Below, in pieces: positions 1 to 64,000 of a DNA stretch of 64,000 nt (positions are counted from its first letter, which is position 1; every line of letters starts with the position of its first letter). Source of the DNA: Acidithiobacillus ferridurans (GTDB lineage Bacteria > Pseudomonadota > Gammaproteobacteria > Acidithiobacillales > Acidithiobacillaceae); assembly GCF_003966655.1 (NCBI RefSeq), contig NZ_AP018795.1:186001-250000 (forward strand), given 5' to 3'. The position numbers and the translations under genes are program-made. The notes below the pieces were generated by a model. It had not been told where the DNA came from and did no database searches. It was given only the letters and a program-made list of their open reading frames with translations.

Positions 1-1241
1 AGGCGACATACCGGGAATACAGAGGCACTACGACATGAAACGCAATTAGAGGCGAGTACGATTCGCGGCGTCTACATCTGGGTCAGCCGCCCCGCAGAAG
101 GCGTCATCACCCGCAGCCCTTCATCCAATCCCATTCTGGAGGGGCCACGGCCTTTTGCCGGCTCTCCGGCGCCGTTACCGGAAAAAGAATGGAAATGGGC
201 TGCGGCGAACGGCCGGCGTTATCGCATCATGGCGCGCAGCTATGCCGGCAACCCGCCTGCCACCATCTATGTGGCCATGAGCATGGCGCAGGAGGACAAC
301 TTTCTGGCAGCCTACCGGCGGGCGCTGCTGCTGGCGATCGTTCTTGCCCTGCTGGTGGCCTTGGGCGCGGGTTATCTGATCGCGCGACGGGGTATGCGCC
401 CCGTCGCGCGGCTCGCCGAGATCGTCGACGAACTGGGTGCCGGACAGTTGCATCGGCGCGTTGCGGACGAACATTGGCCGAACGAGTTGCGTACCCTGGC
501 AGCAAACTTCGACCGCCTGCTGGGCCGGCTGGAGACATCCTTCAACCGCATATCGCGGTTTTCCGCAGATGTCGCCCATGAACTGCGCACACCTCTGCAC
601 ATCCTGCGCGGCGAGGCGGAAATCACCCTTTCCAGGCAACGTAGTCCGGCAGAATACCAGGCATGCATCGAGTCAGCCATGGAGGAGTACGGGCGCCTGT
701 CAGGGATGGTGGATGCCCTCCTCTTTCTCGCCCGCGCGGAGCAGTCTGATGCCCGTCTCGACAAGCCCGTGCTGGATGTTCGGGAGGAGGCGGCAGCGGT
801 CTGCGCCTTTTATCAGGCGATGGCCGACGAGTTGGGGGTTGCGCTGATCAACAGGGCCATTGGGTCGGTAGCGGCGAATCCCGGACTGTTGCGGCGCGCC
901 CTCGGCAACCTGCTCGGCAACGCGCTGCGCCATACCCCCGCGGGGGGCAGGTCAGTATCTGGACCACCATTCAGCCTTCGCTACTGCAGATCATCGTCAG
1001 TGATAGCGGTTCCGGGATAGCGCCCGAAGATCTGCCCCATGTGTTGGACCGCTTTTATTGTGCGGATACGGCGCGACTGCGTCAGGGTCAGGGCACCGGG
1101 CTGGGGCTCGCCATCGTGCGCTCCATCATGCATTTGCACGGCGGCGAAATTGCACTGCAGAGTGAATTGGGGAGGGGCACCACTGTCACTTTATCTTTCC
1201 CGATTATCACAACGGAAACTCTGGCATCGCACCAAAGATGA
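1..1241 (+). pseudogene. Heavy-metal-type sensor histidine kinase, 5' end outside window, frameshifted
   Basis: The frame is open from base 1, so the start lies upstream. It reads the end of a periplasmic sensor, a membrane segment (about 322-385), a HAMP linker, the H-box VAHELRTPL with the phospho-acceptor His (about 571-600), and the N-box NLLGNALRHTP (about 907-939). At a run of six G (942-947) the frame shifts. The other frame then supplies the missing ATP-binding boxes SDSGSGI and GQGTGLGLAI and stops at 1241. One more G would restore a single CusS-like kinase. An RND efflux operon follows on the same strand, so it probably senses the metal or toxicant that the pump exports; its response regulator would lie upstream. 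It is either a recent pseudogene or a homopolymer sequencing error. Confidence 0.85.
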
Positions 1242-1420
1242 CGACTTCGTCAGGTTGCAGTAATCTTCCGGTTTCCTGCTTTTGCGATAATGCGCTAATG
1301 GCCGCAGCAGCTATGGCGGTATTTAATCCTGTGCGGAGATAAAATTGTAGTGGCCGATTATCGGAAATCCCCGGAAAAGCATCGAAATAATCCCGCGTTT
1401 TTCACCATAAAGGTCCGTGC

Positions 1421-2725
1421 ATGACGCACAAAGCCGCAACGCGGCGGATAGCGACTGCGCTCGGAATCGGCGCCTGTCTGTTCTCGGGTACCGCCTCGGC
1501 TGACGATCTGACGTTACAGAGTGCCATTCAGCGCGCACTGGTCAATCAGGCGGTGTTGCAGCAGGCGCAGCACATGATCGCGGAGAGCGAGGATCAGGTT
1601 CGTGCGGCCCATGCCGATCTGTTGCCCGCCCTCTCGCTGAGTACTGGAGGCATCTGGACCCAAACCCAGAACGGCCAGCCGCGCTTTGTCAGTGCCAATG
1701 GCGCACGGGAGTTGATTGGACAGGTCCGCCTGCAGATCCCACTGTATGCGCCACAAGCCTATGCCTTGTCGGCGTTGGCACGCGACCGCTCGGCCATCGC
1801 CCGTTACCGCCTGCAGCAGGCACGGCTTGCGGTCGCAGCGCAGGTGACCATGGCATATTACCAACTGGCGCTGGACGATAACGAACTAGCCGTGTGGCGC
1901 AGGGCGCTGACGGACGCGCGCCAGATGTTCGTGGCGACACAAGAGGGCTACCGTGCGGGGACCCGCTCCCGCCTGGATTTGAGTCAATCCAGATTGACCC
2001 TGGTGCGTATCCGGATGGGGCTTGATCAGGCGCGACCGCGGGCGCAGGCGGCGCGTCAGGTGCTCGCACTGCAGACGGGCTACGGGATGGCGGCGCTGCC
2101 CGCACTGGCGCCCGTGGCCGAGCCACTCACTGCTTTGCCAGGGTCAAAAATGCTCCGCCAGCAAGCCGACCAATCGCAGCCACTGTTGCGCGTCGCCGAA
2201 GGAGAAATTCAATCGGCACGGTCGCTGTTGCACTATCGGCGGGCGGCGCGACTGCCGGTCATCGCCGCCACCGGTGCCTATGGGGTGGACACCTCGACAC
2301 TGCCGCAAAGCCAGCAGTTGGGCTGGCAGGCGATCCTTAGCCTGCAGGTGCCCATTTTTGGCTTTGGCCGCAACCGGGATCTGGTCGCCGCGGCGCAGGA
2401 GCAGGTGGCCGCCATGCAGGCCGCCAAGGCGGCGCTGCAACTGCAGATTCGCAGTCGTCTGGCGGCCGATTACGGGGCGGCACAGGCGGCAGCAAACGCC
2501 TTGCAGGATGCGCGGACGCTGGAACAGACCGCACGGACGGTCTATACCATGACCCGTAAGGGCTACCTCGCCGGTGCGGAAAGCGCACTGGCGTTACAAC
2601 AAGCGGAGAACGGCTGGGTTCAGGCCCAGTTGCAAACCGCCGGCGCCGCCATCCGCGCCCGCCTGACACGTGCGCAACTGGCATTGGATAGCGGCTTGTT
2701 GCCCGACCAAAGGAAGCCGTCATGA
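1421..2725 (+). CDS. TolC-family outer membrane efflux protein
   Basis: The 434-residue protein has a cleavable signal peptide ending near ASA (residues 20-27) and then the long alternating helical pattern of outer membrane efflux proteins. This includes repeated Ala/Gln-rich coiled-coil helices around residues 40-110, 180-230 and 320-420. Length fits the CusC/CzcC/TolC family. It would form the outer membrane channel of the tripartite pump encoded by the next two genes; its stop overlaps the next start by four bases (ATGA), which indicates translational coupling. The substrate cannot be read from the sequence; a metal is likely given the upstream kinase type. Confidence 0.9.
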   Translation: MTHKAATRRIATALGIGACLFSGTASADDLTLQSAIQRALVNQAVLQQAQHMIAESEDQVRAAHADLLPALSLSTGGIWTQTQNGQPRFVSANGARELIGQVRLQIPLYAPQAYALSALARDRSAIARYRLQQARLAVAAQVTMAYYQLALDDNELAVWRRALTDARQMFVATQEGYRAGTRSRLDLSQSRLTLVRIRMGLDQARPRAQAARQVLALQTGYGMAALPALAPVAEPLTALPGSKMLRQQADQSQPLLRVAEGEIQSARSLLHYRRAARLPVIAATGAYGVDTSTLPQSQQLGWQAILSLQVPIFGFGRNRDLVAAAQEQVAAMQAAKAALQLQIRSRLAADYGAAQAAANALQDARTLEQTARTVYTMTRKGYLAGAESALALQQAENGWVQAQLQTAGAAIRARLTRAQLALDSGLLPDQRKPS

Positions 2726-3738
2726 CTCCCCACAAACGCTCCATGATCCACATTTCTCCGCGCTGGTCCGCAATCGTCGGCCTCGGGATGCTACTCTGGC
2801 TGGCCGGCGTGGACGCGGCTTGGGCACTGCCGGTACGCCTGGCCGTTGTCGCCGCCGCGCCTGCCCAGCAGGAGAACACCGTACTCGCCACCGTCGAGAG
2901 CAACGGTCAAGTGACCCTGACCGCCACAGTGACCGGCCGGGTGCTCGGCCCGCTGCTGCCGGCTGGACAAATCCCTGCCGGGGCTCTGGTGGCGCATATC
3001 GCGCCGCCCGGCCTGCAGGCGACTATCAGCGCCGCCCGGGCGCGGGTCGCTTTCAGCCGCAGCCAGTGGTTCCGTAACCGGAAACTCTATGCCGATGGGG
3101 TCCTCTCCCGGCAGGATGTGGAGCAGGCGAAACTGGCGCTGGACGAATCCCGGTCCGCCCTCCGCGTCTTGCAGGCGCAATCGAACCAGCAGCAACTGAC
3201 CGCCCCCTTCGCCGGGAGCCTGCACTATCTGGTGCCCGCCGGCGCGGTGGTCAACGCTGGCCAGCCCATCGCCACTCTCGCCGGCCGCGGAGCGCCCTGG
3301 GCGCGCGCCTACGTTACGCCTGCCGTGGCGCAGGGGCTGCGGATAGGAACGGTAGTAGGGCTTGATGGCAGCAACTGGCGGGGGCACGGCAAGATTCGCT
3401 CCGTCGGACAAAGCGCACGGCATCTGGGCCTGGTGCCCGTCTACATCGACCTGCCCACCGGCAGCTCGTTATTGCCCGGCGAGTGGCTGCAGGTGCGGCT
3501 GCCGTCGCCGGGGACGACGGCCTTCGTTCTGCCGACGGCCAGCATCGTCATGCGTGGCGCCCGCACCGAGGTATTCGCCGTTCGCCACGGGCGGGCGGTC
3601 GTGGTGCCCGTTCACATCGTCGCCAGCCGCGGCGATCGCACCTGGGTCAGCGGTGATCTCCGGGTCGGGGAACCCGTCGTACGCTCCGGCAACGCCCGCC
3701 TCGTCGGCGGCACCCCCGTGCAGGTCCAGAAACCATGA
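2722..3738 (+). CDS. RND efflux periplasmic adaptor (membrane fusion protein)
   Basis: The 338-residue protein starts with an uncleaved or cleaved hydrophobic segment (residues 13-35). A lipoyl-like half (around 55-95) and a short helical hairpin with the sequence SRQDVEQAKLALDESRSALR (about 128-150) follow, then the second lipoyl half (LTAPFAGSLHYLVPAGAVV, about 160-178) and a beta-barrel/membrane-proximal domain. This order is typical of HlyD/CusB-type adaptors, here in a compact version without the N-terminal metal-binding extension of CusB. Both ends overlap their neighbours by four bases, so the three genes form one operon. Confidence 0.9.
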   Translation: MTPHKRSMIHISPRWSAIVGLGMLLWLAGVDAAWALPVRLAVVAAAPAQQENTVLATVESNGQVTLTATVTGRVLGPLLPAGQIPAGALVAHIAPPGLQATISAARARVAFSRSQWFRNRKLYADGVLSRQDVEQAKLALDESRSALRVLQAQSNQQQLTAPFAGSLHYLVPAGAVVNAGQPIATLAGRGAPWARAYVTPAVAQGLRIGTVVGLDGSNWRGHGKIRSVGQSARHLGLVPVYIDLPTGSSLLPGEWLQVRLPSPGTTAFVLPTASIVMRGARTEVFAVRHGRAVVVPVHIVASRGDRTWVSGDLRVGEPVVRSGNARLVGGTPVQVQKP

Positions 3739-6700
3739 AGCGTTATCTGGAGTTCCTCTGGGAAAATCGCTCCAGCGTCATCCTCGCTGCCCTGTTTCTG
3801 CTGGCAGCCGGCTGGTTCGCCTTAAAAAGCCTGCCGGAAAGCGTATTTCCCAATGTCGATTTCCCGCGCGTGGCGGTGCTGGTCAACGACGGCAGTCTGC
3901 CGGTCAAATTCATGGAAGTCGAGATCACCCGACCGCTGGAGGCGCTGGCCAAGGGTCAGCCGGGCGTCCGGCTGGTGCGCTCGCAGACCGGTAATGGACT
4001 CACCAAGCTCAATGTCTACTTCAACCCCGGCGTCAATCCGCAGACCGCTTATCTCATGCTGCAGGCCCGCCTCTCTCAGGTTCGCCTACCCGTCGGCGCG
4101 CAGATGCGGGTGACGCGCATGGCGCCTTACACCTACCCCTTCGCCGAGTATGCACTGGTGTCCAATCGGCAGGACAGCTCGGCGATGATGCCGACTTTCG
4201 CCTTCCAGGTTCGCCCTGCCCTGCTGGCGATTCCCGGCGTCTATCAGGTGCAGGGCACCGGCCGCGGTTGGCCGCAGGTGCATATCGATCTGAACCCGGT
4301 GCGCCTGGCGCAATATCACCTGACGGCACAGCAGGTGATCGACACCCTCCGCCTCGCCCAGGGGCCTTTTTTCTCCGGCATTCTGCACGCCTATCACCAG
4401 CAATTTATCGTCGCCACCACACCACGGCCGGTGGACACGGGGCATCTAGCCGCCCTCACCCTGCCCCTCGGCCCGGCCAATGCCGAAGGCATCCGCGCCC
4501 CGCTGGCATTGGGCGCGCTGGGACAGGTGCGGGTCGGTCCACCGCCCTTGCTCACCGACGCCGCCGTTCCCGGCTATCGCCATGCCCTGATCATCGATGT
4601 GCTGTCCCAATCGCGGGCCAACGACGTGAATGTCGCCCGTGCCGTTCAAAGCCGACTGGCAACCTTGCGAGCGCACCTGCCACCGGGTGTACAACTGGTA
4701 CCGATCTACGACTTGAGCCATCTGATCAGCAGCAGCCTGCGCGATGTCTGGATCGCCCTCGGGCTCGGCAGTCTGATCGCCTGGCTGGTGGTCCTGGCGT
4801 TTCTGGGTCGTTTCGATGGGGCACTGGCAACCCTGGTGGTCGTCCCGCTGGCCCTGGCGGCCACTTTTCTGGTGCTGCATGCGCTGGGGTACGGACTCAA
4901 CATCATGACCCTCGGCGGTTTGACGGCAGCGATTGGCGCACTGGTGGATCATGCCATCGTGGTGGTCGAACGCGGACTCCACGGTCTGCACGGCGAACGC
5001 TCGGCGCGACGACGATTAGCCTTACGTCGCGCCGCCGAAATTCTGCCACTGATGACCCTGGCCACCCTCACCTCCTGCCTGATCTTTCTGCCGCTGATTT
5101 TTTTGTCCGGCACGCTGGGACTCCTGTTTCGGCATATGGCGCTGGCCATCGTCATTGCGCTGCTGACGTCGCAAATCGTCGCCCTGCTGGTGACGCCAGT
5201 ATTGGCCGCATGGCTCGCCGGGCGTCCGCAGCAGAACCGGCGAAACCGTGCAGAACGTTGGTTACGCCGACATTTCAGCCGCTGGCTGATCTTCGGCATG
5301 CGCCGCCCGTGGTGGGCCATTCCGGTGGTCCTGCTCCTCGCGGGCGCGGGATGGTTGGCGCTGACCACCTTGCCCACCGCTTTCCTGCCTCATTGGGACG
5401 AGGGCGTGATCTCGGTGCCCTTTCGTACCCCCGTCGGCAGCAGCGTGGCGGAAACCACCCGCGTGGGACGGGATTTCATGCGGGTGGCGCTGGAGAACCC
5501 CAATGTGGAGCGGGCATCGTTGATGGTCGGGCGCGGCTTCCAGTTCCTCCATGCGCCAGCCAACAAAGGGGCTATCGCCATTGTCCTCAAGCCCAATCAC
5601 GCGCAGAGCACCGAGGCGGTGATGCGTACGTTGCATGTACAGTTCCGTCAGATGGCTCCCAATCTGCTCTCCTTGACGCTCCACCAAACGATGATTGTAC
5701 GCCTGGGTAATCTCTCCGGTGCCCACGCGCCGCTGGTGGTGTACCTCTTCGGCTCGGATTCCACCACCTTGCGTGCCCAGGGCGCGCGTCTGGCGGCCGC
5801 ATTGCGCCAGAGCCACGCCTTTGAGTCCGTGAACTTCAAGTCGCCTTCCGCTGGTCCGGAGTTGGAGATCACCCCGTCGCCACTCGCCGCGATCTATGGC
5901 ATTACCCCACCGGAGCTAGCCGGCCAGGTCAAGGCGCGTTTCTGGGGGCGGCAGGCGGGTTTCCTCCTGCACGGCGAGCAGATTCTGCCGATTCGCGTCA
6001 GCCTCGCCGGTCACGATTTCACCCCGCGCGCGATGGACAGCCTCCCCATTCGCCTGCCGGACGGAAGCTTTACTCCGCTTGCGAGCATCGCCGGCGTACA
6101 TGTGCAGGGCGCGATACCTTTCGTGACCCATCAAAATCTGGTGCCTGACGCCTATGTCTGGCTGCAGCCGAAGCCCGGTGAGGGGTTGGCGCAGGCCGCC
6201 GACAAGGCGCGCGCGGTGGTGGCGGGCCTGCATCTGCCGACAAATGTGACGACCCTGCTCGGCGGCTACTATCGCCAGCAGTCCCAGAGCTTTCAGCAGA
6301 TGGCGCTGATTCTCGGAGGGGCGCTAGCCTTGCTCCTGATCTTGCTCGGCTTTCAGTTCAGCAGTCAGCGCGCCGCCATCTCCGCACTGTTGGCCATCGC
6401 GCTGGCGGCACCGGGGGCGCTGCTGGCGCTGCTGCTGCTCGGCATCGATCTCGACAGCACCGCCTTCCTCGGGGTGCTGCTGGTCTTTGCCATTGCCGTC
6501 AATAATGTGATTCTGATTTTCGCCCGCGCCCGGCAACTCGGTGGCCCGCAACCGCGCCCCGCCATGGTCGCCCTCGCCGCCCGCCAGCGCCTGCGCCCCA
6601 TCCTGATGACCATGCTCGCCGATGTCTTCGGCTTTCTGCCGCTGGCCATCGGCATCGGCCACGGCACCGACCTGCTCAAGCCCCTCGCGGTAGCGGTCAT

Positions 6701-6836
6701 GGGTGGCTTGCTGCTGTCCGTGTTCATGTCTTTGTGGCTGGCGCCGGTACTCTATGCCGCATGGCCCGTCAGGCCCCCGCTGTCGGACCCGGATCAGCGG
6801 ACCGGTTTCCTTGCAGAAAAGGGCAATAGAAACTAA
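3735..6836 (+). CDS. RND-family efflux permease
   Basis: At 1033 residues it has the normal length of an RND permease. A first membrane helix (residues 12-30) is followed by a large periplasmic domain and then helices 2-6. These include the helix 4 segment GALVDHAIVVVERG (about 402-415) with the conserved Asp of the proton relay. A second large periplasmic loop precedes the last helices (about 855-1010). It works as an inner membrane proton antiporter trimer with the preceding adaptor and channel. The first residues MKRYLEFLWENRS and the 4-base overlap fix the start. It resembles the CzcA/CusA group more than AcrB, but I cannot assign the substrate. Confidence 0.92.
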   Translation: MKRYLEFLWENRSSVILAALFLLAAGWFALKSLPESVFPNVDFPRVAVLVNDGSLPVKFMEVEITRPLEALAKGQPGVRLVRSQTGNGLTKLNVYFNPGVNPQTAYLMLQARLSQVRLPVGAQMRVTRMAPYTYPFAEYALVSNRQDSSAMMPTFAFQVRPALLAIPGVYQVQGTGRGWPQVHIDLNPVRLAQYHLTAQQVIDTLRLAQGPFFSGILHAYHQQFIVATTPRPVDTGHLAALTLPLGPANAEGIRAPLALGALGQVRVGPPPLLTDAAVPGYRHALIIDVLSQSRANDVNVARAVQSRLATLRAHLPPGVQLVPIYDLSHLISSSLRDVWIALGLGSLIAWLVVLAFLGRFDGALATLVVVPLALAATFLVLHALGYGLNIMTLGGLTAAIGALVDHAIVVVERGLHGLHGERSARRRLALRRAAEILPLMTLATLTSCLIFLPLIFLSGTLGLLFRHMALAIVIALLTSQIVALLVTPVLAAWLAGRPQQNRRNRAERWLRRHFSRWLIFGMRRPWWAIPVVLLLAGAGWLALTTLPTAFLPHWDEGVISVPFRTPVGSSVAETTRVGRDFMRVALENPNVERASLMVGRGFQFLHAPANKGAIAIVLKPNHAQSTEAVMRTLHVQFRQMAPNLLSLTLHQTMIVRLGNLSGAHAPLVVYLFGSDSTTLRAQGARLAAALRQSHAFESVNFKSPSAGPELEITPSPLAAIYGITPPELAGQVKARFWGRQAGFLLHGEQILPIRVSLAGHDFTPRAMDSLPIRLPDGSFTPLASIAGVHVQGAIPFVTHQNLVPDAYVWLQPKPGEGLAQAADKARAVVAGLHLPTNVTTLLGGYYRQQSQSFQQMALILGGALALLLILLGFQFSSQRAAISALLAIALAAPGALLALLLLGIDLDSTAFLGVLLVFAIAVNNVILIFARARQLGGPQPRPAMVALAARQRLRPILMTMLADVFGFLPLAIGIGHGTDLLKPLAVAVMGGLLLSVFMSLWLAPVLYAAWPVRPPLSDPDQRTGFLAEKGNRN

Positions 6837-6873
6837 TATTCTGATGGCGTTGATAATGCACTGGAGGTGCAAA

Positions 6874-7290
6874 ATGTTAAAAAAATCATTTTTCATTCCG
6901 ATCTTGGGAGCTGTCCTGTGTCTGCCGGCCGGGGTTGCCCTCGCAGCAGATGCAGCCCCTGCTGCCGGGCAGGTTCAAAACCAGATGATGTATGGTAGTC
7001 AGTTGATGACCCCCAAGGAGCGTGTGGAGTATCGCGCTAAATTGCGTGCGGCCAAGACGATCCAGGAACGCGAACGGATACGTCAGGAACACCACGAAGA
7101 GATGATGGAACTGGCCAAGAAAAGAGGGGTAACCTTACCCGCCGTACCGCCCGTAGGCGGCGCCGGCATGGGTCCCGGCCGTATGAATGGCGGCGCCGGT
7201 ATGGGTGGCGGCGCGGCGGGCATGGGCCCTGGTACCGGAATGATGGGAGCCGGGGCGGGCGCTGGAATGGGTGGCGGTCCGCGGCGTTAG
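6874..7290 (+). CDS. Small exported Met/Gly-rich protein linked to the RND pump
   Basis: I chose the ATG at 6874 because GGAGG lies just upstream and it gives a clean signal peptide (residues 1-24, ending ALA). The mature part has a charged helical segment, MTPKERVEYRAKLRAAKT then QEHHEEMMELAKKRGVTLP, followed by a low-complexity tail built from GGAGMGPG-like units with about ten methionines and ending PRR. The helical segment resembles a family of small periplasmic proteins often found beside metal efflux genes. The Met-rich tail could bind Cu(I) or Ag(I), but that is inference. It starts 38 bases after the permease stop and is probably cotranscribed. Confidence 0.7.
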   Translation: MLKKSFFIPILGAVLCLPAGVALAADAAPAAGQVQNQMMYGSQLMTPKERVEYRAKLRAAKTIQERERIRQEHHEEMMELAKKRGVTLPAVPPVGGAGMGPGRMNGGAGMGGGAAGMGPGTGMMGAGAGAGMGGGPRR

Positions 7291-7291
7291 G

Positions 7292-7310
7292 GCGCAGCAC
7301 GCCTCTGCGC
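7292..7310 (+). terminator. Possible hairpin after the efflux operon
   Basis: Six-base arms GCGCAG and CTGCGC with a seven-base loop lie two bases after the stop of the Met/Gly-rich protein. No T run follows, so it is not a classical intrinsic terminator; it may stabilise the 3' end or help Rho-dependent termination. Confidence 0.3.
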
Positions 7311-7461
7311 GGAAAGCGAAGTCCCGGGCAACAGGTTCGTTCCTCGGCTCCACAGGCCGGGAGCAGCCAGCGCAAACGCGCCTTCCCGTCGGTAGCGCGT
7401 GGGTTACGTATTAACGATGAATCCAGGGCGTAAACTGCCCAGCCCCAACGACAGGACTCCC

Positions 7462-8511
7462 ATGCCACGCCTCCATACCCTGCAGCGGCCTGGCATTCAG
7501 GCCGCTCTTCTGTCGGCACTGCTTTTCGGCGCAAGCACACCGCTAGCGAAGGTCCTGCTGGCGTCGGTGAGTCCGTGGATGCTGGCTGGACTCCTCTATC
7601 TGGGCTCAGGTCTGGGCCTGACGCTCTACCGCTGGTTGCGACGTGCCGAATCCGTGCGGCTAACGCGCCGAGATGCCTTCTGGTTTGCCGCTTCGGTGCT
7701 GTCCGGGGGGATCGTGGCGCCGGTGCTGTTCATGATCGGTTTGCGAGGTGCTGCGGCATCGACGGCATCCCTGTTGTTGAATGCGGAAACCGTGTTTACG
7801 ACGCTGCTCGCGTGGTGGGTGTTCAGGGAAAGTTTTGACCGACGCATTGCCTGGGGTATGGCGGCAATCGTGCTGGGGATGGTCCTCCTCAGTTGGCCTG
7901 GGCAGGTGCATCTTGATCATCTCTGGTCCGCTGCCGCCATCATCGGCGCCTGCTTCGCCTGGGGTGTGGATAACAATCTGACTCGCAAGGTATCCCTGAC
8001 GGATACGACCTGGATCGCCGCCAATAAGGGCTGGGTGGCGGGCGGCGTCAATCTCGGCCTGGCTCTGCTGCTCGGTGACCATCTGCCCGCCCTGCCCGAC
8101 GTGGCGGCGGCAATGTTGCTCGGATTTTTCGCCTATGGCGTCAGCCTCGCCCTTTTCGTGGTCGGCCTGCGCCATCTCGGCAGTGCGCGGACCGGAGCGT
8201 ATTTTTCCAGCGCGCCCTTTGTCGGTGCCGTACTCAGCGTGATGCTCGGGGCTCCGGTCAGCCCGCTCCTGGTGATTGCCGGGGCGCTGATGGGCTGGGG
8301 TATCTGGATGCATCTCACCGAGCGTCACGAACATACCCATACCCATACCTTTATGGAACATGATCATACCCATGTGCATGGAGCACATCACCAGCACACC
8401 CATGCGTTTCCGGTGGCGCCGGGAGTTCGTCATCGCCACCCGCACCAGCACGAGGCGCTGACCCACAACCACGCCCACACACCAGACATGCACCATCTGC
8501 ATGACCATTAA
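7462..8511 (+). CDS. EamA/DMT-family transporter with histidine-rich C-terminal tail
   Basis: From the ATG at 7462 (ACAGGA upstream) the product has 349 residues; an earlier in-frame ATG at 7399 or 7417 would add a poorly conserved leader. Ten hydrophobic helices in two EamA repeats fill residues 10-285. The last 60 residues are hydrophilic and contain 23 histidines in HTHTH, HDHTH, HHQHTH and HRHPHQH clusters, which look able to bind Ni, Co, Zn or Cu. EamA proteins move metabolites or metals by exchange across the inner membrane. The tail suggests a metal exporter or a metal-gated permease, but nothing in the sequence shows the substrate. Confidence 0.85.
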   Translation: MPRLHTLQRPGIQAALLSALLFGASTPLAKVLLASVSPWMLAGLLYLGSGLGLTLYRWLRRAESVRLTRRDAFWFAASVLSGGIVAPVLFMIGLRGAAASTASLLLNAETVFTTLLAWWVFRESFDRRIAWGMAAIVLGMVLLSWPGQVHLDHLWSAAAIIGACFAWGVDNNLTRKVSLTDTTWIAANKGWVAGGVNLGLALLLGDHLPALPDVAAAMLLGFFAYGVSLALFVVGLRHLGSARTGAYFSSAPFVGAVLSVMLGAPVSPLLVIAGALMGWGIWMHLTERHEHTHTHTFMEHDHTHVHGAHHQHTHAFPVAPGVRHRHPHQHEALTHNHAHTPDMHHLHDH

Positions 8512-8550
8512 CTGAATCAGGTAATGCGGTGGCACAGATACGATGCCGGA

Positions 8551-8591
8551 TTGATCTTGGCATGGCACGAGACCATAATGATCATTATGGT
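8551..8591 (+). promoter_or_regulatory. Promoter and palindromic operator of the Phd/PIN module
   Basis: TTGATC (8551-8556) and CATAAT (8574-8579) are separated by 17 bases and form a good sigma-70 promoter. A perfect 20-base palindrome, ACCATAATGATCATTATGGT (8572-8591), covers the -10 box. Antitoxins of the Phd/YefM type bind such palindromes to repress their own operon, so this is the likely autoregulatory operator. Confidence 0.7.
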
Positions 8592-8607
8592 TAATGAAGG
8601 TGATGCC

Positions 8608-8901
8608 ATGATTACGGAAACCAACGCGGTCAATTTTCGCCAGAACCTGGGAGAAATGCTCAACCAGGTGCAGTATCGCCACGACAGCGTGATGATCAAC
8701 AAAGATGGGAAACCCGTTGCCGTGCTCATCGATGCACGTCTTTTCGAGCGCATTCGCCGGATGCAGGGTCGCTTTGATGCGCTGTGCCAAAGGATCGAAG
8801 CGGGATTTTCGCAAGTACCCGAATCTACAGGGATAGCGGAGATCGACGCGGCCGTCGCTCAAGAACGGCGGGAATCGTCCATTTCCGCTGAGGGTCACTA
8901 A
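8608..8901 (+). CDS. Type II antitoxin, Phd/YefM family
   Basis: The 97-residue protein begins MITETNAVNFRQNLGEML and continues with VMINKDGKPVAVLIDA, the fold signature of Phd/YefM DNA-binding antitoxins. The C-terminal half is charged and probably the toxin-wrapping tail. I chose the ATG at 8608 because GAAGG sits seven bases upstream; an ATG at 8578 lies inside the operator palindrome and is unlikely. The PIN-domain gene follows after six bases, so the two form one toxin-antitoxin operon. Confidence 0.85.
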   Translation: MITETNAVNFRQNLGEMLNQVQYRHDSVMINKDGKPVAVLIDARLFERIRRMQGRFDALCQRIEAGFSQVPESTGIAEIDAAVAQERRESSISAEGH

Positions 8902-8907
8902 CCGTTC

Positions 8908-9339
8908 ATGGCGGCATTGCGGGTGGTGCTGGACACCAACGTGCTGCTTTCCGGCATAGCATACCCGGCCAGCGTGCCGGGCAAGATCCTGACCGCGTGG
9001 CGACATGCTTCCATTGAGGTACTGCTATCAGACTATATCCTTGATGAACTGCGCCGGGTACTGCCCCGTCTGGTGCACCGCCATGGGCTGACGGTGGCTG
9101 AGATGGGCGATCTGGTAGACATTCTGGCCATCCAAGCAGAACTGATCGCACCATGGCCTGGGTTGGACCCGCACTTGCGCGACGACAAGGATCAACCGGT
9201 GCTGCACACTCTGCAGGCTGCTCTCAAGACGTCTGGTGCTGACTACCTCATCACGGGAGACAAAGACCTTCTGGTGTTGGCTGATCGATATCCTATAATC
9301 AGCCCAATGGAATTCTGGCGGACGCATGGGGGAGTGTAA
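8908..9339 (+). CDS. PIN-domain toxin (COG1569-like ribonuclease)
   Basis: The 143-residue protein opens with VVLDTNVLLSG, which carries the first catalytic Asp of PIN nucleases (residue about 9). It also has a conserved Glu in DYILDELRRVL (about 46), Asp in RDDKDQPVLHT (about 93-95), and the terminal DYLITGDKDLL segment with further acidic residues. These form the Mg-dependent active site for cleaving RNA. It lies directly after the Phd-type antitoxin. Its last 14 bases overlap the next gene. Confidence 0.88.
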   Translation: MAALRVVLDTNVLLSGIAYPASVPGKILTAWRHASIEVLLSDYILDELRRVLPRLVHRHGLTVAEMGDLVDILAIQAELIAPWPGLDPHLRDDKDQPVLHTLQAALKTSGADYLITGDKDLLVLADRYPIISPMEFWRTHGGV

Positions 9340-9694
9340 CTCCGTAACCGGCGATGTTCAGAGCCTCATCAACATCAGCGGTTTTCCCCCGGAGGACGAG
9401 AAGCATCTTTGCCAGCTCTCCCAACACCTAGCGCCGCGCATACCGGCACTCACAGACCGTTTCTATGAACGGCTATTGGCCGACGAACGCACCCGCATCC
9501 ATGAAGAAATCGAAGCCGCCGCCCAGACGGAGGGTTATACCATCGGGACCTGTACCAGGGTGCTGATGCACCTGCTGGATATTTGTCAATATTTGATCGA
9601 TTCGGCCTACGAAGCCGAACGCATGCGACGGCTGACAGCCGCTACCGGAATGCGCCCGGCCCTGTTGGAGAATCTCATCAACCTGCGGAACTAA
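9326..9694 (+). CDS. Shortened protoglobin-like protein
   Basis: The 122-residue product begins like a protoglobin/globin-coupled sensor (ISGFPPEDEKHLCQLSQHL, then TDRFYERLLADERT, residues 16-52). It ends like one too (LIDSAYEAERMRRLTAATG, then RPALLENLINLRN, residues about 88-122). The central helices that normally carry the proximal haem histidine appear missing, since the protein is about 70 residues shorter than the usual 190. It may not bind haem, or it may be a decayed gene. It overlaps the PIN toxin gene by 14 bases, so translation may be coupled. Confidence 0.6.
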   Translation: MGECNSVTGDVQSLINISGFPPEDEKHLCQLSQHLAPRIPALTDRFYERLLADERTRIHEEIEAAAQTEGYTIGTCTRVLMHLLDICQYLIDSAYEAERMRRLTAATGMRPALLENLINLRN

Positions 9695-9727
9695 GTCTCC
9701 ACGGAGACCGAAACGAGCATCGGAACC

Positions 9728-12700
9728 TCACTGAATAATACTCCGCCATCCCACGGGTGAGAGAGGGGGCGGTGCCAAGGTGAATGGCGTGATGGTACCA
9801 TTACCCAAGGGTATCAGCAGGTGATTGCCGGATTGCGTGGGTGCCCCCGCATATTGGTTGCCCAGCGAGACGCCGGAAACATTAGCGCCACCTGACGTGA
9901 GTGGGTTGCTGAGGTTGTTGTTGACGAAAAATTGGGGCTGTCCAAAGGTGGTGCCTTCCGCATAGTTGAGAATCATCAGGTAGCTCTGACCGGTGCCTCC
10001 GCAGGTGGCCGTGTTTGGCGCATACAGCGTAAAGATCAGCCGGTTGAGATTCAAATCCATGTTGGTAATGGAGCGCAGACCCACCGGAATGTTTCCGCTC
10101 CCCGCATCGGTGAGGGGGAGATACCAACCGTCCTGTGAAGCCCAGTTGATCAGATTGCTGGTATTGGCCGCAGCCACGATAACCTTCTGGCCGTTAGTGG
10201 CCGTGGCGCCAGTGATACCCCGTGCCTGTAGCTGGCTTTGGGTGATGGTGGTACCTGATCCGTTGTCGAGAACGGCGTAAATGGATTGCACATTGGTATT
10301 GGTCAGATCACTGGTGGTCAGTAGCTGGCCCGTGCCAAAGGTCACAAAGTTGCCGGGAGGTGCCCCCCGAGGACTGGCTGTGACTGTCGGTTGTGTGGTA
10401 ATGGGCTGCGGCACCGTGGTGGTTGTGGTCACCCCGGTGCTGCTGGTGGTGGTTTGTGTGGTCGTCGCATGAAAAAGTACAGATACTGCAGGCGGTTGGG
10501 TACCCGAGCTAGTGCTAGTGGTCGGGTTTAACAATTGTTGCACGTTGATGCGCCAGAGGTTGCCCTGCAGATCACCTGCGTAGACTGTGCCAGCGACGAA
10601 GCCATTACCGGAACTGGCAACCGCAGGGGTCGATAAGCCATCCGGATAACTGGCACTGCAATAGCTGGCTTCACTAGCGGGCAGGTAACTACAGAGGTCG
10701 ACGGATTGAATGAGCGTGCCGGTCTGCGCGTTGACGATGAACAGGTAAGGCCACCCCGCCGGGCTGTTGTAGCCCGAGCCAAAAATCGCCGCCCAGGTGG
10801 GCGTGCCGTTGTCATCCACCTCAGCGATCTGCGGCTGACTGTAGGTGAGCCCCAAATCCGGGTTGGTAAACTCCCACATCACATCCGAAGCGGAGAAACT
10901 GGTGGGATCGGTGACATTGAGGGCGTAGATACTGTCGCCACCACTGTCCAGGCCGCCGACCAGCACGCTGTTCCAGGGAGTTGTGCCGCCGGAAAACTGG
11001 ATATCCGCTTCCGTTGGGCTGCCATCCACGTAGTATTGGTGGGTGTAATTCAGTTGAGGGAGCTGCGCCAGATTGGGATAAACCCCATTGGGCACGAAGC
11101 TGAAGACCGGCGCGCCGGTAAGGGCATTGAAACCGTACAACATGCCGCCGTTGGAACCCACATAGACCATCGGCGTGCGAGTGGCGTGTGCGGTGACGAA
11201 GTTCTGATAGGAAGGCTCCAGGCTGCCATCATTCGGTGGCCCTACATAGAGCGGCGTACTGTCCACAATGTCGGCAAGCAGGGCTGACGGTGTGCGGAAG
11301 ACGCCGCCGCTGGTGTTGCCGTTCAGCAGCCATTGCATGATGGCTTGACCATATGCGGCAGCACTTCCAAAGCTGGCTTGTTGGCTGCCGGAGAGCGTGC
11401 TGTAGTAGCCCTGGTCCAGGTCTGTTTGCTGGGTAGAAGATAAAGAATTCCAGGTAAAGGGAATGCCGCATGCGGTTGTTTTGGTGCAGGCCGGGTTCCA
11501 GCTAAAGACATTAGGTGCCGACCCGTTTTGCAGACTGCCGCTGGTTATGGTACCGCCGGGGTTGGCGCCCACGGCTTGCCACGAAATGGTCGGGGAGTTG
11601 GGGGTGCTCAACACACTGCTCAGGGTTTCCGCCTTGAGGTTGCCGATCCAGACCTTGGTGGTATAGCTGGCCTGATAAACCAAGTTGGCTCCCGCTTGAC
11701 TGGACGAGTTCAGCGCCACGCCGGTGGTACTCTGGTTGGCCTCAATGGCTTGCAGGATGGCGGTCAGGGACTGCGCCACGGCGGCAGGGCTGGTGGCGGC
11801 TATCGCCTTCTGCGTGCCGCCGGCAATGGCCATGGCGTTGAGCGTCGCATAGGCCGTTGGGTTCAAGCTGGGGTCCACACCGGCACCCATGCCCACCACG
11901 TAGGTATCTATCCCCGCCTGCTGTAGTGTCGTAATGGCGGCGATGGTGTCGGTAAGGGCCTGGTCATTCGTGGTGTTCACGGTGCCGTTTTGGTTGAAAG
12001 TGGCCGTCACCCCATATCCGGCCGCCGCAGCGCTGCCTAGTGGCGGCCAAAGCCCGCCCTGGTTGTCAACAGTCGGTAAACCGTCAGTGACCAGAATGAC
12101 ATATTTCTTGGATGTACACGTACTGGATGGTAACGCAGGCCCCGAAGTGCCCATGAGGTAGTCATAGGCGCTGGCTAAGGTTCCAGCCATTGTTGCATTA
12201 ATAGCATCTGCTTTTATTTCGGAGCTATTTGTATTGGTTTCTGGGGCAAGTTGCGCGGCGAAAAGCTGGCCTTGCGTCGCAGTAGACTTTTGGATGGATA
12301 TGGGTAATGACCCTGAATTGGTTATATTGTTGTCATACCCGAATCCTCTTTCGGAATACCAGACCTGCGGGGAATAAGGCACGTATCCGGCATTGGTAGG
12401 AGAGGTACCAAAGGCACCGGGAACTGTGCTCTTGTTGTAATTCTCAAGGATGGTCCCGTTGTTGTAATTCGACAGGGTATAGCCCGTGTAGGGAGAGGTC
12501 GGGTGCGGTCCCGCATAGGTGATAAAGTTGGACGGCAACCTTCTCGAAGCATAAAGCACATCGTTGATATCCGGCTCGTCACTGGTGTCCTGTATGTATA
12601 ACCATGGATCGCTAAAACTTCCGCTAACGCCTATCCTGGTGAAATAGGCATGAATATCTTGGCAGGATGTGGTCGCCTGCGTGTTCGGATAATAGCAAGG

Positions 12701-13294
12701 GTTGGGCACCGACTGCAGCGGCACGGTCAGTCCGTCCTTCGTTTGGGTGGGGGCTGTGGAAGAGGTCCCAAATGCAAAGCCATCCGGACCGCTCATGTAA
12801 TAAACCCATGTAGTGTATTTGCTGGGAGTCCCCTTCACGCCATAATCCATGAGTCCGAAATCCATCACCCCGTTCCACTGATTATAAGCCTGCTGGATAG
12901 CCTCTTTGGCTACGTTCAGACGGCTGGCCGAGTTATCTGTGCCATTGACGGTATAAGGCGCGCTGCCGCTCGTGGTGCCACTTACCGGCGCGGTGAACCC
13001 GGCAGGCACCGTATAATTCGCCGGACTGGAGGAGTTCAGATCAACTGGATTGCCGTTGTCCGTCGCCGTTCCCGACCCCGTCATGATAGCGCCTGCCAGA
13101 TTCCCGTCCATGGACTGTGAATTGTCCAGTACGAACAACACCTGTGGTGCGCCATATTGCACACTGATCAGCGGAATGGAGGATATCGGCAACGTCGGAG
13201 GGAGCGTGGCTGCACCGGCCAGTGCGAATGGAGAGAAGGCGAGGGCCGCACCCAGCCAAAGTGGATAGTGCCGTGTTCTGGGACCGTGGCGCAT
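9728..13294 (-). CDS. pilY1: PilY1/PilC-type pilus tip adhesin
   Basis: The 1188-residue protein has a signal peptide (residues 1-28, ending LAGA). Near residue 55 a von Willebrand A-like domain starts with the metal-site motif VLFVLDNSQSM (DxSxS) and continues with ILVTDGLPT near 397. The C-terminal third (about 690-1150) is the PilY1 beta-propeller, with VYVGSNGGMLYGFNA, VLVGGLDSGGDSIYALNV and a calcium-loop candidate EVDDNGTP. PilY1 caps the type IV pilus, promotes adhesion and helps prime assembly. It lies at the end of the minor-pilin run and is the largest gene in the window. Confidence 0.92.
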   Translation of the reverse strand: MRHGPRTRHYPLWLGAALAFSPFALAGAATLPPTLPISSIPLISVQYGAPQVLFVLDNSQSMDGNLAGAIMTGSGTATDNGNPVDLNSSSPANYTVPAGFTAPVSGTTSGSAPYTVNGTDNSASRLNVAKEAIQQAYNQWNGVMDFGLMDYGVKGTPSKYTTWVYYMSGPDGFAFGTSSTAPTQTKDGLTVPLQSVPNPCYYPNTQATTSCQDIHAYFTRIGVSGSFSDPWLYIQDTSDEPDINDVLYASRRLPSNFITYAGPHPTSPYTGYTLSNYNNGTILENYNKSTVPGAFGTSPTNAGYVPYSPQVWYSERGFGYDNNITNSGSLPISIQKSTATQGQLFAAQLAPETNTNSSEIKADAINATMAGTLASAYDYLMGTSGPALPSSTCTSKKYVILVTDGLPTVDNQGGLWPPLGSAAAAGYGVTATFNQNGTVNTTNDQALTDTIAAITTLQQAGIDTYVVGMGAGVDPSLNPTAYATLNAMAIAGGTQKAIAATSPAAVAQSLTAILQAIEANQSTTGVALNSSSQAGANLVYQASYTTKVWIGNLKAETLSSVLSTPNSPTISWQAVGANPGGTITSGSLQNGSAPNVFSWNPACTKTTACGIPFTWNSLSSTQQTDLDQGYYSTLSGSQQASFGSAAAYGQAIMQWLLNGNTSGGVFRTPSALLADIVDSTPLYVGPPNDGSLEPSYQNFVTAHATRTPMVYVGSNGGMLYGFNALTGAPVFSFVPNGVYPNLAQLPQLNYTHQYYVDGSPTEADIQFSGGTTPWNSVLVGGLDSGGDSIYALNVTDPTSFSASDVMWEFTNPDLGLTYSQPQIAEVDDNGTPTWAAIFGSGYNSPAGWPYLFIVNAQTGTLIQSVDLCSYLPASEASYCSASYPDGLSTPAVASSGNGFVAGTVYAGDLQGNLWRINVQQLLNPTTSTSSGTQPPAVSVLFHATTTQTTTSSTGVTTTTTVPQPITTQPTVTASPRGAPPGNFVTFGTGQLLTTSDLTNTNVQSIYAVLDNGSGTTITQSQLQARGITGATATNGQKVIVAAANTSNLINWASQDGWYLPLTDAGSGNIPVGLRSITNMDLNLNRLIFTLYAPNTATCGGTGQSYLMILNYAEGTTFGQPQFFVNNNLSNPLTSGGANVSGVSLGNQYAGAPTQSGNHLLIPLGNGTITPFTLAPPPLSPVGWRSIIQ

Positions 13295-13308
13295 GGTTCT
13301 TCTCCCTA

Positions 13309-13902
13309 TTATCGGGGCTGCGGTATCCGATAAAGAATTTGTGTGACGGCGGAGATCCCGTTCGCGGGATTATTTGGGTTGTTGGTGGTGAGCGCGGAGA
13401 TGCGATAGTAATAGCAGGTGCACATATTGGTCGGGGCTTGCGTGCTGGAGCATCCGGATATGGTGCATAAGCCCTGCCCATAGTATTCCATGACCCACTT
13501 CACGGTGGCGCCGGGGAAACTGGATGCCAGCGGTGCGACCACACTTGGATTGACTGTGGCGGCGGTATTCCATACCGAACTGGTCGCTGCTACCTGGGCT
13601 GCTGTAAGGGGGGCTGTGCAGCCAACGGAACCATTAACACAGGCATCGTTATAAAAATAAGCGGGTGCCGTGCCGGTAGGCGTGCCGGGCGGAAAAGAAA
13701 TATTGGCATTGCCCCAATTCATCGCGTCCTGTGTGGCCAAGGAGTCTAGATGCTGGGCTACGTTTCGGGCCGTCTCATTAAAAGTGAGGCGCGCAGTCTG
13801 GCTGCCGTATTCCAGTGCCGCATAGCCTAATATGGCCAGAATCACCAGCACGATGACGGCCGTCAGTAAGGCTTGCCCGGATTCGTTATGTGTTTCTTGC
13901 AT
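13309..13902 (-). CDS. pilX: PilX-like minor pilin
   Basis: The 197-residue protein starts with a short charged leader and ESGQALLTAVIVLVILAI (residues 8-25), the hydrophobic helix of PilX proteins. It lacks the Glu at position 5 found in major pilins, which is normal for PilX. The rest is a Ser/Thr/Asn-rich globular domain with paired cysteines (ACVNGSVGC and CTISGCSS). Genes 11-15 bases apart on either side (pilW, pilY1) place it in the minor pilin operon whose products form the pilus tip complex. Confidence 0.85.
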   Translation of the reverse strand: MQETHNESGQALLTAVIVLVILAILGYAALEYGSQTARLTFNETARNVAQHLDSLATQDAMNWGNANISFPPGTPTGTAPAYFYNDACVNGSVGCTAPLTAAQVAATSSVWNTAATVNPSVVAPLASSFPGATVKWVMEYYGQGLCTISGCSSTQAPTNMCTCYYYRISALTTNNPNNPANGISAVTQILYRIPQPR

Positions 13903-13913
13903 CCCAGCCGCTC

Positions 13914-15068
13914 CTAGTGCCAGATCAGGTTCATCACGGGAACCGTGGTGCGCATGACGTTGAATTGCTCGCTGTTGACTCCGGCGGGGGGCTGATAGTA
14001 CACCGCAGGCAGATCGGCCCCCGTGACACTCTCTGACGCCGGAATGGCAGGAATGAGCAACAACTGGCCGGGGGTTACGGTTCCAGCCGTTTTTAACCCG
14101 CTCTGCGCCACCATCACCACCATAACCGTGCGGATATCGCTTATTAAGCTCGGATTTGAAGAGAGTTGCTGCTGGGTTGGAAAGTACCCATAGCTGGTGA
14201 CGGATTGGCCACCTGTGGTGTTATAGCCGAAGAGCACCTGCAAATCGTCAATGCCTTGGGCAAAAAGCGCAGGTGTGCCGCCGCCAGACGAAAGCTGAAG
14301 TTGGCCCGGTCCTGCCGCGGTACCCGGCACCACCGAAAAGGTGAGGCTGCTCAGTTGACCGTTACCGACGTCGTACACCTGAGCAGCGGCCATATCTGCC
14401 TTAGTCAGGTTGGGAATCAGGCTATTGAATCCTCCCGGCGGGTTGTTCGGGTTACGGCCTGGGGCGAAATTGATCACACAGGCGCCTTGATAGCTGCTTG
14501 GTGTGTTGGTGGCGACGACCATGCCGCAAGCACCACCGCTAAACGCCGCGATCAGCGTATCCCCGGACTGAATGCTCGTTTGACACGTTGTGCCCGCAAC
14601 CGAGGAATTCAGATGGAAATTGGTCGCGCTGGGCGATGGGCTTTGCACCATCTGCCCCATAGGCACCCCGGCGAATTGGGACGCACTCAGGTTGATGGTT
14701 AAGGACACCGGTTGGGGGGCGCTCGTGGTTGGGGCGCCGCCGGGACTCACCGTAATAGCAGATACCGGCGTATTGGCACCATTTTGGTAAGTGTAGGTGG
14801 TCTGGCACCCGGGCAGACCTGCCATGCCATAACCTGCATTACTGAGATAGGTGGACACGACGTGCAGTGCATGACGGTCGGCGTTGACAATATCCCCGGT
14901 ACCCCGATTATGGAGGTAACCAAATTCGGTTTGTGCGAAAACCTCAAAAATGGCGATACCCACGATGATGGAAATTACCATCGCCACCATCAGTTCGACC
15001 AGGGTTAAGCCCTGCGCGTTGCGCGTGCCGGAATGGTTAAGGTTGAACGATGTATTCGCTGGCTGCAT
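13914..15068 (-). CDS. pilW: PilW-like minor pilin
   Basis: The start at 15068 has AGGAA about ten bases upstream and gives a 384-residue protein with the prepilin cleavage and helix motif GLTLVELMVAMVISIIVG (residues 20-37). Upstream in-frame codons would place an unlikely proline-rich leader before it. The long globular domain fits PilW, which joins PilV and PilX in the minor pilin tip complex. It overlaps the 3' end of pilV by 32 bases, which suggests translational coupling. Confidence 0.85.
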   Translation of the reverse strand: MQPANTSFNLNHSGTRNAQGLTLVELMVAMVISIIVGIAIFEVFAQTEFGYLHNRGTGDIVNADRHALHVVSTYLSNAGYGMAGLPGCQTTYTYQNGANTPVSAITVSPGGAPTTSAPQPVSLTINLSASQFAGVPMGQMVQSPSPSATNFHLNSSVAGTTCQTSIQSGDTLIAAFSGGACGMVVATNTPSSYQGACVINFAPGRNPNNPPGGFNSLIPNLTKADMAAAQVYDVGNGQLSSLTFSVVPGTAAGPGQLQLSSGGGTPALFAQGIDDLQVLFGYNTTGGQSVTSYGYFPTQQQLSSNPSLISDIRTVMVVMVAQSGLKTAGTVTPGQLLLIPAIPASESVTGADLPAVYYQPPAGVNSEQFNVMRTTVPVMNLIWH

Positions 15069-15492
15069 AGGTCTGTGTTCCTGACGCGCTGGACCAGGTA
15101 ATGGCGACGGTGGCAGTGCAAGGTGGTTGCGTACAGGCACCGCCGGAAGAGTTCAATACCTGAATGGTTCCCTGGCCGCCGGGAAGGGTGCTTTGGACGT
15201 TGCTGGCCCAGGTGGACACCGCCCATGCGGAAACTCCGCTTTGTGGCCAGGTGGACGAATTGGCCGTGTCCACGTTGTTAAAACCGCTGATGTTAGAATT
15301 CCCACCTCCCCAGATGTTGGCCAGCATGGCGTTGCTGAGGAAGGCGGCATTGCTGTTGACGGCAGCCGTGCCAAAATACTGGGCTGCATTAGACTGCAAA
15401 TAGGCCAGACCGAGCAGACCGATAGCGAGGATCGTCATGGCGATCATCACCTCAATGAGCGACATGCCGCGCTCTTTTTGCACCTTATTCAT
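15037..15492 (-). CDS. pilV: PilV-like minor pilin
   Basis: From the ATG at 15492 (GGGGGTGAG upstream) the 151-residue protein begins MNKVQKERGMSLIEVMIA, with prepilin peptidase cleavage expected after the Gly. The hydrophobic helix TILAIGLLGLAYLQ follows, typical of PilV. An ATG at 15513 would overlap the end of pilC. The order pilC-pilV-pilW-pilX-pilY1 on one strand with overlaps or tiny gaps indicates one operon for the pilus platform and tip. Confidence 0.85.
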   Translation of the reverse strand: MNKVQKERGMSLIEVMIAMTILAIGLLGLAYLQSNAAQYFGTAAVNSNAAFLSNAMLANIWGGGNSNISGFNNVDTANSSTWPQSGVSAWAVSTWASNVQSTLPGGQGTIQVLNSSGGACTQPPCTATVAITWSSASGTQTYAASEYIVQP

Positions 15493-15502
15493 GGGCGAGC
15501 GC

Positions 15503-16762
15503 TCACCCCCCATGCGTCACCACCGCGCCCATCTTGAAGATCGGCAGGTACATGGCGACGACCAGGGTGCCGACGATGATGCCGAGCACTACCATGATCA
15601 TGGGTTCCATGAGGGTGGAAAGGCGACTGACGGATTCTTCGACTTCGCTCTCGTAAAAGTCGGCGACTTTGCCGGACATGACTTCGATGGCGCCGGTTTC
15701 CTCACCGATGGCGAGCATCTGGGTGGCCATGATGGGAAAGACGCCGTCGGCCTTGAGCCGGGTGGTGATGCGCCCGCCAGTAGCGACGTCGTCACGGGCG
15801 GCCAGGACGCTACGCTCGATGATGACATTACCGGACACTTTGGAAAGGGTTCCCAGGGCTTCCATGATGGGCACGCCTGCCCCCTGCATGGTGGACAGGG
15901 TGCGCATGAAGCGCGCCACGGCACCTTTCAGCAGGATATCGCCGAGCACCGGGATTTTCAGAGAGAAACGGTCTATGACGGTTTTGAAGGACAGGTTGCG
16001 CTTGTAGGCGTAGATAAAGAGCCATACCGAGGCGATGGGTACGAGCACCACGATGTACCAGTGGCTTTTCATCCAGTCGGAGATGTTGATGACGACCTGC
16101 GTCAGCAGCGGCAGAGTGGCACCGAAGCTGCTGAAGAGCTGTGAGAATACCGGGATGACGAAAATCATCAGGATCACCACGACCACGACCATGACGGTGA
16201 TGATGGCCGCCGGGTAGAACATGGCCGACTTGACCTTTTTGTTCAGCGCCAGGGTCTTTTCGCGATACTCGGCCAGGCGCAGGAGGATGGTGTCGAGGAT
16301 GCCTCCCTGCTCACCGGCGGCGACCAGGGACACGAAAAGGCGGTCGAAATATTTGGGGAAGTGGGCCATGGCCTGCGACAGAGATTCACCTTCTTTCAGA
16401 TGCTTGAGAATCCCCGTGAGCAGTTTTTTCATGCCCGCGCCGGAGGTGGCGGATACCAGCAGTTCGAAAGACTGCACGATGGGCACGCCGGCGTTGATCA
16501 TGGTGGAGAGCTGGCGGACCATCACCACCACTTGCGCTTCCTTGACACCCCTTTCCCCGAACAGGGGCTGCGGCGCTTTGCGCACCGCGGTCGGCATCAT
16601 GCCCATGCGGCGCAGGTTGGCGCGCACGGCGTTGGCGGAGACGGCGTTCATCTCGCCCTTTTTCTTTTCGCTCCCGCCGGGCGCAGTCGCCTCCCAGGTA
16701 AAGTCGTAGGTCTTCGCCTCGCGGAGTGCGGATTTCTTGTCTTTACTCAGGACCGATGCCAT
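15503..16762 (-). CDS. pilC: Type IV pilus inner membrane platform protein PilC
   Basis: The 419-residue protein has two GspF/PilC cytoplasmic domains, one before and one after the first membrane helix. Signatures include FERQLSTMINAGVP-like text (VMVRQLSTMINAGVP, residues about 80-94), AEYREKTLALNKKVKSAMFYP before the first helices (about 185-205), and the repeat ARFMRTLSTMQGAGVPIMEAL (about 285-305). A last helix MIMVVLGIIVGTLVVAMYLP ends the protein. It normally works with PilB and PilD, which are not in this window; the assembly ATPase and peptidase must be encoded elsewhere. Confidence 0.93.
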   Translation of the reverse strand: MASVLSKDKKSALREAKTYDFTWEATAPGGSEKKKGEMNAVSANAVRANLRRMGMMPTAVRKAPQPLFGERGVKEAQVVVMVRQLSTMINAGVPIVQSFELLVSATSGAGMKKLLTGILKHLKEGESLSQAMAHFPKYFDRLFVSLVAAGEQGGILDTILLRLAEYREKTLALNKKVKSAMFYPAAIITVMVVVVVILMIFVIPVFSQLFSSFGATLPLLTQVVINISDWMKSHWYIVVLVPIASVWLFIYAYKRNLSFKTVIDRFSLKIPVLGDILLKGAVARFMRTLSTMQGAGVPIMEALGTLSKVSGNVIIERSVLAARDDVATGGRITTRLKADGVFPIMATQMLAIGEETGAIEVMSGKVADFYESEVEESVSRLSTLMEPMIMVVLGIIVGTLVVAMYLPIFKMGAVVTHGG

Positions 16763-16987
16763 GTTGCCCTCTCCCCTGCCAGTTCTGTCCAGCTAATTAG
16801 TGCACACACTGGAAAATGCAAGGCGCCGGTAGTTTATGAGGGAAACTTGCGCCAGGCGCTTCCAGCCTTTTCGAGTTTTTCAATCGGCTTGTCCGTCATG
16901 AAACTGTATCAATAAAATCAATTAGTTTTATGGAGAATGACAAGGCATAAACTGGCAAATGCCCAAATGTTGCCCAAGTGGCCTCTT

Positions 16988-17176
16988 CTAGGCGTCAGTT
17001 TCCGTAACTAACTGCATCCTTCCTGCCTCATACAGGGCCTGCAACTCGGCGCGCACCACGTTGAGTTCCATATCAATCGAGGCGATAGGGGCGCCACGCT
17101 GTTCGCGCCGCTGAAGCAGCGTGTGGCGATGGTTCTGGAGTTGGGCAATACGGGTTTGCCGGTAGCTTTCGTTCAT
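16988..17176 (-). CDS. Small coiled-coil protein of unknown function
   Basis: The 62-residue product is charged and helical (ARIAQLQNHRHTLLQRREQ-like and MELNVVRAELQALYEAG), with no membrane segment or cysteine. The short upstream stretch contains CAGGAGAAG before the ATG, a good ribosome binding site. It lies between pilC and the pilin cluster on the same strand. I do not recognise the family; its codon use and binding site make it likely to be real. Confidence 0.5.
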   Translation of the reverse strand: MNESYRQTRIAQLQNHRHTLLQRREQRGAPIASIDMELNVVRAELQALYEAGRMQLVTETDA

Positions 17177-17226
17177 GATGCTTCTCCTGTGGCGGCGGTC
17201 ATGGCCTGTAAGGTGTCGGTGATTTT

Positions 17227-17799
17227 CTATCGGGCACGCCGATCTCTACCCTCTGGGTAAACGTCCTCATCGACGCTCGCCCTTCTACTAAAGTACCCGC
17301 GTTTACGCATGAATGTTCCGAATGGATTCAGCACGGCCGCCGCTATCAGCGTTTCCAGTGGGACGAGGAAAAGCGCATCCTGGAATCCAGCGTCGCCGAT
17401 CCCGAAAAACCACCTGCCCGTCCAATGGCTCGCCATCCCTGCCCCGTAAAGATCAGGGATGAGGGTACCGACAAAAGCCAGCGGATACGCCATAGGCCAT
17501 GGTAGGCGATCTCCTAAAAGAAGCACCAGTACGGGCCAGATCACAAAGCCGCTGATCATTAGATTCAAGCCGTTCGCACCCCAATATTGAGTACACAGAT
17601 CCAAGGTCACGGCAAAGAGCAGGAAACCCAGAATAGTTTTGGGGTCTTTGATCTGATGGGCGTATTTAAGAAACAGCCCAAGGCTGATCAAGCCAGGAAT
17701 GACGGATCCCACCAGTGTACGAAGATCGTTTAGATAAAGGGCTAGAAGGGCGTGGTAAACCTGGAGTAGTTCGACGGATATCCAGGCTATTCCATGCAT
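17227..17799 (-). CDS. Pilin-linked integral membrane protein, function unknown
   Basis: The 190-residue protein has about five or six hydrophobic segments: residues 5-25, 30-48, 55-72, 78-98, 104-120 and 140-160. A basic tail ends RDRRAR. CAGGAG stands seven bases before the ATG. The gene begins only 18 bases after the stop of the upstream pilin, so it is probably cotranscribed with the two pilins. I do not recognise a family; its place suggests a role in pilin handling or a neighbouring envelope process, which is inference. Confidence 0.65.
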   Translation of the reverse strand: MHGIAWISVELLQVYHALLALYLNDLRTLVGSVIPGLISLGLFLKYAHQIKDPKTILGFLLFAVTLDLCTQYWGANGLNLMISGFVIWPVLVLLLGDRLPWPMAYPLAFVGTLIPDLYGAGMASHWTGRWFFGIGDAGFQDALFLVPLETLIAAAVLNPFGTFMRKRGYFSRRASVDEDVYPEGRDRRAR

Positions 17800-17817
17800 G
17801 GGCGCTCTCCTGCGGGT

Positions 17818-18339
17818 TTACGGGGTGACAGCCCCATTTTGGGTGATAATGACGCCAGTTGTGGTGGCGGCATGGATAAATCCTTCGGCACTACAGGCAC
17901 GGGCAATGACGGTACCAAGACTGCCCGTGCAGTTTGTGGTGCTGACTTGCACGCTTACCTGCTGTGGCCCTGTCTGGCTGATGGTGGCGGCATCAATGAG
18001 CACCTGCCCGCATTTCCCCGCTTGGGTGCCAGGTGCGGCAATAAAAGCCGGCGTGCCAGAACCATATACCGGGTCAGCCACGTCATGGGCTGCCTGTCCG
18101 TTCAGGGTGCTGTAAATATTGGTACTCACAGCGTTATTGCTGGCCGCTAACGCATTGGTCACCGCATCCACCGCTATTTTCAGATTACCCGATACCGTTT
18201 GCGCCTTGGCGGTTTCGATGTACGCAAAATACTGCGGAATCGCAATGGCTGCGAGAATCCCGATAATGGCAATGACGATCATTAGTTCGATGAGGGTGAA
18301 ACCGCTGTTCCTCTGGATTTTTATTGTTTGACTGCGCAT
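17818..18339 (-). CDS. Type IV major-type pilin (second of two tandem copies)
   Basis: The ATG at 18339 follows GGAAAGG and gives a 173-residue prepilin with a basic leader and [20 protein letters not shown] (residues 13-32), including the Glu at mature position 5. Two cysteine pairs can be seen: CGQVL and TNCTGS, and a later RACSAEG. The C-terminal part is Thr/Ser/Ala-rich. It lies 97 bases downstream of a second pilin with almost the same first 50 residues but a different body. I cannot tell which copy is the main pilus subunit. Confidence 0.88.
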   Translation of the reverse strand: MRSQTIKIQRNSGFTLIELMIVIAIIGILAAIAIPQYFAYIETAKAQTVSGNLKIAVDAVTNALAASNNAVSTNIYSTLNGQAAHDVADPVYGSGTPAFIAAPGTQAGKCGQVLIDAATISQTGPQQVSVQVSTTNCTGSLGTVIARACSAEGFIHAATTTGVIITQNGAVTP

Positions 18340-18408
18340 AGGATGACCTTTCCGAGAGAGTTCTGAAATGAATTTGAAATAGGAGGTCAGAGCACTGTCC
18401 GAAAGGTG

Positions 18409-18424
18409 CAGCCCCAAAGGGCTG
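18409..18424 (-). promoter_or_regulatory. Hairpin between the two pilin genes
   Basis: Six-base arms CAGCCC and GGGCTG flank a four-base loop, 12 bases after the stop of the upstream pilin. No T run follows on the minus strand. It could be a partial terminator or an RNase-protecting stem that sets different mRNA levels for the two pilins. Confidence 0.4.
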
Positions 18425-18436
18425 CTGGAGGAAAAA

Positions 18437-18931
18437 TTAGTTATATGACACAGCACCGTTTTGATCGATATTTGCTGTGATAGCATTGCTACTAGCAGAT
18501 ATCCCTTGCGCAGTTAATGCATTAGTTATTTTAGTTGGAAGGCTACCGGGGCAGCTACTATAATCAACTTTGAATGCTACCGATTGATTTGGCAATACAG
18601 AAATAGTTGCAACTGATGAAGGTGTAGCACTAGTTGCACTTGCTGTGCCTGCTGTGAATACCGCGCATCCTTCAACGCCCGTGTAGTTAGTTGGCATTGC
18701 AATCGTCGTTTCCTGTCCGGCAGCACCTGCAGCTACTGCGGCCGTACCCTGTGTAACCAATTGATGGAAATCTTGCGTGATGGTTGTAGCTTTCGATGTC
18801 TCAATATATTGCTCATACTGCGGAATGGCGATGGCCGCCAGAATGCCGATGATGGCAATGACGATCATCAGTTCGATGAGGGTGAAACCGGCTTCGGCGC
18901 TGGCCTTGGCCTTCTTGACTAGCATACTCAT
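18437..18931 (-). CDS. Type IV major-type pilin (first of two tandem copies)
   Basis: GGAGGATCGCAC directly precedes the ATG at 18931. The 164-residue prepilin has a basic leader and [20 protein letters not shown] (residues 15-34), then [20 protein letters not shown], which parallels the other copy. The body has a cysteine pair (GVEGCAVF and YSSCPGS). DNA for the C-terminal two thirds is clearly more A+T-rich than the conserved 5' part and than the neighbouring genes, as expected if the variable domain was acquired by recombination. A possible sigma-54 promoter lies about 60 bases upstream. Confidence 0.9.
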
Positions 18932-18991
18932 GTGCGATCCTCCATGGGGTAAATGAGTACCCACGGTGTTTCTGTGGGCTACATAAAGCGT

Positions 18992-19007
18992 TACAGTTTT
19001 CGTGCCA
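18992..19007 (-). promoter_or_regulatory. Possible sigma-54 promoter of the pilin genes
   Basis: On the minus strand TGGCACG is followed after four bases by CTGTAA. The -24 element matches the sigma-54 consensus fully and the -12 element partly (GT in place of GC at the right spacing). Pilin genes of Pseudomonas depend on sigma-54 and PilR, which supports the reading. A leader of about 50 bases would result. Confidence 0.45.
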
Positions 19008-19116
19008 AAGCGATCTGAAGTCGCCCTGAATCTATTTTATCTTATTGATTTTAATTGATAAACAATATTTATTATGAATTCTCTACCACACTTACCCATG
19101 GTTTTCACAAACTTAT

Positions 19117-19336
19117 TTCCGTGTTTTTCACGGAAATGGAAGATATCCTTCCTTGTCTTCCACGGAAATGAAAGTATACTTCCCTGATGTTCACGGAAAC
19201 CGGACCGGTACTTCCTTATCTTCCACGGAAATGGAATATTGCTTCCATGTTTTTCACGGAAATAATGGGTATCCTTCCTGGATGATCACGGAAACCGGAA
19301 ATTGTTTCCGTGTTCTTCAAGGAAACCAAAATATGG
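19117..19336 (+). repeat. Seven tandem 31/32-bp repeats, helically phased
   Basis: Seven units each start TTCC and contain a conserved CACGGAAA core; the best units are inverted repeats, TTCCGTG then CACGGAA. The core begins at 19129, 19161, 19192, 19224, 19255, 19287 and 19318, so the spacing alternates 32, 31, 32, 31, 32, 31 and averages 31.5 bp, three turns of B-DNA. The last unit is degenerate (CAAGGAAA) and ends 10 bases before the next gene's ATG. The layout fits an array of binding sites on one DNA face, such as an operator or iterons. Confidence 0.9.
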
Positions 19337-19346
19337 AGTTGACACC

Positions 19347-19952
19347 ATGACACCATCGGACGACGCAAGCCTTCTCGTCTGTGCCCAAACCGCCGCGTTA
19401 CTCACTGGCAAAACGGATCGAACCATTATCAATTGGCTGGAATCCGGCGCGATCAAGGGCAAGACGGTTCCTGCCGGGCATCTTCCGCGCGGCCAGACGT
19501 GGAAAATAGACCTGTCCAGCATGGCTGAACACATTCCAACCGAACTGACTGGCGAATTCATGGAGAGCGTCCAGAAAGCAGAAGCAGGGGACGCGCGAGA
19601 AACCACCAACGTGGCCACCTATTTTTCCATGTCGGGCGCCGATAAGATCGCCGTGAGTTGGTTTGAATTGGCGGCCAAGAGGGGCGATGCCGATGCCATG
19701 AACTGGCTATGGGACAGTTATTACCATGGATACGGGGTAGAACCGGATTTCGCCGTAGCCATACAGTGGCTAGGGAAAGCGGCGAAACAGGGGTCGATGA
19801 TGGCGCAATCCACCGTCGAAAGTTTGCGTAAAATAGACGCTGTACTCAGAGAGCAACAAAAGGATGAACATCATGACATTCTTGAAGATATAAAAAGACT
19901 GGCGAATATGAATCATATCCCCTCACAGGGAAGACCAAGAGGCGTTCAATGA
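19347..19952 (+). CDS. HTH plus Sel1-repeat protein downstream of the repeat array
   Basis: ATGGAG lies 10 bases before the ATG. Residues 5-55 of 201 look like an excisionase/MerR-type helix-turn-helix: AALLTGKTDRTIINWLESGA followed by GQTWKIDLSS. Residues 90-165 contain Sel1-like repeats, AVSWFELAAKRGDADAMNWL and AIQWLGKAAKQGSMMAQSTV. The end is charged. Sel1 repeats mediate protein contacts and the HTH suggests DNA binding. The protein may bind the array in its own leader; no target is known. The HTH/Sel1 assignment rests on residue patterns only. Confidence 0.7.
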   Translation: MTPSDDASLLVCAQTAALLTGKTDRTIINWLESGAIKGKTVPAGHLPRGQTWKIDLSSMAEHIPTELTGEFMESVQKAEAGDARETTNVATYFSMSGADKIAVSWFELAAKRGDADAMNWLWDSYYHGYGVEPDFAVAIQWLGKAAKQGSMMAQSTVESLRKIDAVLREQQKDEHHDILEDIKRLANMNHIPSQGRPRGVQ

Positions 19953-20189
19953 TCCAATCCCGTAAACACTGAGGAAGCGGCGTTTAATCCCAAAGATGGG
20001 CGGCGATGTCGAACGGTTCACCGTTCCTCGGAGTCGGCCCTTCACTCATATTTAATATTTACTTTCAATGAGTTGCAAACAGCCACCTTGGCGCTGATTG
20101 ACATACGATAAAACGCATAAATTGATATTATCTTATTTATCGTATATGCTGTTTTTATTCGGTATATCGAATGTGCGGAGGCGTTTTTC

Positions 20190-20300
20190 ATGACCGTGAC
20201 CATCAGGAACAGCAGAGAGCTCGGGGAAGCCATTCGGGCTGAACGCCTGAAAAGAAAACTGCGTCAGGCCGATCTGGCGAGCATGGCTTCGGTAAGGCAG
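20190..20300 (+). pseudogene. hipB remnant (5' part only)
   Basis: An ATG with GCGGAGGCG upstream opens a frame that reads RELGEAIRAERLKRKLRQAD then LASMASVRQ, the start of a HipB-type XRE antitoxin. Homology stops near 20300, where the sequence jumps into the middle of hipA in another frame; the hipB frame then runs into unrelated residues and stops at 20366. The helix-turn-helix is incomplete, so repression is unlikely. Confidence 0.7.
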
Positions 20301-20302
20301 GC

Positions 20303-20625
20303 CCTCATCGCAGGAGGATACTTGTCAGGCGCTGGGCGTATCCCCGACGCGCAAATATCAGGCTGACGGCGGACCGGGTATTGAGGACATTCTCGCGTTT
20401 CTCAACGGGGCGGTTGCGCCTCGGGAAGACCGCCTGCGCTTTATGAGGGCGCAGATAGTATTTTGGCTTCTGGCGGCCATCGATGGGCACGCTAAGAATT
20501 TCTCCGTCTTTCTCACGCCAGGTGGCTACAAGCTCACCCCGCTCTATGACGTGATGTCAGCTTCACCCTATCCGCAACTCTCGCCGCACAAGATCAAACT
20601 GGCCATGGCTGTTGGCAAGAATCGT
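20303..20625 (+). pseudogene. hipA remnant (internal fragment of HipA kinase toxin)
   Basis: The frame reads QEDTCQALGVSPTRKY, QADGGPGIEDIL, MRAQIVFWLLAAIDGHAKNF (catalytic loop region), PGGYKLTPLYDV and KIKLAMAVGKNR, which are successive HipA blocks. About the first two thirds of hipA and the end of hipB are gone, and homology ends exactly at 20625, next to the stop of the gene on the other strand. A single deletion of roughly 1 kb fused hipB to hipA; the toxin cannot be functional. Confidence 0.75.
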
Positions 20626-20919
20626 CTATTTCTTCTTCTGAATTGCTCCGGCATCAACGCTCATCTGAGTAGCCTCAGAAACCTCAACCAACGCCATCCT
20701 TGATAAACCCACCATAACGGTTGGCATGACCTTGTCAGGACTAGGACCGGCCTGAACAACAGAAAAAGCAAACTCTGGCGCGAGCTCGTAGTGACCGGTT
20801 TTCTTTTTGAAATGCTTGATAAGAATGGTTGTCAGCATCCTGATGTCGATATGCTCTCCAACAACGGTTCTGGAAATCACTTTTTTAGTGGCGCCGTTCA
20901 TTATTGCCCCCATCATCAT
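20626..20919 (-). CDS. Hypothetical protein at the 3' end of the hicAB operon
   Basis: The 97-residue product reads as a coherent protein (DIRMLTTILIKHFKKKTGHY, PEFAFSVVQAGPSPDKVMP) and overlaps the end of hicB; a start at 20901 is also possible. I do not recognise it. Its stop abuts the hipA remnant precisely, so it may itself be cut at the end. A third gene in a hicAB operon is unusual. Confidence 0.45.
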   Translation of the reverse strand: MMMGAIMNGATKKVISRTVVGEHIDIRMLTTILIKHFKKKTGHYELAPEFAFSVVQAGPSPDKVMPTVMVGLSRMALVEVSEATQMSVDAGAIQKKK

Positions 20920-21352
20920 CCGATTGCATCGCTAGAGACCACTTCCAATCGTCTTGAGGCACCTTTTCCCACTGGTTACCCGTTAGAAAAGATCCATTTT
21001 GTATGGTTGATTTTGATCTATTCTCAAAGAACAAGTCGATCGCTTTACATATGGTCTCGTTTACGCTACATCCTTCTTTGCTAGCAGAGAATGCGATATT
21101 TCTATGTCTTTCAGAGCCGATGCGCACGTTTAGTGTACCGCTGTATGCTTTGTTCGGTTCCACATTGGCGCGTTTGCAATATTCCAAATACTCATCTATT
21201 GCGCTGCGAAATGCAGCTTCGATTGCAGAAGCGTCGCTGGCTTCAAAAGTAATCAAGCTATTGATATGCAGCACCCTGCCGAAAAGAATACAGTCTTCCG
21301 AACTATATTCGATGGATGCTTGATAGCCATTGTACTCGATGATGTTGCCCAT
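20885..21352 (-). CDS. hicB: HicB-type antitoxin with ribbon-helix-helix end
   Basis: The 155-residue protein has the partial RNase-H-like HicB domain in residues 1-75 (EYNGYQASIEYSSEDCILFG, then SAIDEYLEYCKR). The following segment, GTLNVRIGSERHRNIAFSAS then SVNETICKAIDLFF, is a ribbon-helix-helix DNA-binding domain. A tail of about 45 extra residues follows. The ATG overlaps the hicA stop by one base (TAATG), so the toxin gene comes first, as is usual for hicAB. Confidence 0.85.
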   Translation of the reverse strand: MGNIIEYNGYQASIEYSSEDCILFGRVLHINSLITFEASDASAIEAAFRSAIDEYLEYCKRANVEPNKAYSGTLNVRIGSERHRNIAFSASKEGCSVNETICKAIDLFFENRSKSTIQNGSFLTGNQWEKVPQDDWKWSLAMQSDDDGGNNERRH

Positions 21353-21612
21353 TACAGAAGCCCCTTCTCCTCTAAAAATTTTCTGATCTCCCTCATTTGG
21401 TAACCCTTGAGTATAGGGGTGGGATGCGGTCGGCAGGTCCAAATCACTACCGACGGATCGGATTGGCATACAAAACGGCAATGTGACCCGCCTCCGGCAT
21501 GATCTAGATGGAAGTCCAGGGAACCAAGTAACCTTACCAGTTCATCCCAAGCGAAGTCTTTCGGTTGCGGTGTTGCGCAAAAACGATCCTTCAGTTTGTC
21601 CTGTCTCGTCAT
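21352..21612 (-). CDS. hicA: HicA mRNA interferase toxin
   Basis: The 86-residue protein matches HicA: WDELVRLLGSLDFHLDHAGG, then GSHCRFVC with the catalytic His in the GSH motif, and RPHPTPILKGYQMREIRKFL near the end. HicA binds and cleaves mRNA through a double-stranded-RNA-binding-like fold. It precedes hicB and is followed by it with one base of overlap. Confidence 0.88.
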   Translation of the reverse strand: MTRQDKLKDRFCATPQPKDFAWDELVRLLGSLDFHLDHAGGGSHCRFVCQSDPSVVIWTCRPHPTPILKGYQMREIRKFLEEKGLL

Positions 21613-21638
21613 GTAGTTTTGATGATTCCAAGCAAAAA

Positions 21639-21659
21639 TGCAACTGCTTTATAGTTGCA
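21639..21659 (-). promoter_or_regulatory. Inverted repeat upstream of hicA, possible HicB operator
   Basis: Seven-base arms TGCAACT and AGTTGCA flank a seven-base spacer, 27 bases before the hicA start codon. HicB proteins with a ribbon-helix-helix domain repress through such repeats, so this is a plausible operator. Confidence 0.5.
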
Positions 21660-21667
21660 GAGACGTT

Positions 21668-22216
21668 TCAGGTGATCATCCCAGCAACTTCGCTAGGTCC
21701 TCTGCTCTTAGGTGAGTATAGCGTTTCAGCGTCTACAATGTCTTGTGCCACAGCAACGATGACGATAGCGACAAGTTCGGGATGGATGGCGCGGAAGGCT
21801 TCCAGCAGGCGGGATTCCTCATCACCAACCAGCCGTCTATCCCGACCTTGCGGCAACTTGGGCTTGCGGACATATTCCACAGGATTGTCGATGGACTCCA
21901 TGCCCCACTCAGTCCGGGCCACTTTGAATAGATGGGAAAGCAGGGCCAGGTGCAGCCGGATCGTGTTGGCACCCTTCCCTTCCACTTCCATTTCTTTCAT
22001 AGCCTGGGCAACGTCTTTGCCTCGGATGGAAGACATGAATTGACGCGCTACCGCCCGTCCTTTTTCGTGGGGACCACTTCATCCCGGTAACGATCCAGGC
22101 ATTCAGCAAGGATGAGCGATTCGGCTTCACTCGTGTCCCGCCAGAGACCTCGCTCCATTTCTGACTCGATCTTTTTTGCCCAGGCTTGGGCTTCTGCATG
22201 GCGGATCCGGCGAGTG
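21668..22216 (-). pseudogene. Tyrosine integrase remnant without catalytic domain
   Basis: The upstream part reads RRIRHAEAQAWAKKIESEME, RDTSEAESLILAECLDRYRD and EVVPTKKDGR, the N-terminal arm of a phage-type integrase. At about 22054 the frame is broken and roughly 15 residues are missing. The next frame continues FMSSIRGKDVAQAMKEME, TIRLHLALLSHLFKVAR and KPKLPQGRDRRLVGDEESRL, the core-binding domain. The Arg-His-Arg-Tyr catalytic domain is absent. It is inactive and marks an old integrated element. Confidence 0.75.
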
Positions 22217-22401
22217 AACTGGCCACCTGGCGCTGGCTCAAGGAGCGGAGCGCCTTGTCCGAGTTACTGGAGGTCGACTTTGAGGCGATAGGATTGCATC
22301 GCTTGTACGGGGTGTCCGATCTTCTGGTGCGTCATCGCCAGGAGATTGAGCAGGCGCTTTTTGCGCGGATCGACGATCTCTTTCACCAAGTCGACACCGT
22401 T
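22210..22401 (+). pseudogene. IS1634/IS4-like transposase fragment
   Basis: The plus frame reads ASELATWRWLKERSALSELL, EVDFEAIGLHRLYGVSDLL and RHRQEIEQALFARIDDLF, which resembles the N-terminal half of IS1634-type transposases. Both ends are lost; it abuts the integrase remnant on the left and unrelated sequence on the right. Only one fragment of about 60 codons remains. Confidence 0.55.
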
Positions 22402-22501
22402 GCCTGCGCAGCAATGAAACCACTTGGGACGAGGCCACTCTGTGGCGCACCTATACCCTAAAGCGTGATACCAGACAGAAGGGATCATTCCATCTTATGA
22501 G

Positions 22502-22506
22502 TCAGG
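22502..22506. repeat. Left copy of the IS21 target-site duplication
   Basis: TCAGG here is repeated at 25131-25135 immediately outside the other end of the element. Five-base duplications are within the range known for IS21-family insertions. Confidence 0.75.
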
Positions 22507-22590
22507 TGTCACTGACCGGCAATATGGCGCCACCGATGTGCGGCGTAATGGCGCCATTTCAAAGTGCCTGAAATGGGGTCTCGAACGGTG

Positions 22591-23376
22591 TTAAGAATGG
22601 GTGTTTTTGGCTCCTTTCGCAATGGTGTTTTTGGGGGATTCCGGGAGCGGTCGTGGGGCGCGAAAACTATCGCCTTCCAGGATCAGTCGATAGGCGCCGT
22701 GGCGTAGCCGATCCAGTGTGGCTACCCCGAGCATGCGGTTGGCCGGGAAGACGTCCCCCCACTCGGCGAAGTCGAGATTACTGGTCAGCATGGTAGAAAC
22801 CCGTTCGTAACGTTCGGCGATGAGGTCGTGGAAGTCCTCATCATGGGGCGGGCGCATGGGTTTGAGTCCGAAGTCATCGATGATAAGCAGGGTTACCTTG
22901 GCGAGTTGGCGGAAGCGCCGGTCAAAGCCACCGGTGGCCCGCGCCGCATGCAGGGAGCCCACCAGATCACCTTGGGTGATAAAGAGCACGTCCACCCCCT
23001 GGCGGATGGCACAATGCCCCAGCGCCTGGGCGAGATGGCTCTTGCCGGTGCCACAGGGCCCGACGATCAGGATAGGTGCCTGCTCCTGCAGGTAGCGACC
23101 CGTAGCCAGATCATGCACCAGAGAGCGGTTCAGGTTCGGTAACCGGTCAAAGGCGAAGTCTTCCAGGGTTTTGTGATTCCGGAAGTGGGCCTGACGCAGG
23201 AGGGTGTCGAATTTCCGTTGGTCCCGGCGGGCCACTTCATCCTGCAGGAGCATGGCGAGGAACTCGGTATAGGCCATTTGACCATCCACCGCTTGCCGAT
23301 TACGAGCTTCCAGGGAATCCAGGATACCGGACAGGCGCAGGGCGCGAAGATTACTGCTCAACTCTTGGGTTTGCAT
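22591..23376 (-). CDS. istB: IS21-family helper ATPase IstB
   Basis: The 261-residue protein has a Walker A motif, GPCGTGKSHLAQALG (about 104-118), Walker B LLIIDDFGL (about 166-174), and a C-terminal end SPKNTIAKGAKNTHS. It is an AAA+ ATPase that activates the IstA transposase and selects targets. I chose the ATG at 23376 because AAAGGAATT precedes it; an upstream TTG at 23391 overlaps istA. Translation is probably coupled to istA. Confidence 0.93.
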   Translation of the reverse strand: MQTQELSSNLRALRLSGILDSLEARNRQAVDGQMAYTEFLAMLLQDEVARRDQRKFDTLLRQAHFRNHKTLEDFAFDRLPNLNRSLVHDLATGRYLQEQAPILIVGPCGTGKSHLAQALGHCAIRQGVDVLFITQGDLVGSLHAARATGGFDRRFRQLAKVTLLIIDDFGLKPMRPPHDEDFHDLIAERYERVSTMLTSNLDFAEWGDVFPANRMLGVATLDRLRHGAYRLILEGDSFRAPRPLPESPKNTIAKGAKNTHS

Positions 23377-23387
23377 CAGAATTCCTT

Positions 23388-24911
23388 TCAATGAAATAGC
23401 GTAGCGCTGTCGCGCAGAAAGCGACCGCCACTGGTATAGGTGCTTCCGGATTCGGGAGTTACGGGCGACAACGGCTCTTGATCCAAGCCTTTCTTGAGGG
23501 TCTGAGCGATCGCCCCATAACGCGGATTACTGAAGCGCAAAGCCCGTGCGCAGGCCGCCTCCAGCCGTTGAGGGGTGTGCTTGTCCCGGAGTCGCAGGAT
23601 GTTCTGTACGGTGCGCAGATTGACCAGCACGCGATCGGCAAAGAGCTGGTGAACGACGCCGTAACAGTGCGGTCCGATAGCCTCCGCCATCCGCAGGCAC
23701 CACTGGATATCCTGACTCTGCCAGGCCTGTGCTTCTGGCGGCATGTGGTCGGCCACGGTGGAGGCGGTGCCGTGCTGGAACAGCCGGGGATGGGTGGCGA
23801 CTAATTCATGTTCCTGGTAAATCCGGATGGTGGTATCGGTAGCCCGCAACCAGAGCTGTTGTCCTATCAGACGGAAGGGAACGGAGTAGAAGCAATAGGC
23901 ATATTGGACGTGAGCATCCCGGTGCACCTTGGGTTGCTTCCACTCGGAGATCTCGGGAGGCGTCTCCGGTAGGCGCTGCAAGAGGGGTTTCTCCACCTCG
24001 ACGAACTGGGTGAGAGGCGCCTGACGGGTAGTGCCGTGAATTCGATGGCCCGCCTCTGTTCGGATCCACTCCTGAAGCTGGCGATTGGCATCGTCGCGGT
24101 CACGGAAATCGCGCAGGGGCAGGAAGGCTTTTTTGATAAATTTGACCCCTGACTCCACGATTCCTTTTTTGGCAGGATCATGTGGAGGGCAAGCATCGAT
24201 CTTGAACAGGTATCCTTCGGCGCATTCAGCATAAGAACGCTGGACCGTGGGGTCGTTGATGCAGGCCTTGGTGATGGCGCACTTGGCGTTATCAATGATG
24301 ATTCGACCCGGAACACCACCAAACCATTGGAAGGCATGGCGGTGACAGGCCAGCCAGGTCATCGTCGTCTGATTCCAGACAATCTCGGCATACTGATGCC
24401 GGGACCAGCAGAGGGTTATGACGAAGAACCAGGTCTTGCGGATCTCTCCGGTCACCGGATCGATCATGGCGGGGCCAGCGCCGAAGTCCACCTGCGCGGC
24501 CTCGCCGGGTGCAAAAATGAGGCGCATAGTGGCATCGGGCACCTTCACCGGTGCGACACGCAGCAGCACGCGACGCACTGCAGAGTAGCTTCCGGTGTAC
24601 CCGTGATTGCGCACCAGGGCAGCGTGAATGGTAGTGCCCTGTATGCCTTCAGCAGCCCACTTGGCGATTTGCTCCTCATGGTCTTTGAGGGTGGACACAC
24701 ACTGGGCAGGCACGGCCTGCTGGCGGTGCTGCTGCAGGATGGCGAGCGCGCAGTCGTCGGGTAAAGGCTGCTGGGGATCGAGCCAGCCGTGCTGCGCAGC
24801 CTGATTACGTAGGGCACCCAGTTTCTTGCGCCCCATGAGTCCGGAACGGGCGATCTCTCGGTCCCGATCCCCTTGGCGCATCCGCACCAGGATTTGGCGA
24901 ATCGTAAACAT
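23388..24911 (-). CDS. istA: IS21-family transposase IstA
   Basis: CGGAGG stands six bases before the ATG at 24911, giving 507 residues; an ATG at 24932 is also possible. The N-terminus has a helix-turn-helix (RQGDRDREIARSGLMGRKKL). The integrase core follows with DFGAGP near residue 142 (first Asp), RIIIDNAKCAI near 205 (second Asp) and KKGIVESGVKFIKK near 245 (Glu). These three acidic residues form the DDE active site. The protein looks complete. Confidence 0.93.
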   Translation of the reverse strand: MFTIRQILVRMRQGDRDREIARSGLMGRKKLGALRNQAAQHGWLDPQQPLPDDCALAILQQHRQQAVPAQCVSTLKDHEEQIAKWAAEGIQGTTIHAALVRNHGYTGSYSAVRRVLLRVAPVKVPDATMRLIFAPGEAAQVDFGAGPAMIDPVTGEIRKTWFFVITLCWSRHQYAEIVWNQTTMTWLACHRHAFQWFGGVPGRIIIDNAKCAITKACINDPTVQRSYAECAEGYLFKIDACPPHDPAKKGIVESGVKFIKKAFLPLRDFRDRDDANRQLQEWIRTEAGHRIHGTTRQAPLTQFVEVEKPLLQRLPETPPEISEWKQPKVHRDAHVQYAYCFYSVPFRLIGQQLWLRATDTTIRIYQEHELVATHPRLFQHGTASTVADHMPPEAQAWQSQDIQWCLRMAEAIGPHCYGVVHQLFADRVLVNLRTVQNILRLRDKHTPQRLEAACARALRFSNPRYGAIAQTLKKGLDQEPLSPVTPESGSTYTSGGRFLRDSATLFH

Positions 24912-25130
24912 CTCAAACCTCCGATTACTCATGGTCACCCCCCAAAAGCTGGGAGGGTAACCGATCCAAGGGAAGTTCAAGACCCTACTGAAGCACTATG
25001 TGGGTGGCGCCATTACGCCGACTCCGAACTGGCTCCTTTATGCCGATCCGGAAGTGGCGCCATTACGCCGATCCCAAGGTGGCGCCATTACGCCGACTAC
25101 GGTTTGGCTCCATATTGCCGATCCGTGACA

Positions 25131-25135
25131 TCAGG
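25131..25135. repeat. Right copy of the IS21 target-site duplication
   Basis: TCAGG repeats the five bases at 22502-22506. Read on the minus strand its TCA is the TGA stop of higA, so the insertion struck exactly at the end of that gene and left it intact. Confidence 0.75.
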
Positions 25136-25454
25136 CGACCTGCGTATGACTGATGGGAGCATGCATGACATGGGGTGCTCCCGCTTGGCGGGCTTGCCAA
25201 AGGTCATAGGCCGCTTGTTGAGCGATCCAGGCGTCGGCACGGCCTCCATTCTCAACGCCGAGCCAACCCTCAATCCGTAGCGCCATTTCCGGAGAAATGG
25301 CGGCACGTCCGTTGAGTACACGCGACAAGGTTGATCGCGTTACTCCAAGCTGCTCCGCTGCTTCAGTAACGGTCAACCCCAAGGCGGGCAAGATATCATC
25401 CCGCAGGAGTAGTCCGGGGTGGGGTGGATTGTGCATGGGGTTCATAGCGTTCAT
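25131..25454 (-). CDS. higA: HigA-type antitoxin
   Basis: The 107-residue protein begins near MHNPPHPGLLLRDDILPALG, the classic HigA start. An XRE helix-turn-helix follows, LTVTEAAEQLGVTRSTLSRVL then NGRAAISPEMALRIEGWLG (residues 27-67). It represses its own operon with HigB and neutralises the toxin. It starts six bases after higB; toxin-first order is normal for this family. Its stop codon lies in the IS21 target duplication. The first ATG could be 25454, 25445 or 25436. Confidence 0.9.
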   Translation of the reverse strand: MNAMNPMHNPPHPGLLLRDDILPALGLTVTEAAEQLGVTRSTLSRVLNGRAAISPEMALRIEGWLGVENGGRADAWIAQQAAYDLWQARQAGAPHVMHAPISHTQVA

Positions 25455-25460
25455 CCGGAT

Positions 25461-25739
25461 TCAGTGATAGTCCACGTAATCGACCAGGATGGCGTCACCA
25501 TCCTCGAAGGCAAAAACCAATCTCCAGTTCCCGCTGACCCATACCGCGAAGTGTCCTTGCAGGGTTCCGTGGAGTGGGTGCAGTTTCCATCCCGGTACGT
25601 TCATGTCGCCCGGGGTTTGGGCGTTATCCAAGCGGGCCAGTAGCCGTGCGATCTTGGCGGCATGGTCCGGTTGAATCCCTGCCTTGCTACCAGATTCATA
25701 GAAAGCTTGCAGGCCCTTGTGGCGGAAACTTTTGATCAC
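25461..25739 (-). CDS. higB: HigB/RelE-superfamily mRNA interferase toxin
   Basis: The 92-residue protein has the family pattern MIKSFRHKGLQAFYESGSKA, ARLLARLDNAQ, PGWKLHPLHG and VSGNWRLVFAFEDGDAILVDYVDYH. HigB cleaves mRNA on the ribosome. The gene precedes higA, spaced by six bases, and a strong promoter ends just before its ATG. Confidence 0.92.
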   Translation of the reverse strand: MIKSFRHKGLQAFYESGSKAGIQPDHAAKIARLLARLDNAQTPGDMNVPGWKLHPLHGTLQGHFAVWVSGNWRLVFAFEDGDAILVDYVDYH

Positions 25740-25744
25740 GCCTC

Positions 25745-25773
25745 ATTGTGCCGCGTAACGCTACAGAGATCAA
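25745..25773 (-). promoter_or_regulatory. higBA promoter with partial palindrome
   Basis: On the minus strand TTGATC and CACAAT are separated by 17 bases. The predicted start of transcription falls at or next to the higB ATG (25739), so the mRNA would be leaderless. Between the boxes the sequence GTAGCGTTAC is palindromic at eight of ten positions and may bind HigA. Confidence 0.6.
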
Positions 25774-26055
25774 CCTCCAGTGGAGACATGAGGATTAGAC
25801 GATTGGTATCATTGTGTCTCATGTTCCTCATGTTCGTATTGCCAAAACGATCCTATCCTATTGTTTCTGATTTGTTTCCGTTTGCGACCGAACATCAGAC
25901 AAAACAGTGAACTTCTCCATTTTCAGGTCGGACACGAACCGCAAATAGCCGTTCCGCCAACCTTGCGGGGGCCGGACGCGAGGTTCAGATTCTGGCCTTG
26001 AAAAGCATCGGGGAGTTTGCGGGAAAATATGGAAAATCAAACAGTTGATAGAACA
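25774..26055. other. Non-coding stretch between higBA and tRNA-Ser
   Basis: I see no convincing gene. A 60-codon minus frame (25858-26040) has no ribosome binding site and an unlikely composition. Because it adjoins the 3' end of tRNA-Ser, it is where the junction of an integrated element would be expected, but I found no second copy of the tRNA 3' end elsewhere in the window. Confidence 0.5.
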
Positions 26056-26146
26056 TGGCGGAGAGGGTGGGATTCGAACCCACGTGGGGTTTTACCCCCC
26101 ATCCGATTTCGAGTCGGCGCCGTTATGGCCACTTCGGTACCTCTCC
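26056..26146 (-). tRNA. tRNA-Ser (anticodon CGA)
   Basis: The 91-base minus-strand sequence starts GGAGAGGTACCGAAGTGG and ends with an encoded CCA. Acceptor arms GGAGAGG and CCTCTCC pair. The anticodon stem-loop is CGACTCGAAATCG with CGA in the loop, a long variable arm GATGGGGGGTAAAACCCC follows as in tRNA-Ser, and GTTCGAATC is the T loop. Its 3' end faces the accessory island to the left. Confidence 0.95.
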
Positions 26147-26224
26147 GCGGAGGTGGTATACCTTAATCTTTCCAGACGCTGGCGGCAAGCCCGCCCGCCG
26201 TAGCGCCGAAAAGACCATACAGGA

Positions 26225-27175
26225 CTACAAGGCGGCACCGTCGTTACGATCCTTGGCACTGATGAACTGACGTTTGAGGACGTGCTCCCGCTTGAGCCCC
26301 AGCCACAGTGCGATCGGGCTCGCGACGAAAATCGAGGAATAGGTACCCACCACCACGCCGATGACCAGCGCCGTGGCAAACCCGTGAATCACCGGCCCGC
26401 CGAAAAGGAAGAGCGATAGCGCGACCATGAAGGTAATGAAGCTGGTGATCACCGTTCTGGATAGCGTCTCGTTGATGGCGACGTTGAATATCTGCGCCAC
26501 ATCACCGCTGCGGGACACCCGCAGATCCTCCCGCATACGATCGAAAACCACTACCGTATCATTGAGGGAATAGCCCATGATCACCAGCAACGCCGCAATC
26601 ACGGTCAGGGAAAACTCTTCGTGACTGATGGCGAAAAAGCCCACTACCAGGATCGGGTCGTGGAGCATGGCGAGCACACCGCCCACGGCGAAACGCCACT
26701 CAAAGCGAAACCCCACATAAATCAGAATGCCCAGAGTGACGATGATCAGCGCCATGATCCCCTTGTTCCGCAATTCCTTACCCACCTCCGGGCCGACATA
26801 TTCGGTGCGGCGCAACTGCACATCGGGATACTCCACTTGATCCTTCCGGAATACCTGCAGAATCGTATTGCCCACGGCACTGCTCTCACCGGGCACCGTA
26901 CGCAGGCGAATCAGCAGGTCGCGGTCACCACCAAAGGTCTGCACCACCGCATCGTGGAAGCCCGCCTGGCTGAGGGTACCCCGCACCGCGCCCAGATCCG
27001 GCGTCTTGCTGAATGCCAGTTCCACCAGCGTACCGCCGGTGAAATCGATGCTGTAATTCAGCCCCCGCACCAGAAAAACGGCGACCGAGACAACAATCAG
27101 CAGAGCGGACACGCCCAGAAAAATCCAGCGTCTGGACATGAAGTCTACATGGGTACGGACTTTGAAAAGTTCCAT
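26225..27175 (-). CDS. secF: Protein translocase subunit SecF
   Basis: From the ATG at 27175 the protein has 316 residues, the usual length. It has a first helix (residues 17-36), then the periplasmic SecF motif NYSIDFTGGTLVEL. Five further helices in residues 130-295 include VIMGYSLNDTVVVFDRMRED and the LSRTVITSFITFMVALSLFL segment. With SecD and YajC it forms the accessory complex that uses the proton gradient to pull proteins through SecYEG. It follows secD by seven bases. Confidence 0.95.
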   Translation of the reverse strand: MELFKVRTHVDFMSRRWIFLGVSALLIVVSVAVFLVRGLNYSIDFTGGTLVELAFSKTPDLGAVRGTLSQAGFHDAVVQTFGGDRDLLIRLRTVPGESSAVGNTILQVFRKDQVEYPDVQLRRTEYVGPEVGKELRNKGIMALIIVTLGILIYVGFRFEWRFAVGGVLAMLHDPILVVGFFAISHEEFSLTVIAALLVIMGYSLNDTVVVFDRMREDLRVSRSGDVAQIFNVAINETLSRTVITSFITFMVALSLFLFGGPVIHGFATALVIGVVVGTYSSIFVASPIALWLGLKREHVLKRQFISAKDRNDGAAL

Positions 27176-27182
27176 CGCGACC

Positions 27183-28967
27183 TCAGATATAAAGCTTTTG
27201 CACGCGCCGCTTGCCGAGGGCGAGTTCGATGATGCCACGGCTCATCATGGTGGCCGTAAACATGGAGGTGATCACGCCGATGGTCAGCACCAGCGCAAAA
27301 CCCTTGATGGCGCCGGTACCGAACTGGAAAAGCACCAGGGCAGCGATCAGGACCGTGATATTGGAGTCGACAATGGTCGCAAAGGCCTTCTTGAAACCCG
27401 CGTCAATGGCCGCGCGAGTGCTCATGCCGAGCCGAAGTTCCTCGCGGATGCGCTCAAATACCAGCACGTTGGCATCCACCGCCAGACCGATCTTCAGCAC
27501 GATACCGGCGATACCCGGCAGCGTCAGCGTCCCGCCCATGATCGAAAGCACCGCCAGAATAGCCAGAATATTCACCAGAATGGCGACATCGGCTATCAAA
27601 CCAAAAGCCCGGTAATAGAGGGTCATGAAGAGCACTACGAAGGCCATGCCGAAAACCACGGCCATCACCCCGTCATGGATGGAGTCCTGACCCAGGGTAG
27701 GTCCGACGGTACGCTCCTCGGAGATATGAACGGGTGCGGGCAATGCGCCGGCGCGCAGTTCAATGGCGGCATTACTGGCGTCTTTCAAATCGGAGAATCC
27801 GGTAATCTGGGCCCGGCCCTCCGTAATGGCTTCACGTATCACCGGCGCGGTCACCACCTTGTTATCCAGCAGAATCGCCATGCGCTTGCCTACGTTTTTG
27901 GTAGTCAGGTCACCGAAGATGCGCGTCCCCTCGTTGTTGAAACTGACATTGACAATGGCCTGGCCGCTGTTATTGTCCACCCCGGCGCTGGCATTGCTGA
28001 GATAGCGGCCGGTAAGCACCGTATTGGTGTACAGCACGTAAGGCGCACCGTGAACGCCGTAAAAGAGCGCGGTGCCGGCGGGCAGTTGGCCCTTGAGGGC
28101 CTCTGCCATGTTGGCCTGGTCATCCACCATCTTGAATTCGAGCTGGGCGGTGGAGCCGATAATGGATTTGGCGCGCTGGGTATCCTGTACGCCGGGCAAC
28201 TGCACGGCGATATGATCAGCGCCCTGGCGCTGGATGACCGGCTCCGAGACGCCCAGTTCGTCGATACGATTGCGAATAACGACAATGGCCTGTTGCAGCG
28301 CATCGTCCTTCATTTTGCTGGCAGCGTCGGGAGTGATGCTGATCTTCAGCACCGCATTGGGTTGCAGAACGACGGCATAATCCGGATACCGTCCGGCGAT
28401 AGCCTTTTGCGCCTGTGCCGCGACTGTGGGGTTTTCCATTTCAATGGAAAGGTTTTGCGGCCCGGTCATGTTGACCGCCAGATATTGCAGATTTCGGTGA
28501 CGGAGGAAGGTGCGCAAGCTGCTGCTGTCCTGTTGCAGTGCATGTTTGATGACGGCGTCGGTATCCACACGCAGCAGAAGATATACGCCGCCGCGCAGAT
28601 CGAGGCCCAGATTGACGGGCTTGCCACCAATACTGCGTAGCCAGTCCGGCTCTGCGGACATCTGCGAAAGAATGACCTGAGCGTTGGCCGGGAGCTTGTT
28701 TTGCAGCAAGGTCTCGGCCAGCCCCTGGGCGTCGTTGTTCGGGAAAAAGAAGGTGCTCCCCTTCTCACCGGAACTGACGCGGGTGACCGGAATTCCGGCG
28801 GCTTGCAGCCAACCCTGCTGGGTGGCCAGCGGCGGCAGGAGGGTTCCTGCGGGCGCGCGCACCTCCACCGCGGAATGCCAGCCATAGAAATTGGGCAGTG
28901 CGTAAAACAGGGAAGGCAGCACAACGACGAGGATGATCAGGTACTTCCACCATGGATAACGGGTCAT
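27183..28967 (-). CDS. secD: Protein translocase subunit SecD
   Basis: The 594-residue protein has an N-terminal helix (residues 8-26), a large periplasmic P1 domain with LGLDLRGGVYLLLRVD (about 120-135), and a C-terminal six-helix bundle. The bundle includes AVVFGMAFVVLFM, ALPGIAGIVLKIGLAVDANV-like text and VFERIREELRLG. Length matches the family. The gene lies between yajC and secF on the minus strand, all close together, in the widely conserved queA-tgt-yajC-secD-secF order. Confidence 0.96.
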   Translation of the reverse strand: MTRYPWWKYLIILVVVLPSLFYALPNFYGWHSAVEVRAPAGTLLPPLATQQGWLQAAGIPVTRVSSGEKGSTFFFPNNDAQGLAETLLQNKLPANAQVILSQMSAEPDWLRSIGGKPVNLGLDLRGGVYLLLRVDTDAVIKHALQQDSSSLRTFLRHRNLQYLAVNMTGPQNLSIEMENPTVAAQAQKAIAGRYPDYAVVLQPNAVLKISITPDAASKMKDDALQQAIVVIRNRIDELGVSEPVIQRQGADHIAVQLPGVQDTQRAKSIIGSTAQLEFKMVDDQANMAEALKGQLPAGTALFYGVHGAPYVLYTNTVLTGRYLSNASAGVDNNSGQAIVNVSFNNEGTRIFGDLTTKNVGKRMAILLDNKVVTAPVIREAITEGRAQITGFSDLKDASNAAIELRAGALPAPVHISEERTVGPTLGQDSIHDGVMAVVFGMAFVVLFMTLYYRAFGLIADVAILVNILAILAVLSIMGGTLTLPGIAGIVLKIGLAVDANVLVFERIREELRLGMSTRAAIDAGFKKAFATIVDSNITVLIAALVLFQFGTGAIKGFALVLTIGVITSMFTATMMSRGIIELALGKRRVQKLYI

Positions 28968-28978
28968 GTAACGAGCCT

Positions 28979-29314
28979 TTACAGTTTTTTCAGCGTTCCT
29001 TTGGGCAATAACAACGTCACCGAGGCCCGCTGCACCTTCACAATGACCCCTTCAGCCACCTCAAGTTGCAGATAATCCTCACCCGCCTGCATGATCCGTC
29101 CGGCCAGTCCACCCTGGGTAACCACTTCATCGCCTTTGGAAACCGTCGCGATCAACTGGCGTTGTTCCTTCGCCTTTTTGGTCTGCGGACGGATCAGCAG
29201 GAAATAGAAAATAGCGAAGATGGCAACCAGCGGGATGACTTGTATAAAAAAGGAGTCCGGACCTGCCCCCGCCGCAGTTCCGGCATAAGCGTTGGCGATA
29301 GGCGAAAAGTTCAT
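28979..29314 (-). CDS. yajC: Sec translocase accessory protein YajC
   Basis: The 111-residue protein has one membrane helix, FIQVIPLVAIFAIFYFLLIR (residues 23-42). The YajC core follows: PQTKKAKEQRQLIATVSKGD, EVVTQGGLAGRI and ASVTLLLPKGTLKKL at the end. I took the ATG at 29314; one at 29320 adds two residues. It associates with SecDF. It sits 40 bases downstream of tgt and 11 bases upstream of secD. Confidence 0.94.
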   Translation of the reverse strand: MNFSPIANAYAGTAAGAGPDSFFIQVIPLVAIFAIFYFLLIRPQTKKAKEQRQLIATVSKGDEVVTQGGLAGRIMQAGEDYLQLEVAEGVIVKVQRASVTLLLPKGTLKKL

Positions 29315-29354
29315 ATGCACTCCAGGTCAGATCTGAGGGCCGCCATTGTAGCCT

Positions 29355-31504
<2,150 letters not shown>

Positions 31505-31512
31505 GGAAATTG

Positions 31513-32862
31513 TCAGGAGAGCCAGTCTGATTCGGTTTGTAGCGGATGGGGGATCACCCGCACCAGTACGATGCGCGGGCCTTTTTTGCGCAGCACCACC
31601 ACGTCGAAGCTGGGAAAAGCGACCCGTTCCCCTTCTTCCGGGACCCTTTCGAGCTGATGCATGACCAGACCGCCGATGGTATCCGCCGTTTCCTCGTCGA
31701 TGTCGATGTGCAGGCTTCGCTCCAGGGAATACAACGAGAGGCTGCCGGAACCCACCCAACTCCCGTCGGGCTGCCGCCGCCACTCCTGACGCTGGTGCCG
31801 GAATTCATCGGGAATGGCGCCCAGCAGACTCTCCAGCACATGATCCAGCGTGACGAAGCCGGTGATGGTGCCCAGATCGTCAACCACCAGCGCGAAATGC
31901 GGGTGCCCGGAGCGAAAATGGGTGAGCAGGTCCATGGCCGGCAGCGCCTTGCCAACGGCGGGCAGTGGCCGCAGGAGTTTTTTGATCTCGCGCAGATCCG
32001 GATACCTTGATAGGGCCGCAAAGGCGTCCTTGACGTGGAGCAGGCCGACCACATGCTGGCGATCCCCTTCACATACCGGATAGCGGGTGAAACGGTGGTT
32101 CATCATCACCTGACGGATTGCCTCGGGACTGTCATCCAGCATCAGACAGACCATATCGGCAGCAGGGCGCATCAGGTCTCCGGCCGTCAGTTCCGTAAAA
32201 TCCAGGGTGCGGTCCAGAATATCTCCGGTGCGCTGACCGAGGGTACCCTGCGCCTGGCTGAGGGCGAGGATCATCGCCAGTTCGTCGCGGGAATGGGGCG
32301 CATCACCGGCGGGCTGATCCACCCGCAGGGCAAAGAGGCGCAGAACGATGCGGGTCGCACCGTTGAGCACCCAGATCGCCGGGTACATCAGCCAGTAGAA
32401 GGCGTAGAGGGGCATGCCGGTCCACAGGGATACCCGCTCCACCTTGCGGATGGCCAGCGACTTGGGCACTAGTTCCCCGATCACGATGACCAGGAAGGAG
32501 ATCAGGACAAAGCCCGCGGCAAAGGAAACGGATCGCAGGGCTACCGGATCCCTGAGCCCCGCAGCCCGAAAGACAGGCTGGAGCAGATACGCCAGACTAG
32601 GTTCACCCACCCAGCCGATACCCAGAGACGCGATGGTGATGCCGAGTTGCGTAGCGGAAAGATAGGCGTCCAGACGTCGGTGCAGGCGCAGGAGAACCCT
32701 CCCGCGCAATCCGTGTTCCTGGGCGAGGGTCCGGGCGTGGGTACCACGCAGCCGCACCAGGGCAAATTCTGCGGCCACAAAAAAACCGTTCAGCAAAATC
32801 AGCAGGACTGCCAGCAGCAGCCCATTCACCTCATGCACGGGAGGCTGCTCCCGCCCGCCCAT
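31513..32862 (-). CDS. CorC/HlyC-family (CNNM) membrane protein with CBS domains
   Basis: The 449-residue protein begins with a CNNM membrane domain: LLLAVLLILLNGFFVAAEFA (residues 14-33), then SATQLGITIASLGIGWVGEP and LVPKSLAIRKVERVSLW. A pair of CBS domains (about 220-345) and a C-terminal CorC/HlyC domain with ETADTIGGLVMHQLERVPEEG follow. Members export Mg or Co or regulate such transport. It ends eight bases before queA, so it may be cotranscribed, and follows a CBS-domain gene by 14 bases. Confidence 0.88.
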   Translation of the reverse strand: MGGREQPPVHEVNGLLLAVLLILLNGFFVAAEFALVRLRGTHARTLAQEHGLRGRVLLRLHRRLDAYLSATQLGITIASLGIGWVGEPSLAYLLQPVFRAAGLRDPVALRSVSFAAGFVLISFLVIVIGELVPKSLAIRKVERVSLWTGMPLYAFYWLMYPAIWVLNGATRIVLRLFALRVDQPAGDAPHSRDELAMILALSQAQGTLGQRTGDILDRTLDFTELTAGDLMRPAADMVCLMLDDSPEAIRQVMMNHRFTRYPVCEGDRQHVVGLLHVKDAFAALSRYPDLREIKKLLRPLPAVGKALPAMDLLTHFRSGHPHFALVVDDLGTITGFVTLDHVLESLLGAIPDEFRHQRQEWRRQPDGSWVGSGSLSLYSLERSLHIDIDEETADTIGGLVMHQLERVPEEGERVAFPSFDVVVLRKKGPRIVLVRVIPHPLQTESDWLS

Positions 32863-32876
32863 GGCGGGAGTGTCGT

Positions 32877-33470
32877 TCAGCCATCACTGGTGAGCAACTG
32901 CTCCAACTCGGCGAAGCTCTGCACCACGTCATTGGTCTGTATGGATACGCCCAGTTGCCGCGCAATCTGGCTGATGGAAAAAACGCCGCGAATCTCTTCA
33001 CCACGGGGGGTTTCCTCACGCACCAACGCATGCTGACGTCCCACCTTGCGCAGGGTGAGAACGATATCGCCGACAGTAGAGCGCTCCACTTCGGCGAAGT
33101 CGAGTACGTCGACCTGCCCGAGGGGCACCATGATGTCCTGCACCCGGATCATATCCCGGGCGATATGGTTTTCGGCCGCCAGTTTCACCGGCTTTTCTCC
33201 CATGATATCGCGAGCGGTCACCAGACCGGTCAGGGTGCCGAAGTCATCCAGCACGAAAAGCATACGCACGCCCACATGAATCATGCGCTGCATGGCCTGG
33301 TCCATGGTGATCTCCGGCTTCACCGTTGCAGCGGGCACTCGGCTGAGGTCGGTCATGCTCTTGAGCGCCGCGTCATCAAGCGTCACGGTCAGGGGCATTC
33401 CGTCAGCAAACATGCTGATCCGCGTGTCGGGCTTCAGTCTGTGACATTGTAATGCACGGAATCTTGTCAT
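32877..33470 (-). CDS. CBS-domain pair protein
   Basis: The 197-residue protein consists mainly of two CBS motifs, around residues 55-110 (MRMLFVLDDFGTLTGLVTAR) and 125-180 (QHALVREETPRGEEIRGVFS). CBS pairs bind adenine nucleotides or SAM and act as regulatory modules. GGAGATAATGA precedes the ATG at 33470; a later start at 33413 (MFADGMP) is possible. It lies upstream of the CorC-like gene and may control it, which is inference. Confidence 0.8.
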   Translation of the reverse strand: MTRFRALQCHRLKPDTRISMFADGMPLTVTLDDAALKSMTDLSRVPAATVKPEITMDQAMQRMIHVGVRMLFVLDDFGTLTGLVTARDIMGEKPVKLAAENHIARDMIRVQDIMVPLGQVDVLDFAEVERSTVGDIVLTLRKVGRQHALVREETPRGEEIRGVFSISQIARQLGVSIQTNDVVQSFAELEQLLTSDG

Positions 33471-33532
33471 TTCATTATCTCCGCAGTAGAAAAGTGGCAG
33501 GAAAATTCGCTTTCATCCAAGCATAGCGCAAA

Positions 33533-34747
33533 TCAGCGGGTCACCAGAGCGGCAAAGCCGCGCTCCATATCCTCGCGCAGGTCGTCGGCGTGTTCCAGTC
33601 CGACACTGATCCGCAGCAAGCCGTCACCGATCCCCGCGGCGGCCCGTGCCTCGGGACTGACCCGGCTATGGGTGGTGCTCGCCGGGTGCGTAATGGTGGT
33701 CTTGGCGTCGCCGAGATTGGCGGTCAGGGAGAGCAGACGCAGGGCATCGACAAAGGCCCACGCCGCTTTCTGGCCACCGTGCAGGTCGAAGGACAGGATG
33801 GCGCCCGGCAGGCGTTGCTGACGCGCGGCAAGAGCCTGCTGCGGATGGCTGTCGAGGCCCGGATAATAGACCCGCGCCACTTCCGGCCGTGCCTCCAGCC
33901 ATTCGGCGATCTTCCCGGCGTTGGCGCAATGGCGTTCCATACGCAGTCCGAGAGTCTCCAGACCCTTGAGCTGCACCCAGGCATTGAAAGGACTGAGGCT
34001 CGGACCCGCCGTCCGCACGAAATTGCGGGGCCCGCTATTGAGCAGTTCGGTACTGCCGCACACCGCGCCCCCCAGAGTTCTTCCCTGCCCATCCAGATAT
34101 TTGGTGGCGGAGTGAATGACCAGATCAGCGCCAAACTTGAGGGGCTGCTGCAAGGCCGGCGTGCAAAAGCAGTTGTCCACCACCAGCCAGGCATCATGGG
34201 CGTGGGCCAGATCCGCCAGGGCCTGCATATCGCCAATCTCGGTGAGCGGATTGGAAGGCGTTTCAAGGAAGAGCATACGGGTGTTGGGACGCAGCGCCGC
34301 GCGCCACGCCGACACATCGGCCAGCGGCACAAAGCTGGTCTCTACACCGAAGCGACTGAGAATATTGCCGAGCAATTGCACCGTCGTACCAAAAATGGAA
34401 CGGGAAGCGACGACATGGTCACCCGCCTTGAGTAACCCCATGAAGGCGGTCAGACAGGCGGCCATGCCCGAGGCCGTGGCGACGCAGGCTTCCGCCCCCT
34501 CCAGCGCGGCAAGCCGTTCTTCAAAGGTGCGTACCGTAGGATTGGTGAAGCGCGCGTAGATATTTCCCGGTACCCTGCCGGCAAAACGGTCTGCGGCTTC
34601 TTCTGCTGAGTCGAAGACGAAACTGGAGGTGGGGAAGATGGCTTCGCTGTGCTCTTGCTCCTGGGTACGGTGAATACCGGCACGGATGGCGATGGTTTCC
34701 GGACGCAGCCGGTCCGCCCAGTCGGGGTTGGTATTTTTGGTGTTCAT
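33533..34747 (-). CDS. metZ: O-succinylhomoserine sulfhydrylase
   Basis: The 404-residue PLP enzyme belongs to the Cys/Met metabolism family. The substrate and cofactor sites include YARFTNPTVRTFEERLAALE, ATASGMAACLTAF, LFLETPSNPLTE, DNCFCTPALQQPL and the Schiff-base Lys in VIHSATKYLDGQGR (about 209). METZ makes homocysteine from O-succinylhomoserine and sulfide, bypassing cystathionine. The purF-metZ pair with a 13-base gap is common in gammaproteobacteria, which supports this subfamily over cystathionine gamma-synthase. Confidence 0.9.
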   Translation of the reverse strand: MNTKNTNPDWADRLRPETIAIRAGIHRTQEQEHSEAIFPTSSFVFDSAEEAADRFAGRVPGNIYARFTNPTVRTFEERLAALEGAEACVATASGMAACLTAFMGLLKAGDHVVASRSIFGTTVQLLGNILSRFGVETSFVPLADVSAWRAALRPNTRMLFLETPSNPLTEIGDMQALADLAHAHDAWLVVDNCFCTPALQQPLKFGADLVIHSATKYLDGQGRTLGGAVCGSTELLNSGPRNFVRTAGPSLSPFNAWVQLKGLETLGLRMERHCANAGKIAEWLEARPEVARVYYPGLDSHPQQALAARQQRLPGAILSFDLHGGQKAAWAFVDALRLLSLTANLGDAKTTITHPASTTHSRVSPEARAAAGIGDGLLRISVGLEHADDLREDMERGFAALVTR

Positions 34748-34760
34748 CGCAGCTCCTTGA

Positions 34761-36188
34761 TCAGGTGCAGTTGGCGCGAGCCATGTCCTTCGGGCGTCGG
34801 TAACGGATAATCATCGCTGAAGCAGGCATCGCAGAAACCCTGCCCACGCCCCCCACCGCCTCATACAAAGCGTCCAGGGTAATGTAGCCCAGGCTGTCGG
34901 CGCCGATGATTTTACGCACCTCTTCAATGCTGTGCTGGGCCGCGATGAGCTGGGAGCGATCCGGAGTATCGATGCCGTAATAGCAGGGGCCGATCGTGGG
35001 CGGCGCGCTGACCACGAAATGCACCTCGCGCGCGCCGGCGGCCCGCACCAGACTGACGATTTTAGCGCTGGTGGTGCCCCGAACGATGGAATCATCCACC
35101 AGAACCACCCGTTTGCCACGCAGTATGTTGGGCTGGGCATTGAGCTTGACCTTAACCCCGAAATCACGACCACGCTGTGCCGGTTGAATGAAGGTGCGGC
35201 CCACATAGTGATTGCGGATCAGCCCCAACTCGAAGGACAGACCGGAGGCCTCGGCATAGCCCATGGCCGCCGCAACCCCGGAATCGGGGACCGGCACCAC
35301 CACGTCTGCGTCGCGCGGATGCAGGCGCGCCAGCGCCTGGCCGATGCGCTTGCGCGCCGAATATACATGAATGCCATCCAGCACGCTATCCGGACGGGCG
35401 AAATAGATATATTCAAAGACGCACATACGCCGGCCAACGGACGCGAACGGCTTACGGCTCTCGATGCCGCTTTTGGAAATGACGATCAGTTCGCCTGGCT
35501 CGACATCACGGACAAACTCCGCCCCCATGAGGTCGAGGGCGCAGGTCTCGGAGGCCAGCACAAAGCCGCCGGAGTCGATCAGACGCCCCAGCACCAGCGG
35601 CCGAAAACCCATGGGGTCGCGTACCCCGATCAACCGGCTCTCGGTCAGACAGACCAGGGAATAGGCGCCGGAAACCTGCTGCAAGGCCTCCGCCAGGCGG
35701 GAACCGGCATCGTCGCCCGGAACACGGGCGAGCAGGTGAACGATGACCTCGGTATCCATATCGGTATGGAATATGGCCCCCTCCCGCTCCAGCCGAGTGC
35801 GGAGTTCCACCGCATTGACCAGATTGCCGTTATGGCCGACGGCAAAGGCACCATGTCGGTAATTGATAAATATGGGCTGGGTGTTGCGTAATTCCGAGCC
35901 ACCTGCAGTCGAATAACGCACATGGCCGATCGCCTGTTCGCCGGGCAGCTTGCTGATCTGTTCCAGTCCAAAGACATCCGCCACCCGCCCCATACCGCGC
36001 TGCACAAAGAGCTTACCTCCGTCACCCGAAACGATGCCCGCCGACTCCTGTCCCCGGTGTTGCAGGGCATAGAGGCCGAGATACGTCAGGTTGGCGGCTT
36101 CGGGATGGCCAAAGACCCCGACGACCCCGCATTCATCATGGAAATGGTCGTCGTCCACGGCATGCTGCATCACATTGTCATTTTGCAA
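34761..36188 (-). CDS. purF: Amidophosphoribosyltransferase
   Basis: The 475-residue enzyme does the first committed step of purine synthesis. It has an N-terminal glutaminase with the catalytic Cys in HDECGVVGVFGH (residue about 20), preceded by a short propeptide. LYALQHRGQESAGI follows, and the phosphoribosyltransferase motif VVLVDDSIVRGTTSAKIV is near 362-379. The first 11 bases overlap the end of cvpA, as is typical of the cvpA-purF pair. Confidence 0.96.
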   Translation of the reverse strand: MQNDNVMQHAVDDDHFHDECGVVGVFGHPEAANLTYLGLYALQHRGQESAGIVSGDGGKLFVQRGMGRVADVFGLEQISKLPGEQAIGHVRYSTAGGSELRNTQPIFINYRHGAFAVGHNGNLVNAVELRTRLEREGAIFHTDMDTEVIVHLLARVPGDDAGSRLAEALQQVSGAYSLVCLTESRLIGVRDPMGFRPLVLGRLIDSGGFVLASETCALDLMGAEFVRDVEPGELIVISKSGIESRKPFASVGRRMCVFEYIYFARPDSVLDGIHVYSARKRIGQALARLHPRDADVVVPVPDSGVAAAMGYAEASGLSFELGLIRNHYVGRTFIQPAQRGRDFGVKVKLNAQPNILRGKRVVLVDDSIVRGTTSAKIVSLVRAAGAREVHFVVSAPPTIGPCYYGIDTPDRSQLIAAQHSIEEVRKIIGADSLGYITLDALYEAVGGVGRVSAMPASAMIIRYRRPKDMARANCT

Positions 36189-36675
36189 ATTTTTGCGACT
36201 CCAAATAGGAGACGGCAGGTGCCGTCAACGATTGCGACCAGCGGCTCACCGGCTCCTGTGCCAGCCAGGAACTCTCCCACCAGGGGGACCGGGACAGGCC
36301 CGCAGACTGCACCAGAGTAACTACGATGGCAATCAGTACCAGTCCCCGCAAAAAACCGAAGAAAGCCCCCAAAAACCGGTCCGTCGCCCCGAAACCAATG
36401 CCGTATAATAGCTTACGAACGACAAAAGCGCATAGGGTCCCGACGATCAGGCAGGCAAAAAAAAGGAGGAGAGAGGCTAACGGCACTCGCCAGTCCACGG
36501 GGATCTGCGCAGGCAGCCGGGGCGCCAGCCAACTGCCGCCCCAGTTCCAGGCCACATAAAACCCACCGACCCACGCCGCCAGGGAAAAAAACTCGCGCAC
36601 CATTCCGCGGAAAAGGCCCCAGAGTGCAGACAGCACTACCAGCCCCACCGTGGCGGCATCTACCCACAAGATCAT
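36178..36675 (-). CDS. cvpA: CvpA-family membrane protein
   Basis: The 165-residue protein has four hydrophobic helices, beginning ATVGLVVLSALWGLFRGMVRE (about 7-27) with the family motif G(x)RG, then at about 30-45, 62-82 and 100-122 (FLGAFFGFLRGLVLIAIVV). CvpA is linked to colicin V export and envelope maintenance. It overlaps folC (ATGA) and purF. The dedD/SPOR gene often found between folC and cvpA is missing here. Confidence 0.9.
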   Translation of the reverse strand: MILWVDAATVGLVVLSALWGLFRGMVREFFSLAAWVGGFYVAWNWGGSWLAPRLPAQIPVDWRVPLASLLLFFACLIVGTLCAFVVRKLLYGIGFGATDRFLGAFFGFLRGLVLIAIVVTLVQSAGLSRSPWWESSWLAQEPVSRWSQSLTAPAVSYLESQKFAK

Positions 36676-37961
36676 GACGGGTCACTCATCAGCCATGCCA
36701 TCGGTAACTGTTTGACGAGATGAAAGGAACCGAAGCAAAGCAGAATATCTCCGGTCGCCAGCGTCGTTCTGGACCGCGCCAGGGCCTGTTCCATGCTGGC
36801 ATCCGCCGATACCGCCGTTGCCCCCAGCCCCTGGAGGGTATCGCGGAGCTGCAGCATCGTCGCCGCACGCGGGGTATCGGTGATCTCCAGCACATGCCAG
36901 GCATCCACCTCGTGCAGCAGTGGCGCGAGTGTGCCTGCGATATCCTTGTCGGCGAGCATGCCGACAACGGCGTGACATCGCCCGGAGCCCTTTCGTGCCG
37001 CCAGCAACGCCGCCAGTTGCCGCGCCGCCTGCGGGTTATGGGCGACATCCACCAGCAGGTCGGGGCCATTCTTACCCCAAGGCTGAAGCCATTGACAGCG
37101 ACCCGGCAATTGCGGCAGCAGCGTCCATGCGGAAACCGCCGCATCGGACACTGGTAACTTCTCCTGCAGCAACGACACGGCCGCCAGCGCCAGCGCCAGA
37201 TTGGCCCACTGTACGCCGCCCCCCCACAAAGGCGGGGGCACCTCCTTCCCGAGCCCGAATCCTGACCATTTCCCGCGCAGTGGATCAATATGAAAGTCCC
37301 GCCCCAACCGCTGGAGGGGTACTTCGTCGCGTACCGCAGCCTCCAGCACCGACGCGCAGGGGTCTTCCATATCCCCATAGAGGGCGGGCACTCCACGACG
37401 GAATATACCCGCCTTTTCACGGCCGATGGTGGCGCGATCGGATCCCAGCCAGTCCTGATGGTCCAGATCCACGGTGGTTACGATACTGCAATCCGGGGTA
37501 AAGGCATTGACCGCATCCAGACGTCCCCCCAGGCCGACCTCCAGAATCGCCACGTCGACCCTGGCGACAAGCATCATCCGTACCGCAGCGAGGGTAGCGA
37601 TCTCGAAATAGGTGAGCGGGATCTGTCGAACTGTGGCGGTGATTTCCGTGAATTGCTGATGCCAGAGGGATGCGGGTGCAGGCTGGCCATCCAGCCGCAG
37701 GCGTTCGGTAAACTGCCAGAGGTGCGGGCTGGTATAAGCGCCAACACGATAGCCCGCCTGGCGATAGAAGGTCTCTAAATAAACCACCGTGGAGCCTTTG
37801 CCATTGGTGCCACCCACCAGTATTACCGGCATGGGCAAACGCCCGGGCATCTTCAGCGCCGCCAGAGCGGCCCGCATTCGCTCCAGACCCATGACGATTT
37901 GCTCCGGTGGTCCGGCCAGTTCAGCGACCCGGTCGCTGAGAGAATCCGCCAGCAGTGCCAC
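36672..37961 (-). CDS. folC: Folylpolyglutamate synthase/dihydrofolate synthase
   Basis: The 429-residue Mur-ligase-family enzyme has the ATP-binding loop ILVGGTNGKGSTVVYLETF (about 45-64), EVGLGGRLDAVNAF (about 140-153), VDLDHQDWLGSDRATIGREK (about 163-182), and DVAHNPQAARQLAALL (about 308-323). It adds glutamates to folates and makes dihydrofolate from dihydropteroate. It lies 28 bases after accD in the conserved accD-folC arrangement and overlaps cvpA by four bases. Confidence 0.95.
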   Translation of the reverse strand: MALLADSLSDRVAELAGPPEQIVMGLERMRAALAALKMPGRLPMPVILVGGTNGKGSTVVYLETFYRQAGYRVGAYTSPHLWQFTERLRLDGQPAPASLWHQQFTEITATVRQIPLTYFEIATLAAVRMMLVARVDVAILEVGLGGRLDAVNAFTPDCSIVTTVDLDHQDWLGSDRATIGREKAGIFRRGVPALYGDMEDPCASVLEAAVRDEVPLQRLGRDFHIDPLRGKWSGFGLGKEVPPPLWGGGVQWANLALALAAVSLLQEKLPVSDAAVSAWTLLPQLPGRCQWLQPWGKNGPDLLVDVAHNPQAARQLAALLAARKGSGRCHAVVGMLADKDIAGTLAPLLHEVDAWHVLEITDTPRAATMLQLRDTLQGLGATAVSADASMEQALARSRTTLATGDILLCFGSFHLVKQLPMAWLMSDPS

Positions 37962-37989
37962 CGGCTACACCCGCTCCCGTGCGCCGCGT

Positions 37990-38874
37990 TTAATGCGGAC
38001 TCGGGGCATGGGTCAGCATCCCCAGCATCTCGCTCACCACCGCGCGCATCTGGCGGCGATCGACAATCTGATCGATGGCGCCGTGCTCCAGCAAATATTC
38101 CGCGTGCTGAAAACCCTCCGGCAGCTTTTCACGGATGGTCTGCTCGATCACCCGCGGGCCGGCAAATCCGATCAGGGCCTTGGGCTCCGCGATCAGAATA
38201 TCTCCCAGGGTGGCCAGACTGGCGGAGACACCGCCCATGGTCGGATCGGTGAGCACCGAGATGAAAGGCACCCCCGCCTTGGCCAGCCGCTCCACGGCGG
38301 CAGAAGTCTTGGCCATCTGCATCAGGGAAAATAGTCCTTCCTGCATCCGTGCCCCGCCACTGGCACTAAAGCAGACCAATGGACAGCGCTCGGTCAGCGC
38401 AGTCTCCGCTGCACGGGCAAAACGGGCCCCCACCACCGATCCCATGCTCCCGCCCATGAACTCGAAGGCAAAAGCGGCAACCACCACCGGGCGCCCTTCC
38501 AGGAGGCCGCGCATCACCACCAGGGCGTCTTTCTCTCCGGACTTGGCCTGGGCTTCCTGCAGGCGGTCCTTATAGCGCTTCTGATCCTTGAAGCGCAGGG
38601 GATCCACCGGAACGTATTCCTTCGCAATCTCCAGCCGGGGTTCTGCATCGAGGAAGAAATCCAGACGCCGCCGGGCGCTGATCCGCTGATGATGTCCGCA
38701 GTGGGGGCAAACGTAAAGATTTTCCTCCAGCTCCGTACGGTAGAGCACCACCTGACAGGTGGGGCACTTGGACCACAGTCCCTCAGGTACGGTGCGCTTG
38801 TTCTCGCTCACAACGGAGGCGTCTGCCGACGTTTTTTTGATTTTGGGTGGCAGTATCCGATCGAACCAGCTCAT
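37990..38874 (-). CDS. accD: Acetyl-CoA carboxylase carboxyltransferase beta subunit
   Basis: The 294-residue subunit has a zinc ribbon near the N-terminus, [12 protein letters not shown] then [10 protein letters not shown] (about 38-62). The carboxyltransferase core follows, including [58 protein letters not shown] and [20 protein letters not shown]. With AccA it transfers CO2 from biotin to acetyl-CoA. Its start overlaps the trpA stop (ATGA), so the trp, acc and fol genes form one transcript. Confidence 0.96.
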
Positions 38875-39689
38875 GCGCCTCTCCTTTCCGTACTCCGCAC
38901 GGCCTGGACCAGCGGCTCGATAAAGCGGGTCGCCGCCGCAATGGCTTCCTCATCCGTCGCACATGCCGCCAGTTGATCGACCAGTGCACTGCCGACGACC
39001 ACCGCGTCGGCCCCGGTCGCCACCCGCGCTACCGTCGCCGCATCGCGAATGCCAAAACCGATGGCCACGGGCAGGCCCAGTTGTTGGCGCAGTTGCTGTA
39101 CCCGCTCCAGAACCTCAGCCCAGTCCGCCTGGGCTGCGCCGGTAATACCGCGCAGAGATACATAATATACAAAACCACTGCCCATACTGCGGACGGTCGC
39201 CACGCGTTCCGGCCCGCTGGTCGGCGCCAGCAGGAAAATGGGATCGATACCCTGCTGGCGGAGAACGACGGCTTCACCGCGCCCCTCCTCCGGGGTCAGA
39301 TCCACCAGAATGACACCGTCCACCCCCGCCGTCGCAGCAGCCTCGGCAAACAAGGTTATACCCATGGCTTCTACCGGATTCAGATAACCCATGAGAATGA
39401 TGGGCGTGTGGCTGTTGGTCGTGCGGAATTCGCGCACCCACTCCAGGACCATGCGCAGCTTCACCCCCCGCGCCAGCGCCCGCTCACTGGCGCGCTGGAT
39501 GCTCGGACCATCGGCCATGGGGTCGGAAAAGGGCATCCCCAGTTCGATGGCATCGGCACCCGCGGCGACCAGCGCATGCATCAGGGGCACCGTCGCGGTC
39601 AGGGATGGGTCACCCGCCGTCATGAAAGGAATGAGGGCGGCACGACCCGCATCCCGGAGTTGGGCAAACAGCCCGGCGAGACGGCTCAT
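38871..39689 (-). CDS. trpA: Tryptophan synthase alpha chain
   Basis: The 272-residue TIM-barrel enzyme cleaves indole-3-glycerol phosphate. Conserved parts are [20 protein letters not shown], the catalytic Glu in [20 protein letters not shown] (residue about 49), [20 protein letters not shown] with Asp in [14 protein letters not shown] (about 130), and [12 protein letters not shown] plus [10 protein letters not shown] for phosphate binding. It overlaps trpB upstream and accD downstream by four bases each. Confidence 0.95.
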
Positions 39690-40885
39690 AAATGAATACC
39701 CTCCAGGGTGGCGACGGTATGAATATCCTTATCGCCTCGCCCGGACAGGTTGACGATAATGGTCTGATCAGAGCGCATGGTCGGCGCCAGGCGGAAGGCG
39801 TGGGCCAGCGCATGGGCGCTTTCCAGCGCCGGAATGATGCCCTCGGTGCGGCACAGGCGATGGAAGGCGGCCAGCGCTTCTTCATCGGTAGCCGCCACAT
39901 ACTCTGCCCGGCCGGTATCCTTCAGATAGGCATGCTCTGGTCCCACCCCCGGATAGTCCAGCCCCGCCGAGATGGAGTGGGTTGGCAGAATCTGCCCGTC
40001 TTCGTCTTCCATCAGGTAGGTCCGGTTACCATGCAATACCCCTGGACGTCCGGTAGTGAGGGGGGCGGCGTGTTGTCCGGTGCCAAGACCCAGACCACCT
40101 GCTTCGACACCGATCATCCGCACCGCCTTATCTTCGATAAAGGGATAAAACAGGCCGATGGCATTGCTGCCCCCGCCCACGCAGGCGATCAGACAATCGG
40201 GGAGCCGTCCCGTCAGCTCGAGGCACTGCGCCCGCGCTTCGTCGCCAATGACCCGGTGGAAGTCCCGCACCATAGCCGGATAGGGATGCGGTCCCGCCAC
40301 CGTTCCGATCACGTAAAAAGTGCTTTCGACATTGGTTACCCAGTCCCGCAAAGCTTCGTTGAGCGCATCCTTCAGGGTGCGGGTACCGCTGCTGACCGCC
40401 GCCACCTGCGCACCCAGCAAACGCATACGAAACACATTGCTGGACTGGCGCCGGATATCTTCCTCGCCCATATACACCAAGCATTCCATACCATAGCGCG
40501 TCGCGACCGTCGCCGTGGCGACGCCATGCTGCCCCGCGCCCGTCTCGGCGATTACCCGTTTTTTGCCCATACGCCGGGCGAGCAGCGCCTGACCGACGGC
40601 ATTATTGATTTTGTGCGCGCCAGTGTGGTTGAGGTCCTCCCGCTTGAGATATATTTGCGCTCCACCCAACTCCCTGGAAAGGCGCCCGGCATGATAGAGT
40701 GGATTGGGACGGCCGACGAACTGGCGCAGTTCACTGTGCAACTCGGCACGAAACTCCGGATCCTGCTGCGCCTCCTGGTAGGCATGCTCCAATTCCTCCA
40801 GCGCCGGAATCAGGGTTTCTGCAACGAAACGTCCGCCGTAAGGACCATAGTGTCCCAACGCGTCCGGTAAAGCATAAGTTCCCAT
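39686..40885 (-). CDS. trpB: Tryptophan synthase beta chain
   Basis: The 399-residue PLP enzyme condenses indole with serine. The start at 40885 gives the conserved [20 protein letters not shown]; longer frames upstream are not conserved. The Schiff-base Lys lies in [17 protein letters not shown] (about 86), followed by [14 protein letters not shown] and the phosphate loop [16 protein letters not shown] (about 232-247). It follows trpF by 10 bases. Confidence 0.96.
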
Positions 40886-40895
40886 TCTCTCTCCC

Positions 40896-41512
40896 TCAGG
40901 TACCGCGCACCCGTGCGACAAACCGTGCCATTTTGTCATGATCTTTGCGTCCGGGCGACCGCTCCACCCCGCTGCTCACATCTACCGCATAAGGCCGGGC
41001 GATGGCGATGGCCTCGGCAACATTTTCGGCATGCAGCCCACCCGCCAGAATCAACGGCTTGCCCAGATCCGGCAGTCGCCACCAGTCGAAACTCCGGCCC
41101 GAGCCCCCCAGACGCCCGGCGCGGCGCAGTCCAGCAGCAGTCCCTGCGCGTCGTGATAGGCGTCCACCGCCGGCCGCAGGTCTTGCGCTGCAGTCACCCG
41201 CAACACCTTGATGTAGGGACGGCCGAATCCCCGGCAGAGGGATGGCGATTCATCACCATGAAATTGCAGGACATCCAGAGGGCACTGCTGCAGCGTAGAG
41301 GCGACATCGGCAGCTTCCGCGTTGACGAAAAGGCCGACGCGGGTGACGAACGGCGGCAGTGCCGCAAGAATTTTCCGGGCACGCACAGCATCCAGCGCCC
41401 GCGGACTGCTCTGGTAGAACACCAGCCCGACGGCATCCGCGCCGGCGGCGGCCGCCGCGCGGGCGTCCTCCGCATTCGTGATACCGCATATCTTGATACG
41501 CACCATCGGCAC
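40896..41512 (-). pseudogene. trpF: Phosphoribosylanthranilate isomerase, frameshifted in a G run
   Basis: The first 125 codons read a normal Trp[44 protein letters not shown] and [12 protein letters not shown]. At a run of six G on the coding strand (41104-41109) the frame breaks and stops near 41051. In the next frame the rest follows perfectly: [14 protein letters not shown], the [12 protein letters not shown] segment, AVDVSSGVE and [10 protein letters not shown], ending at 40898-40896. One extra G restores the whole enzyme. The start is GTG at 41512 or ATG at 41506. Since the operon is otherwise intact, a sequencing error is at least as likely as a mutation. Confidence 0.9.
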
Positions 41513-41566
41513 ATTCTAACACTGCGACTGGCAGAAAGCATGAGCGCCGCCGACCGGCAGCGCCCG

Positions 41567-42382
41567 TCAATCACCCGTCAGGAAACCGGCGTCCACCGCA
41601 TCCACCGGCAGCCCAAACTCCGCAGGATAACGCGGCGCCACGAAATAAAGGCCACCCGGCGGGGCCGTAACGCCGGCCCGACAGCGATCGCGACTGGCCA
41701 GCACCTCCGCCGCCCAATCCACGGGCCGGTCAGCCTTGCCGATGGCAATCAGCACACCCACAAGATTGCGCACCATGTGATGCAGGAAACCGTTGGCCTC
41801 GGCATCGACGGCAATCAGATCGCCCCGCCGGACGACCCGAAGCTGGCACAAATTCCGTACAGGACTTTTGGCCTGGCAGGCGGAGGCGCGAAAAGCGGAA
41901 AAATCATGGGTGCCCAGCAGAGTTTGCGCCGCTGCCTGCATGGCCTCCACATCCAGGGGGCTGTATATCCAGGCGGTGTGATTCCGCCATAGGGCGGATT
42001 TCTCGCGACGATTGAGGATCACGTAACGATAACGCCGGGCCGTAGCGGAGAAACGGGCGTGGAAGCTATCCGGGACGACCCTGGCCCAACGCAGCGCCAC
42101 CCCCGCGGGTAACGCGGTATTGGCGCCACGCACCCAGGCGTCGGGACGCCGCACGACCGGGCTGTCGAAATGCACCACCTGACATAGGGCATGCACCCCC
42201 GTATCGGTTCGCCCGGCGACGACGACAGAGATCGGGCACTGGGCCACCTGGCTCAACGCAGCCTCAACAACACCTTGTACACTGTCCTGATCCAACTGGC
42301 GTTGCCAGCCACAGAACCCGTTGCCATCGTATTCGAGGCCCAGTGCCCAGCGGGTGCCTCTCGGCTCTGCCAACTGCTCCAC
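41567..42382 (-). CDS. truA: tRNA pseudouridine synthase A
   Basis: The 271-residue enzyme makes pseudouridine 38-40 in tRNA anticodon arms. It contains LEYDGNGFCGWQRQ (about 16-29), the catalytic Asp in VVVAGRTDTGVHALCQVVHF (about 60), YRYVILNRREKSALWRNHTA (about 116-135) and FLHHMVRNLVGVLIAIGKAD (about 205-225). Normal length. It lies 12 bases after fimV. Confidence 0.95.
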   Translation of the reverse strand: MEQLAEPRGTRWALGLEYDGNGFCGWQRQLDQDSVQGVVEAALSQVAQCPISVVVAGRTDTGVHALCQVVHFDSPVVRRPDAWVRGANTALPAGVALRWARVVPDSFHARFSATARRYRYVILNRREKSALWRNHTAWIYSPLDVEAMQAAAQTLLGTHDFSAFRASACQAKSPVRNLCQLRVVRRGDLIAVDAEANGFLHHMVRNLVGVLIAIGKADRPVDWAAEVLASRDRCRAGVTAPPGGLYFVAPRYPAEFGLPVDAVDAGFLTGD

Positions 42383-42394
42383 CGCCAGGCCGGG

Positions 42395-44593
42395 TTAAAG
42401 GCTTCTCAGCAACTGCCGGGCTTCTTCCTGATGGGCACCACTGTCTTCCCGAATCAGTTCTTCGAGCAGATCGCGTGCCGATTCACCGTCACCCATCTCC
42501 ACATAGGCCTTGGCCAGGTCGAGTTTGGTGCCCATGGCATCCCAATCCGCGACACCCGGACTGTCAGACGGCGCCCCGCCGGCGGGAGACTCGGCAGCAG
42601 GTGCCGGAGCAGGTGCCGAAACGTCCGGCGCCAGTTCCAGTACCGATTTTGCCTGAGGTCCCGGGGCCCCCGTTTCCGCCTCTGCTTCCTCCATCAACCG
42701 GAACTGCTCATCGATATCCTGCAGGAGCCGCGCCTTTTCCGCCGCCGGGAAAGCGTTCAATGCTTCTCCTGCCGCAGGCTCCGCAGAGGTATGGTCGAAG
42801 TGGAAATCCAGCACATCCGGGGGCACCAACGCCGGGGACGCTTCCCCGGGGGCAGGCTGGTCTACCCCGACGACCGGGACGGAAGCGACTACCGCCCCTT
42901 CGTCGGAGATGGCGAAGAGCGGGTTACCGGGAAAGAGTCGCGCCCCTTGAGCGGCCACTTCCTGCCACGCTCCATTGTTCGGTCCGAAACGCCCCCGCAT
43001 ACGTTCGGCGAGATCCAGATATTCCGCGTGGCGATCCAGATTGGCATAAATGTCGAGTAGCTTGACGTACAGCTCCTTACGCCGCGGATTTTCTTCGAGG
43101 GCGTCATTGAGCACGGCGACCGCCTGTTCCGCCTTACCGTAGGTCAGATAAAGATCGGCTTGTTCGACGGGATCGATTTCGGCGGCGCCGGCATGGGGCA
43201 CTCCGGCGCTTATGGCATGATCCGCAGATGGGGCGGCACTGGCCGGGGCGGCCGCGCGCGCCCCGGCGGGGACGACCGCCGCGGGCGCTGGTGCAGTAGC
43301 GGCAGTCACCGGGGTGGGCGTCCCGGATTGAGGAGGCGCTGCGGGCGCTTTAGGCGCGGTGCTCAAAACGGAAACCCGCTGGGAAATCTCTCGCTGGCGT
43401 TGTTCCGCCTCTTTTTGGCGACGCCACATCCAGATGAACAGGGCCAGCAGCAAAAGATTTCCGCCCAGCGACAGGATCAACGGAAGATTGTTGTTGCCCT
43501 CCGCCCGGGAAAGAGCGGCAAGCTGCGCGCCCTGATTGGCCAGCAGGCGCTCCTCCGCGCTCAGACGCTGCCCCAGGCCGGCCACTTCCGCCGTCAGCTT
43601 CTGATTATCCTTGCGGAGCATGGCATCCGAGTTTTGCAGCAGGCTGGCCGGGGATGCCCCGCTGGCTACGGGAGCGGTCACCGCTGCGGCAGGGGCGCTG
43701 GAAAGCACCAGGTGCGTCGCATTCCCAACGGGTTTGGCTGCAGTCGCCGCAGAAACGGCCGACGCGCTGACGGGAGCGGCGCTCGTTGCCGCTGCGGAGG
43801 CCGTCGGCGCAGTCGCCACCGCAACGACGGACAGTTTGTTCACCGCCTTTCGGGCAGATAACCAGGCGCTGGCCTGTGCGGGTGAAGCAGACTGCACCTG
43901 GGCCAGACTGGGCACCGTCAACATGGTTCCGGCATAGAGATAATCGGGATTACCGCCCTTGAATGCCTGCGGATTGGCCTTCAGCAGCGCCGCCATGACC
44001 TGATCGATGGTGACCGCATTACTGTTGACAATAGACTGCGCGGCTTGAAAAAGAGAACCGTTGACCGGCACCGGGCCGTAACGGCTGACTCTTGCCCAGC
44101 CGTGATAGAGGGGTGCGGCAGTCGTATGGCGGGCGGGCCGCGGCGTTGTCGGAGAGGCGACGGACTGCGGAACGGACGCCGGTGGCGCGGCGACGGGGAC
44201 CACGTTATTCCCGATACCGGATGCCGTATACTCCCGGACCATCTGTCCTCCGGACCAGTCGAGCTGCACCAGGAAATGCAATTCCGGCTGGTCGAGCGGC
44301 AAGGGACTGCTGATCAGTACCGCCGGCCTATCACCGCTGCGCACCGTAAAATGCCAGTGATCCAGTGCGCCCGATCGGGGAAGATCGATCATCGCGAAGT
44401 CGCGGGCCGACGCGAGTCCGACGCTGAGGTTCGCTTCGCCTTTGGGGTTCAACGACTGTAGGGGAATCTCCGCGCGAAAGGGCTCCCCCGGCGCGGAGAG
44501 CACCTGCAGCGTACCGAGTCCCAGCGCCTGCGCTATGCCCGGCAAAAGCAAACCAACGCCGGCCATGGTCAACAACCACCTGTTCTTATTCAT
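42395..44593 (-). CDS. fimV: FimV/HubP-like peptidoglycan-binding motility protein
   Basis: From the ATG at 44593 the protein has 732 residues with a signal peptide (MNKNRWLLTMAGVGLLLPGIAQA, cleaved after about 23; given here only as residues 1-23). The conserved FimV N-terminus (LGLGTLQVLSAPGEPFRAEI) and a LysM-like domain (residues about 175-230) follow. Next come a coiled coil with a membrane helix (LPLILSLGGNLLLLALFIWM, about 375-394) and TPR-like segments (about 470-540, AEQAVAVLNDALEENPRRKE). The FimV C-terminal motif is LAKAYVEMGDGESARDLLEE. It organises the cell pole and type IV pili, so it links to the pilus genes at 9.7-19 kb. Confidence 0.93.
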   Translation of the reverse strand: MNKNRWLLTMAGVGLLLPGIAQALGLGTLQVLSAPGEPFRAEIPLQSLNPKGEANLSVGLASARDFAMIDLPRSGALDHWHFTVRSGDRPAVLISSPLPLDQPELHFLVQLDWSGGQMVREYTASGIGNNVVPVAAPPASVPQSVASPTTPRPARHTTAAPLYHGWARVSRYGPVPVNGSLFQAAQSIVNSNAVTIDQVMAALLKANPQAFKGGNPDYLYAGTMLTVPSLAQVQSASPAQASAWLSARKAVNKLSVVAVATAPTASAAATSAAPVSASAVSAATAAKPVGNATHLVLSSAPAAAVTAPVASGASPASLLQNSDAMLRKDNQKLTAEVAGLGQRLSAEERLLANQGAQLAALSRAEGNNNLPLILSLGGNLLLLALFIWMWRRQKEAEQRQREISQRVSVLSTAPKAPAAPPQSGTPTPVTAATAPAPAAVVPAGARAAAPASAAPSADHAISAGVPHAGAAEIDPVEQADLYLTYGKAEQAVAVLNDALEENPRRKELYVKLLDIYANLDRHAEYLDLAERMRGRFGPNNGAWQEVAAQGARLFPGNPLFAISDEGAVVASVPVVGVDQPAPGEASPALVPPDVLDFHFDHTSAEPAAGEALNAFPAAEKARLLQDIDEQFRLMEEAEAETGAPGPQAKSVLELAPDVSAPAPAPAAESPAGGAPSDSPGVADWDAMGTKLDLAKAYVEMGDGESARDLLEELIREDSGAHQEEARQLLRSL

Positions 44594-44656
44594 CGATATC
44601 TTCCTCATTTGGGTAACGCCAGCGCACTACGGCGAGGTCTGTCGCCGATGACGTTT

Positions 44657-45682
44657 TTATAGATAGTCGCGAATCAGCAACTCTGCAATCTGGATGCTGT
44701 TCAGTGCCGCGCCCTTGCGGATATTGTCCGCAACCACCCAGAAATTGATGCCCCGTACATGGGAGCAGTCGCCGCGAATGCGGCCTACATAGGTGGCGTC
44801 CTGGCCGGCCGCATCCAGTGCGGAAGGCCAGGCGCCAACCGTACCACGGTCATCCACGACGGTGACGCCCGGGGCCTTTTCCAGCAGCGCGCGGACGGCC
44901 TCCGGCGTGATGGGCTCGCGGGTTACCACGTTGACCGCTTCGGAATGGCCGTAAAATACTGGTACCCGCACACAGGTAGCAGTCAGGGCAATGTCCGGAA
45001 TCTCCAGGATTTTGCGGGTCTCCCAGAGCATTTTCATCTCTTCCTTGGTATAGCCATTGTCCTGGAAGACATCGATCTGGGGCAGGCAGTTGAAGGCAAT
45101 CCGCTTGGGAAACACCTCGGCAACCCCCTCCTCGTGACGAAAAATCGCCAGGGTTTGCTGGCCCAGTTCTTCGATGGCCCGCCGACCCGCGCCGCTGACC
45201 GCCTGATAGGTCGCGACCACCACCCGCTCGATGCCCGCCGCATCGGCGATGGGCTTCAGCGCCAGCAGCATCTGAATGGTCGAGCAGTTCGGGTTAGCGA
45301 TGATACCGTGACGTCGGTAATCGGCAATCCGCTGCGGGTTCACTTCGGGCACCACCAGCGGGATTTCATCGTCATAGCGAAACTGAGAGGTGTTGTCGAT
45401 GACCACACATCCGGCAGCCACCGCCTTCGGCGCGTACTCCGCGCTGACCTTGGCCCCGGCGGAGAACAGACCGATATCGGCCTGCGACCAATCGAAAGTC
45501 GCCGCATCCTGTACCAGCACCTGCTGGCCGTTGAAGGGCAGACGTCCACCCGCCGAGTGGCTGCTGGCCAATAGATAGAGCTTATCGACTGGAAACTTCC
45601 GCTGCTCGAGAATCTGCAGCATGACCTCGCCGACGGCACCGGTAGCGCCCAGGATGACTACGTTGTATCGCGATTTTTGCAT
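44657..45682 (-). CDS. asd: Aspartate-semialdehyde dehydrogenase
   Basis: The 341-residue enzyme reduces aspartyl phosphate to the semialdehyde for lysine, threonine and methionine. The NADP loop is VVILGATGAVGEVMLQILEQ (about 9-28). The active-site Cys lies in IANPNCSTIQMLLALKPIAD (about 135), the SGAGRRAIEELGQQ motif follows, and a catalytic His lies in RIRGDCSHVRGINFWV. It sits between leuB and fimV in the order common to Pseudomonas relatives. Confidence 0.95.
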   Translation of the reverse strand: MQKSRYNVVILGATGAVGEVMLQILEQRKFPVDKLYLLASSHSAGGRLPFNGQQVLVQDAATFDWSQADIGLFSAGAKVSAEYAPKAVAAGCVVIDNTSQFRYDDEIPLVVPEVNPQRIADYRRHGIIANPNCSTIQMLLALKPIADAAGIERVVVATYQAVSGAGRRAIEELGQQTLAIFRHEEGVAEVFPKRIAFNCLPQIDVFQDNGYTKEEMKMLWETRKILEIPDIALTATCVRVPVFYGHSEAVNVVTREPITPEAVRALLEKAPGVTVVDDRGTVGAWPSALDAAGQDATYVGRIRGDCSHVRGINFWVVADNIRKGAALNSIQIAELLIRDYL

Positions 45683-45689
45683 CTGCGTA

Positions 45690-46766
45690 TCAATCCTTGA
45701 AGTTCAGGGCATCGACCACCGCGGCACCCATGGCTTTGGTGCCGATCACCGGCGCTCCCGGCGCCGCGATGTCTGCAGTACGCAGGCCTTGATCCAGCAC
45801 CCGCTGCACCGCCGCCTCCACCCGCTGCGCCCAGGGCTCGGCATCGAGAGAATGCCGCAGCATCATCGCCACGGACAGAATCGTGGCTAAGGGATTCGCC
45901 TTGTCCTGCCCGGCAATGTCCGGCGCCGAGCCGTGGATCGGCTCGTACATCGCCCGCCCCTCGCCCAGTGAGGCCGAGGGCAGCATGCCGATGGAGCCGG
46001 TCAACTGACTAGCCTCGTCAGAAAGAATGTCTCCGAATATGTTGCCGGTCAGCAGCACGTCGAACTGTGCCGGGGCGCGGATTAGTTGCATGGCAGCGTT
46101 ATCTACATACATATGGCTGAGCTGCACATCGGGATAGTCCTGGGCCACTTCGGTGACCACCTCGCGCCACAAACGGGTGCTCTCCAGGACATTGGCCTTG
46201 TCCACCGAGCACAACTGCTTGCGACGCCCCTTGGCAGCGCGGAAGGCCACGTGGGCGATCCGGCGGATTTCATCCTCGTCATAGACCATGGTATTAAAGC
46301 CGCGACGCTTGCCATCGACCACTTCCAGACCACGCGGCTGACCGAAGTAGATATCCCCGGTCAGCTCGCGCACCACCAGGATATCGACATCGCGCACCAG
46401 CTCCGGGCGTAGCGGGGAAGCATCCAGCAACTGCGGAAAAATCTGCGCGGGACGTAGGTTCGCATAGAGATCCAGCCCCTTGCGCAGGCGCAGCAGCCCC
46501 TGTTCCGGGCGTTTGGCGGGCGGATATGCGTCCCAGCGGGGGCCGCCCACCGCACCCAGAATGACCGCATCCGCCTCCAGGGCCAACTGCAAAGAAGCTG
46601 CCGGCAAGGGATCATCGCTGGCATCCAGCGCCGCGCCGCCCACCAGGCCCTCGCTACAGTGCAGGCCGAGTCGCGCGGCCTGATCCACGGCATCCAGCAC
46701 TTGCCGGGCAGCCGCCACGATTTCCGGACCAATGCCGTCACCCGCAAATATGGCTATTTTTTTCAT
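45690..46766 (-). CDS. leuB: 3-isopropylmalate dehydrogenase
   Basis: From the ATG at 46766 the 358-residue enzyme begins [20 protein letters not shown]. Substrate and metal residues lie in [27 protein letters not shown] (about 137-151), [18 protein letters not shown] with the catalytic Lys (about 190), and [12 protein letters not shown] plus [21 protein letters not shown] with the metal-binding Asp. It oxidises 3-isopropylmalate in leucine synthesis. asd follows eight bases later. Confidence 0.96.
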
Positions 46767-46867
46767 ACCAGATCCTTGTTTCATCACGATGCCAATAATA
46801 AAAGGGTTTTCCGCCCCAAAGAATTGTGGAAGGATAGCATAGGCATTGCCAGCAAGGCACGACACCC

Positions 46868-47482
46868 GTGAACCCGTTCATCCGTACCCCAGCCCCCGCA
46901 AACCCGCCCGATGCGCAGGACGCGGTGCAGCCGTTGCCGGTCACCGGCATCATCCTCGCCGGGGGCGCCGGTCGTCGCATGGGCGGTGCGGATAAAGGCT
47001 GGCTGGACTGGCAGGGAAAACCCCTGATCGAGCGGGCCGTCGCCATCCTGCACGGGGATTGTACCGACATCGTCATCAGCGCCAACCGCAATATGGACCG
47101 TTATGCACAATGGGGATACCGTGTCGTCTCTGATCCGACGGCCGACTTTCAGGGTCCGCTCATGGGCCTGGTCGCTGGCATGCATGCCGCGACACAAGCC
47201 TGGGTAGCCAGCATCCCGGTAGACAGTCCCTGTTTACCCCAGGATATCGTGCGCCGTATGTGGCAGGTCAAAGGCGGGCATGACCTGGTGGTGGTGCGCA
47301 GCGCCGACCATTGGCATGCTGTCATCTGCCTGTGCCGCCGCGATCTGCTGGTCGACCTGCAGCGTTATCTGGACGGCGGTGGGCGGCGGGCGCAAGGCTG
47401 GTTCCGAGACCTTTCCTTCGCTGGTCTCACTCTACCCGCCGACCTGCTGCGCAACTATAACCGTCCGGAGGATATGACATGA
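46868..47482 (+). CDS. mobA: Molybdenum cofactor guanylyltransferase
   Basis: A GTG start at 46868 gives 204 residues. The nucleotide-binding motif [20 protein letters not shown]-like ([19 protein letters not shown], about 27-45) and the following [17 protein letters not shown] and [10 protein letters not shown] (Mg-binding Asp) are those of MobA. It joins GMP to molybdopterin to make the bis-MGD cofactor. The first 22 residues are proline-rich and poorly conserved, so a later start is possible. It overlaps mobB by four bases, and the genes continue to moeA. Confidence 0.9.
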
Positions 47483-47973
47483 AAGCGCTCGGTGTAGTAG
47501 GATACAGCGGCAGTGGCAAGACCACCCTGCTCTGCGCCCTGATTCCCCTGCTACACGGGTATGGATTGAAGGTCGCGGTGGTCAAGTCGACCCACCATGA
47601 CGTGGACTGGGACGCGCCCGGAAAGGACAGTTACCGGCTGCGGGAGGCAGGGGCGGATGCGGTATTACTGCAGGGTCCGAAACGCTGGTTCATGACCAGG
47701 CCCGCGCCTACGGAAGTCAGTCTGGAGACCATCCGCGCCAGCCTGCAACCACTGCCAGACCTTCTCCTGATGGAAGGGAACAAGGCGCTGGCGGTGCCGA
47801 AAATCGAAGTGCACCGGCGCGGTCTCGGGCGGCCCCTGCTTGCGCCAGATGACCCCTGCATCATGGCCGTGGCGACAGATTGCCTTCTGGACATTCCCTG
47901 CGTTCAACTGGACCTGAATACGCCATCCGTTATCGCGCAATTCATCCGCCAATGGATAAAAAAGGAAGATTGA
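47479..47973 (+). CDS. mobB: Molybdopterin-guanine dinucleotide biosynthesis protein B
   Basis: The 164-residue GTPase starts [20 protein letters not shown] with a P-loop (residues 8-17), followed by VVKSTHHDVDWDAPGKDSYR and LREAGADAVLLQGP. LLMEGNKALAVPKIEVHR supplies the later conserved acidic region. It supports MobA. The start overlaps the mobA stop (ATGA). moeA begins three bases after its stop. Confidence 0.92.
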   Translation: MKALGVVGYSGSGKTTLLCALIPLLHGYGLKVAVVKSTHHDVDWDAPGKDSYRLREAGADAVLLQGPKRWFMTRPAPTEVSLETIRASLQPLPDLLLMEGNKALAVPKIEVHRRGLGRPLLAPDDPCIMAVATDCLLDIPCVQLDLNTPSVIAQFIRQWIKKED

Positions 47974-47975
47974 AC

Positions 47976-49217
47976 ATGGCTCACTGTTGTGGCGGTAGCA
48001 AACATGATTCCCTGGCCAAAAGTGTCACCGATGCACGGGATGCCATCCTCGCGGCCAGCCTGCCGGTGCAAGGCACCGAAAATGTCCATCTCGGTAATGC
48101 GTTGGGACGGGTACTGGCCATGGACATTCATGCCCCTGCCAACGTGCCCGCCTGGTCCAATTCGGCCATGGATGGCTACGCCCTGCGCAGCATGGATAAC
48201 GATAGCGTACGACGCATCATCGGCCAGTCTTTTGCCGGACATCCCTTCAAGGGGCGTGTCGGTGCCGACGAGTGCGTACGCATCATGACCGGTGCCGTAG
48301 TTCCCGAAGGCGCAGATGCCGTCCTGGTTCAGGAGGAGGCAGAAGTCCATGCCGACCAGAAGATCACCCCGCAGGCAGTCAGCAAGGCGGGTGCGAATAT
48401 CCGCCAGCCCGGTGAGGACCTGCAGGCCGGGGCCCTGGCCCTGGAAGCCGGAACCTGGCTGCGTCCCGCCCAAATCGGGCTGCTCGCCAGTCTGGGCATT
48501 GCCGAACTGGCCGTCTATCGCCGTCTGCGGGTCGCATTTATCTCTACTGGCGACGAGTTGCGCCCGCTGGGCGGCGCACTGGCTCCTGGGCAAATCTACG
48601 ACAGTAACCGTTATACACTGCACGGCATGCTGGAACGTCTCGACTGTGAAATCCTCGATCTCGGCCGCATCGCCGACGATCCTGAGTCCATAGAAGCGGC
48701 CCTGCACAGCGCCGCAACCATGGCCGACGTGGTGATCACCACTGGCGGCGTCTCCGTCGGCGACGCCGACTACATCGCCGCACTCCTCGGCCGTCTCGGC
48801 ACCATCAACTTCTGGAAAATAAACATGAAACCAGGGCGTCCCCTGGCTTTCGGGCAACTCGGCAACGCCACCTTCTTCGGTCTGCCCGGCAACCCCGTCT
48901 CCGCCATGGTGACTTTTTACCAGTTTGCACGCCCCAGCATCCTCAAGCGCATGGGCAAAGCGGCACCCTGGATCCCTCCGCTGCTACAGCTTCCTTTGGC
49001 AGAGGATCTCCAGAAAAAGCCCGGACGCACCGATTTCCAGCGCGGTCACCTGCTGCAAACCCCCGCCGGACTACAGGTGGCGGGAATTGGTCAACAGGCT
49101 TCCCATATCATGAGTGGAATGGCCCATGCCGACTGTCTGATCATTCTTGCGGCCGAAGCCGGGCACACCAAGGCTGGCAGCCTGGTGGACGTGCAGATAC
49201 TGGAAGGGCTCGTCTGA
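47976..49217 (+). CDS. moeA: Molybdopterin molybdenumtransferase
   Basis: I took the ATG at 47976 just after the mobB stop, with AAGGAAG upstream, giving 413 residues. The four MoeA domains are visible: SNSAMDGYALRSMD-like (WSNSAMDGYALRSM, about 70), GAVVPEGADAVLVQEEAEV (about 108), the MPT-binding core FISTGDELRP (about 190) with GQIYDSNRYTLHGML, VITTGGVSVGDADYI (about 260) and PGRPLAFGQL. It inserts molybdate into adenylated molybdopterin. The first residues carry an unusual CCGG pair of cysteines. Confidence 0.93.
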   Translation: MAHCCGGSKHDSLAKSVTDARDAILAASLPVQGTENVHLGNALGRVLAMDIHAPANVPAWSNSAMDGYALRSMDNDSVRRIIGQSFAGHPFKGRVGADECVRIMTGAVVPEGADAVLVQEEAEVHADQKITPQAVSKAGANIRQPGEDLQAGALALEAGTWLRPAQIGLLASLGIAELAVYRRLRVAFISTGDELRPLGGALAPGQIYDSNRYTLHGMLERLDCEILDLGRIADDPESIEAALHSAATMADVVITTGGVSVGDADYIAALLGRLGTINFWKINMKPGRPLAFGQLGNATFFGLPGNPVSAMVTFYQFARPSILKRMGKAAPWIPPLLQLPLAEDLQKKPGRTDFQRGHLLQTPAGLQVAGIGQQASHIMSGMAHADCLIILAAEAGHTKAGSLVDVQILEGLV

Positions 49218-49225
49218 ACCCGCGC

Positions 49226-49867
49226 TCAATCCAGGCCATGCCGCGCCGTATAGGGCGTCGAGTGGCTGAGATGAAAGCGGAAATTGTCCGCGTAGAGTCG
49301 CTGTAACGCCGGATTCCCCCGGAATATCAAGAGATTTTCGGCGTTGACCTGCTCCGCCGCCTTGCTGAAATTGAAGCTGCCGGTGATCAGCGTCCCCGAA
49401 TCGATCACCATCACCTTGTTGTGAGCGATGGCGTGCTGGTCGTCAATGTACACGGGCACCCCCTGATTGGCAAAAAAATCCGCCACCGAATATTTCTGGG
49501 TGCGCTGGCTCCTGTCCAACACCACCTTCACGTCGACGCCTCTTTTGGCGGCATGGAGCACGGCCCTGGCAATCGGCGCGCTAGTGAAGCTATAGGCCTG
49601 CACCCAGACCCGCTGCTTCGCCTCGCCGACCGCCTGCACAATGGCCGCCGTCGCACCGCCCGGCGGCGAGAACGCCACCTCGATCGTCCCCTGCGCCGGC
49701 ACCGTTACGGGCGTAGCCGGCCGCGCGGCTGTGGCAGATACCCACTGATCATGTCCCCAGTTTTTCAGCGTTTGCCAGCCGGATCCACCGGCCTGTGCCC
49801 CCGCCGCAAAAGACGTCAGCAACAGTCCACAAACCAGCACAATGCTCGACCGCTTCACTCCAGCCAT
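49226..49867 (-). CDS. Exported phospholipase D-like nuclease
   Basis: The 213-residue protein has a signal peptide (residues 1-26, ending GAQA) and one HKD motif, HNKVMVIDSGTLITGSFNFS (about 154-173), with His, Lys and Asp plus GSFN. AVGEAKQRVWVQAYSFTSAP lies upstream, the usual first half. Single-HKD proteins such as Nuc are dimeric periplasmic endonucleases. It converges on moeA with eight bases between the stops. Confidence 0.85.
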   Translation of the reverse strand: MAGVKRSSIVLVCGLLLTSFAAGAQAGGSGWQTLKNWGHDQWVSATAARPATPVTVPAQGTIEVAFSPPGGATAAIVQAVGEAKQRVWVQAYSFTSAPIARAVLHAAKRGVDVKVVLDRSQRTQKYSVADFFANQGVPVYIDDQHAIAHNKVMVIDSGTLITGSFNFSKAAEQVNAENLLIFRGNPALQRLYADNFRFHLSHSTPYTARHGLD

Positions 49868-50097
49868 GAACGCTCCTGCTTATTGTTATCTTGGCTCGAT
49901 AGGACCTGAAACGCGACGAGGCCAAATCGCCCAAAAATCTCCTGAATGACGCTCTGTCATTATCATGGCGGAGTCGGTGACCGCTCCGCTTCCCCTGTTC
50001 ATTACATTTCCGGATTTTTCACTATGCACACTAATACATTGATATTTAAATTGCTTTTATAGCATACCGGTTCCAGAGGTAACAGGCAATCCCTGCC
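49868..50097. other. Intergenic stretch, no gene seen
   Basis: I find no open frame with a ribosome binding site. The stretch leads into an integrase scrap and probably marks the edge of a decayed insertion. Confidence 0.4.
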
Positions 50098-50250
50098 ATC
50101 GGGGCGAACGGCAAACACAAAAAGCCAGGGCTAGGTGCTACCGCTATACGAATGCTGGCGGAAGCACGAGCACTGGCGCGTGAACGACGCAAAGCGATTA
50201 CAGAGGGACGTGATCCGGCACTTGTCCTGCACCCCGAGGCAAATCCGGGG
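50098..50250 (+). pseudogene. P4-type integrase N-terminal scrap
   Basis: The plus frame reads IGANGKHKKPGLGATAIRML, AEARALARERRKAITEGRDP then ALVLHPEANPG, the arm-type DNA-binding segment (DUF4102-like) of P4/phage integrases. No start or catalytic domain remains, and the coding continues only to about 50250, next to the sppA stop. It is a relic of an integrated element. Confidence 0.65.
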
Positions 50251-50254
50251 GCAT

Positions 50255-52084
50255 TTACTGGCCCTGGAGGCCTACGGGTAAATAAGCCATAAGGGCGTAT
50301 GGGTGTGCTTCATGAATCAGTAAACGAATCTGTTCCACGGGAATCACTCCAGGAAGCGCGGGATTTTTCCCCAATATAACGTCACGTAGGCTTGCCAGAC
50401 TCCACATATTCGACCATTGTGGAATGGTATTCGCTGGAATTGGTTGAGGCAGGTATTGTACCTGATATTTCCCCTTAGCAAGCTTTGCCAGTTTGGCCGC
50501 CTCCTGAATGGCTTGCGGCATACCTCCGAGTGCATTGACCAACCCAAGGTGATAGGCGTCCAGGCCACTCCAGGCGCGACCCTGGGCATCGTGTTCCACT
50601 TTACTTAGTGGGATATGTCTGGCATTGGCCACCAGGTTTACGAAGTCAGCGTATGTGTTGTCTACCACGGCCTGAAGTGCTTTTTGAACATTTTTACCCA
50701 TGGGTGAAAATGGGGACAGGGCGTTGGCATTTCTCGTAGTGGCTATCCCGGAATAGTGAATGCCCAGTTTTTTTAGCAGCCCCGCATAGTTCGGAAATAG
50801 TGCGAACACACCGATATCGGCAGTCAGCGTGGTGGGGTGTGCATAGATACGATCTGCTGCAGTTGAGAGCCAGTAAGCACCCGAGGCGCCTAGGGTGCCC
50901 ATGCTGACGATAACGGGCTTGTGCGCCTTGCGTATGCGTAAAATAGTTGCGCGAATCGCTTGAGCAGCGTTTACATCACCACCAGGGCTATTGACCTGCA
51001 AAACCACTGCCTTGACGGAGGCTTCATGACCTACGCGATCCAACTGTTTGATCGTGGCCTGGGCAGCGACTACTCCTGGGAGGGGGGTATCTCCGGTTAC
51101 GAGCATTCCGTCAATGGGTATGACCGCAATTTTGGCGTTGGCGGTTGTGGATGGTTTGGTTGCAGCCAGATAGGCATGCAAACCAATCTTTTTGATGTGT
51201 TTAGGAGTTTGTTTGAGCGCGGCGGCAACCGCCTGTCTGAAAGCGTGCTCATCGCCGATACAAGTGATCAGCCCTTGCTTCAGGGCAAGTTCTGCAGCAT
51301 TTCCTTGATAATTTTCCAAGAGTTCAGGCAACTGATCTGCATAACGGCTGACCTGTGTGGTCTTCAGCCCACGACCCTTGGCGACATTTTGCAGATAAGT
51401 ATCCCACCACACCTTCAGCCAGGCGGCATTTTCTACCTGCGCAGACTTGGACATATGCGTCACGGTAAGAGGCTCCATGGCGGATTTATATTTACCTTGC
51501 CGAAAGGAATACACCGTGATTCCTAACTTGTCTAACAATCCTTTGAAGTATAAACCGCGCGTCGAAAATCCTGTGATCAGGACGGTACCCAGCTTGGGCA
51601 TATAAATGTGGTTGGCCTGGGCGGCCAGCAAATAAGCATCCTGGGAATAGTCGGGCGCATAGGCATAAATGGGTTTACCATGAGCGCGGAAACGCTGGAG
51701 AGCCCGTGCTACGGTGTCTATCTGGGTGATACTCCCCCCACTAAAGTCACTTAAATTCAATTCCAGCAGATGGATACGCGCGTCCGTGGAGGCACGATCG
51801 ATGGCTTGAACCATCTGTCTAATGGAAACACCTGCAGGTTTCCGCCCGTCAAGATGATTGAGCGCACGACTCTGCCAGGATTCGCTTTGGCTGTAAAACA
51901 AGGAGCCCTGGGGAGCGATAAGCAATGCAGCATCATCGGGAACGGCAACGTGGTAGAACAGTTTATAGGCAAAAAAGGCGATAAGGAACAACAGAATGGC
52001 GAGCGTCAGCAGGTTGAGAACTCCTATGCGTAGCCAGTGCAAAGCGCGGCCCAGCCAAACGAAGGGGAGAAACAATATGCGCAT
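50255..52084 (-). CDS. sppA: Signal peptide peptidase SppA, long (67-kDa) type
   Basis: The 609-residue protein has one N-terminal membrane helix (GVLNLLTLAILLFLIAFFAY, about 22-41) and two S49 peptidase halves. The catalytic Lys lies in FRQGKYKSAMEPLTV (about 201), and the nucleophile Ser in VSMGTLGASGAYWLS (about 400). NSPGGDVNAAQAIRATILRI precedes it. It degrades cleaved signal peptides in the inner membrane. A TTG-independent ATG at 52084 or 52090 starts it. Base composition is lower in G+C than the flanking core genes. Confidence 0.93.
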   Translation of the reverse strand: MRILFLPFVWLGRALHWLRIGVLNLLTLAILLFLIAFFAYKLFYHVAVPDDAALLIAPQGSLFYSQSESWQSRALNHLDGRKPAGVSIRQMVQAIDRASTDARIHLLELNLSDFSGGSITQIDTVARALQRFRAHGKPIYAYAPDYSQDAYLLAAQANHIYMPKLGTVLITGFSTRGLYFKGLLDKLGITVYSFRQGKYKSAMEPLTVTHMSKSAQVENAAWLKVWWDTYLQNVAKGRGLKTTQVSRYADQLPELLENYQGNAAELALKQGLITCIGDEHAFRQAVAAALKQTPKHIKKIGLHAYLAATKPSTTANAKIAVIPIDGMLVTGDTPLPGVVAAQATIKQLDRVGHEASVKAVVLQVNSPGGDVNAAQAIRATILRIRKAHKPVIVSMGTLGASGAYWLSTAADRIYAHPTTLTADIGVFALFPNYAGLLKKLGIHYSGIATTRNANALSPFSPMGKNVQKALQAVVDNTYADFVNLVANARHIPLSKVEHDAQGRAWSGLDAYHLGLVNALGGMPQAIQEAAKLAKLAKGKYQVQYLPQPIPANTIPQWSNMWSLASLRDVILGKNPALPGVIPVEQIRLLIHEAHPYALMAYLPVGLQGQ

Positions 52085-52292
52085 GGTCAATCATCCCATC
52101 TGCAGCAATGAATTTTGGAGTTCCAGCGAAGCAATAAAGAACCCTACATGGGACCAGTATACAATATTTTGGTTTTTTGGCGGACGTATTACCTACTGGT
52201 ACCGTCCCTGATAGTAAACCGACTAGCGTAGGCATGAGGGGATCATCCCTCCGCCGCTTCGGAAAGAACCGTATTGGACGATATGGGGCCAT

Positions 52293-52533
52293 TCACGAGC
52301 CGACCTCCGCCGGCACCAGCAGGGCGACGGGAAAGCAAGCGAGTGCCTGGGCGAGTGGGAGGCGAGGCTCGTCTCCGGTGGCATCAGGGCGCACCGTCTC
52401 GCCGGTGAACAGGTTTCCCCATGCCGCGGTCGGGTCGGGGAGTTCCACCGCTGTGTCGGTCCATACCGCCTCGCCCACCGGCAGGCGTTTTTCGTCGCCG
52501 AGCAGGGTGGCGAAGAGCTTGGCGCGGCCGAAG
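52293..52533 (-). pseudogene. 3' remnant of treY (maltooligosyltrehalose synthase)
   Basis: The minus frame reads RAKLFATLLGDEKRLPVGEA, VWTDTAVELPDP, WGNLFTGETVRP and LPLAQALACFPVALLVPAEV and stops at 52293. These match the C-terminus of TreY, including the NLFTGE and FPVALL motifs. The 5' 90 percent of the gene is gone; the truncation point coincides with an IS21 scrap at 52535. The protein cannot be active. Confidence 0.65.
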
Positions 52534-52534
52534 G

Positions 52535-52600
52535 GCGGCGTAATGACGCCATTTCAAAGTACCTGAAAGTAGCCGACCCATGTGGCTACCCCGAGCCATG
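52535..52600 (-). mobile_element. IS21 end scrap with internal deletion
   Basis: Bases 52536-52568 copy the left end region of the IS21 element at 22540-22572 (GGCGTAATGACGCCATTTCA and CCTGAAA). Bases 52569-52600 copy an istB-internal stretch found near 22702-22732 (GTAGCCGACCC and TGTGGCTACCCCGAGC). About 130 bases between them are missing. A related copy once inserted here and decayed, probably cutting treY. Confidence 0.75.
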
Positions 52601-52697
52601 AAACTCAAAATATTCTTGCGCTGTCCTCGGATGGAGACGGCTGTGCCAGCGGTTAATGGGGTGACCAGCACTCAGTCGTCCTCAGGCATGGGTGCAC
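52601..52697. other. Short intergenic stretch between IS21 scrap and hydrolase gene
   Basis: No gene or clear signal is visible; it is probably the residue of the deletion that removed the rest of treY and of the insertion sequence. Confidence 0.3.
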
Positions 52698-53339
52698 CTA
52701 CTTCTTGAAATGGCGCTGAAACCACGCCAAGGCCAGGCTTGCCGCTTCTTCCAAGGTGCCGGGCTCCTCAAAAAGATGGGTGGCGCCGGGAACAATGACC
52801 ATTTGCTTCTCTGCCCGCAGCTCGGCGTAGGCTGTTTCATTCATGCCGATGACCACATCGTCGAGACCACCGACGATCAGGAGGGTAGGCGCCGTTACTC
52901 GGGAGATGGCCGGTCCGGTCAGATCAGGCCTCCCGCCGCGGGAGACCACAGCAGCAATAGCGTCACCAAATTGGGCGGCTGCGCGCAAGGCTGCCGCAGC
53001 ACCGGTGCTGGCACCGAAATAACCCAGGGGCAGGCCCGCCGCCTCCGGCTGTCGCTGTGTCCAGCGGGTAGCTAAAGCCAGTCGCTCGCTCAGCAGGCCG
53101 ATATCGAAGCGGGTGGCATATACCCGATCCTCCTCTTCGGTCAGCAGATCGAAGAGCAGGGTAGCAATACCACCATCACGCAGCACCTGCGCCACATAAT
53201 TATTCCTGGGACTTAGGCGGCTGCTGCCGCTGCCGTGGGCAAAGAGCACCAGGCCGAGGGCGTTTTCGGGAATCACCCAGTTGCCTTCCAATCTCGTCCC
53301 TTCTGCCGAAATGTGAACGGACCGTTCTAACCCTACCAT
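52698..53339 (-). CDS. Dienelactone-hydrolase-like alpha/beta hydrolase
   Basis: The 213-residue protein has the alpha/beta hydrolase order: LVLFAHGSGSSRLSPRNNYV (oxyanion region, about 31-50) and the nucleophile elbow LGYFGASTGAAAALRAAAQF with Ser in GAST (about 108). TLLIVGGLDDVVIGMNE supplies the acid Asp (about 163), and the terminal GATHLFEE gives the His (about 190). It is a small cytosolic hydrolase; the substrate is unknown. Confidence 0.85.
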   Translation of the reverse strand: MVGLERSVHISAEGTRLEGNWVIPENALGLVLFAHGSGSSRLSPRNNYVAQVLRDGGIATLLFDLLTEEEDRVYATRFDIGLLSERLALATRWTQRQPEAAGLPLGYFGASTGAAAALRAAAQFGDAIAAVVSRGGRPDLTGPAISRVTAPTLLIVGGLDDVVIGMNETAYAELRAEKQMVIVPGATHLFEEPGTLEEAASLALAWFQRHFKK

Positions 53340-53500
53340 GCCTTACCTCCCGTTGACCGATCAACTCGCTCATTATAACAACTGTCACAGCCAATCGCGC
53401 TCAAAATCCGGGTATCATCCAAAAACACCTGCACAGCGGTCAGAGTACAGCAGGTAAATGCTGCAGTTGGCACACACAGTGGAGCGGTTTGCGGGTGCAA

Positions 53501-53938
53501 TCACTCCACTTTCACTTCAATGGCATTATGCTTCGTCCGAGCACTTTTTGGCATCTGTAGATTCAGCATACCATCCTTGAACGTAGCTTTTATATTGGAT
53601 TCGTCAACATTATCTGGCAGCGTAAAGCTACGAATGAAACTTCCGTAGTATCGCTCGATTCTATGAAACTTTTTCCCTTTCTCCTCCTTCTCCTGCTTCC
53701 GTTCACCCTGGATGGTAAGTACCCGTTTATCCACACTGACTTTGACATCTTCTTTCTTGACCTCGGGTATTTCGGCCTTGATCAGAAACTCGTTATCAGT
53801 CTCGCTGATATCAACGCGGGGCGACCAATCACCCGCTGTTATGAGTTCCTGACGCCGGGAAGGCCAACCCATCGACATTATATAGCGGTCGAACATGTCG
53901 TCTATTTCACGCAGTGGTTCCCATTTAATAAGTGCCAT
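53501..53938 (-). CDS. Small heat shock protein Hsp20
   Basis: The 145-residue protein starts MALIKWEPLREIDDMFDRYI. Its alpha-crystallin domain spans about 42-135: SPRVDISETDNEFLIKAEIP, VSVDKRVLTIQGERKQ and SFTLPDNVDESNIKATFKDG then MLNLQMPKSA. The end carries an IEV tail (NAIEVKVE) as an I-x-I-type anchor. It holds unfolding proteins. AGGAG lies seven bases before the ATG and can be sequestered in a hairpin, a possible RNA thermometer. It is divergent from the alcohol dehydrogenase gene. Confidence 0.94.
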   Translation of the reverse strand: MALIKWEPLREIDDMFDRYIMSMGWPSRRQELITAGDWSPRVDISETDNEFLIKAEIPEVKKEDVKVSVDKRVLTIQGERKQEKEEKGKKFHRIERYYGSFIRSFTLPDNVDESNIKATFKDGMLNLQMPKSARTKHNAIEVKVE

Positions 53939-54043
53939 GATATTGCTCCTGTAATGATGCGGGACGGAGCCCTCACCTTGCAGGATGGCCCGCGTTCTGT
54001 CCGGCAAGGCCTGGCGCTGCGCTGTTAAATCTCAATGCCAGCC
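53939..54043 (-). promoter_or_regulatory. hsp20 leader with possible RNA thermometer
   Basis: The leader is about 105 bases. Just before the ATG, GCTCC (53966-53970) pairs with GGAGC (53945-53949), which contains most of the Shine-Dalgarno sequence. Two more pairs follow after a bulged base, with an 11-base loop. Short SD-sequestering stems of this kind control many hsp20 genes (ROSE and fourU thermometers). This hairpin does not show a ROSE consensus, so its thermal role is inference. Confidence 0.5.
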
Positions 54044-54049
54044 CCTTTC

Positions 54050-54058
54050 ATTATAGCA
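54050..54058 (-). promoter_or_regulatory. Extended -10 promoter of hsp20
   Basis: The minus strand reads TGCTATAAT, a perfect extended -10 box, about 110 bases before the hsp20 start. No good sigma-32 box is visible beside it. Confidence 0.55.
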
Positions 54059-54247
54059 ATAGATCCCCGCACCAGAGTCGGGCGCGCCGCTCTGGGATTC
54101 CGTACCGGGTGCCGCCCTCTGTGCCATGGCTGGCGACGCGACCATTGCTGGCTGGTCTACAATTGCAGGATGAGGCTCGTTGCTTTCCGTAAACCCGCGA
54201 CGGTACGTCGTCATGGAAGGTATATGGCGACTACAAGGAGGTGTTTC

Positions 54248-55255
54248 ATGCATGCCATGGTGCTGGAAGAGGTGGGTAAACCTTTGGTGCCCACTGAACT
54301 GCCGCGACCACGGCCACAGCCGGGCCAGGTCTTGGTAAAAATACTGGCGTGCGGAGTGTGCCGTACCGATCTGCATGTAGTGGACGGTGAATTGCCCAAC
54401 CCCAAACTACCACTCGTTCCCGGCCATGAAGTAGTCGGCCAGATAGAATCGGTAGGAAGCCCGGATATTTCCTTACTGACCGGTCAGATGGTGGGGATTC
54501 CCTGGCTCGCATGGACTTGTGGTGCCTGCGAATATTGTCGATCAGGACGGGAGAATCTTTGTGGGCAGGCGCGTTTTCATGGTTACACCGTGGATGGCGG
54601 TTACGCCGAGTATATGGTCGCCGATGCGCGTTACTGCTTCCCTCTTCCAGACATTTACGCCAATCCGGAAGGTGCCCCGCTATTGTGTGCGGGACTCATC
54701 GGCTTTCGGGCCTTACGTTTTGCGGAGGGGAGCCGACGCCTGGGTCTTTACGGATTCGGCGCTGCGGCGCATTTACTGGTTCAGGTGGCGCGTTACCAAG
54801 GCATGGAGGTCTATGCATTTACCCGCCCAGGCGATAGCGAGACACAGGATCTAGCGATTAAATTGGGGGCTGTGTGGGTAGGTGGATCGGATGTCCAGCC
54901 GCCACAACCGCTGGATGCGGCAATTTTGTTTGCGCCGGTTGGAACCCTGATACCTATTGCTCTTCAGGCGGTCAAGAAAGGGGGTGTTGTGATCAGTGCG
55001 GGAATTCACATGTCGGATATCCCAGCTTTCCCCTATTCCTTACTCTGGGAGGAGCGACAGGTGCGATCTGTTGCCAATCTGACGCGCAAAGATGCCGAGG
55101 ACTATTTCCCACTGGCACGGCGTATCCCGGTGCAAAGCCATGTCACGACGTATCCTTTGAGCATGGCAAATGTGGCATTGGCGGATTTGAGACGGGGTGC
55201 GATCCACGGTGCGGCGGTGCTGGTTATGGGGACATGGCAGGAACGCGAAACGTGA
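54248..55255 (+). CDS. Zinc-dependent alcohol dehydrogenase family protein
   Basis: AGGAGG lies six bases before the ATG. The 335-residue protein has LACGVCRTDLHVVDGELP with the catalytic-zinc Cys (about 36), PGHEVVG with Glu and His (about 59), and four structural-zinc cysteines CGACEYCRSGRENLC (about 89-103). The Rossmann loop GLYGFGAAAHLLVQVARYQG is near 170-189. It is likely a cytosolic NAD(P)-dependent dehydrogenase of the small AdhA-like subfamily that ends WQERET. Its stop overlaps the next gene's GTG start (GTGA). Confidence 0.88.
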   Translation: MHAMVLEEVGKPLVPTELPRPRPQPGQVLVKILACGVCRTDLHVVDGELPNPKLPLVPGHEVVGQIESVGSPDISLLTGQMVGIPWLAWTCGACEYCRSGRENLCGQARFHGYTVDGGYAEYMVADARYCFPLPDIYANPEGAPLLCAGLIGFRALRFAEGSRRLGLYGFGAAAHLLVQVARYQGMEVYAFTRPGDSETQDLAIKLGAVWVGGSDVQPPQPLDAAILFAPVGTLIPIALQAVKKGGVVISAGIHMSDIPAFPYSLLWEERQVRSVANLTRKDAEDYFPLARRIPVQSHVTTYPLSMANVALADLRRGAIHGAAVLVMGTWQERET

Positions 55256-56034
55256 AAAGGATATGGATTCTAACGGTCCTGCTGTGGCTTGCTTCTGCTG
55301 CTGGCAGCGGCGCACTCGCGGCAACTGCGCCGGCACCGGTTTGGTTGCGTGTTGCCCGCGCACTTGCGCAAATGCACTATTTACCAGGGCAAGTGGGCTG
55401 GACCGGGCTAGGGGGGGCAAACCCACAAATTTGGTGGTTATGGCCGTCAGGCACGCCGTCTGCACTGCAGGTGCTCACTCCGAACTCTCCTGGATCGCCC
55501 TTGCTCTTCGGGGCTCTGGATTTTTTTGCCAAGGTGCATGGGCTGCCATGGTCAAACCAAAGCAGCGACTGGTTTGATCCAGACAACCGTCATCGCCTTT
55601 ATGCGGACGTCCTTGTCGCCCATCGGCGCGGGGAATACGCGCCAAAGCCGTTTGTGTGGGTTTATGTGCGCAAAGGCACGCCAGAAACTTTGTCTATTTG
55701 GCGGTACAACGCGGCAACGAATAGGGGTAAATGGGTGTTGCAAAGCCCGACCAATACCGGGGTGCCCGGTGCGGACACCCCCAACGGTACCTGGGCAGTC
55801 TACGCGCGCTTTCTGAGTACGCGAATGACCGGTTGTTTTCCCCATGGCGAGTGTTATAACGATTCCGGCGTGCGCTTCGTCAATTATTTCTGGGATGGCC
55901 GTGCGGTACACTATTTCCCACGTCTTGCGTACGGGTTTCGACAAAGTAACGGTTGTGTGGAACTGCCGTTAAAGGCGGCACAAAGCGCCTATGGAATGAT
56001 GCACATCGGTACGCCGGTGACGGTGGCGCCATGA
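55252..56034 (+). CDS. Exported L,D-transpeptidase-like (YkuD) protein
   Basis: A GTG at 55252 with AGGA upstream gives 260 residues; an ATG at 55234 is a possible alternative. A signal peptide (ending near ALA, residues 1-24) is followed by a central domain and the YkuD motif, SNGCVELPLKAA (Ser-Asn-Gly-Cys, about 233-244), in place of the usual SHGCVRL. HYFPRLAYGFRQ precedes it. It may crosslink peptidoglycan or anchor envelope proteins. The nucleophile Cys is present; the His next to it is replaced by Asn, so activity should be tested. Confidence 0.75.
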   Translation: MKRIWILTVLLWLASAAGSGALAATAPAPVWLRVARALAQMHYLPGQVGWTGLGGANPQIWWLWPSGTPSALQVLTPNSPGSPLLFGALDFFAKVHGLPWSNQSSDWFDPDNRHRLYADVLVAHRRGEYAPKPFVWVYVRKGTPETLSIWRYNAATNRGKWVLQSPTNTGVPGADTPNGTWAVYARFLSTRMTGCFPHGECYNDSGVRFVNYFWDGRAVHYFPRLAYGFRQSNGCVELPLKAAQSAYGMMHIGTPVTVAP

Positions 56035-56456
56035 TACGTTTGATGCGGCTCAGTCGGCACGGATGGTGGTGCTTATTGGCTTTTGGGTGTTTTGTTGCCA
56101 CGATGGCGCCATGTGAAGCGGCGGCCGGGGTGCATGTCCCTGTCCTACTGCGGATACTGACACCGCGCGTGGGAGAGATGATCCATAGTAATCAGGACAG
56201 GGTCGCTGTGCGCCTTCTGGTGTTGCCTCCTTCCGCATTTCAAAAGGGGTTGCAAATCAGAATGACGCTGGACGGCAAAATCCGACCTCATGTGCGGACG
56301 CGCGCATCTTTCACCATGACTCATGTATACCGTGGAAAACACGTTTTGCAAGCCGCTCTTGTCACGAAAAGAGGCCGTATCGTGACCGTGTCTCCTGTGG
56401 TGGTGTTTTATCTCTGGCATGCTTCCCATTTATTTCATGCCGCTCCCATTCATTAG
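56031..56456 (+). CDS. Secreted protein of unknown function
   Basis: The ATG overlaps the transpeptidase stop (ATGA). The 141-residue protein has a signal peptide (residues 1-31, ending CEAA) and a small beta-rich domain with LLRILTPRVGEMIHSNQDRV. The segment RASFTMTHVYRGKHVLQAAL then VTKRGRIVTVSPVVVFYLWH could be an Ig-like fold. I do not recognise it. It likely acts in the periplasm with its operon partner. Confidence 0.6.
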   Translation: MIRLMRLSRHGWWCLLAFGCFVATMAPCEAAAGVHVPVLLRILTPRVGEMIHSNQDRVAVRLLVLPPSAFQKGLQIRMTLDGKIRPHVRTRASFTMTHVYRGKHVLQAALVTKRGRIVTVSPVVVFYLWHASHLFHAAPIH

Positions 56457-56510
56457 GCCTGGCAACGGCTATATGGGCTGTGGTCAAAAAATTTCCAGGG
56501 AGAGGGTGTA

Positions 56511-57452
56511 ATGTTGCGTTGGCGTTGGCACCATCTTATCAATTGGCTTGAATCGACAGGCATCATCAGCGCGATGTTGTTGCTGATGACGTGGATCGGT
56601 TGGCTCCTGGGTGGTGTGGAGACGCTTTACGTGATGCTGGGTGCGGGCATTCTGTTTATTTTATTTGCGCCCCGGCTGATGCCACAATTACTCATTCGTA
56701 GAATGGGAGCGGAAGTCATTACACCCGGGCAATCACCGCTGCTCTTCGATATGGTGCAAAGACTGTCCGAACGCTCTGGGCTGGAACATTTCCCGACCTT
56801 GTATCACCTGCCCACCCCTGCCCTGAATGCATTTTCCACCGGACTGGATGCGCATGTGTCGTTGGTGATTTCTGATGGCCTGCTGCGCACACTTGACGGG
56901 CGTGAACTGGCTGCTGTGTTGGCACATGAGATCTCCCATATCCGCCACAAGGATATCTAGGTCATGGTGGTTGCGGATCTCTTCAGCCAGATGACATGGA
57001 CGTTTTGTTTGCTGGGCCAGGTTTTGATCCTGATCAATTTACCCTTATGGATCATTCATAAGTACACCATGCCCTGGGAGCTGATTTTTTTGCTGATTGT
57101 CGCACCCTCGGTAAGTATGTCTTTGCAATTGGTTCTTTCTCGCACACGTGAGTTTGAGGCGGATCGTGGCGCCATGGAACTCACCCATGATCCCCAGGGT
57201 CTGGCCAGCGCACTGCAAAAGATGGAAGATGCCCAGGAGCGGGAACTGAAAATACTGTTCCCCAAACTGGGCAGAGTAGCCATTCCCTCGTGGTTACGCA
57301 CCCATCCGAGGACAGAAGAACGCATTCGCCGACTTTTCTCCGCAATGCGTCCCTTGAGCCATCCGGAAATATGGGCATGGGACCACGGTGTAAGTCTGCC
57401 CATGGCCAAAGACCTGCCACGTTGGCGTCACCTGTCCGGTTTTCGTTGGTAG
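56511..57452 (+). pseudogene. HtpX-like M48 metalloprotease split by an amber codon
   Basis: GGGAGAGGG precedes the ATG. The first 149 codons read a membrane protease with two helices and the zinc motif LAAVLAHEISHIRHKDI (HExxH, about 138-142), then TAG at 56958-56960. The same frame continues without a start problem: VMVVADLFSQMTWTFCLLGQ, more helices and LSRTREFEADRGAMELTHDP with the third zinc ligand Glu. HtpX proteins have Trp in HGDIWVM-like text at this place, so TGG became TAG. The protein is split unless the stop is read through. Confidence 0.85.
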
Positions 57453-57555
57453 TAGGGATAGCCTATTACTTTATCACGGCAGGAATCCCCATTGCCGGGC
57501 ACCCCCGCATGGATCCCGGCGGGCGCAATTCCCGGTTTTACCAAAGGAGAAACCC

Positions 57556-59085
57556 TTGGCGGCAAGCGCAATTCATGCGACTACCCCTCCTGAACCATCC
57601 CAAGAGCATCGTTGGCTGATCACCATTGCCCTTATGCTGGCGATGGTGATGGTCTTGTTGGACATGACTGTAGTGAGCGTGGCGCTGCCCTATATGATGG
57701 GAACCTTGGCTGCTACGCCGAACCGCATCACTTGGGTGCTCACCGCCTACCTAGCCGCCAATGCCGTCACTATACCATTGACCGGCCATCTTGCTGCCCT
57801 CTTTGGGCGGCGGCGTCTTTTCCTCATCAGCGTTTCCGGTTTTGTCGTTGCCTCGGGGCTGTGCGGAGCGAGCCAGACTTTGGCGGAAATCGTCTTTTTA
57901 CGTACCCTGCAAGGGGGATTCGGCGCGCTCATGGTGGTCTTGACTCAATCCACCATGGTCAATCTCTTTCCGGGCAAGGAACGGGGGCGAGCCATGGCCA
58001 TTTGGGGCATGGTGCTGATGGTGGCGCCGGCCATGGGTCCGGTCTTGGGCGGCTATATCACGCAGCACATGGGCTGGCGTTGGCTGTTCTACATCAACCT
58101 TCCCGTCGGGATTTTTTCGCTCTTGCTGGGTGCCGCCACCATGCGGGAGAGCGAAAGAAAAAATCTGTCCACTGACTGGCCGGGTCTATTGCTCATGGCG
58201 ATTGGAATCGGCAGCCTGCAAATCGTGCTGTCACGGGGTAATGAGGATTATTGGTTTGACTCCAGACTCATCGTGGCCCTGTCGATCCTCGCGGTTTTTG
58301 GTATCCTCACTTTTTTGCTGCGGGGATGGATGATCGCCGACAACATCATCAATCTCCATCTCTTTCGCGACCGCAGTTTCGCCACCGCCACGCTGATCAC
58401 CGGCGTATTCGGCCTTGGTCTCTTCGGCACCACCGCCATGCAGCCGCTCATGCTGGAGGGACTGCTGAATTACATGCCGGAAACCATCGGCTGGGTCATG
58501 TTTCCGCGCGGCGTCGCCAGCGCCGTTACGATGATGATCGTTGGGCGCTTCATCAATCGTTACCAGCCGCGACTTTTTATCGTAGCCGGGGTTTTACTGA
58601 CTGGGATCAGTACCTGGATCATGACCAGTTACAGTCTGTATATCAGTCCTGCCTGGGTCATTTATCCCGGTATTATCCGGGGGATCGGTATGGGGCTGAT
58701 TTTCGTGCCCCTTACCGTCATCGCCTTCGATACCCTGCCGCTCGCGGTATCGGCGGAGGCCAGCGGTATTTTCAACCTCGCCCGTACCCTCGGGAATTCC
58801 ATCGGTATCGCCATCGACGGTACCGTGCTCACCAATGAGACCCAAATCAACTGGAACCAGTTGGGCGGGCACATCAATACCTTCAGTGCGGCGTTGCCGA
58901 ATTGGCTGCAAGCCAGCGGATTGGCAGCACAGGATCCCCGCGTCTGGGCATTGCTCGGGCAGACCTTATTCAGCCAGGCCGAAATGATCGGCTTCCTGGA
59001 CGTGTTTCAGTGGATCACCATCATCTTCTTTTGCCTGTTGCCCCTGACATTGCTGATCCCCAGGCGCGTTCTTCCAACAGGTTAA
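57556..59085 (+). CDS. DHA2-family drug exporter (EmrB/QacA type)
   Basis: A TTG start at 57556 with AAGGAGAAACCC directly upstream gives 509 residues. Fourteen helices are visible. Signatures include LLDMTVVSVALPYMMGTL (helix 1, residues about 35-52), GHLAALFGRRRLF (loop 2-3), and the antiporter motif C segment MVAPAMGPVLGGYITQHMGW (about 155-175). A C-terminal end PRRVLPTG follows. It exports lipophilic drugs or acids by proton exchange. It follows the M48 gene by about 100 bases. Confidence 0.9.
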   Translation: MAASAIHATTPPEPSQEHRWLITIALMLAMVMVLLDMTVVSVALPYMMGTLAATPNRITWVLTAYLAANAVTIPLTGHLAALFGRRRLFLISVSGFVVASGLCGASQTLAEIVFLRTLQGGFGALMVVLTQSTMVNLFPGKERGRAMAIWGMVLMVAPAMGPVLGGYITQHMGWRWLFYINLPVGIFSLLLGAATMRESERKNLSTDWPGLLLMAIGIGSLQIVLSRGNEDYWFDSRLIVALSILAVFGILTFLLRGWMIADNIINLHLFRDRSFATATLITGVFGLGLFGTTAMQPLMLEGLLNYMPETIGWVMFPRGVASAVTMMIVGRFINRYQPRLFIVAGVLLTGISTWIMTSYSLYISPAWVIYPGIIRGIGMGLIFVPLTVIAFDTLPLAVSAEASGIFNLARTLGNSIGIAIDGTVLTNETQINWNQLGGHINTFSAALPNWLQASGLAAQDPRVWALLGQTLFSQAEMIGFLDVFQWITIIFFCLLPLTLLIPRRVLPTG

Positions 59086-59358
59086 GCCGAGATGACAGGT
59101 ACGGATGGGGCGAGAATGGACAGGCGGAGCGTCCAAAAGCATTGGTGGTATATAAAGCTTGCGGCCTGGCAATACCGCATGTAGGTGAACGGAGCACGAT
59201 GCCGTCTTGCTTAGTCGCTCAAGCATGAGCCCGACATTACTCCGTTCCGTTGGCATGGAATCTGTGCGCTGCGCAGCCGATAGTGCCTTTATTTGTCCGG
59301 ACAGGTGCAGTGCGGACGGGCGCCCCTCTTTTTGGCTGCGACCCATAGTCCGCCGCGG
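59086..59358. other. Stretch between the exporter and the mlaC-like gene, no gene seen
   Basis: About 270 bases contain minus and plus frames with no recognised family and no ribosome binding site. Nothing in it can be supported as a gene. Confidence 0.4.
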
Positions 59359-60012
59359 TCACTGGCCCTTATTCCAGGGCCGCTCCTTTTTGCTCAGATC
59401 CTGGAGAAAATTGGCGATTCCCTCGCGGGCCACTGTATGCCCGTAAGTATTCCGGTAAGTCAGGTTCATGCATACCCCGTCGATGAATACATCGTAAATC
59501 TTCCAGCCGGAACGTTCCTGGAGGAACGCATAGGTGACCGGAATGTTCGCCAGCCCATTCGTTTGCAGAATCGTCGTATTTACCTGCACGACGTCAGGAT
59601 GTCGATATATCTGGCGACTGCTTAGGACCTGTACCGTCTGTCCGGAGTAATGACTGAATGCAATCATGTAGGTATGAACCAGTTGCTCCTTGAAAAGCCG
59701 GACGAATTCATCCTGCTGTGCCGGCGTCATCTGGCTCCAGTATTGACTCATGACGAAGCGCGACATGGTCATGAAATCAATGTGGGGCAGCACGATATCT
59801 GCAATCTGTTGCTGGACGGCGGGAGTGAAAGGTCGCCCCTCGTGCGTCTGCAATACGTGGATGACCTCTTGGGTGATGTCCCGGACAATGATAGTGGGCG
59901 TATCCGGTACCGCCGCCCAGACTGCGGTGCTCCACAGGAGCAGGAAACATGCGCTCCAGATACTGCTGAACACTCTGAAACGATACAGTGTTGCGATGTC
60001 TTTGTTGTTCAT
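59359..60012 (-). CDS. MlaC/Ttg2D-family periplasmic lipid carrier
   Basis: The 217-residue protein has a signal peptide (residues 1-34, ending WAA) and the MlaC/Ttg2D domain: VLPHIDFMTMSRFVMSQYWS (about 93-112), MTPAQQDEFVRLFKEQLVHT (about 114-133), and SGWKIYDVFIDGVCMNLTYR (about 165-185). It carries phospholipids between the outer and inner membranes for the Mla pathway. No other mla genes lie nearby, so it may be a stand-alone member. Confidence 0.88.
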   Translation of the reverse strand: MNNKDIATLYRFRVFSSIWSACFLLLWSTAVWAAVPDTPTIIVRDITQEVIHVLQTHEGRPFTPAVQQQIADIVLPHIDFMTMSRFVMSQYWSQMTPAQQDEFVRLFKEQLVHTYMIAFSHYSGQTVQVLSSRQIYRHPDVVQVNTTILQTNGLANIPVTYAFLQERSGWKIYDVFIDGVCMNLTYRNTYGHTVAREGIANFLQDLSKKERPWNKGQ

Positions 60013-60062
60013 GAGGACGTCCTTTGCACCAATGTCGGTACAATCAACCCAAGGGGAATGAA

Positions 60063-60584
60063 TTAAGTAATCAGGAGTTCGTTTTCTCCCGGATTGCGAC
60101 TATAAAGATCTCCATTAGACAAATGCGCTATTTTCAGTCCCAACCGCCCGCCGTCATCCATCTGGTAGGCCAGTCCCAACTCCAGCCGGAAGAGAAAGGT
60201 GCTACCCATATTTTTACTGGTGCCTTGACTATAGCCGCTCAGGGCGGCCTCCGGTGTGAGTATCCAGTGCGGTGTCAACGCAAGGTCGGCATAAAGGCCT
60301 CCATAACCATCGACACCACCATCGGTGTTGGCGAGCAAGCCTAGCATATAGCCAATGCCATAAAATCGGAATCCGGACTGGTATTCCGCATCGAACTCGG
60401 CCGGAGTATGGTTGTAGCCGCCATCATCGACCGCACCGACCAGATTGAGAGCGCCGGCGCCAACGCTCAGATAGGGTGCGCCGCTGGGCATCAGGGTAAC
60501 GGCCCAGGCCGAAGGTGCCACTGAAAACAAGGTGACCAATCCGAGGATCCGTAGCCATTGTAGGGTAAAAAACGGGTGACGCAT
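60063..60584 (-). CDS. PagL-like lipid A 3-O-deacylase
   Basis: The 173-residue protein has a signal peptide (residues 1-28, ending WAV) and an eight-strand barrel pattern. Near the end HLSNGDLYSRNPGENEL contains His and Ser of the HxSN motif and a Glu, matching the PagL catalytic triad. PagL removes an acyl chain from lipid A in the outer membrane. It is followed by the mlaC-like gene on the same strand. Confidence 0.85.
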   Translation of the reverse strand: MRHPFFTLQWLRILGLVTLFSVAPSAWAVTLMPSGAPYLSVGAGALNLVGAVDDGGYNHTPAEFDAEYQSGFRFYGIGYMLGLLANTDGGVDGYGGLYADLALTPHWILTPEAALSGYSQGTSKNMGSTFLFRLELGLAYQMDDGGRLGLKIAHLSNGDLYSRNPGENELLIT

Positions 60585-60611
60585 GAGCCCTCTCCTCGAG
60601 CAATAAATGTG

Positions 60612-61014
60612 TTATCCAGCTGCATCGTAGGTTGGTTTTTCCTGAATTCCGCCTGCCAGCCGGTAGCCGTCGGCGTCCTTACCGCGGATACGCCGCCAGA
60701 TCACCTGTGGCGTGAGGCGGTTGGCCACGACGATAAAAACTTTGCGCATGTGCCCTGCCGGACACTGAACTGAACCGCCTTGACGGCATGCCAGGAGTGG
60801 TCAGTCTGAGCGAAGAGAAAACTGCGATTCCCCAGCACCTGGGAGGCGCCGGCTTCGCGCAAGTCCGCATAGTCCGGAGCCGAATGACGTGGCCATTTGC
60901 CCCCGTCGTCCAGCACCAGGGTCTGCCCGCCCCAGGCCTCATCCCAGTCGTCTGGGGTATTGAAATAGAAGATATGAGAACCGAGCTTGCGCCGGGCGTC
61001 AGTGTGCGGCGAAA
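60612..61014 (-). pseudogene. 2-oxoglutarate/Fe(II) oxygenase remnant, 5'-truncated and frameshifted
   Basis: The minus frame opens at HTDARRKLGSHIFYFNTPDD (HxD iron site kept), goes on through GGQTLVLDDGGKWPRHSAPD and LFAQTDHSWHAVKAVQ, then hits a 5-base tandem duplication (TTCAGTTCAG near 60766) that shifts the frame. The following frame, CPAGHMRKVFIVVANRLTPQ then VIWRRIRGKDADGYRL, completes the family and stops at 60612. The N-terminal part is missing beyond 61014. It is a pseudogene of the prolyl-hydroxylase-like family. Confidence 0.7.
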
Positions 61015-61016
61015 CG

Positions 61017-61400
61017 GACCCGCCGGGCGGGGCGTAATGCCAGTGCTACCGCCACCCTCGCCCTCAATTACGTCAACAGCGTCCTCATCGCCTTCGACCA
61101 GCACTGGGCGGCGGAGCATGGCTGGGGCAAACCGCCGGCGCAACTGGATATCCGCGCCTGGTTCAACCCCAATCTCCTATCGCGCTGGTTCATCGTCCCC
61201 GGCATCGTCGCCCTCCTTACCTTGGTGGTCACCCTGCTGGTGACGAGACTCTCGGTGCCCGGGAACGGGAAATGGGCACCTTCGACCAACTCGTCGTCAC
61301 CCCTATGCGCCCCGGCGAGATCCTCCTCGGCAAGTCCCCGCCCGGGTTCATCATCGGCGGGCTGGAAGGCAGCTTCGCCACCCCCTATCGCGAATATGCC
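61017..61400 (+). pseudogene. ABC-2 permease remnant (YhhJ/YbhS-like)
   Basis: The plus frames read TATLALNYVNSVLIAFDQHW, then SRWFIVPGIVALLTLVVTLL and, after a frameshift near 61255, SVAREREMGTFDQLVVTPMR and PGEILLGKSPPGFIIGGLEG. These are successive blocks of ABC-2 type export permeases. The start and end are gone. It begins three bases after the oxygenase remnant on the opposite strand, so a recombination joined two broken genes. Confidence 0.65.
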
Positions 61401-61543
61401 GGAAGGAGGCGCTGACCGTCCCCCCATGGCTCCTCCAGGCCCTGCGGGCCGGCACCTACATCCTCGGCGCCGCTATCGCCGCCGCCATCGTCAAGAAACG
61501 TGAGGCATTGGGTTTCGACCACCAACCCCCTTACGACCCATGA
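61401..61543 (+). other. Coding-like tail, unassigned
   Basis: One plus frame reads LTVPPWLLQALRAGTYILGA then AIAAAIVKKREALGFDHQPP and stops at 61543. It looks like the C-terminus of a membrane protein but I cannot name it, and no start is visible. It may be a further remnant. Confidence 0.3.
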
Positions 61544-61721
61544 AGGATATCGTCGGGGAAACGGCGAAACAGCCGGGACGCGCCAGACGCCGCTGCCATT
61601 CCTGGATCAAGGACAGCGGTGGGGAGTGGAACAAGACGGGCAAAAACTGCGGAAAACGCTCGCCGTAGCGCCCCATCCAATCCCGTGCGTCGTCCTGGAT
61701 GGTACGATCACAACAGGTCAT
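61491..61721 (-). CDS. Small hypothetical protein, divergent from the SOR-like gene
   Basis: AAAGGAG lies five bases before the ATG at 61721. The 76 residues include TIQDDARDWMGRYGERFPQF and LIQEWQRRLARPGCF, partly helical, with three cysteines. I do not recognise the family. The good ribosome binding site and the divergent AT-rich promoter region make it plausible, but it overlaps a remnant on the other strand. Confidence 0.4.
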   Translation of the reverse strand: MTCCDRTIQDDARDWMGRYGERFPQFLPVLFHSPPLSLIQEWQRRLARPGCFAVSPTISFMGRKGVGGRNPMPHVS

Positions 61722-61755
61722 AGCTGCTCCTTTCAATAAGAATAAACTAATATTC

Positions 61756-61797
61756 TTGACAACATACGGAATTTGTAATACATCCTAACCGTATAAT
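61756..61797 (+). promoter_or_regulatory. AT-rich promoter region of the SOR-like gene
   Basis: A perfect -10 TATAAT stands at 61792-61797, 20 bases before the ATG; a TTGACA at 61756-61761 is too far away for it (30 bases) and may be a second promoter element. GAGGGAG precedes the ATG. The gene also reads divergently from a small minus-strand gene, so regulation is likely shared. Confidence 0.4.
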
Positions 61798-61816
61798 TTA
61801 ACGAGGGAGCGGCACC

Positions 61817-62782
61817 ATGAAACGACGTCATTTTCTCATCGCTAGCGCCACCGCCACAGTGGCGGCCCTGGGCGCTCCTCTGTTCCGCAGCGCCCAGGCC
61901 GCCACCGCAGGGAATCCCTATAAGGGCTTTCCCGTGAACTACGTGGCGGAGTTCCGGGCCACGCCTCCCCATAAGGAGGCGGTGACGCGAGCGGTCCAGG
62001 GCCTCGCCACCCGGCTGAAGGGCACACCGGGTTTCCTCGGCATCACCCTCAAGCAAATGGTCGGCACCTCCACGATGGTCATGAATTACCCACCCCAGTA
62101 CAAAGGCATCCTGGCCGACGCCAATGAACAGGCGGTGCAGGAAGGACGCTTGCCCTATTCTTTCCTCCTCCTGGTCCGTTTTGCCGACCCAGCGGCCCTG
62201 CAGGGGGCGAAGCTCGCCGACTGGCTACACAGTGCCCTCGCTCCGGCCCTGGCCTTTACCCCGCCCGGCACCAGCGAACACACCCAACTTCTCCCCCTGG
62301 CCGGCATTTACGCCAGCCTCATCGCCGGGGACCGCAAGGAAATCTTCAGCACCGGGCCGGCCATCGCCCGCTTTCTGGCCCATCAAGACGATACCCCTGA
62401 GCGCAAGCTGGTCACCGTGGTCAACCATGTGATGGTGCCCGACAAGGATCATGCCCTCGTTGAGGCCAAAGTGGGGCCACTCCTGAAGGTCGCCCAGAAC
62501 ACCTTCCAGCCCAAGGATGACGCCAACGACATCGGCCAGCCGGGGGCCAAGGACAACCGCGACTACCGCAAGGCGATGAGCACGGAGATCCTGGCCAATA
62601 CCGAGACTTGCGGATCCTTGCGCAGCTATCTCATGCACGGCGTCTGGGAGTCGGTCTGGGATCACGAAAACTCCCACCTCGATCCCCGCTTCCAGCATGC
62701 CTTCCTGCAGTTGGCGCCCTACATCGTCGTCGGACCGGTAGAACCCTTCTACCAAACGTGGTTTTTGGAAAACCGCGCCTAA
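61817..62782 (+). CDS. Tat-exported sulfur oxygenase reductase-like protein
   Basis: The 321-residue protein begins with a twin-arginine signal, KRRHFLIASATATVAAL (RR at 3-4, cleavage near AQA at 28). Two ferredoxin-like halves follow. The first contains GLATRLKGTPGFLGITLKQM, like a segment of sulfur oxygenase reductase (SOR). The second has DHENSH (His283, His287) and GPVEPFYQ (Glu309). Known SOR has DHEEMH (His86, His90) and GPWEPIYE (Glu114), its 2-His-1-Glu iron site. The equivalent of SOR Cys31 appears to be replaced. It would act in the periplasm, unlike cytosolic SOR. Confidence 0.65.
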   Translation: MKRRHFLIASATATVAALGAPLFRSAQAATAGNPYKGFPVNYVAEFRATPPHKEAVTRAVQGLATRLKGTPGFLGITLKQMVGTSTMVMNYPPQYKGILADANEQAVQEGRLPYSFLLLVRFADPAALQGAKLADWLHSALAPALAFTPPGTSEHTQLLPLAGIYASLIAGDRKEIFSTGPAIARFLAHQDDTPERKLVTVVNHVMVPDKDHALVEAKVGPLLKVAQNTFQPKDDANDIGQPGAKDNRDYRKAMSTEILANTETCGSLRSYLMHGVWESVWDHENSHLDPRFQHAFLQLAPYIVVGPVEPFYQTWFLENRA

Positions 62783-62818
62783 TCCCGGGCGCCCCTGCAC
62801 ATTTCAAGGAGATCACCC

Positions 62819-63193
62819 ATGTCGAACAAAGCATCGCCCACCGCCGAAGAGATCCTTGCCGGCATGCGCCAGGCCATGGGCCGGGTCCCGTCGGCCATTG
62901 AAAAATCCGTAACCGCAGATCCGGTCCTCATCCACGAGCACATGCGTTCCCGCGCCTTCGCCATGCCGGCGGAGGGCGTTCTGGACGAGGAAACCCGTAC
63001 CCTGATCTACCTCGCCGCCGCACTGGCGGGTTCCAGCCATGCCTGTGTCCAGGCCATGGCTGACAAGATCGTCCAGCAAGGCGTCGCCCCGGCCAAGGTC
63101 GTCGAAACCATCCGCATCACCCGCTTTGCCATGGCCACCAAGATCATCGGCGACGCCGAACCCATCTTTGCTGCCCTGAACAGCAGAGCTTAG
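62819..63193 (+). CDS. Carboxymuconolactone decarboxylase-family protein
   Basis: CAAGGAGATCACCC precedes the ATG. The 124-residue protein has the AhpD/CMD helical fold, with LIYLAAALAGSSHACVQAMA (about 65-84) and DKIVQQGVAPAKVVETIRIT then RFAMATKIIG. Only one of the two cysteines of the AhpD CxxC site is present, so redox activity of that type is doubtful. It lies 36 bases after the SOR-like gene and is probably in the same operon. Confidence 0.8.
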   Translation: MSNKASPTAEEILAGMRQAMGRVPSAIEKSVTADPVLIHEHMRSRAFAMPAEGVLDEETRTLIYLAAALAGSSHACVQAMADKIVQQGVAPAKVVETIRITRFAMATKIIGDAEPIFAALNSRA

Positions 63194-63711
63194 CACCTGG
63201 GAAACAGCAATCCACCTTGTGGATTATCCTTGTGCGCGGGTTTCCCACCACCAGACGCGCAGACGTTCCAGCAATACTGTCCAGAGCATGGCGTAGCGGC
63301 CCTGCTGTTCTTTGCCCTGTTCGATTCGCAGGACCATGCGCTGGCTATCGATGTCTCCGACATTTAAGGAGATGACCTCATGAGCGCGCCTCAGCCGCTG
63401 GGTACCGGAACTGGCGGCGCTGCCCAGTTGCGTCCATTCATCCGCCCCGGACAGCGGAGATCGATATACTGACTCGTGCAGGAGTCACCCTCGGGTCAAA
63501 CTACCTTTATCCCATTGTGGATCGCCGGCAGGTCCGGCAGCGTGCCCTAGATGCCTTCCGAAATCTGAAGAAAGCAGAATAATTCAAAGTGCTGCGAGAT
63601 TTTCGAGTGGCTCTGGTATCGGCGTCCATCCACTCCGATCAATCTGTTGCCACGACTGTGCGAACATCGCGAAGATGTCCTGCATTTCCAATCTGACATT
63701 ATCATGGCACA
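63194..63711. other. Decayed region with integrase scrap, otherwise no gene
   Basis: Apart from the integrase fragment at 63221-63390, I see only a short plus frame ending ALDAFRNLKKAE at 63582 that resembles a protein C-terminus but cannot be named. The region separates the SOR-like operon from arsM. Confidence 0.45.
63221..63390 (-). pseudogene. Tyrosine recombinase fragment
   Basis: The minus frame reads VISLNVGDIDSQRMVLRIEQ, then GKEQQGRYAMLWTVLLERLR and VWWWETRAQG before a stop. It matches the part of tyrosine recombinases just after the first catalytic Arg, but lacks both flanks. Several substitutions relative to intact relatives support decay. Confidence 0.65.
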
Positions 63712-64000
63712 TCAGCCACCAGGCTTGATCGCCTCAATGGTGGCGGAAACCACGTAGTCTGTCACGTTGTGGCCCGGCGCCCAGTCCTTGATAAACTCCT
63801 TTGACTCGTCCTTCGGCTGGATACGGATCCGCTGGAAGCCGGCCTCGTGCATCATCGCTTCCAAGTCATCGATCAAGGAGGCGTTGCCCATGCAACCTGC
63901 AATGAGGCCCGCGTTACTACGCATCTCCTCGGGGAGCTCGATAGTGGCGACCACATCCGAGATGGCTAGCCGTCCGCCCGGCTTGAGTACGCGGAAGGCA
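63712..64000 (-). CDS. arsM: Arsenite S-adenosylmethyltransferase, C-terminal part
   Basis: The minus frame is open to the window edge, so the 5' end lies outside. It reads FRVLKPGGRLAISDVVATIE, LPEEMRSNAGLIAGCMGNAS, AMMHEAGFQRIRIQPKDESK and TDYVVSATIEAIKPGG, as in ArsM. The Cys in LIAGCMGNA is one of the arsenic-binding cysteines. ArsM methylates As(III). Its position near the SOR-like and CMD genes suggests a small stress-response region. Confidence 0.85.
   Translation of the reverse strand, partial: AFRVLKPGGRLAISDVVATIELPEEMRSNAGLIAGCMGNASLIDDLEAMMHEAGFQRIRIQPKDESKEFIKDWAPGHNVTDYVVSATIEAIKPGG

Follow-up and report, generated by a model that had tools for sequence, protein, structure and literature searches.

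The window, by which we mean the whole 64,000-nt stretch of Acidithiobacillus ferridurans DNA analysed here, contains a helically phased array of seven 21-bp imperfect palindromes (19116..19325, no strand assigned). It sits between a minus-strand type IV pilin gene and a plus-strand gene for a protein with a helix-turn-helix (HTH) and Sel1-like repeats, here called HTH-Sel1, and fills much of the gap between them. With a probability of roughly 0.66, the HTH-Sel1 protein would control the pilin promoter from an enhancer position through this array, and in many species its own gene too. The reading draws on what can be observed in the sequences of the window and its relatives, namely the arrays and their phasing, the divergent pilin with its sigma54-like element, the match between recognition helix and half-site, and the anchoring of the arrays to the pilin. 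An earlier note, made from the window's letters alone, had offered an operator array of the linked HTH protein as one possibility; the phasing and the half-sites that change with the recognition helix speak for that proposal, which had overlooked the divergent sigma54-like pilin.

The palindromic unit consists of an 8-bp left arm, a 5-bp loop and an 8-bp right arm (TTTCCGTG-N5-CACGGAAA). Operator 1 (TTTCCGTG-ttttt-CACGGAAA, 19116..19136) is the one nearest the pilin and fits the half-site consensus at 16/16 arm positions; it is followed by operators 2 (19148..19168), 3 (19179..19199), 4 (19211..19231), 5 (19242..19262), 6 (19274..19294) and 7 (19305..19325), the last lying nearest the HTH-Sel1 gene, and none of the seven is assigned a strand. 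The earlier note had counted seven repeats alternating 32 and 31 bp in 19117-19336, a span that the palindromes themselves correct to 19116-19325. The mapped starts agree (32, 31, 32, 31, 32, 31; mean 31.5 bp), as does the palindrome-array score of 36, compared with a maximum of 14 among 200 dinucleotide shuffles, 0/200 of which come near. The imperfect palindrome that it described was likewise found, with the refinement that the left halves are degenerate and the right halves nearly invariant (CACGGAAA, or CAAGGAAA in the seventh unit): mean pairwise identity among the seven units is 0.96 for the right arm, 0.77 for the left arm, 0.52 for the loop and 0.35 for the linker. The spacing was thus kept while the linkers diverged. 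The array does adjoin the HTH-Sel1 gene as had been said, at a distance of 21 bp from the end of the last palindrome to the likely start codon and not 10 bp.

A 20-base array pattern, searched on both strands of the window with ≤3 mismatches, gave 10 matches, all inside the array (0.34 expected). In the whole 2.92-Mb genome, the same pattern with ≤2 mismatches gave 32 matches, nine of them in the array, and no second array. The 23 matches outside are scattered, one with one mismatch (992206) and 22 with two, and the reversed-pattern control gave 12. The search in one relative (G004), whose pattern is its own reverse complement and thus finds the same places on both strands, returned 16 places; two were array sites, and the other 14 (two with one mismatch) compare with three in the control. 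Since scattered single sites exceed the control in both of these genomes, the operators may not be private to the array.

The divergent neighbour of the array is a type IV pilin gene (18437..18931, minus strand, start codon by eye) with the methylation motif GFTLIELM (N_methyl 1.7e-8). Upstream of it, on the same strand, is the sigma54-like -24/-12 element TGGCACGAAAACTGTA (18992..19007), matching 9/11 consensus positions. Such an element (consensus TGGCAC-N5-TTGCW) was found at 21/21 pilin-linked loci of the family, 79-97 bp from the pilin ATG and with 8-11/11 positions matched; the mean is 9.7/11 versus 6.7 in shuffles, and 0/100 shuffled sets equal it. The pilin promoter is thus putatively of the sigma54 type, where the element is no proof of sigma54 use. 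Downstream of the pilin lies a second pilin-like gene (17818..18339, minus strand, N_methyl 8.6e-10), and the pilus cluster continues on the same strand with a PilC-like gene (T2SSF 3.3e-56), two minor-pilin-like genes recognized by N_methyl, the larger also matching PilW below the cut-off, and PilY1 (1.7e-33). The 14 window proteins scanned comprise pilus genes, HicAB, HTH-Sel1, a histidine kinase, an efflux pump and some unmatched proteins. To the right of the HTH-Sel1 gene are a minus-strand HicB (4.7e-13) and HicA (6e-8) pair at 20885-21612, an IS21-like istB/istA pair at 22591-24980 (by eye) and a tandem repeat at 25004-25096 (period 25, 3.8 copies).

The HTH-Sel1 gene (19347..19952, plus strand, likely ATG at 19347) encodes the 201-residue protein for which the earlier note had predicted an HTH. 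The AlphaFold2 model supports that prediction: it places helices at residues 13-20 and 24-33, strands at 38-42 and 50-55 and a further helix at 56-62, that is, an HTH followed by a beta-hairpin wing. The pLDDT is 91 for the whole protein (18 sequences) and 85 for the HTH domain alone, with the same elements both ways. The winged HTH would thus span residues ~10-62, with Sel1-like helical repeats from residue ~69; residues 24-33 form the recognition helix, in which the variable residues of the window's protein are I28 and N29. The Sel1 repeat (PF08238) is above its gathering score (2.6e-8, 34.5 bits versus 30.7), and a PDB profile matches the Sel1 part at 4.2e-49. Of the profiles for a MerR-like/excisionase winged HTH, Pfam HTH_17 is below its cut-off in the window's protein (E 0.16, 12.7 bits versus 27), and TIGR01764 (excise) matches 4/18 relatives, at best 3.9e-4, and not the window's protein. 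The best fold matches of the HTH domain are the phage Pukovnik Xis (4j2n, E 0.026, probability 1.00) and BldC bound to DNA (6ama, E 0.12), with none at E≤0.001; fold matches of the whole protein fall mostly on its Sel1 repeats. A Pfam scan of the HTH-Sel1 protein gave no sigma54-activation domain.

A search of other genomes for the phased array and its neighbours, which had been proposed as a check, found that the array beside a pilin and an HTH-Sel1 gene is kept and that the half-site sequence differs. The HTH-Sel1 protein is present in 24/29 genomes of the family, at 30 places. On named contigs, profile A1 found 43 loci; the 14 near relatives were 11 from Acidithiobacillus and three from unclassified Proteobacteria MAG contigs, and most of the other 29 match the Sel1 part. 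By these named matches, the family is centred on Acidithiobacillus. In a sample of 369 genomes from the class, profile A1 detected the protein in five at E≤1e-18, of which two belong to the window's family and one is matched in the Sel1 part only; profile A2 detected it in four.

An intact HTH motif, judged by pattern, was present at 25 of the 30 places, and at 21 of these 25 a divergent pilin lies 292-633 bp away. Among the five places outside the pattern, an HTH can be read by eye at L107 and L108, both of which face a divergent pilin, L111 is without its N-terminus, and L113 and L114 are partial. Arrays were sought with 8-bp arms and one loop length per locus, against shuffles of the same region, a procedure that replaced a fixed-small-loop palindrome scan and an 8-mer count. 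At 18 of the 21 pilin-linked loci the array beat all 20 shuffles; at the other three (L086, L098, L112) a single shuffle among the 20 scored as high or higher. The further pilin-linked locus L107 scored 14, with a maximum of 10 in 20 shuffles. Judged from these scores, nearly all pilin-linked loci carry their own array with a differing half-site: the window has TTTCCGTG, relatives have TTTCCACG, TTTCATCG, TTCATCGT, CTTCATAG, TTCAACGT, TGTCGCCC, TGTCGCGG, AATGTCAC, GATGTCCC, TCTACCGA and CATGGCGC, and L107 has CATGTCGC. At L108 the pilin is 1.1 kb off and the array is weak (1/30 shuffles reaches the score), and L106 has neither an array nor a pilin within ~8 kb upstream. Three loci considered as lacking both pilin and array (L094, L100, L101) were rejected in that role: each is divergent from a pilin, at 4.4, 1.7 and 1.8 kb respectively, and has its array beside that pilin.

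An Acidithiobacillus MAG (L111/L042, NZ_JAGDVS010000097.1) encodes the protein closest to that of the window, with 74% identity. It is without its first ~21 residues and the whole intergenic array, such that the pilin and HTH frames abut; this gap is either a deletion or an assembly error.

In a second family (f107), an HTH-Sel1 match at E≤1e-15 was found in 11/47 genomes, at 14 places, with a divergent pilin motif at eight of the 12 places examined. At L115 (G357) no pilin motif was found in the frames inspected. The gene start was misplaced for L121, L123 and L125, and the score of L123, above its shuffles, was therefore set aside. Six loci were read closely: L122, L126 and L127 exceeded all 20 shuffles, and L116, L125 and L128 did not. 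The former three share the same divergent pilin/HTH-Sel1 pair, with palindromes of the TGTGCC or TGCCGA type.

The helical phasing claimed for the window holds in relatives as well. Neighbouring sites at representative loci are spaced by 20, 30-34, 41-44, 52 and 61-66 bp, values that gather around a period of 10.5-11 bp: the 27 spacings, each counted once within its locus, give R=0.72 and, at 10.5, a mean phase of 0.5 bp. The set comes from 15 of 16 representative loci, L104 giving none at the threshold used. Put through the same procedure, 61 spacings from shuffled regions gave R 0.13, and only 26% of them fall within 2 bp of a 10.5-bp multiple, as against 20/27 of the real ones. Using one spacing per locus (15 loci), the phasing has p=4e-4, and an earlier hand-made spacing list gave a similar result. 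Like sites thus lie at multiples of ~10.5 bp, as in a helically phased operator array.

Tandem phased repeats also occur in plasmid iterons and partition sites, and the earlier note had allowed for an iteron set of a lost plasmid or a partition site. Neither proposal finds support, since most of the family keeps the layout beside the pilin and the 14 window proteins scanned include no Rep or ParA-like one. A functionless repeat is hard to square with an array that is kept beside the pilin across the family, has retained its spacing over diverged linkers and has no second copy in the genome. We consider the chance that the array is any of these three to be close to negligible.

The half-sites vary together with the recognition helix of the linked protein. 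Residues 28 and 29 are paired with half-sites as follows: IN with TTTCCGTG, NN with TTTCCACG, HN with TTCATCG-like sites, LR with TGTCGTCG, QR with TGTCGC, YR with TGTCAC or TGTCCC, and QH with TGGCGC. Taken by residue 29, N goes with TTC at 7/7 loci, R with TGTC at 6/7 and H with TGGC at 1/1. L112 departs from this code when the register is set automatically, though it has a longer palindrome, TGTCTACC. With Sel1-domain distance removed, the partial Mantel correlation between half-site and residues 28/29 is 0.80 for 14 representative loci in a hand-set register, 0.63 for the same 14 in an automatic register and 0.59 for 15 loci, with p=5e-5 in each run, the minimum possible with 20000 permutations. 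The half-sites therefore follow two recognition-helix residues beyond protein-wide divergence. For example, L085 and L092 differ in residues and in half-site despite being close (0.46 changes per column), and L095 and L107 agree in residues and in half-site despite being distant (3.34 changes per column). Independent switches of the recognition residues on the tree amount to one or two pairs. A sign test would need more, and the case for covariation is thus built on the Mantel tests over related loci.

These results also bear on a role for the palindromes in RNA, as hairpins of a leader transcript. The array is foldable, at -74 kcal/mol for 230 nt (a raw value without a shuffle control), and there are two terminator-like stems where 0.5 are expected. 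As the spacings track the DNA helix in many species and the half-sites track a DNA-binding helix, we regard RNA hairpins as very improbable.

The position of the arrays is tied to the pilin. In all 21 pilin-linked loci, 104-152.5 bp separate the sigma54-like element from the pilin-side operator upstream of it. Among 13 representatives this distance has a spread of 17 bp; on the other side, the distance between the HTH-side operator and the ATG of the HTH gene has a spread of 79 bp, or 38 bp if L097 is left out. Two weak outer sites of L097 and one of L104 were dropped beforehand. In three genomes (G016, G014 and G010) inserted DNA separates the array from the HTH-Sel1 gene, which is 1.7-4.4 kb off, and the array remains 224-226 bp from the pilin ATG (0/30 shuffles each), just as it is 224.5-225.5 bp away at L087-L090. 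This constant distance despite the inserted DNA argues that the array belongs to the pilin promoter. In G016 the insertion carries an antitoxin-like ORF (MazE, slightly under the cut-off), in G014 Phd/YefM (2.6e-9) with a PIN-like ORF (by eye), and in G010 a Phd-like ORF similar to that of G014 (by eye). Toxin-antitoxin-like ORFs between array and HTH-Sel1 gene are seen at L178, L171, L097 and L108, those of L097 and L108 being PIN-like and BrnT-like (by eye).

The same distances have to be weighed against the idea that the array is an autoregulatory operator of the HTH-Sel1 gene only, with the pilin as a bystander. The end of the array 21 bp before that gene would suit this, as would the extended -10 sequences (TGCTA-type) found between or beside operators in 6/21 pilin-linked loci. 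There is none in the window, where two sigma70-like sites occur in 18900-19400 (1.0 expected). The distance is tighter on the pilin side, however, and the array stays with the pilin where inserted DNA separates the HTH gene, which makes autoregulation as its sole function improbable. As the array holds its distance to the pilin and not to the HTH gene, the pilin is probably the main target of the HTH-Sel1 protein.

An enhancer position raises a further alternative, that PilR, a sigma54 activator, uses the palindromes as its enhancer sites, the HTH-Sel1 protein being a mere neighbour. The 104-152.5 bp between array and sigma54-like element would fit, and half-sites of several species contain TGTC, which we take to be part of the Pseudomonas PilR site, although nothing to that effect was found in the open-licence literature. 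The window's genome does have a PilR (L139), preceded by a PilS-like gene and followed by a PilD-like gene (by eye). Its frame (G000:C1:1196499-1197824, L139/L145) is open far beyond the HTH, to 644 aa, and overlaps the PilD-like gene; in relatives PilR has 448-502 aa in 22/24 cases, the other two being partial.

PilR matches were found in 25/29 genomes, and the recognition helix could be read in 24 of the 25. It varies between clades, but not in step with the half-sites. For example, the PilR core SLQSL co-occurs with TTTCCGTG in the window's genome (G000), TGTCGTCG-like sites in G010 and G014, TTCAACGT in G007 and TGTCGC in G006, G017, G018 and G021. TTCA-type half-sites co-occur with both SLQSL (G007) and CPQSF (G003, G004, G005, G011), and G000, G010 and G014 have the PilR sequence GISLQSLDLRLHR in common but not their half-sites. 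In addition, a single PilR match stands against two arrays of different geometry or sequence in both G005 and G026.

The DNA-binding domain of PilR is also weak. HTH_8 scored 24.6, 26.0 and 25.9 bits (cut-off 22) in three of five PilRs, 13.8 bits in the fourth and had no match in the fifth, these fragments stopping at or near the end of the model (39/42 positions where matched), which may lower the score slightly. By comparison, five further sigma54 activators from the genome that holds the window, taken from 12 found and chosen for an Arg-rich helix or a clear end, so not all at random, scored 54.0, 40.0, 43.0, 45.2 and 37.5 bits. The PilRs of the family (L145-L168) have an unusual, weak Fis-type HTH, with an Arg directly after the GIS-like turn in 0/24 helices. 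Taken together, the half-sites, the paired arrays and the weak HTH_8 leave little probability for an array of PilR sites.

In the mechanism we propose for control by the HTH-Sel1 protein, each 21-22 bp palindrome would be bound by this protein, probably as a dimer. The operators share one helix face, for which reason we suggest that the dimers line up as a cooperative row. This row would begin 104-152.5 bp upstream of the sigma54-like element, in the zone of enhancer-binding activators, and its main job would probably be control of pilin transcription because it sits at that position. It could shape the contact of PilR with the pilin promoter by either blocking or helping it. Repression and activation have about even odds, the weak DNA-binding domain of PilR offsetting what would otherwise favour repression. 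The HTH-Sel1 protein would also repress itself in those species that have the array at the promoter of its own gene.

A bolder form of this proposal makes the arrays self-contained pilin switches whose code has been repeatedly rewritten. Each HTH-Sel1 protein would co-diverge with its phased array, such that two modules in one genome (G005, G026) could run two pilins separately. At its boldest, the row would be a platform that brings PilR to the promoter: PilR would have partly lost its own DNA binding, and would be recruited via the Sel1 repeats and aimed by the sites of its partner. The weak HTH_8 of PilR is at most a lead to such a partner-aimed activator. As a joint claim we hold this bolder form to be rather unlikely.

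If PilR does lean on the HTH-Sel1 protein, this would be a new way of aiming a sigma54 activator. The type IV pili of acidophiles gain a candidate dedicated regulator, none having been found in the literature searched. Moreover, the ~15 protein/operator pairs are a natural series along which a winged HTH has changed its specificity and kept the geometry of its sites, which allows direct swap tests of DNA recognition and helical phasing.

A winged HTH, Sel1 repeats, phased operators and a pilin promoter of sigma54-like type are each of a known kind. No account of them combined into a co-diverging pilin module was found in the open-licence literature, and the combination is probably an undescribed switch for the control of pilus genes. 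In titles and abstract openings of that literature, no paper on an HTH-Sel1 pilin regulator or such arrays was found, and 'regulat' and 'sel1' occur 0 times in a word search of PMC11016768. The upstream activator sequences of PilR/Npa, as given in PMC6528607, resemble the array in lying upstream of the -24/-12 promoter of a type IV pilin. The present system differs in that the HTH-Sel1 protein gave no match to a sigma54-activation domain, its gene adjoins the sites, and the sites vary between species with the protein. Small winged-HTH proteins of the BldC/Xis type are the best fold matches of the HTH domain, with weak E-values. According to PMC5859096, BldC forms cooperative rows on repeated DNA sites that are direct repeats, head to tail. 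It has 68 residues; the HTH-Sel1 protein differs in its Sel1 domain, and its putative sites in being palindromes at a spacing of 31.5 bp. Sel1-repeat proteins of the PDB (6ok3, 4bwr, 6deh) share the C-terminal repeats, but the matches to them span the repeats alone, and the HTH-Sel1 protein has a winged HTH ahead of these. Helically phased multi-operator arrays with a divergent regulator, in which palindromes are repeated on one face of the helix, are the remaining comparison. The present arrays are like them in having a regulator gene divergent from its target and repeated palindromes on one face, and unlike them in that there are ≤7 sites, the spacing ranges from 2 to 6 turns between loci, and the half-sites diverge among close relatives.
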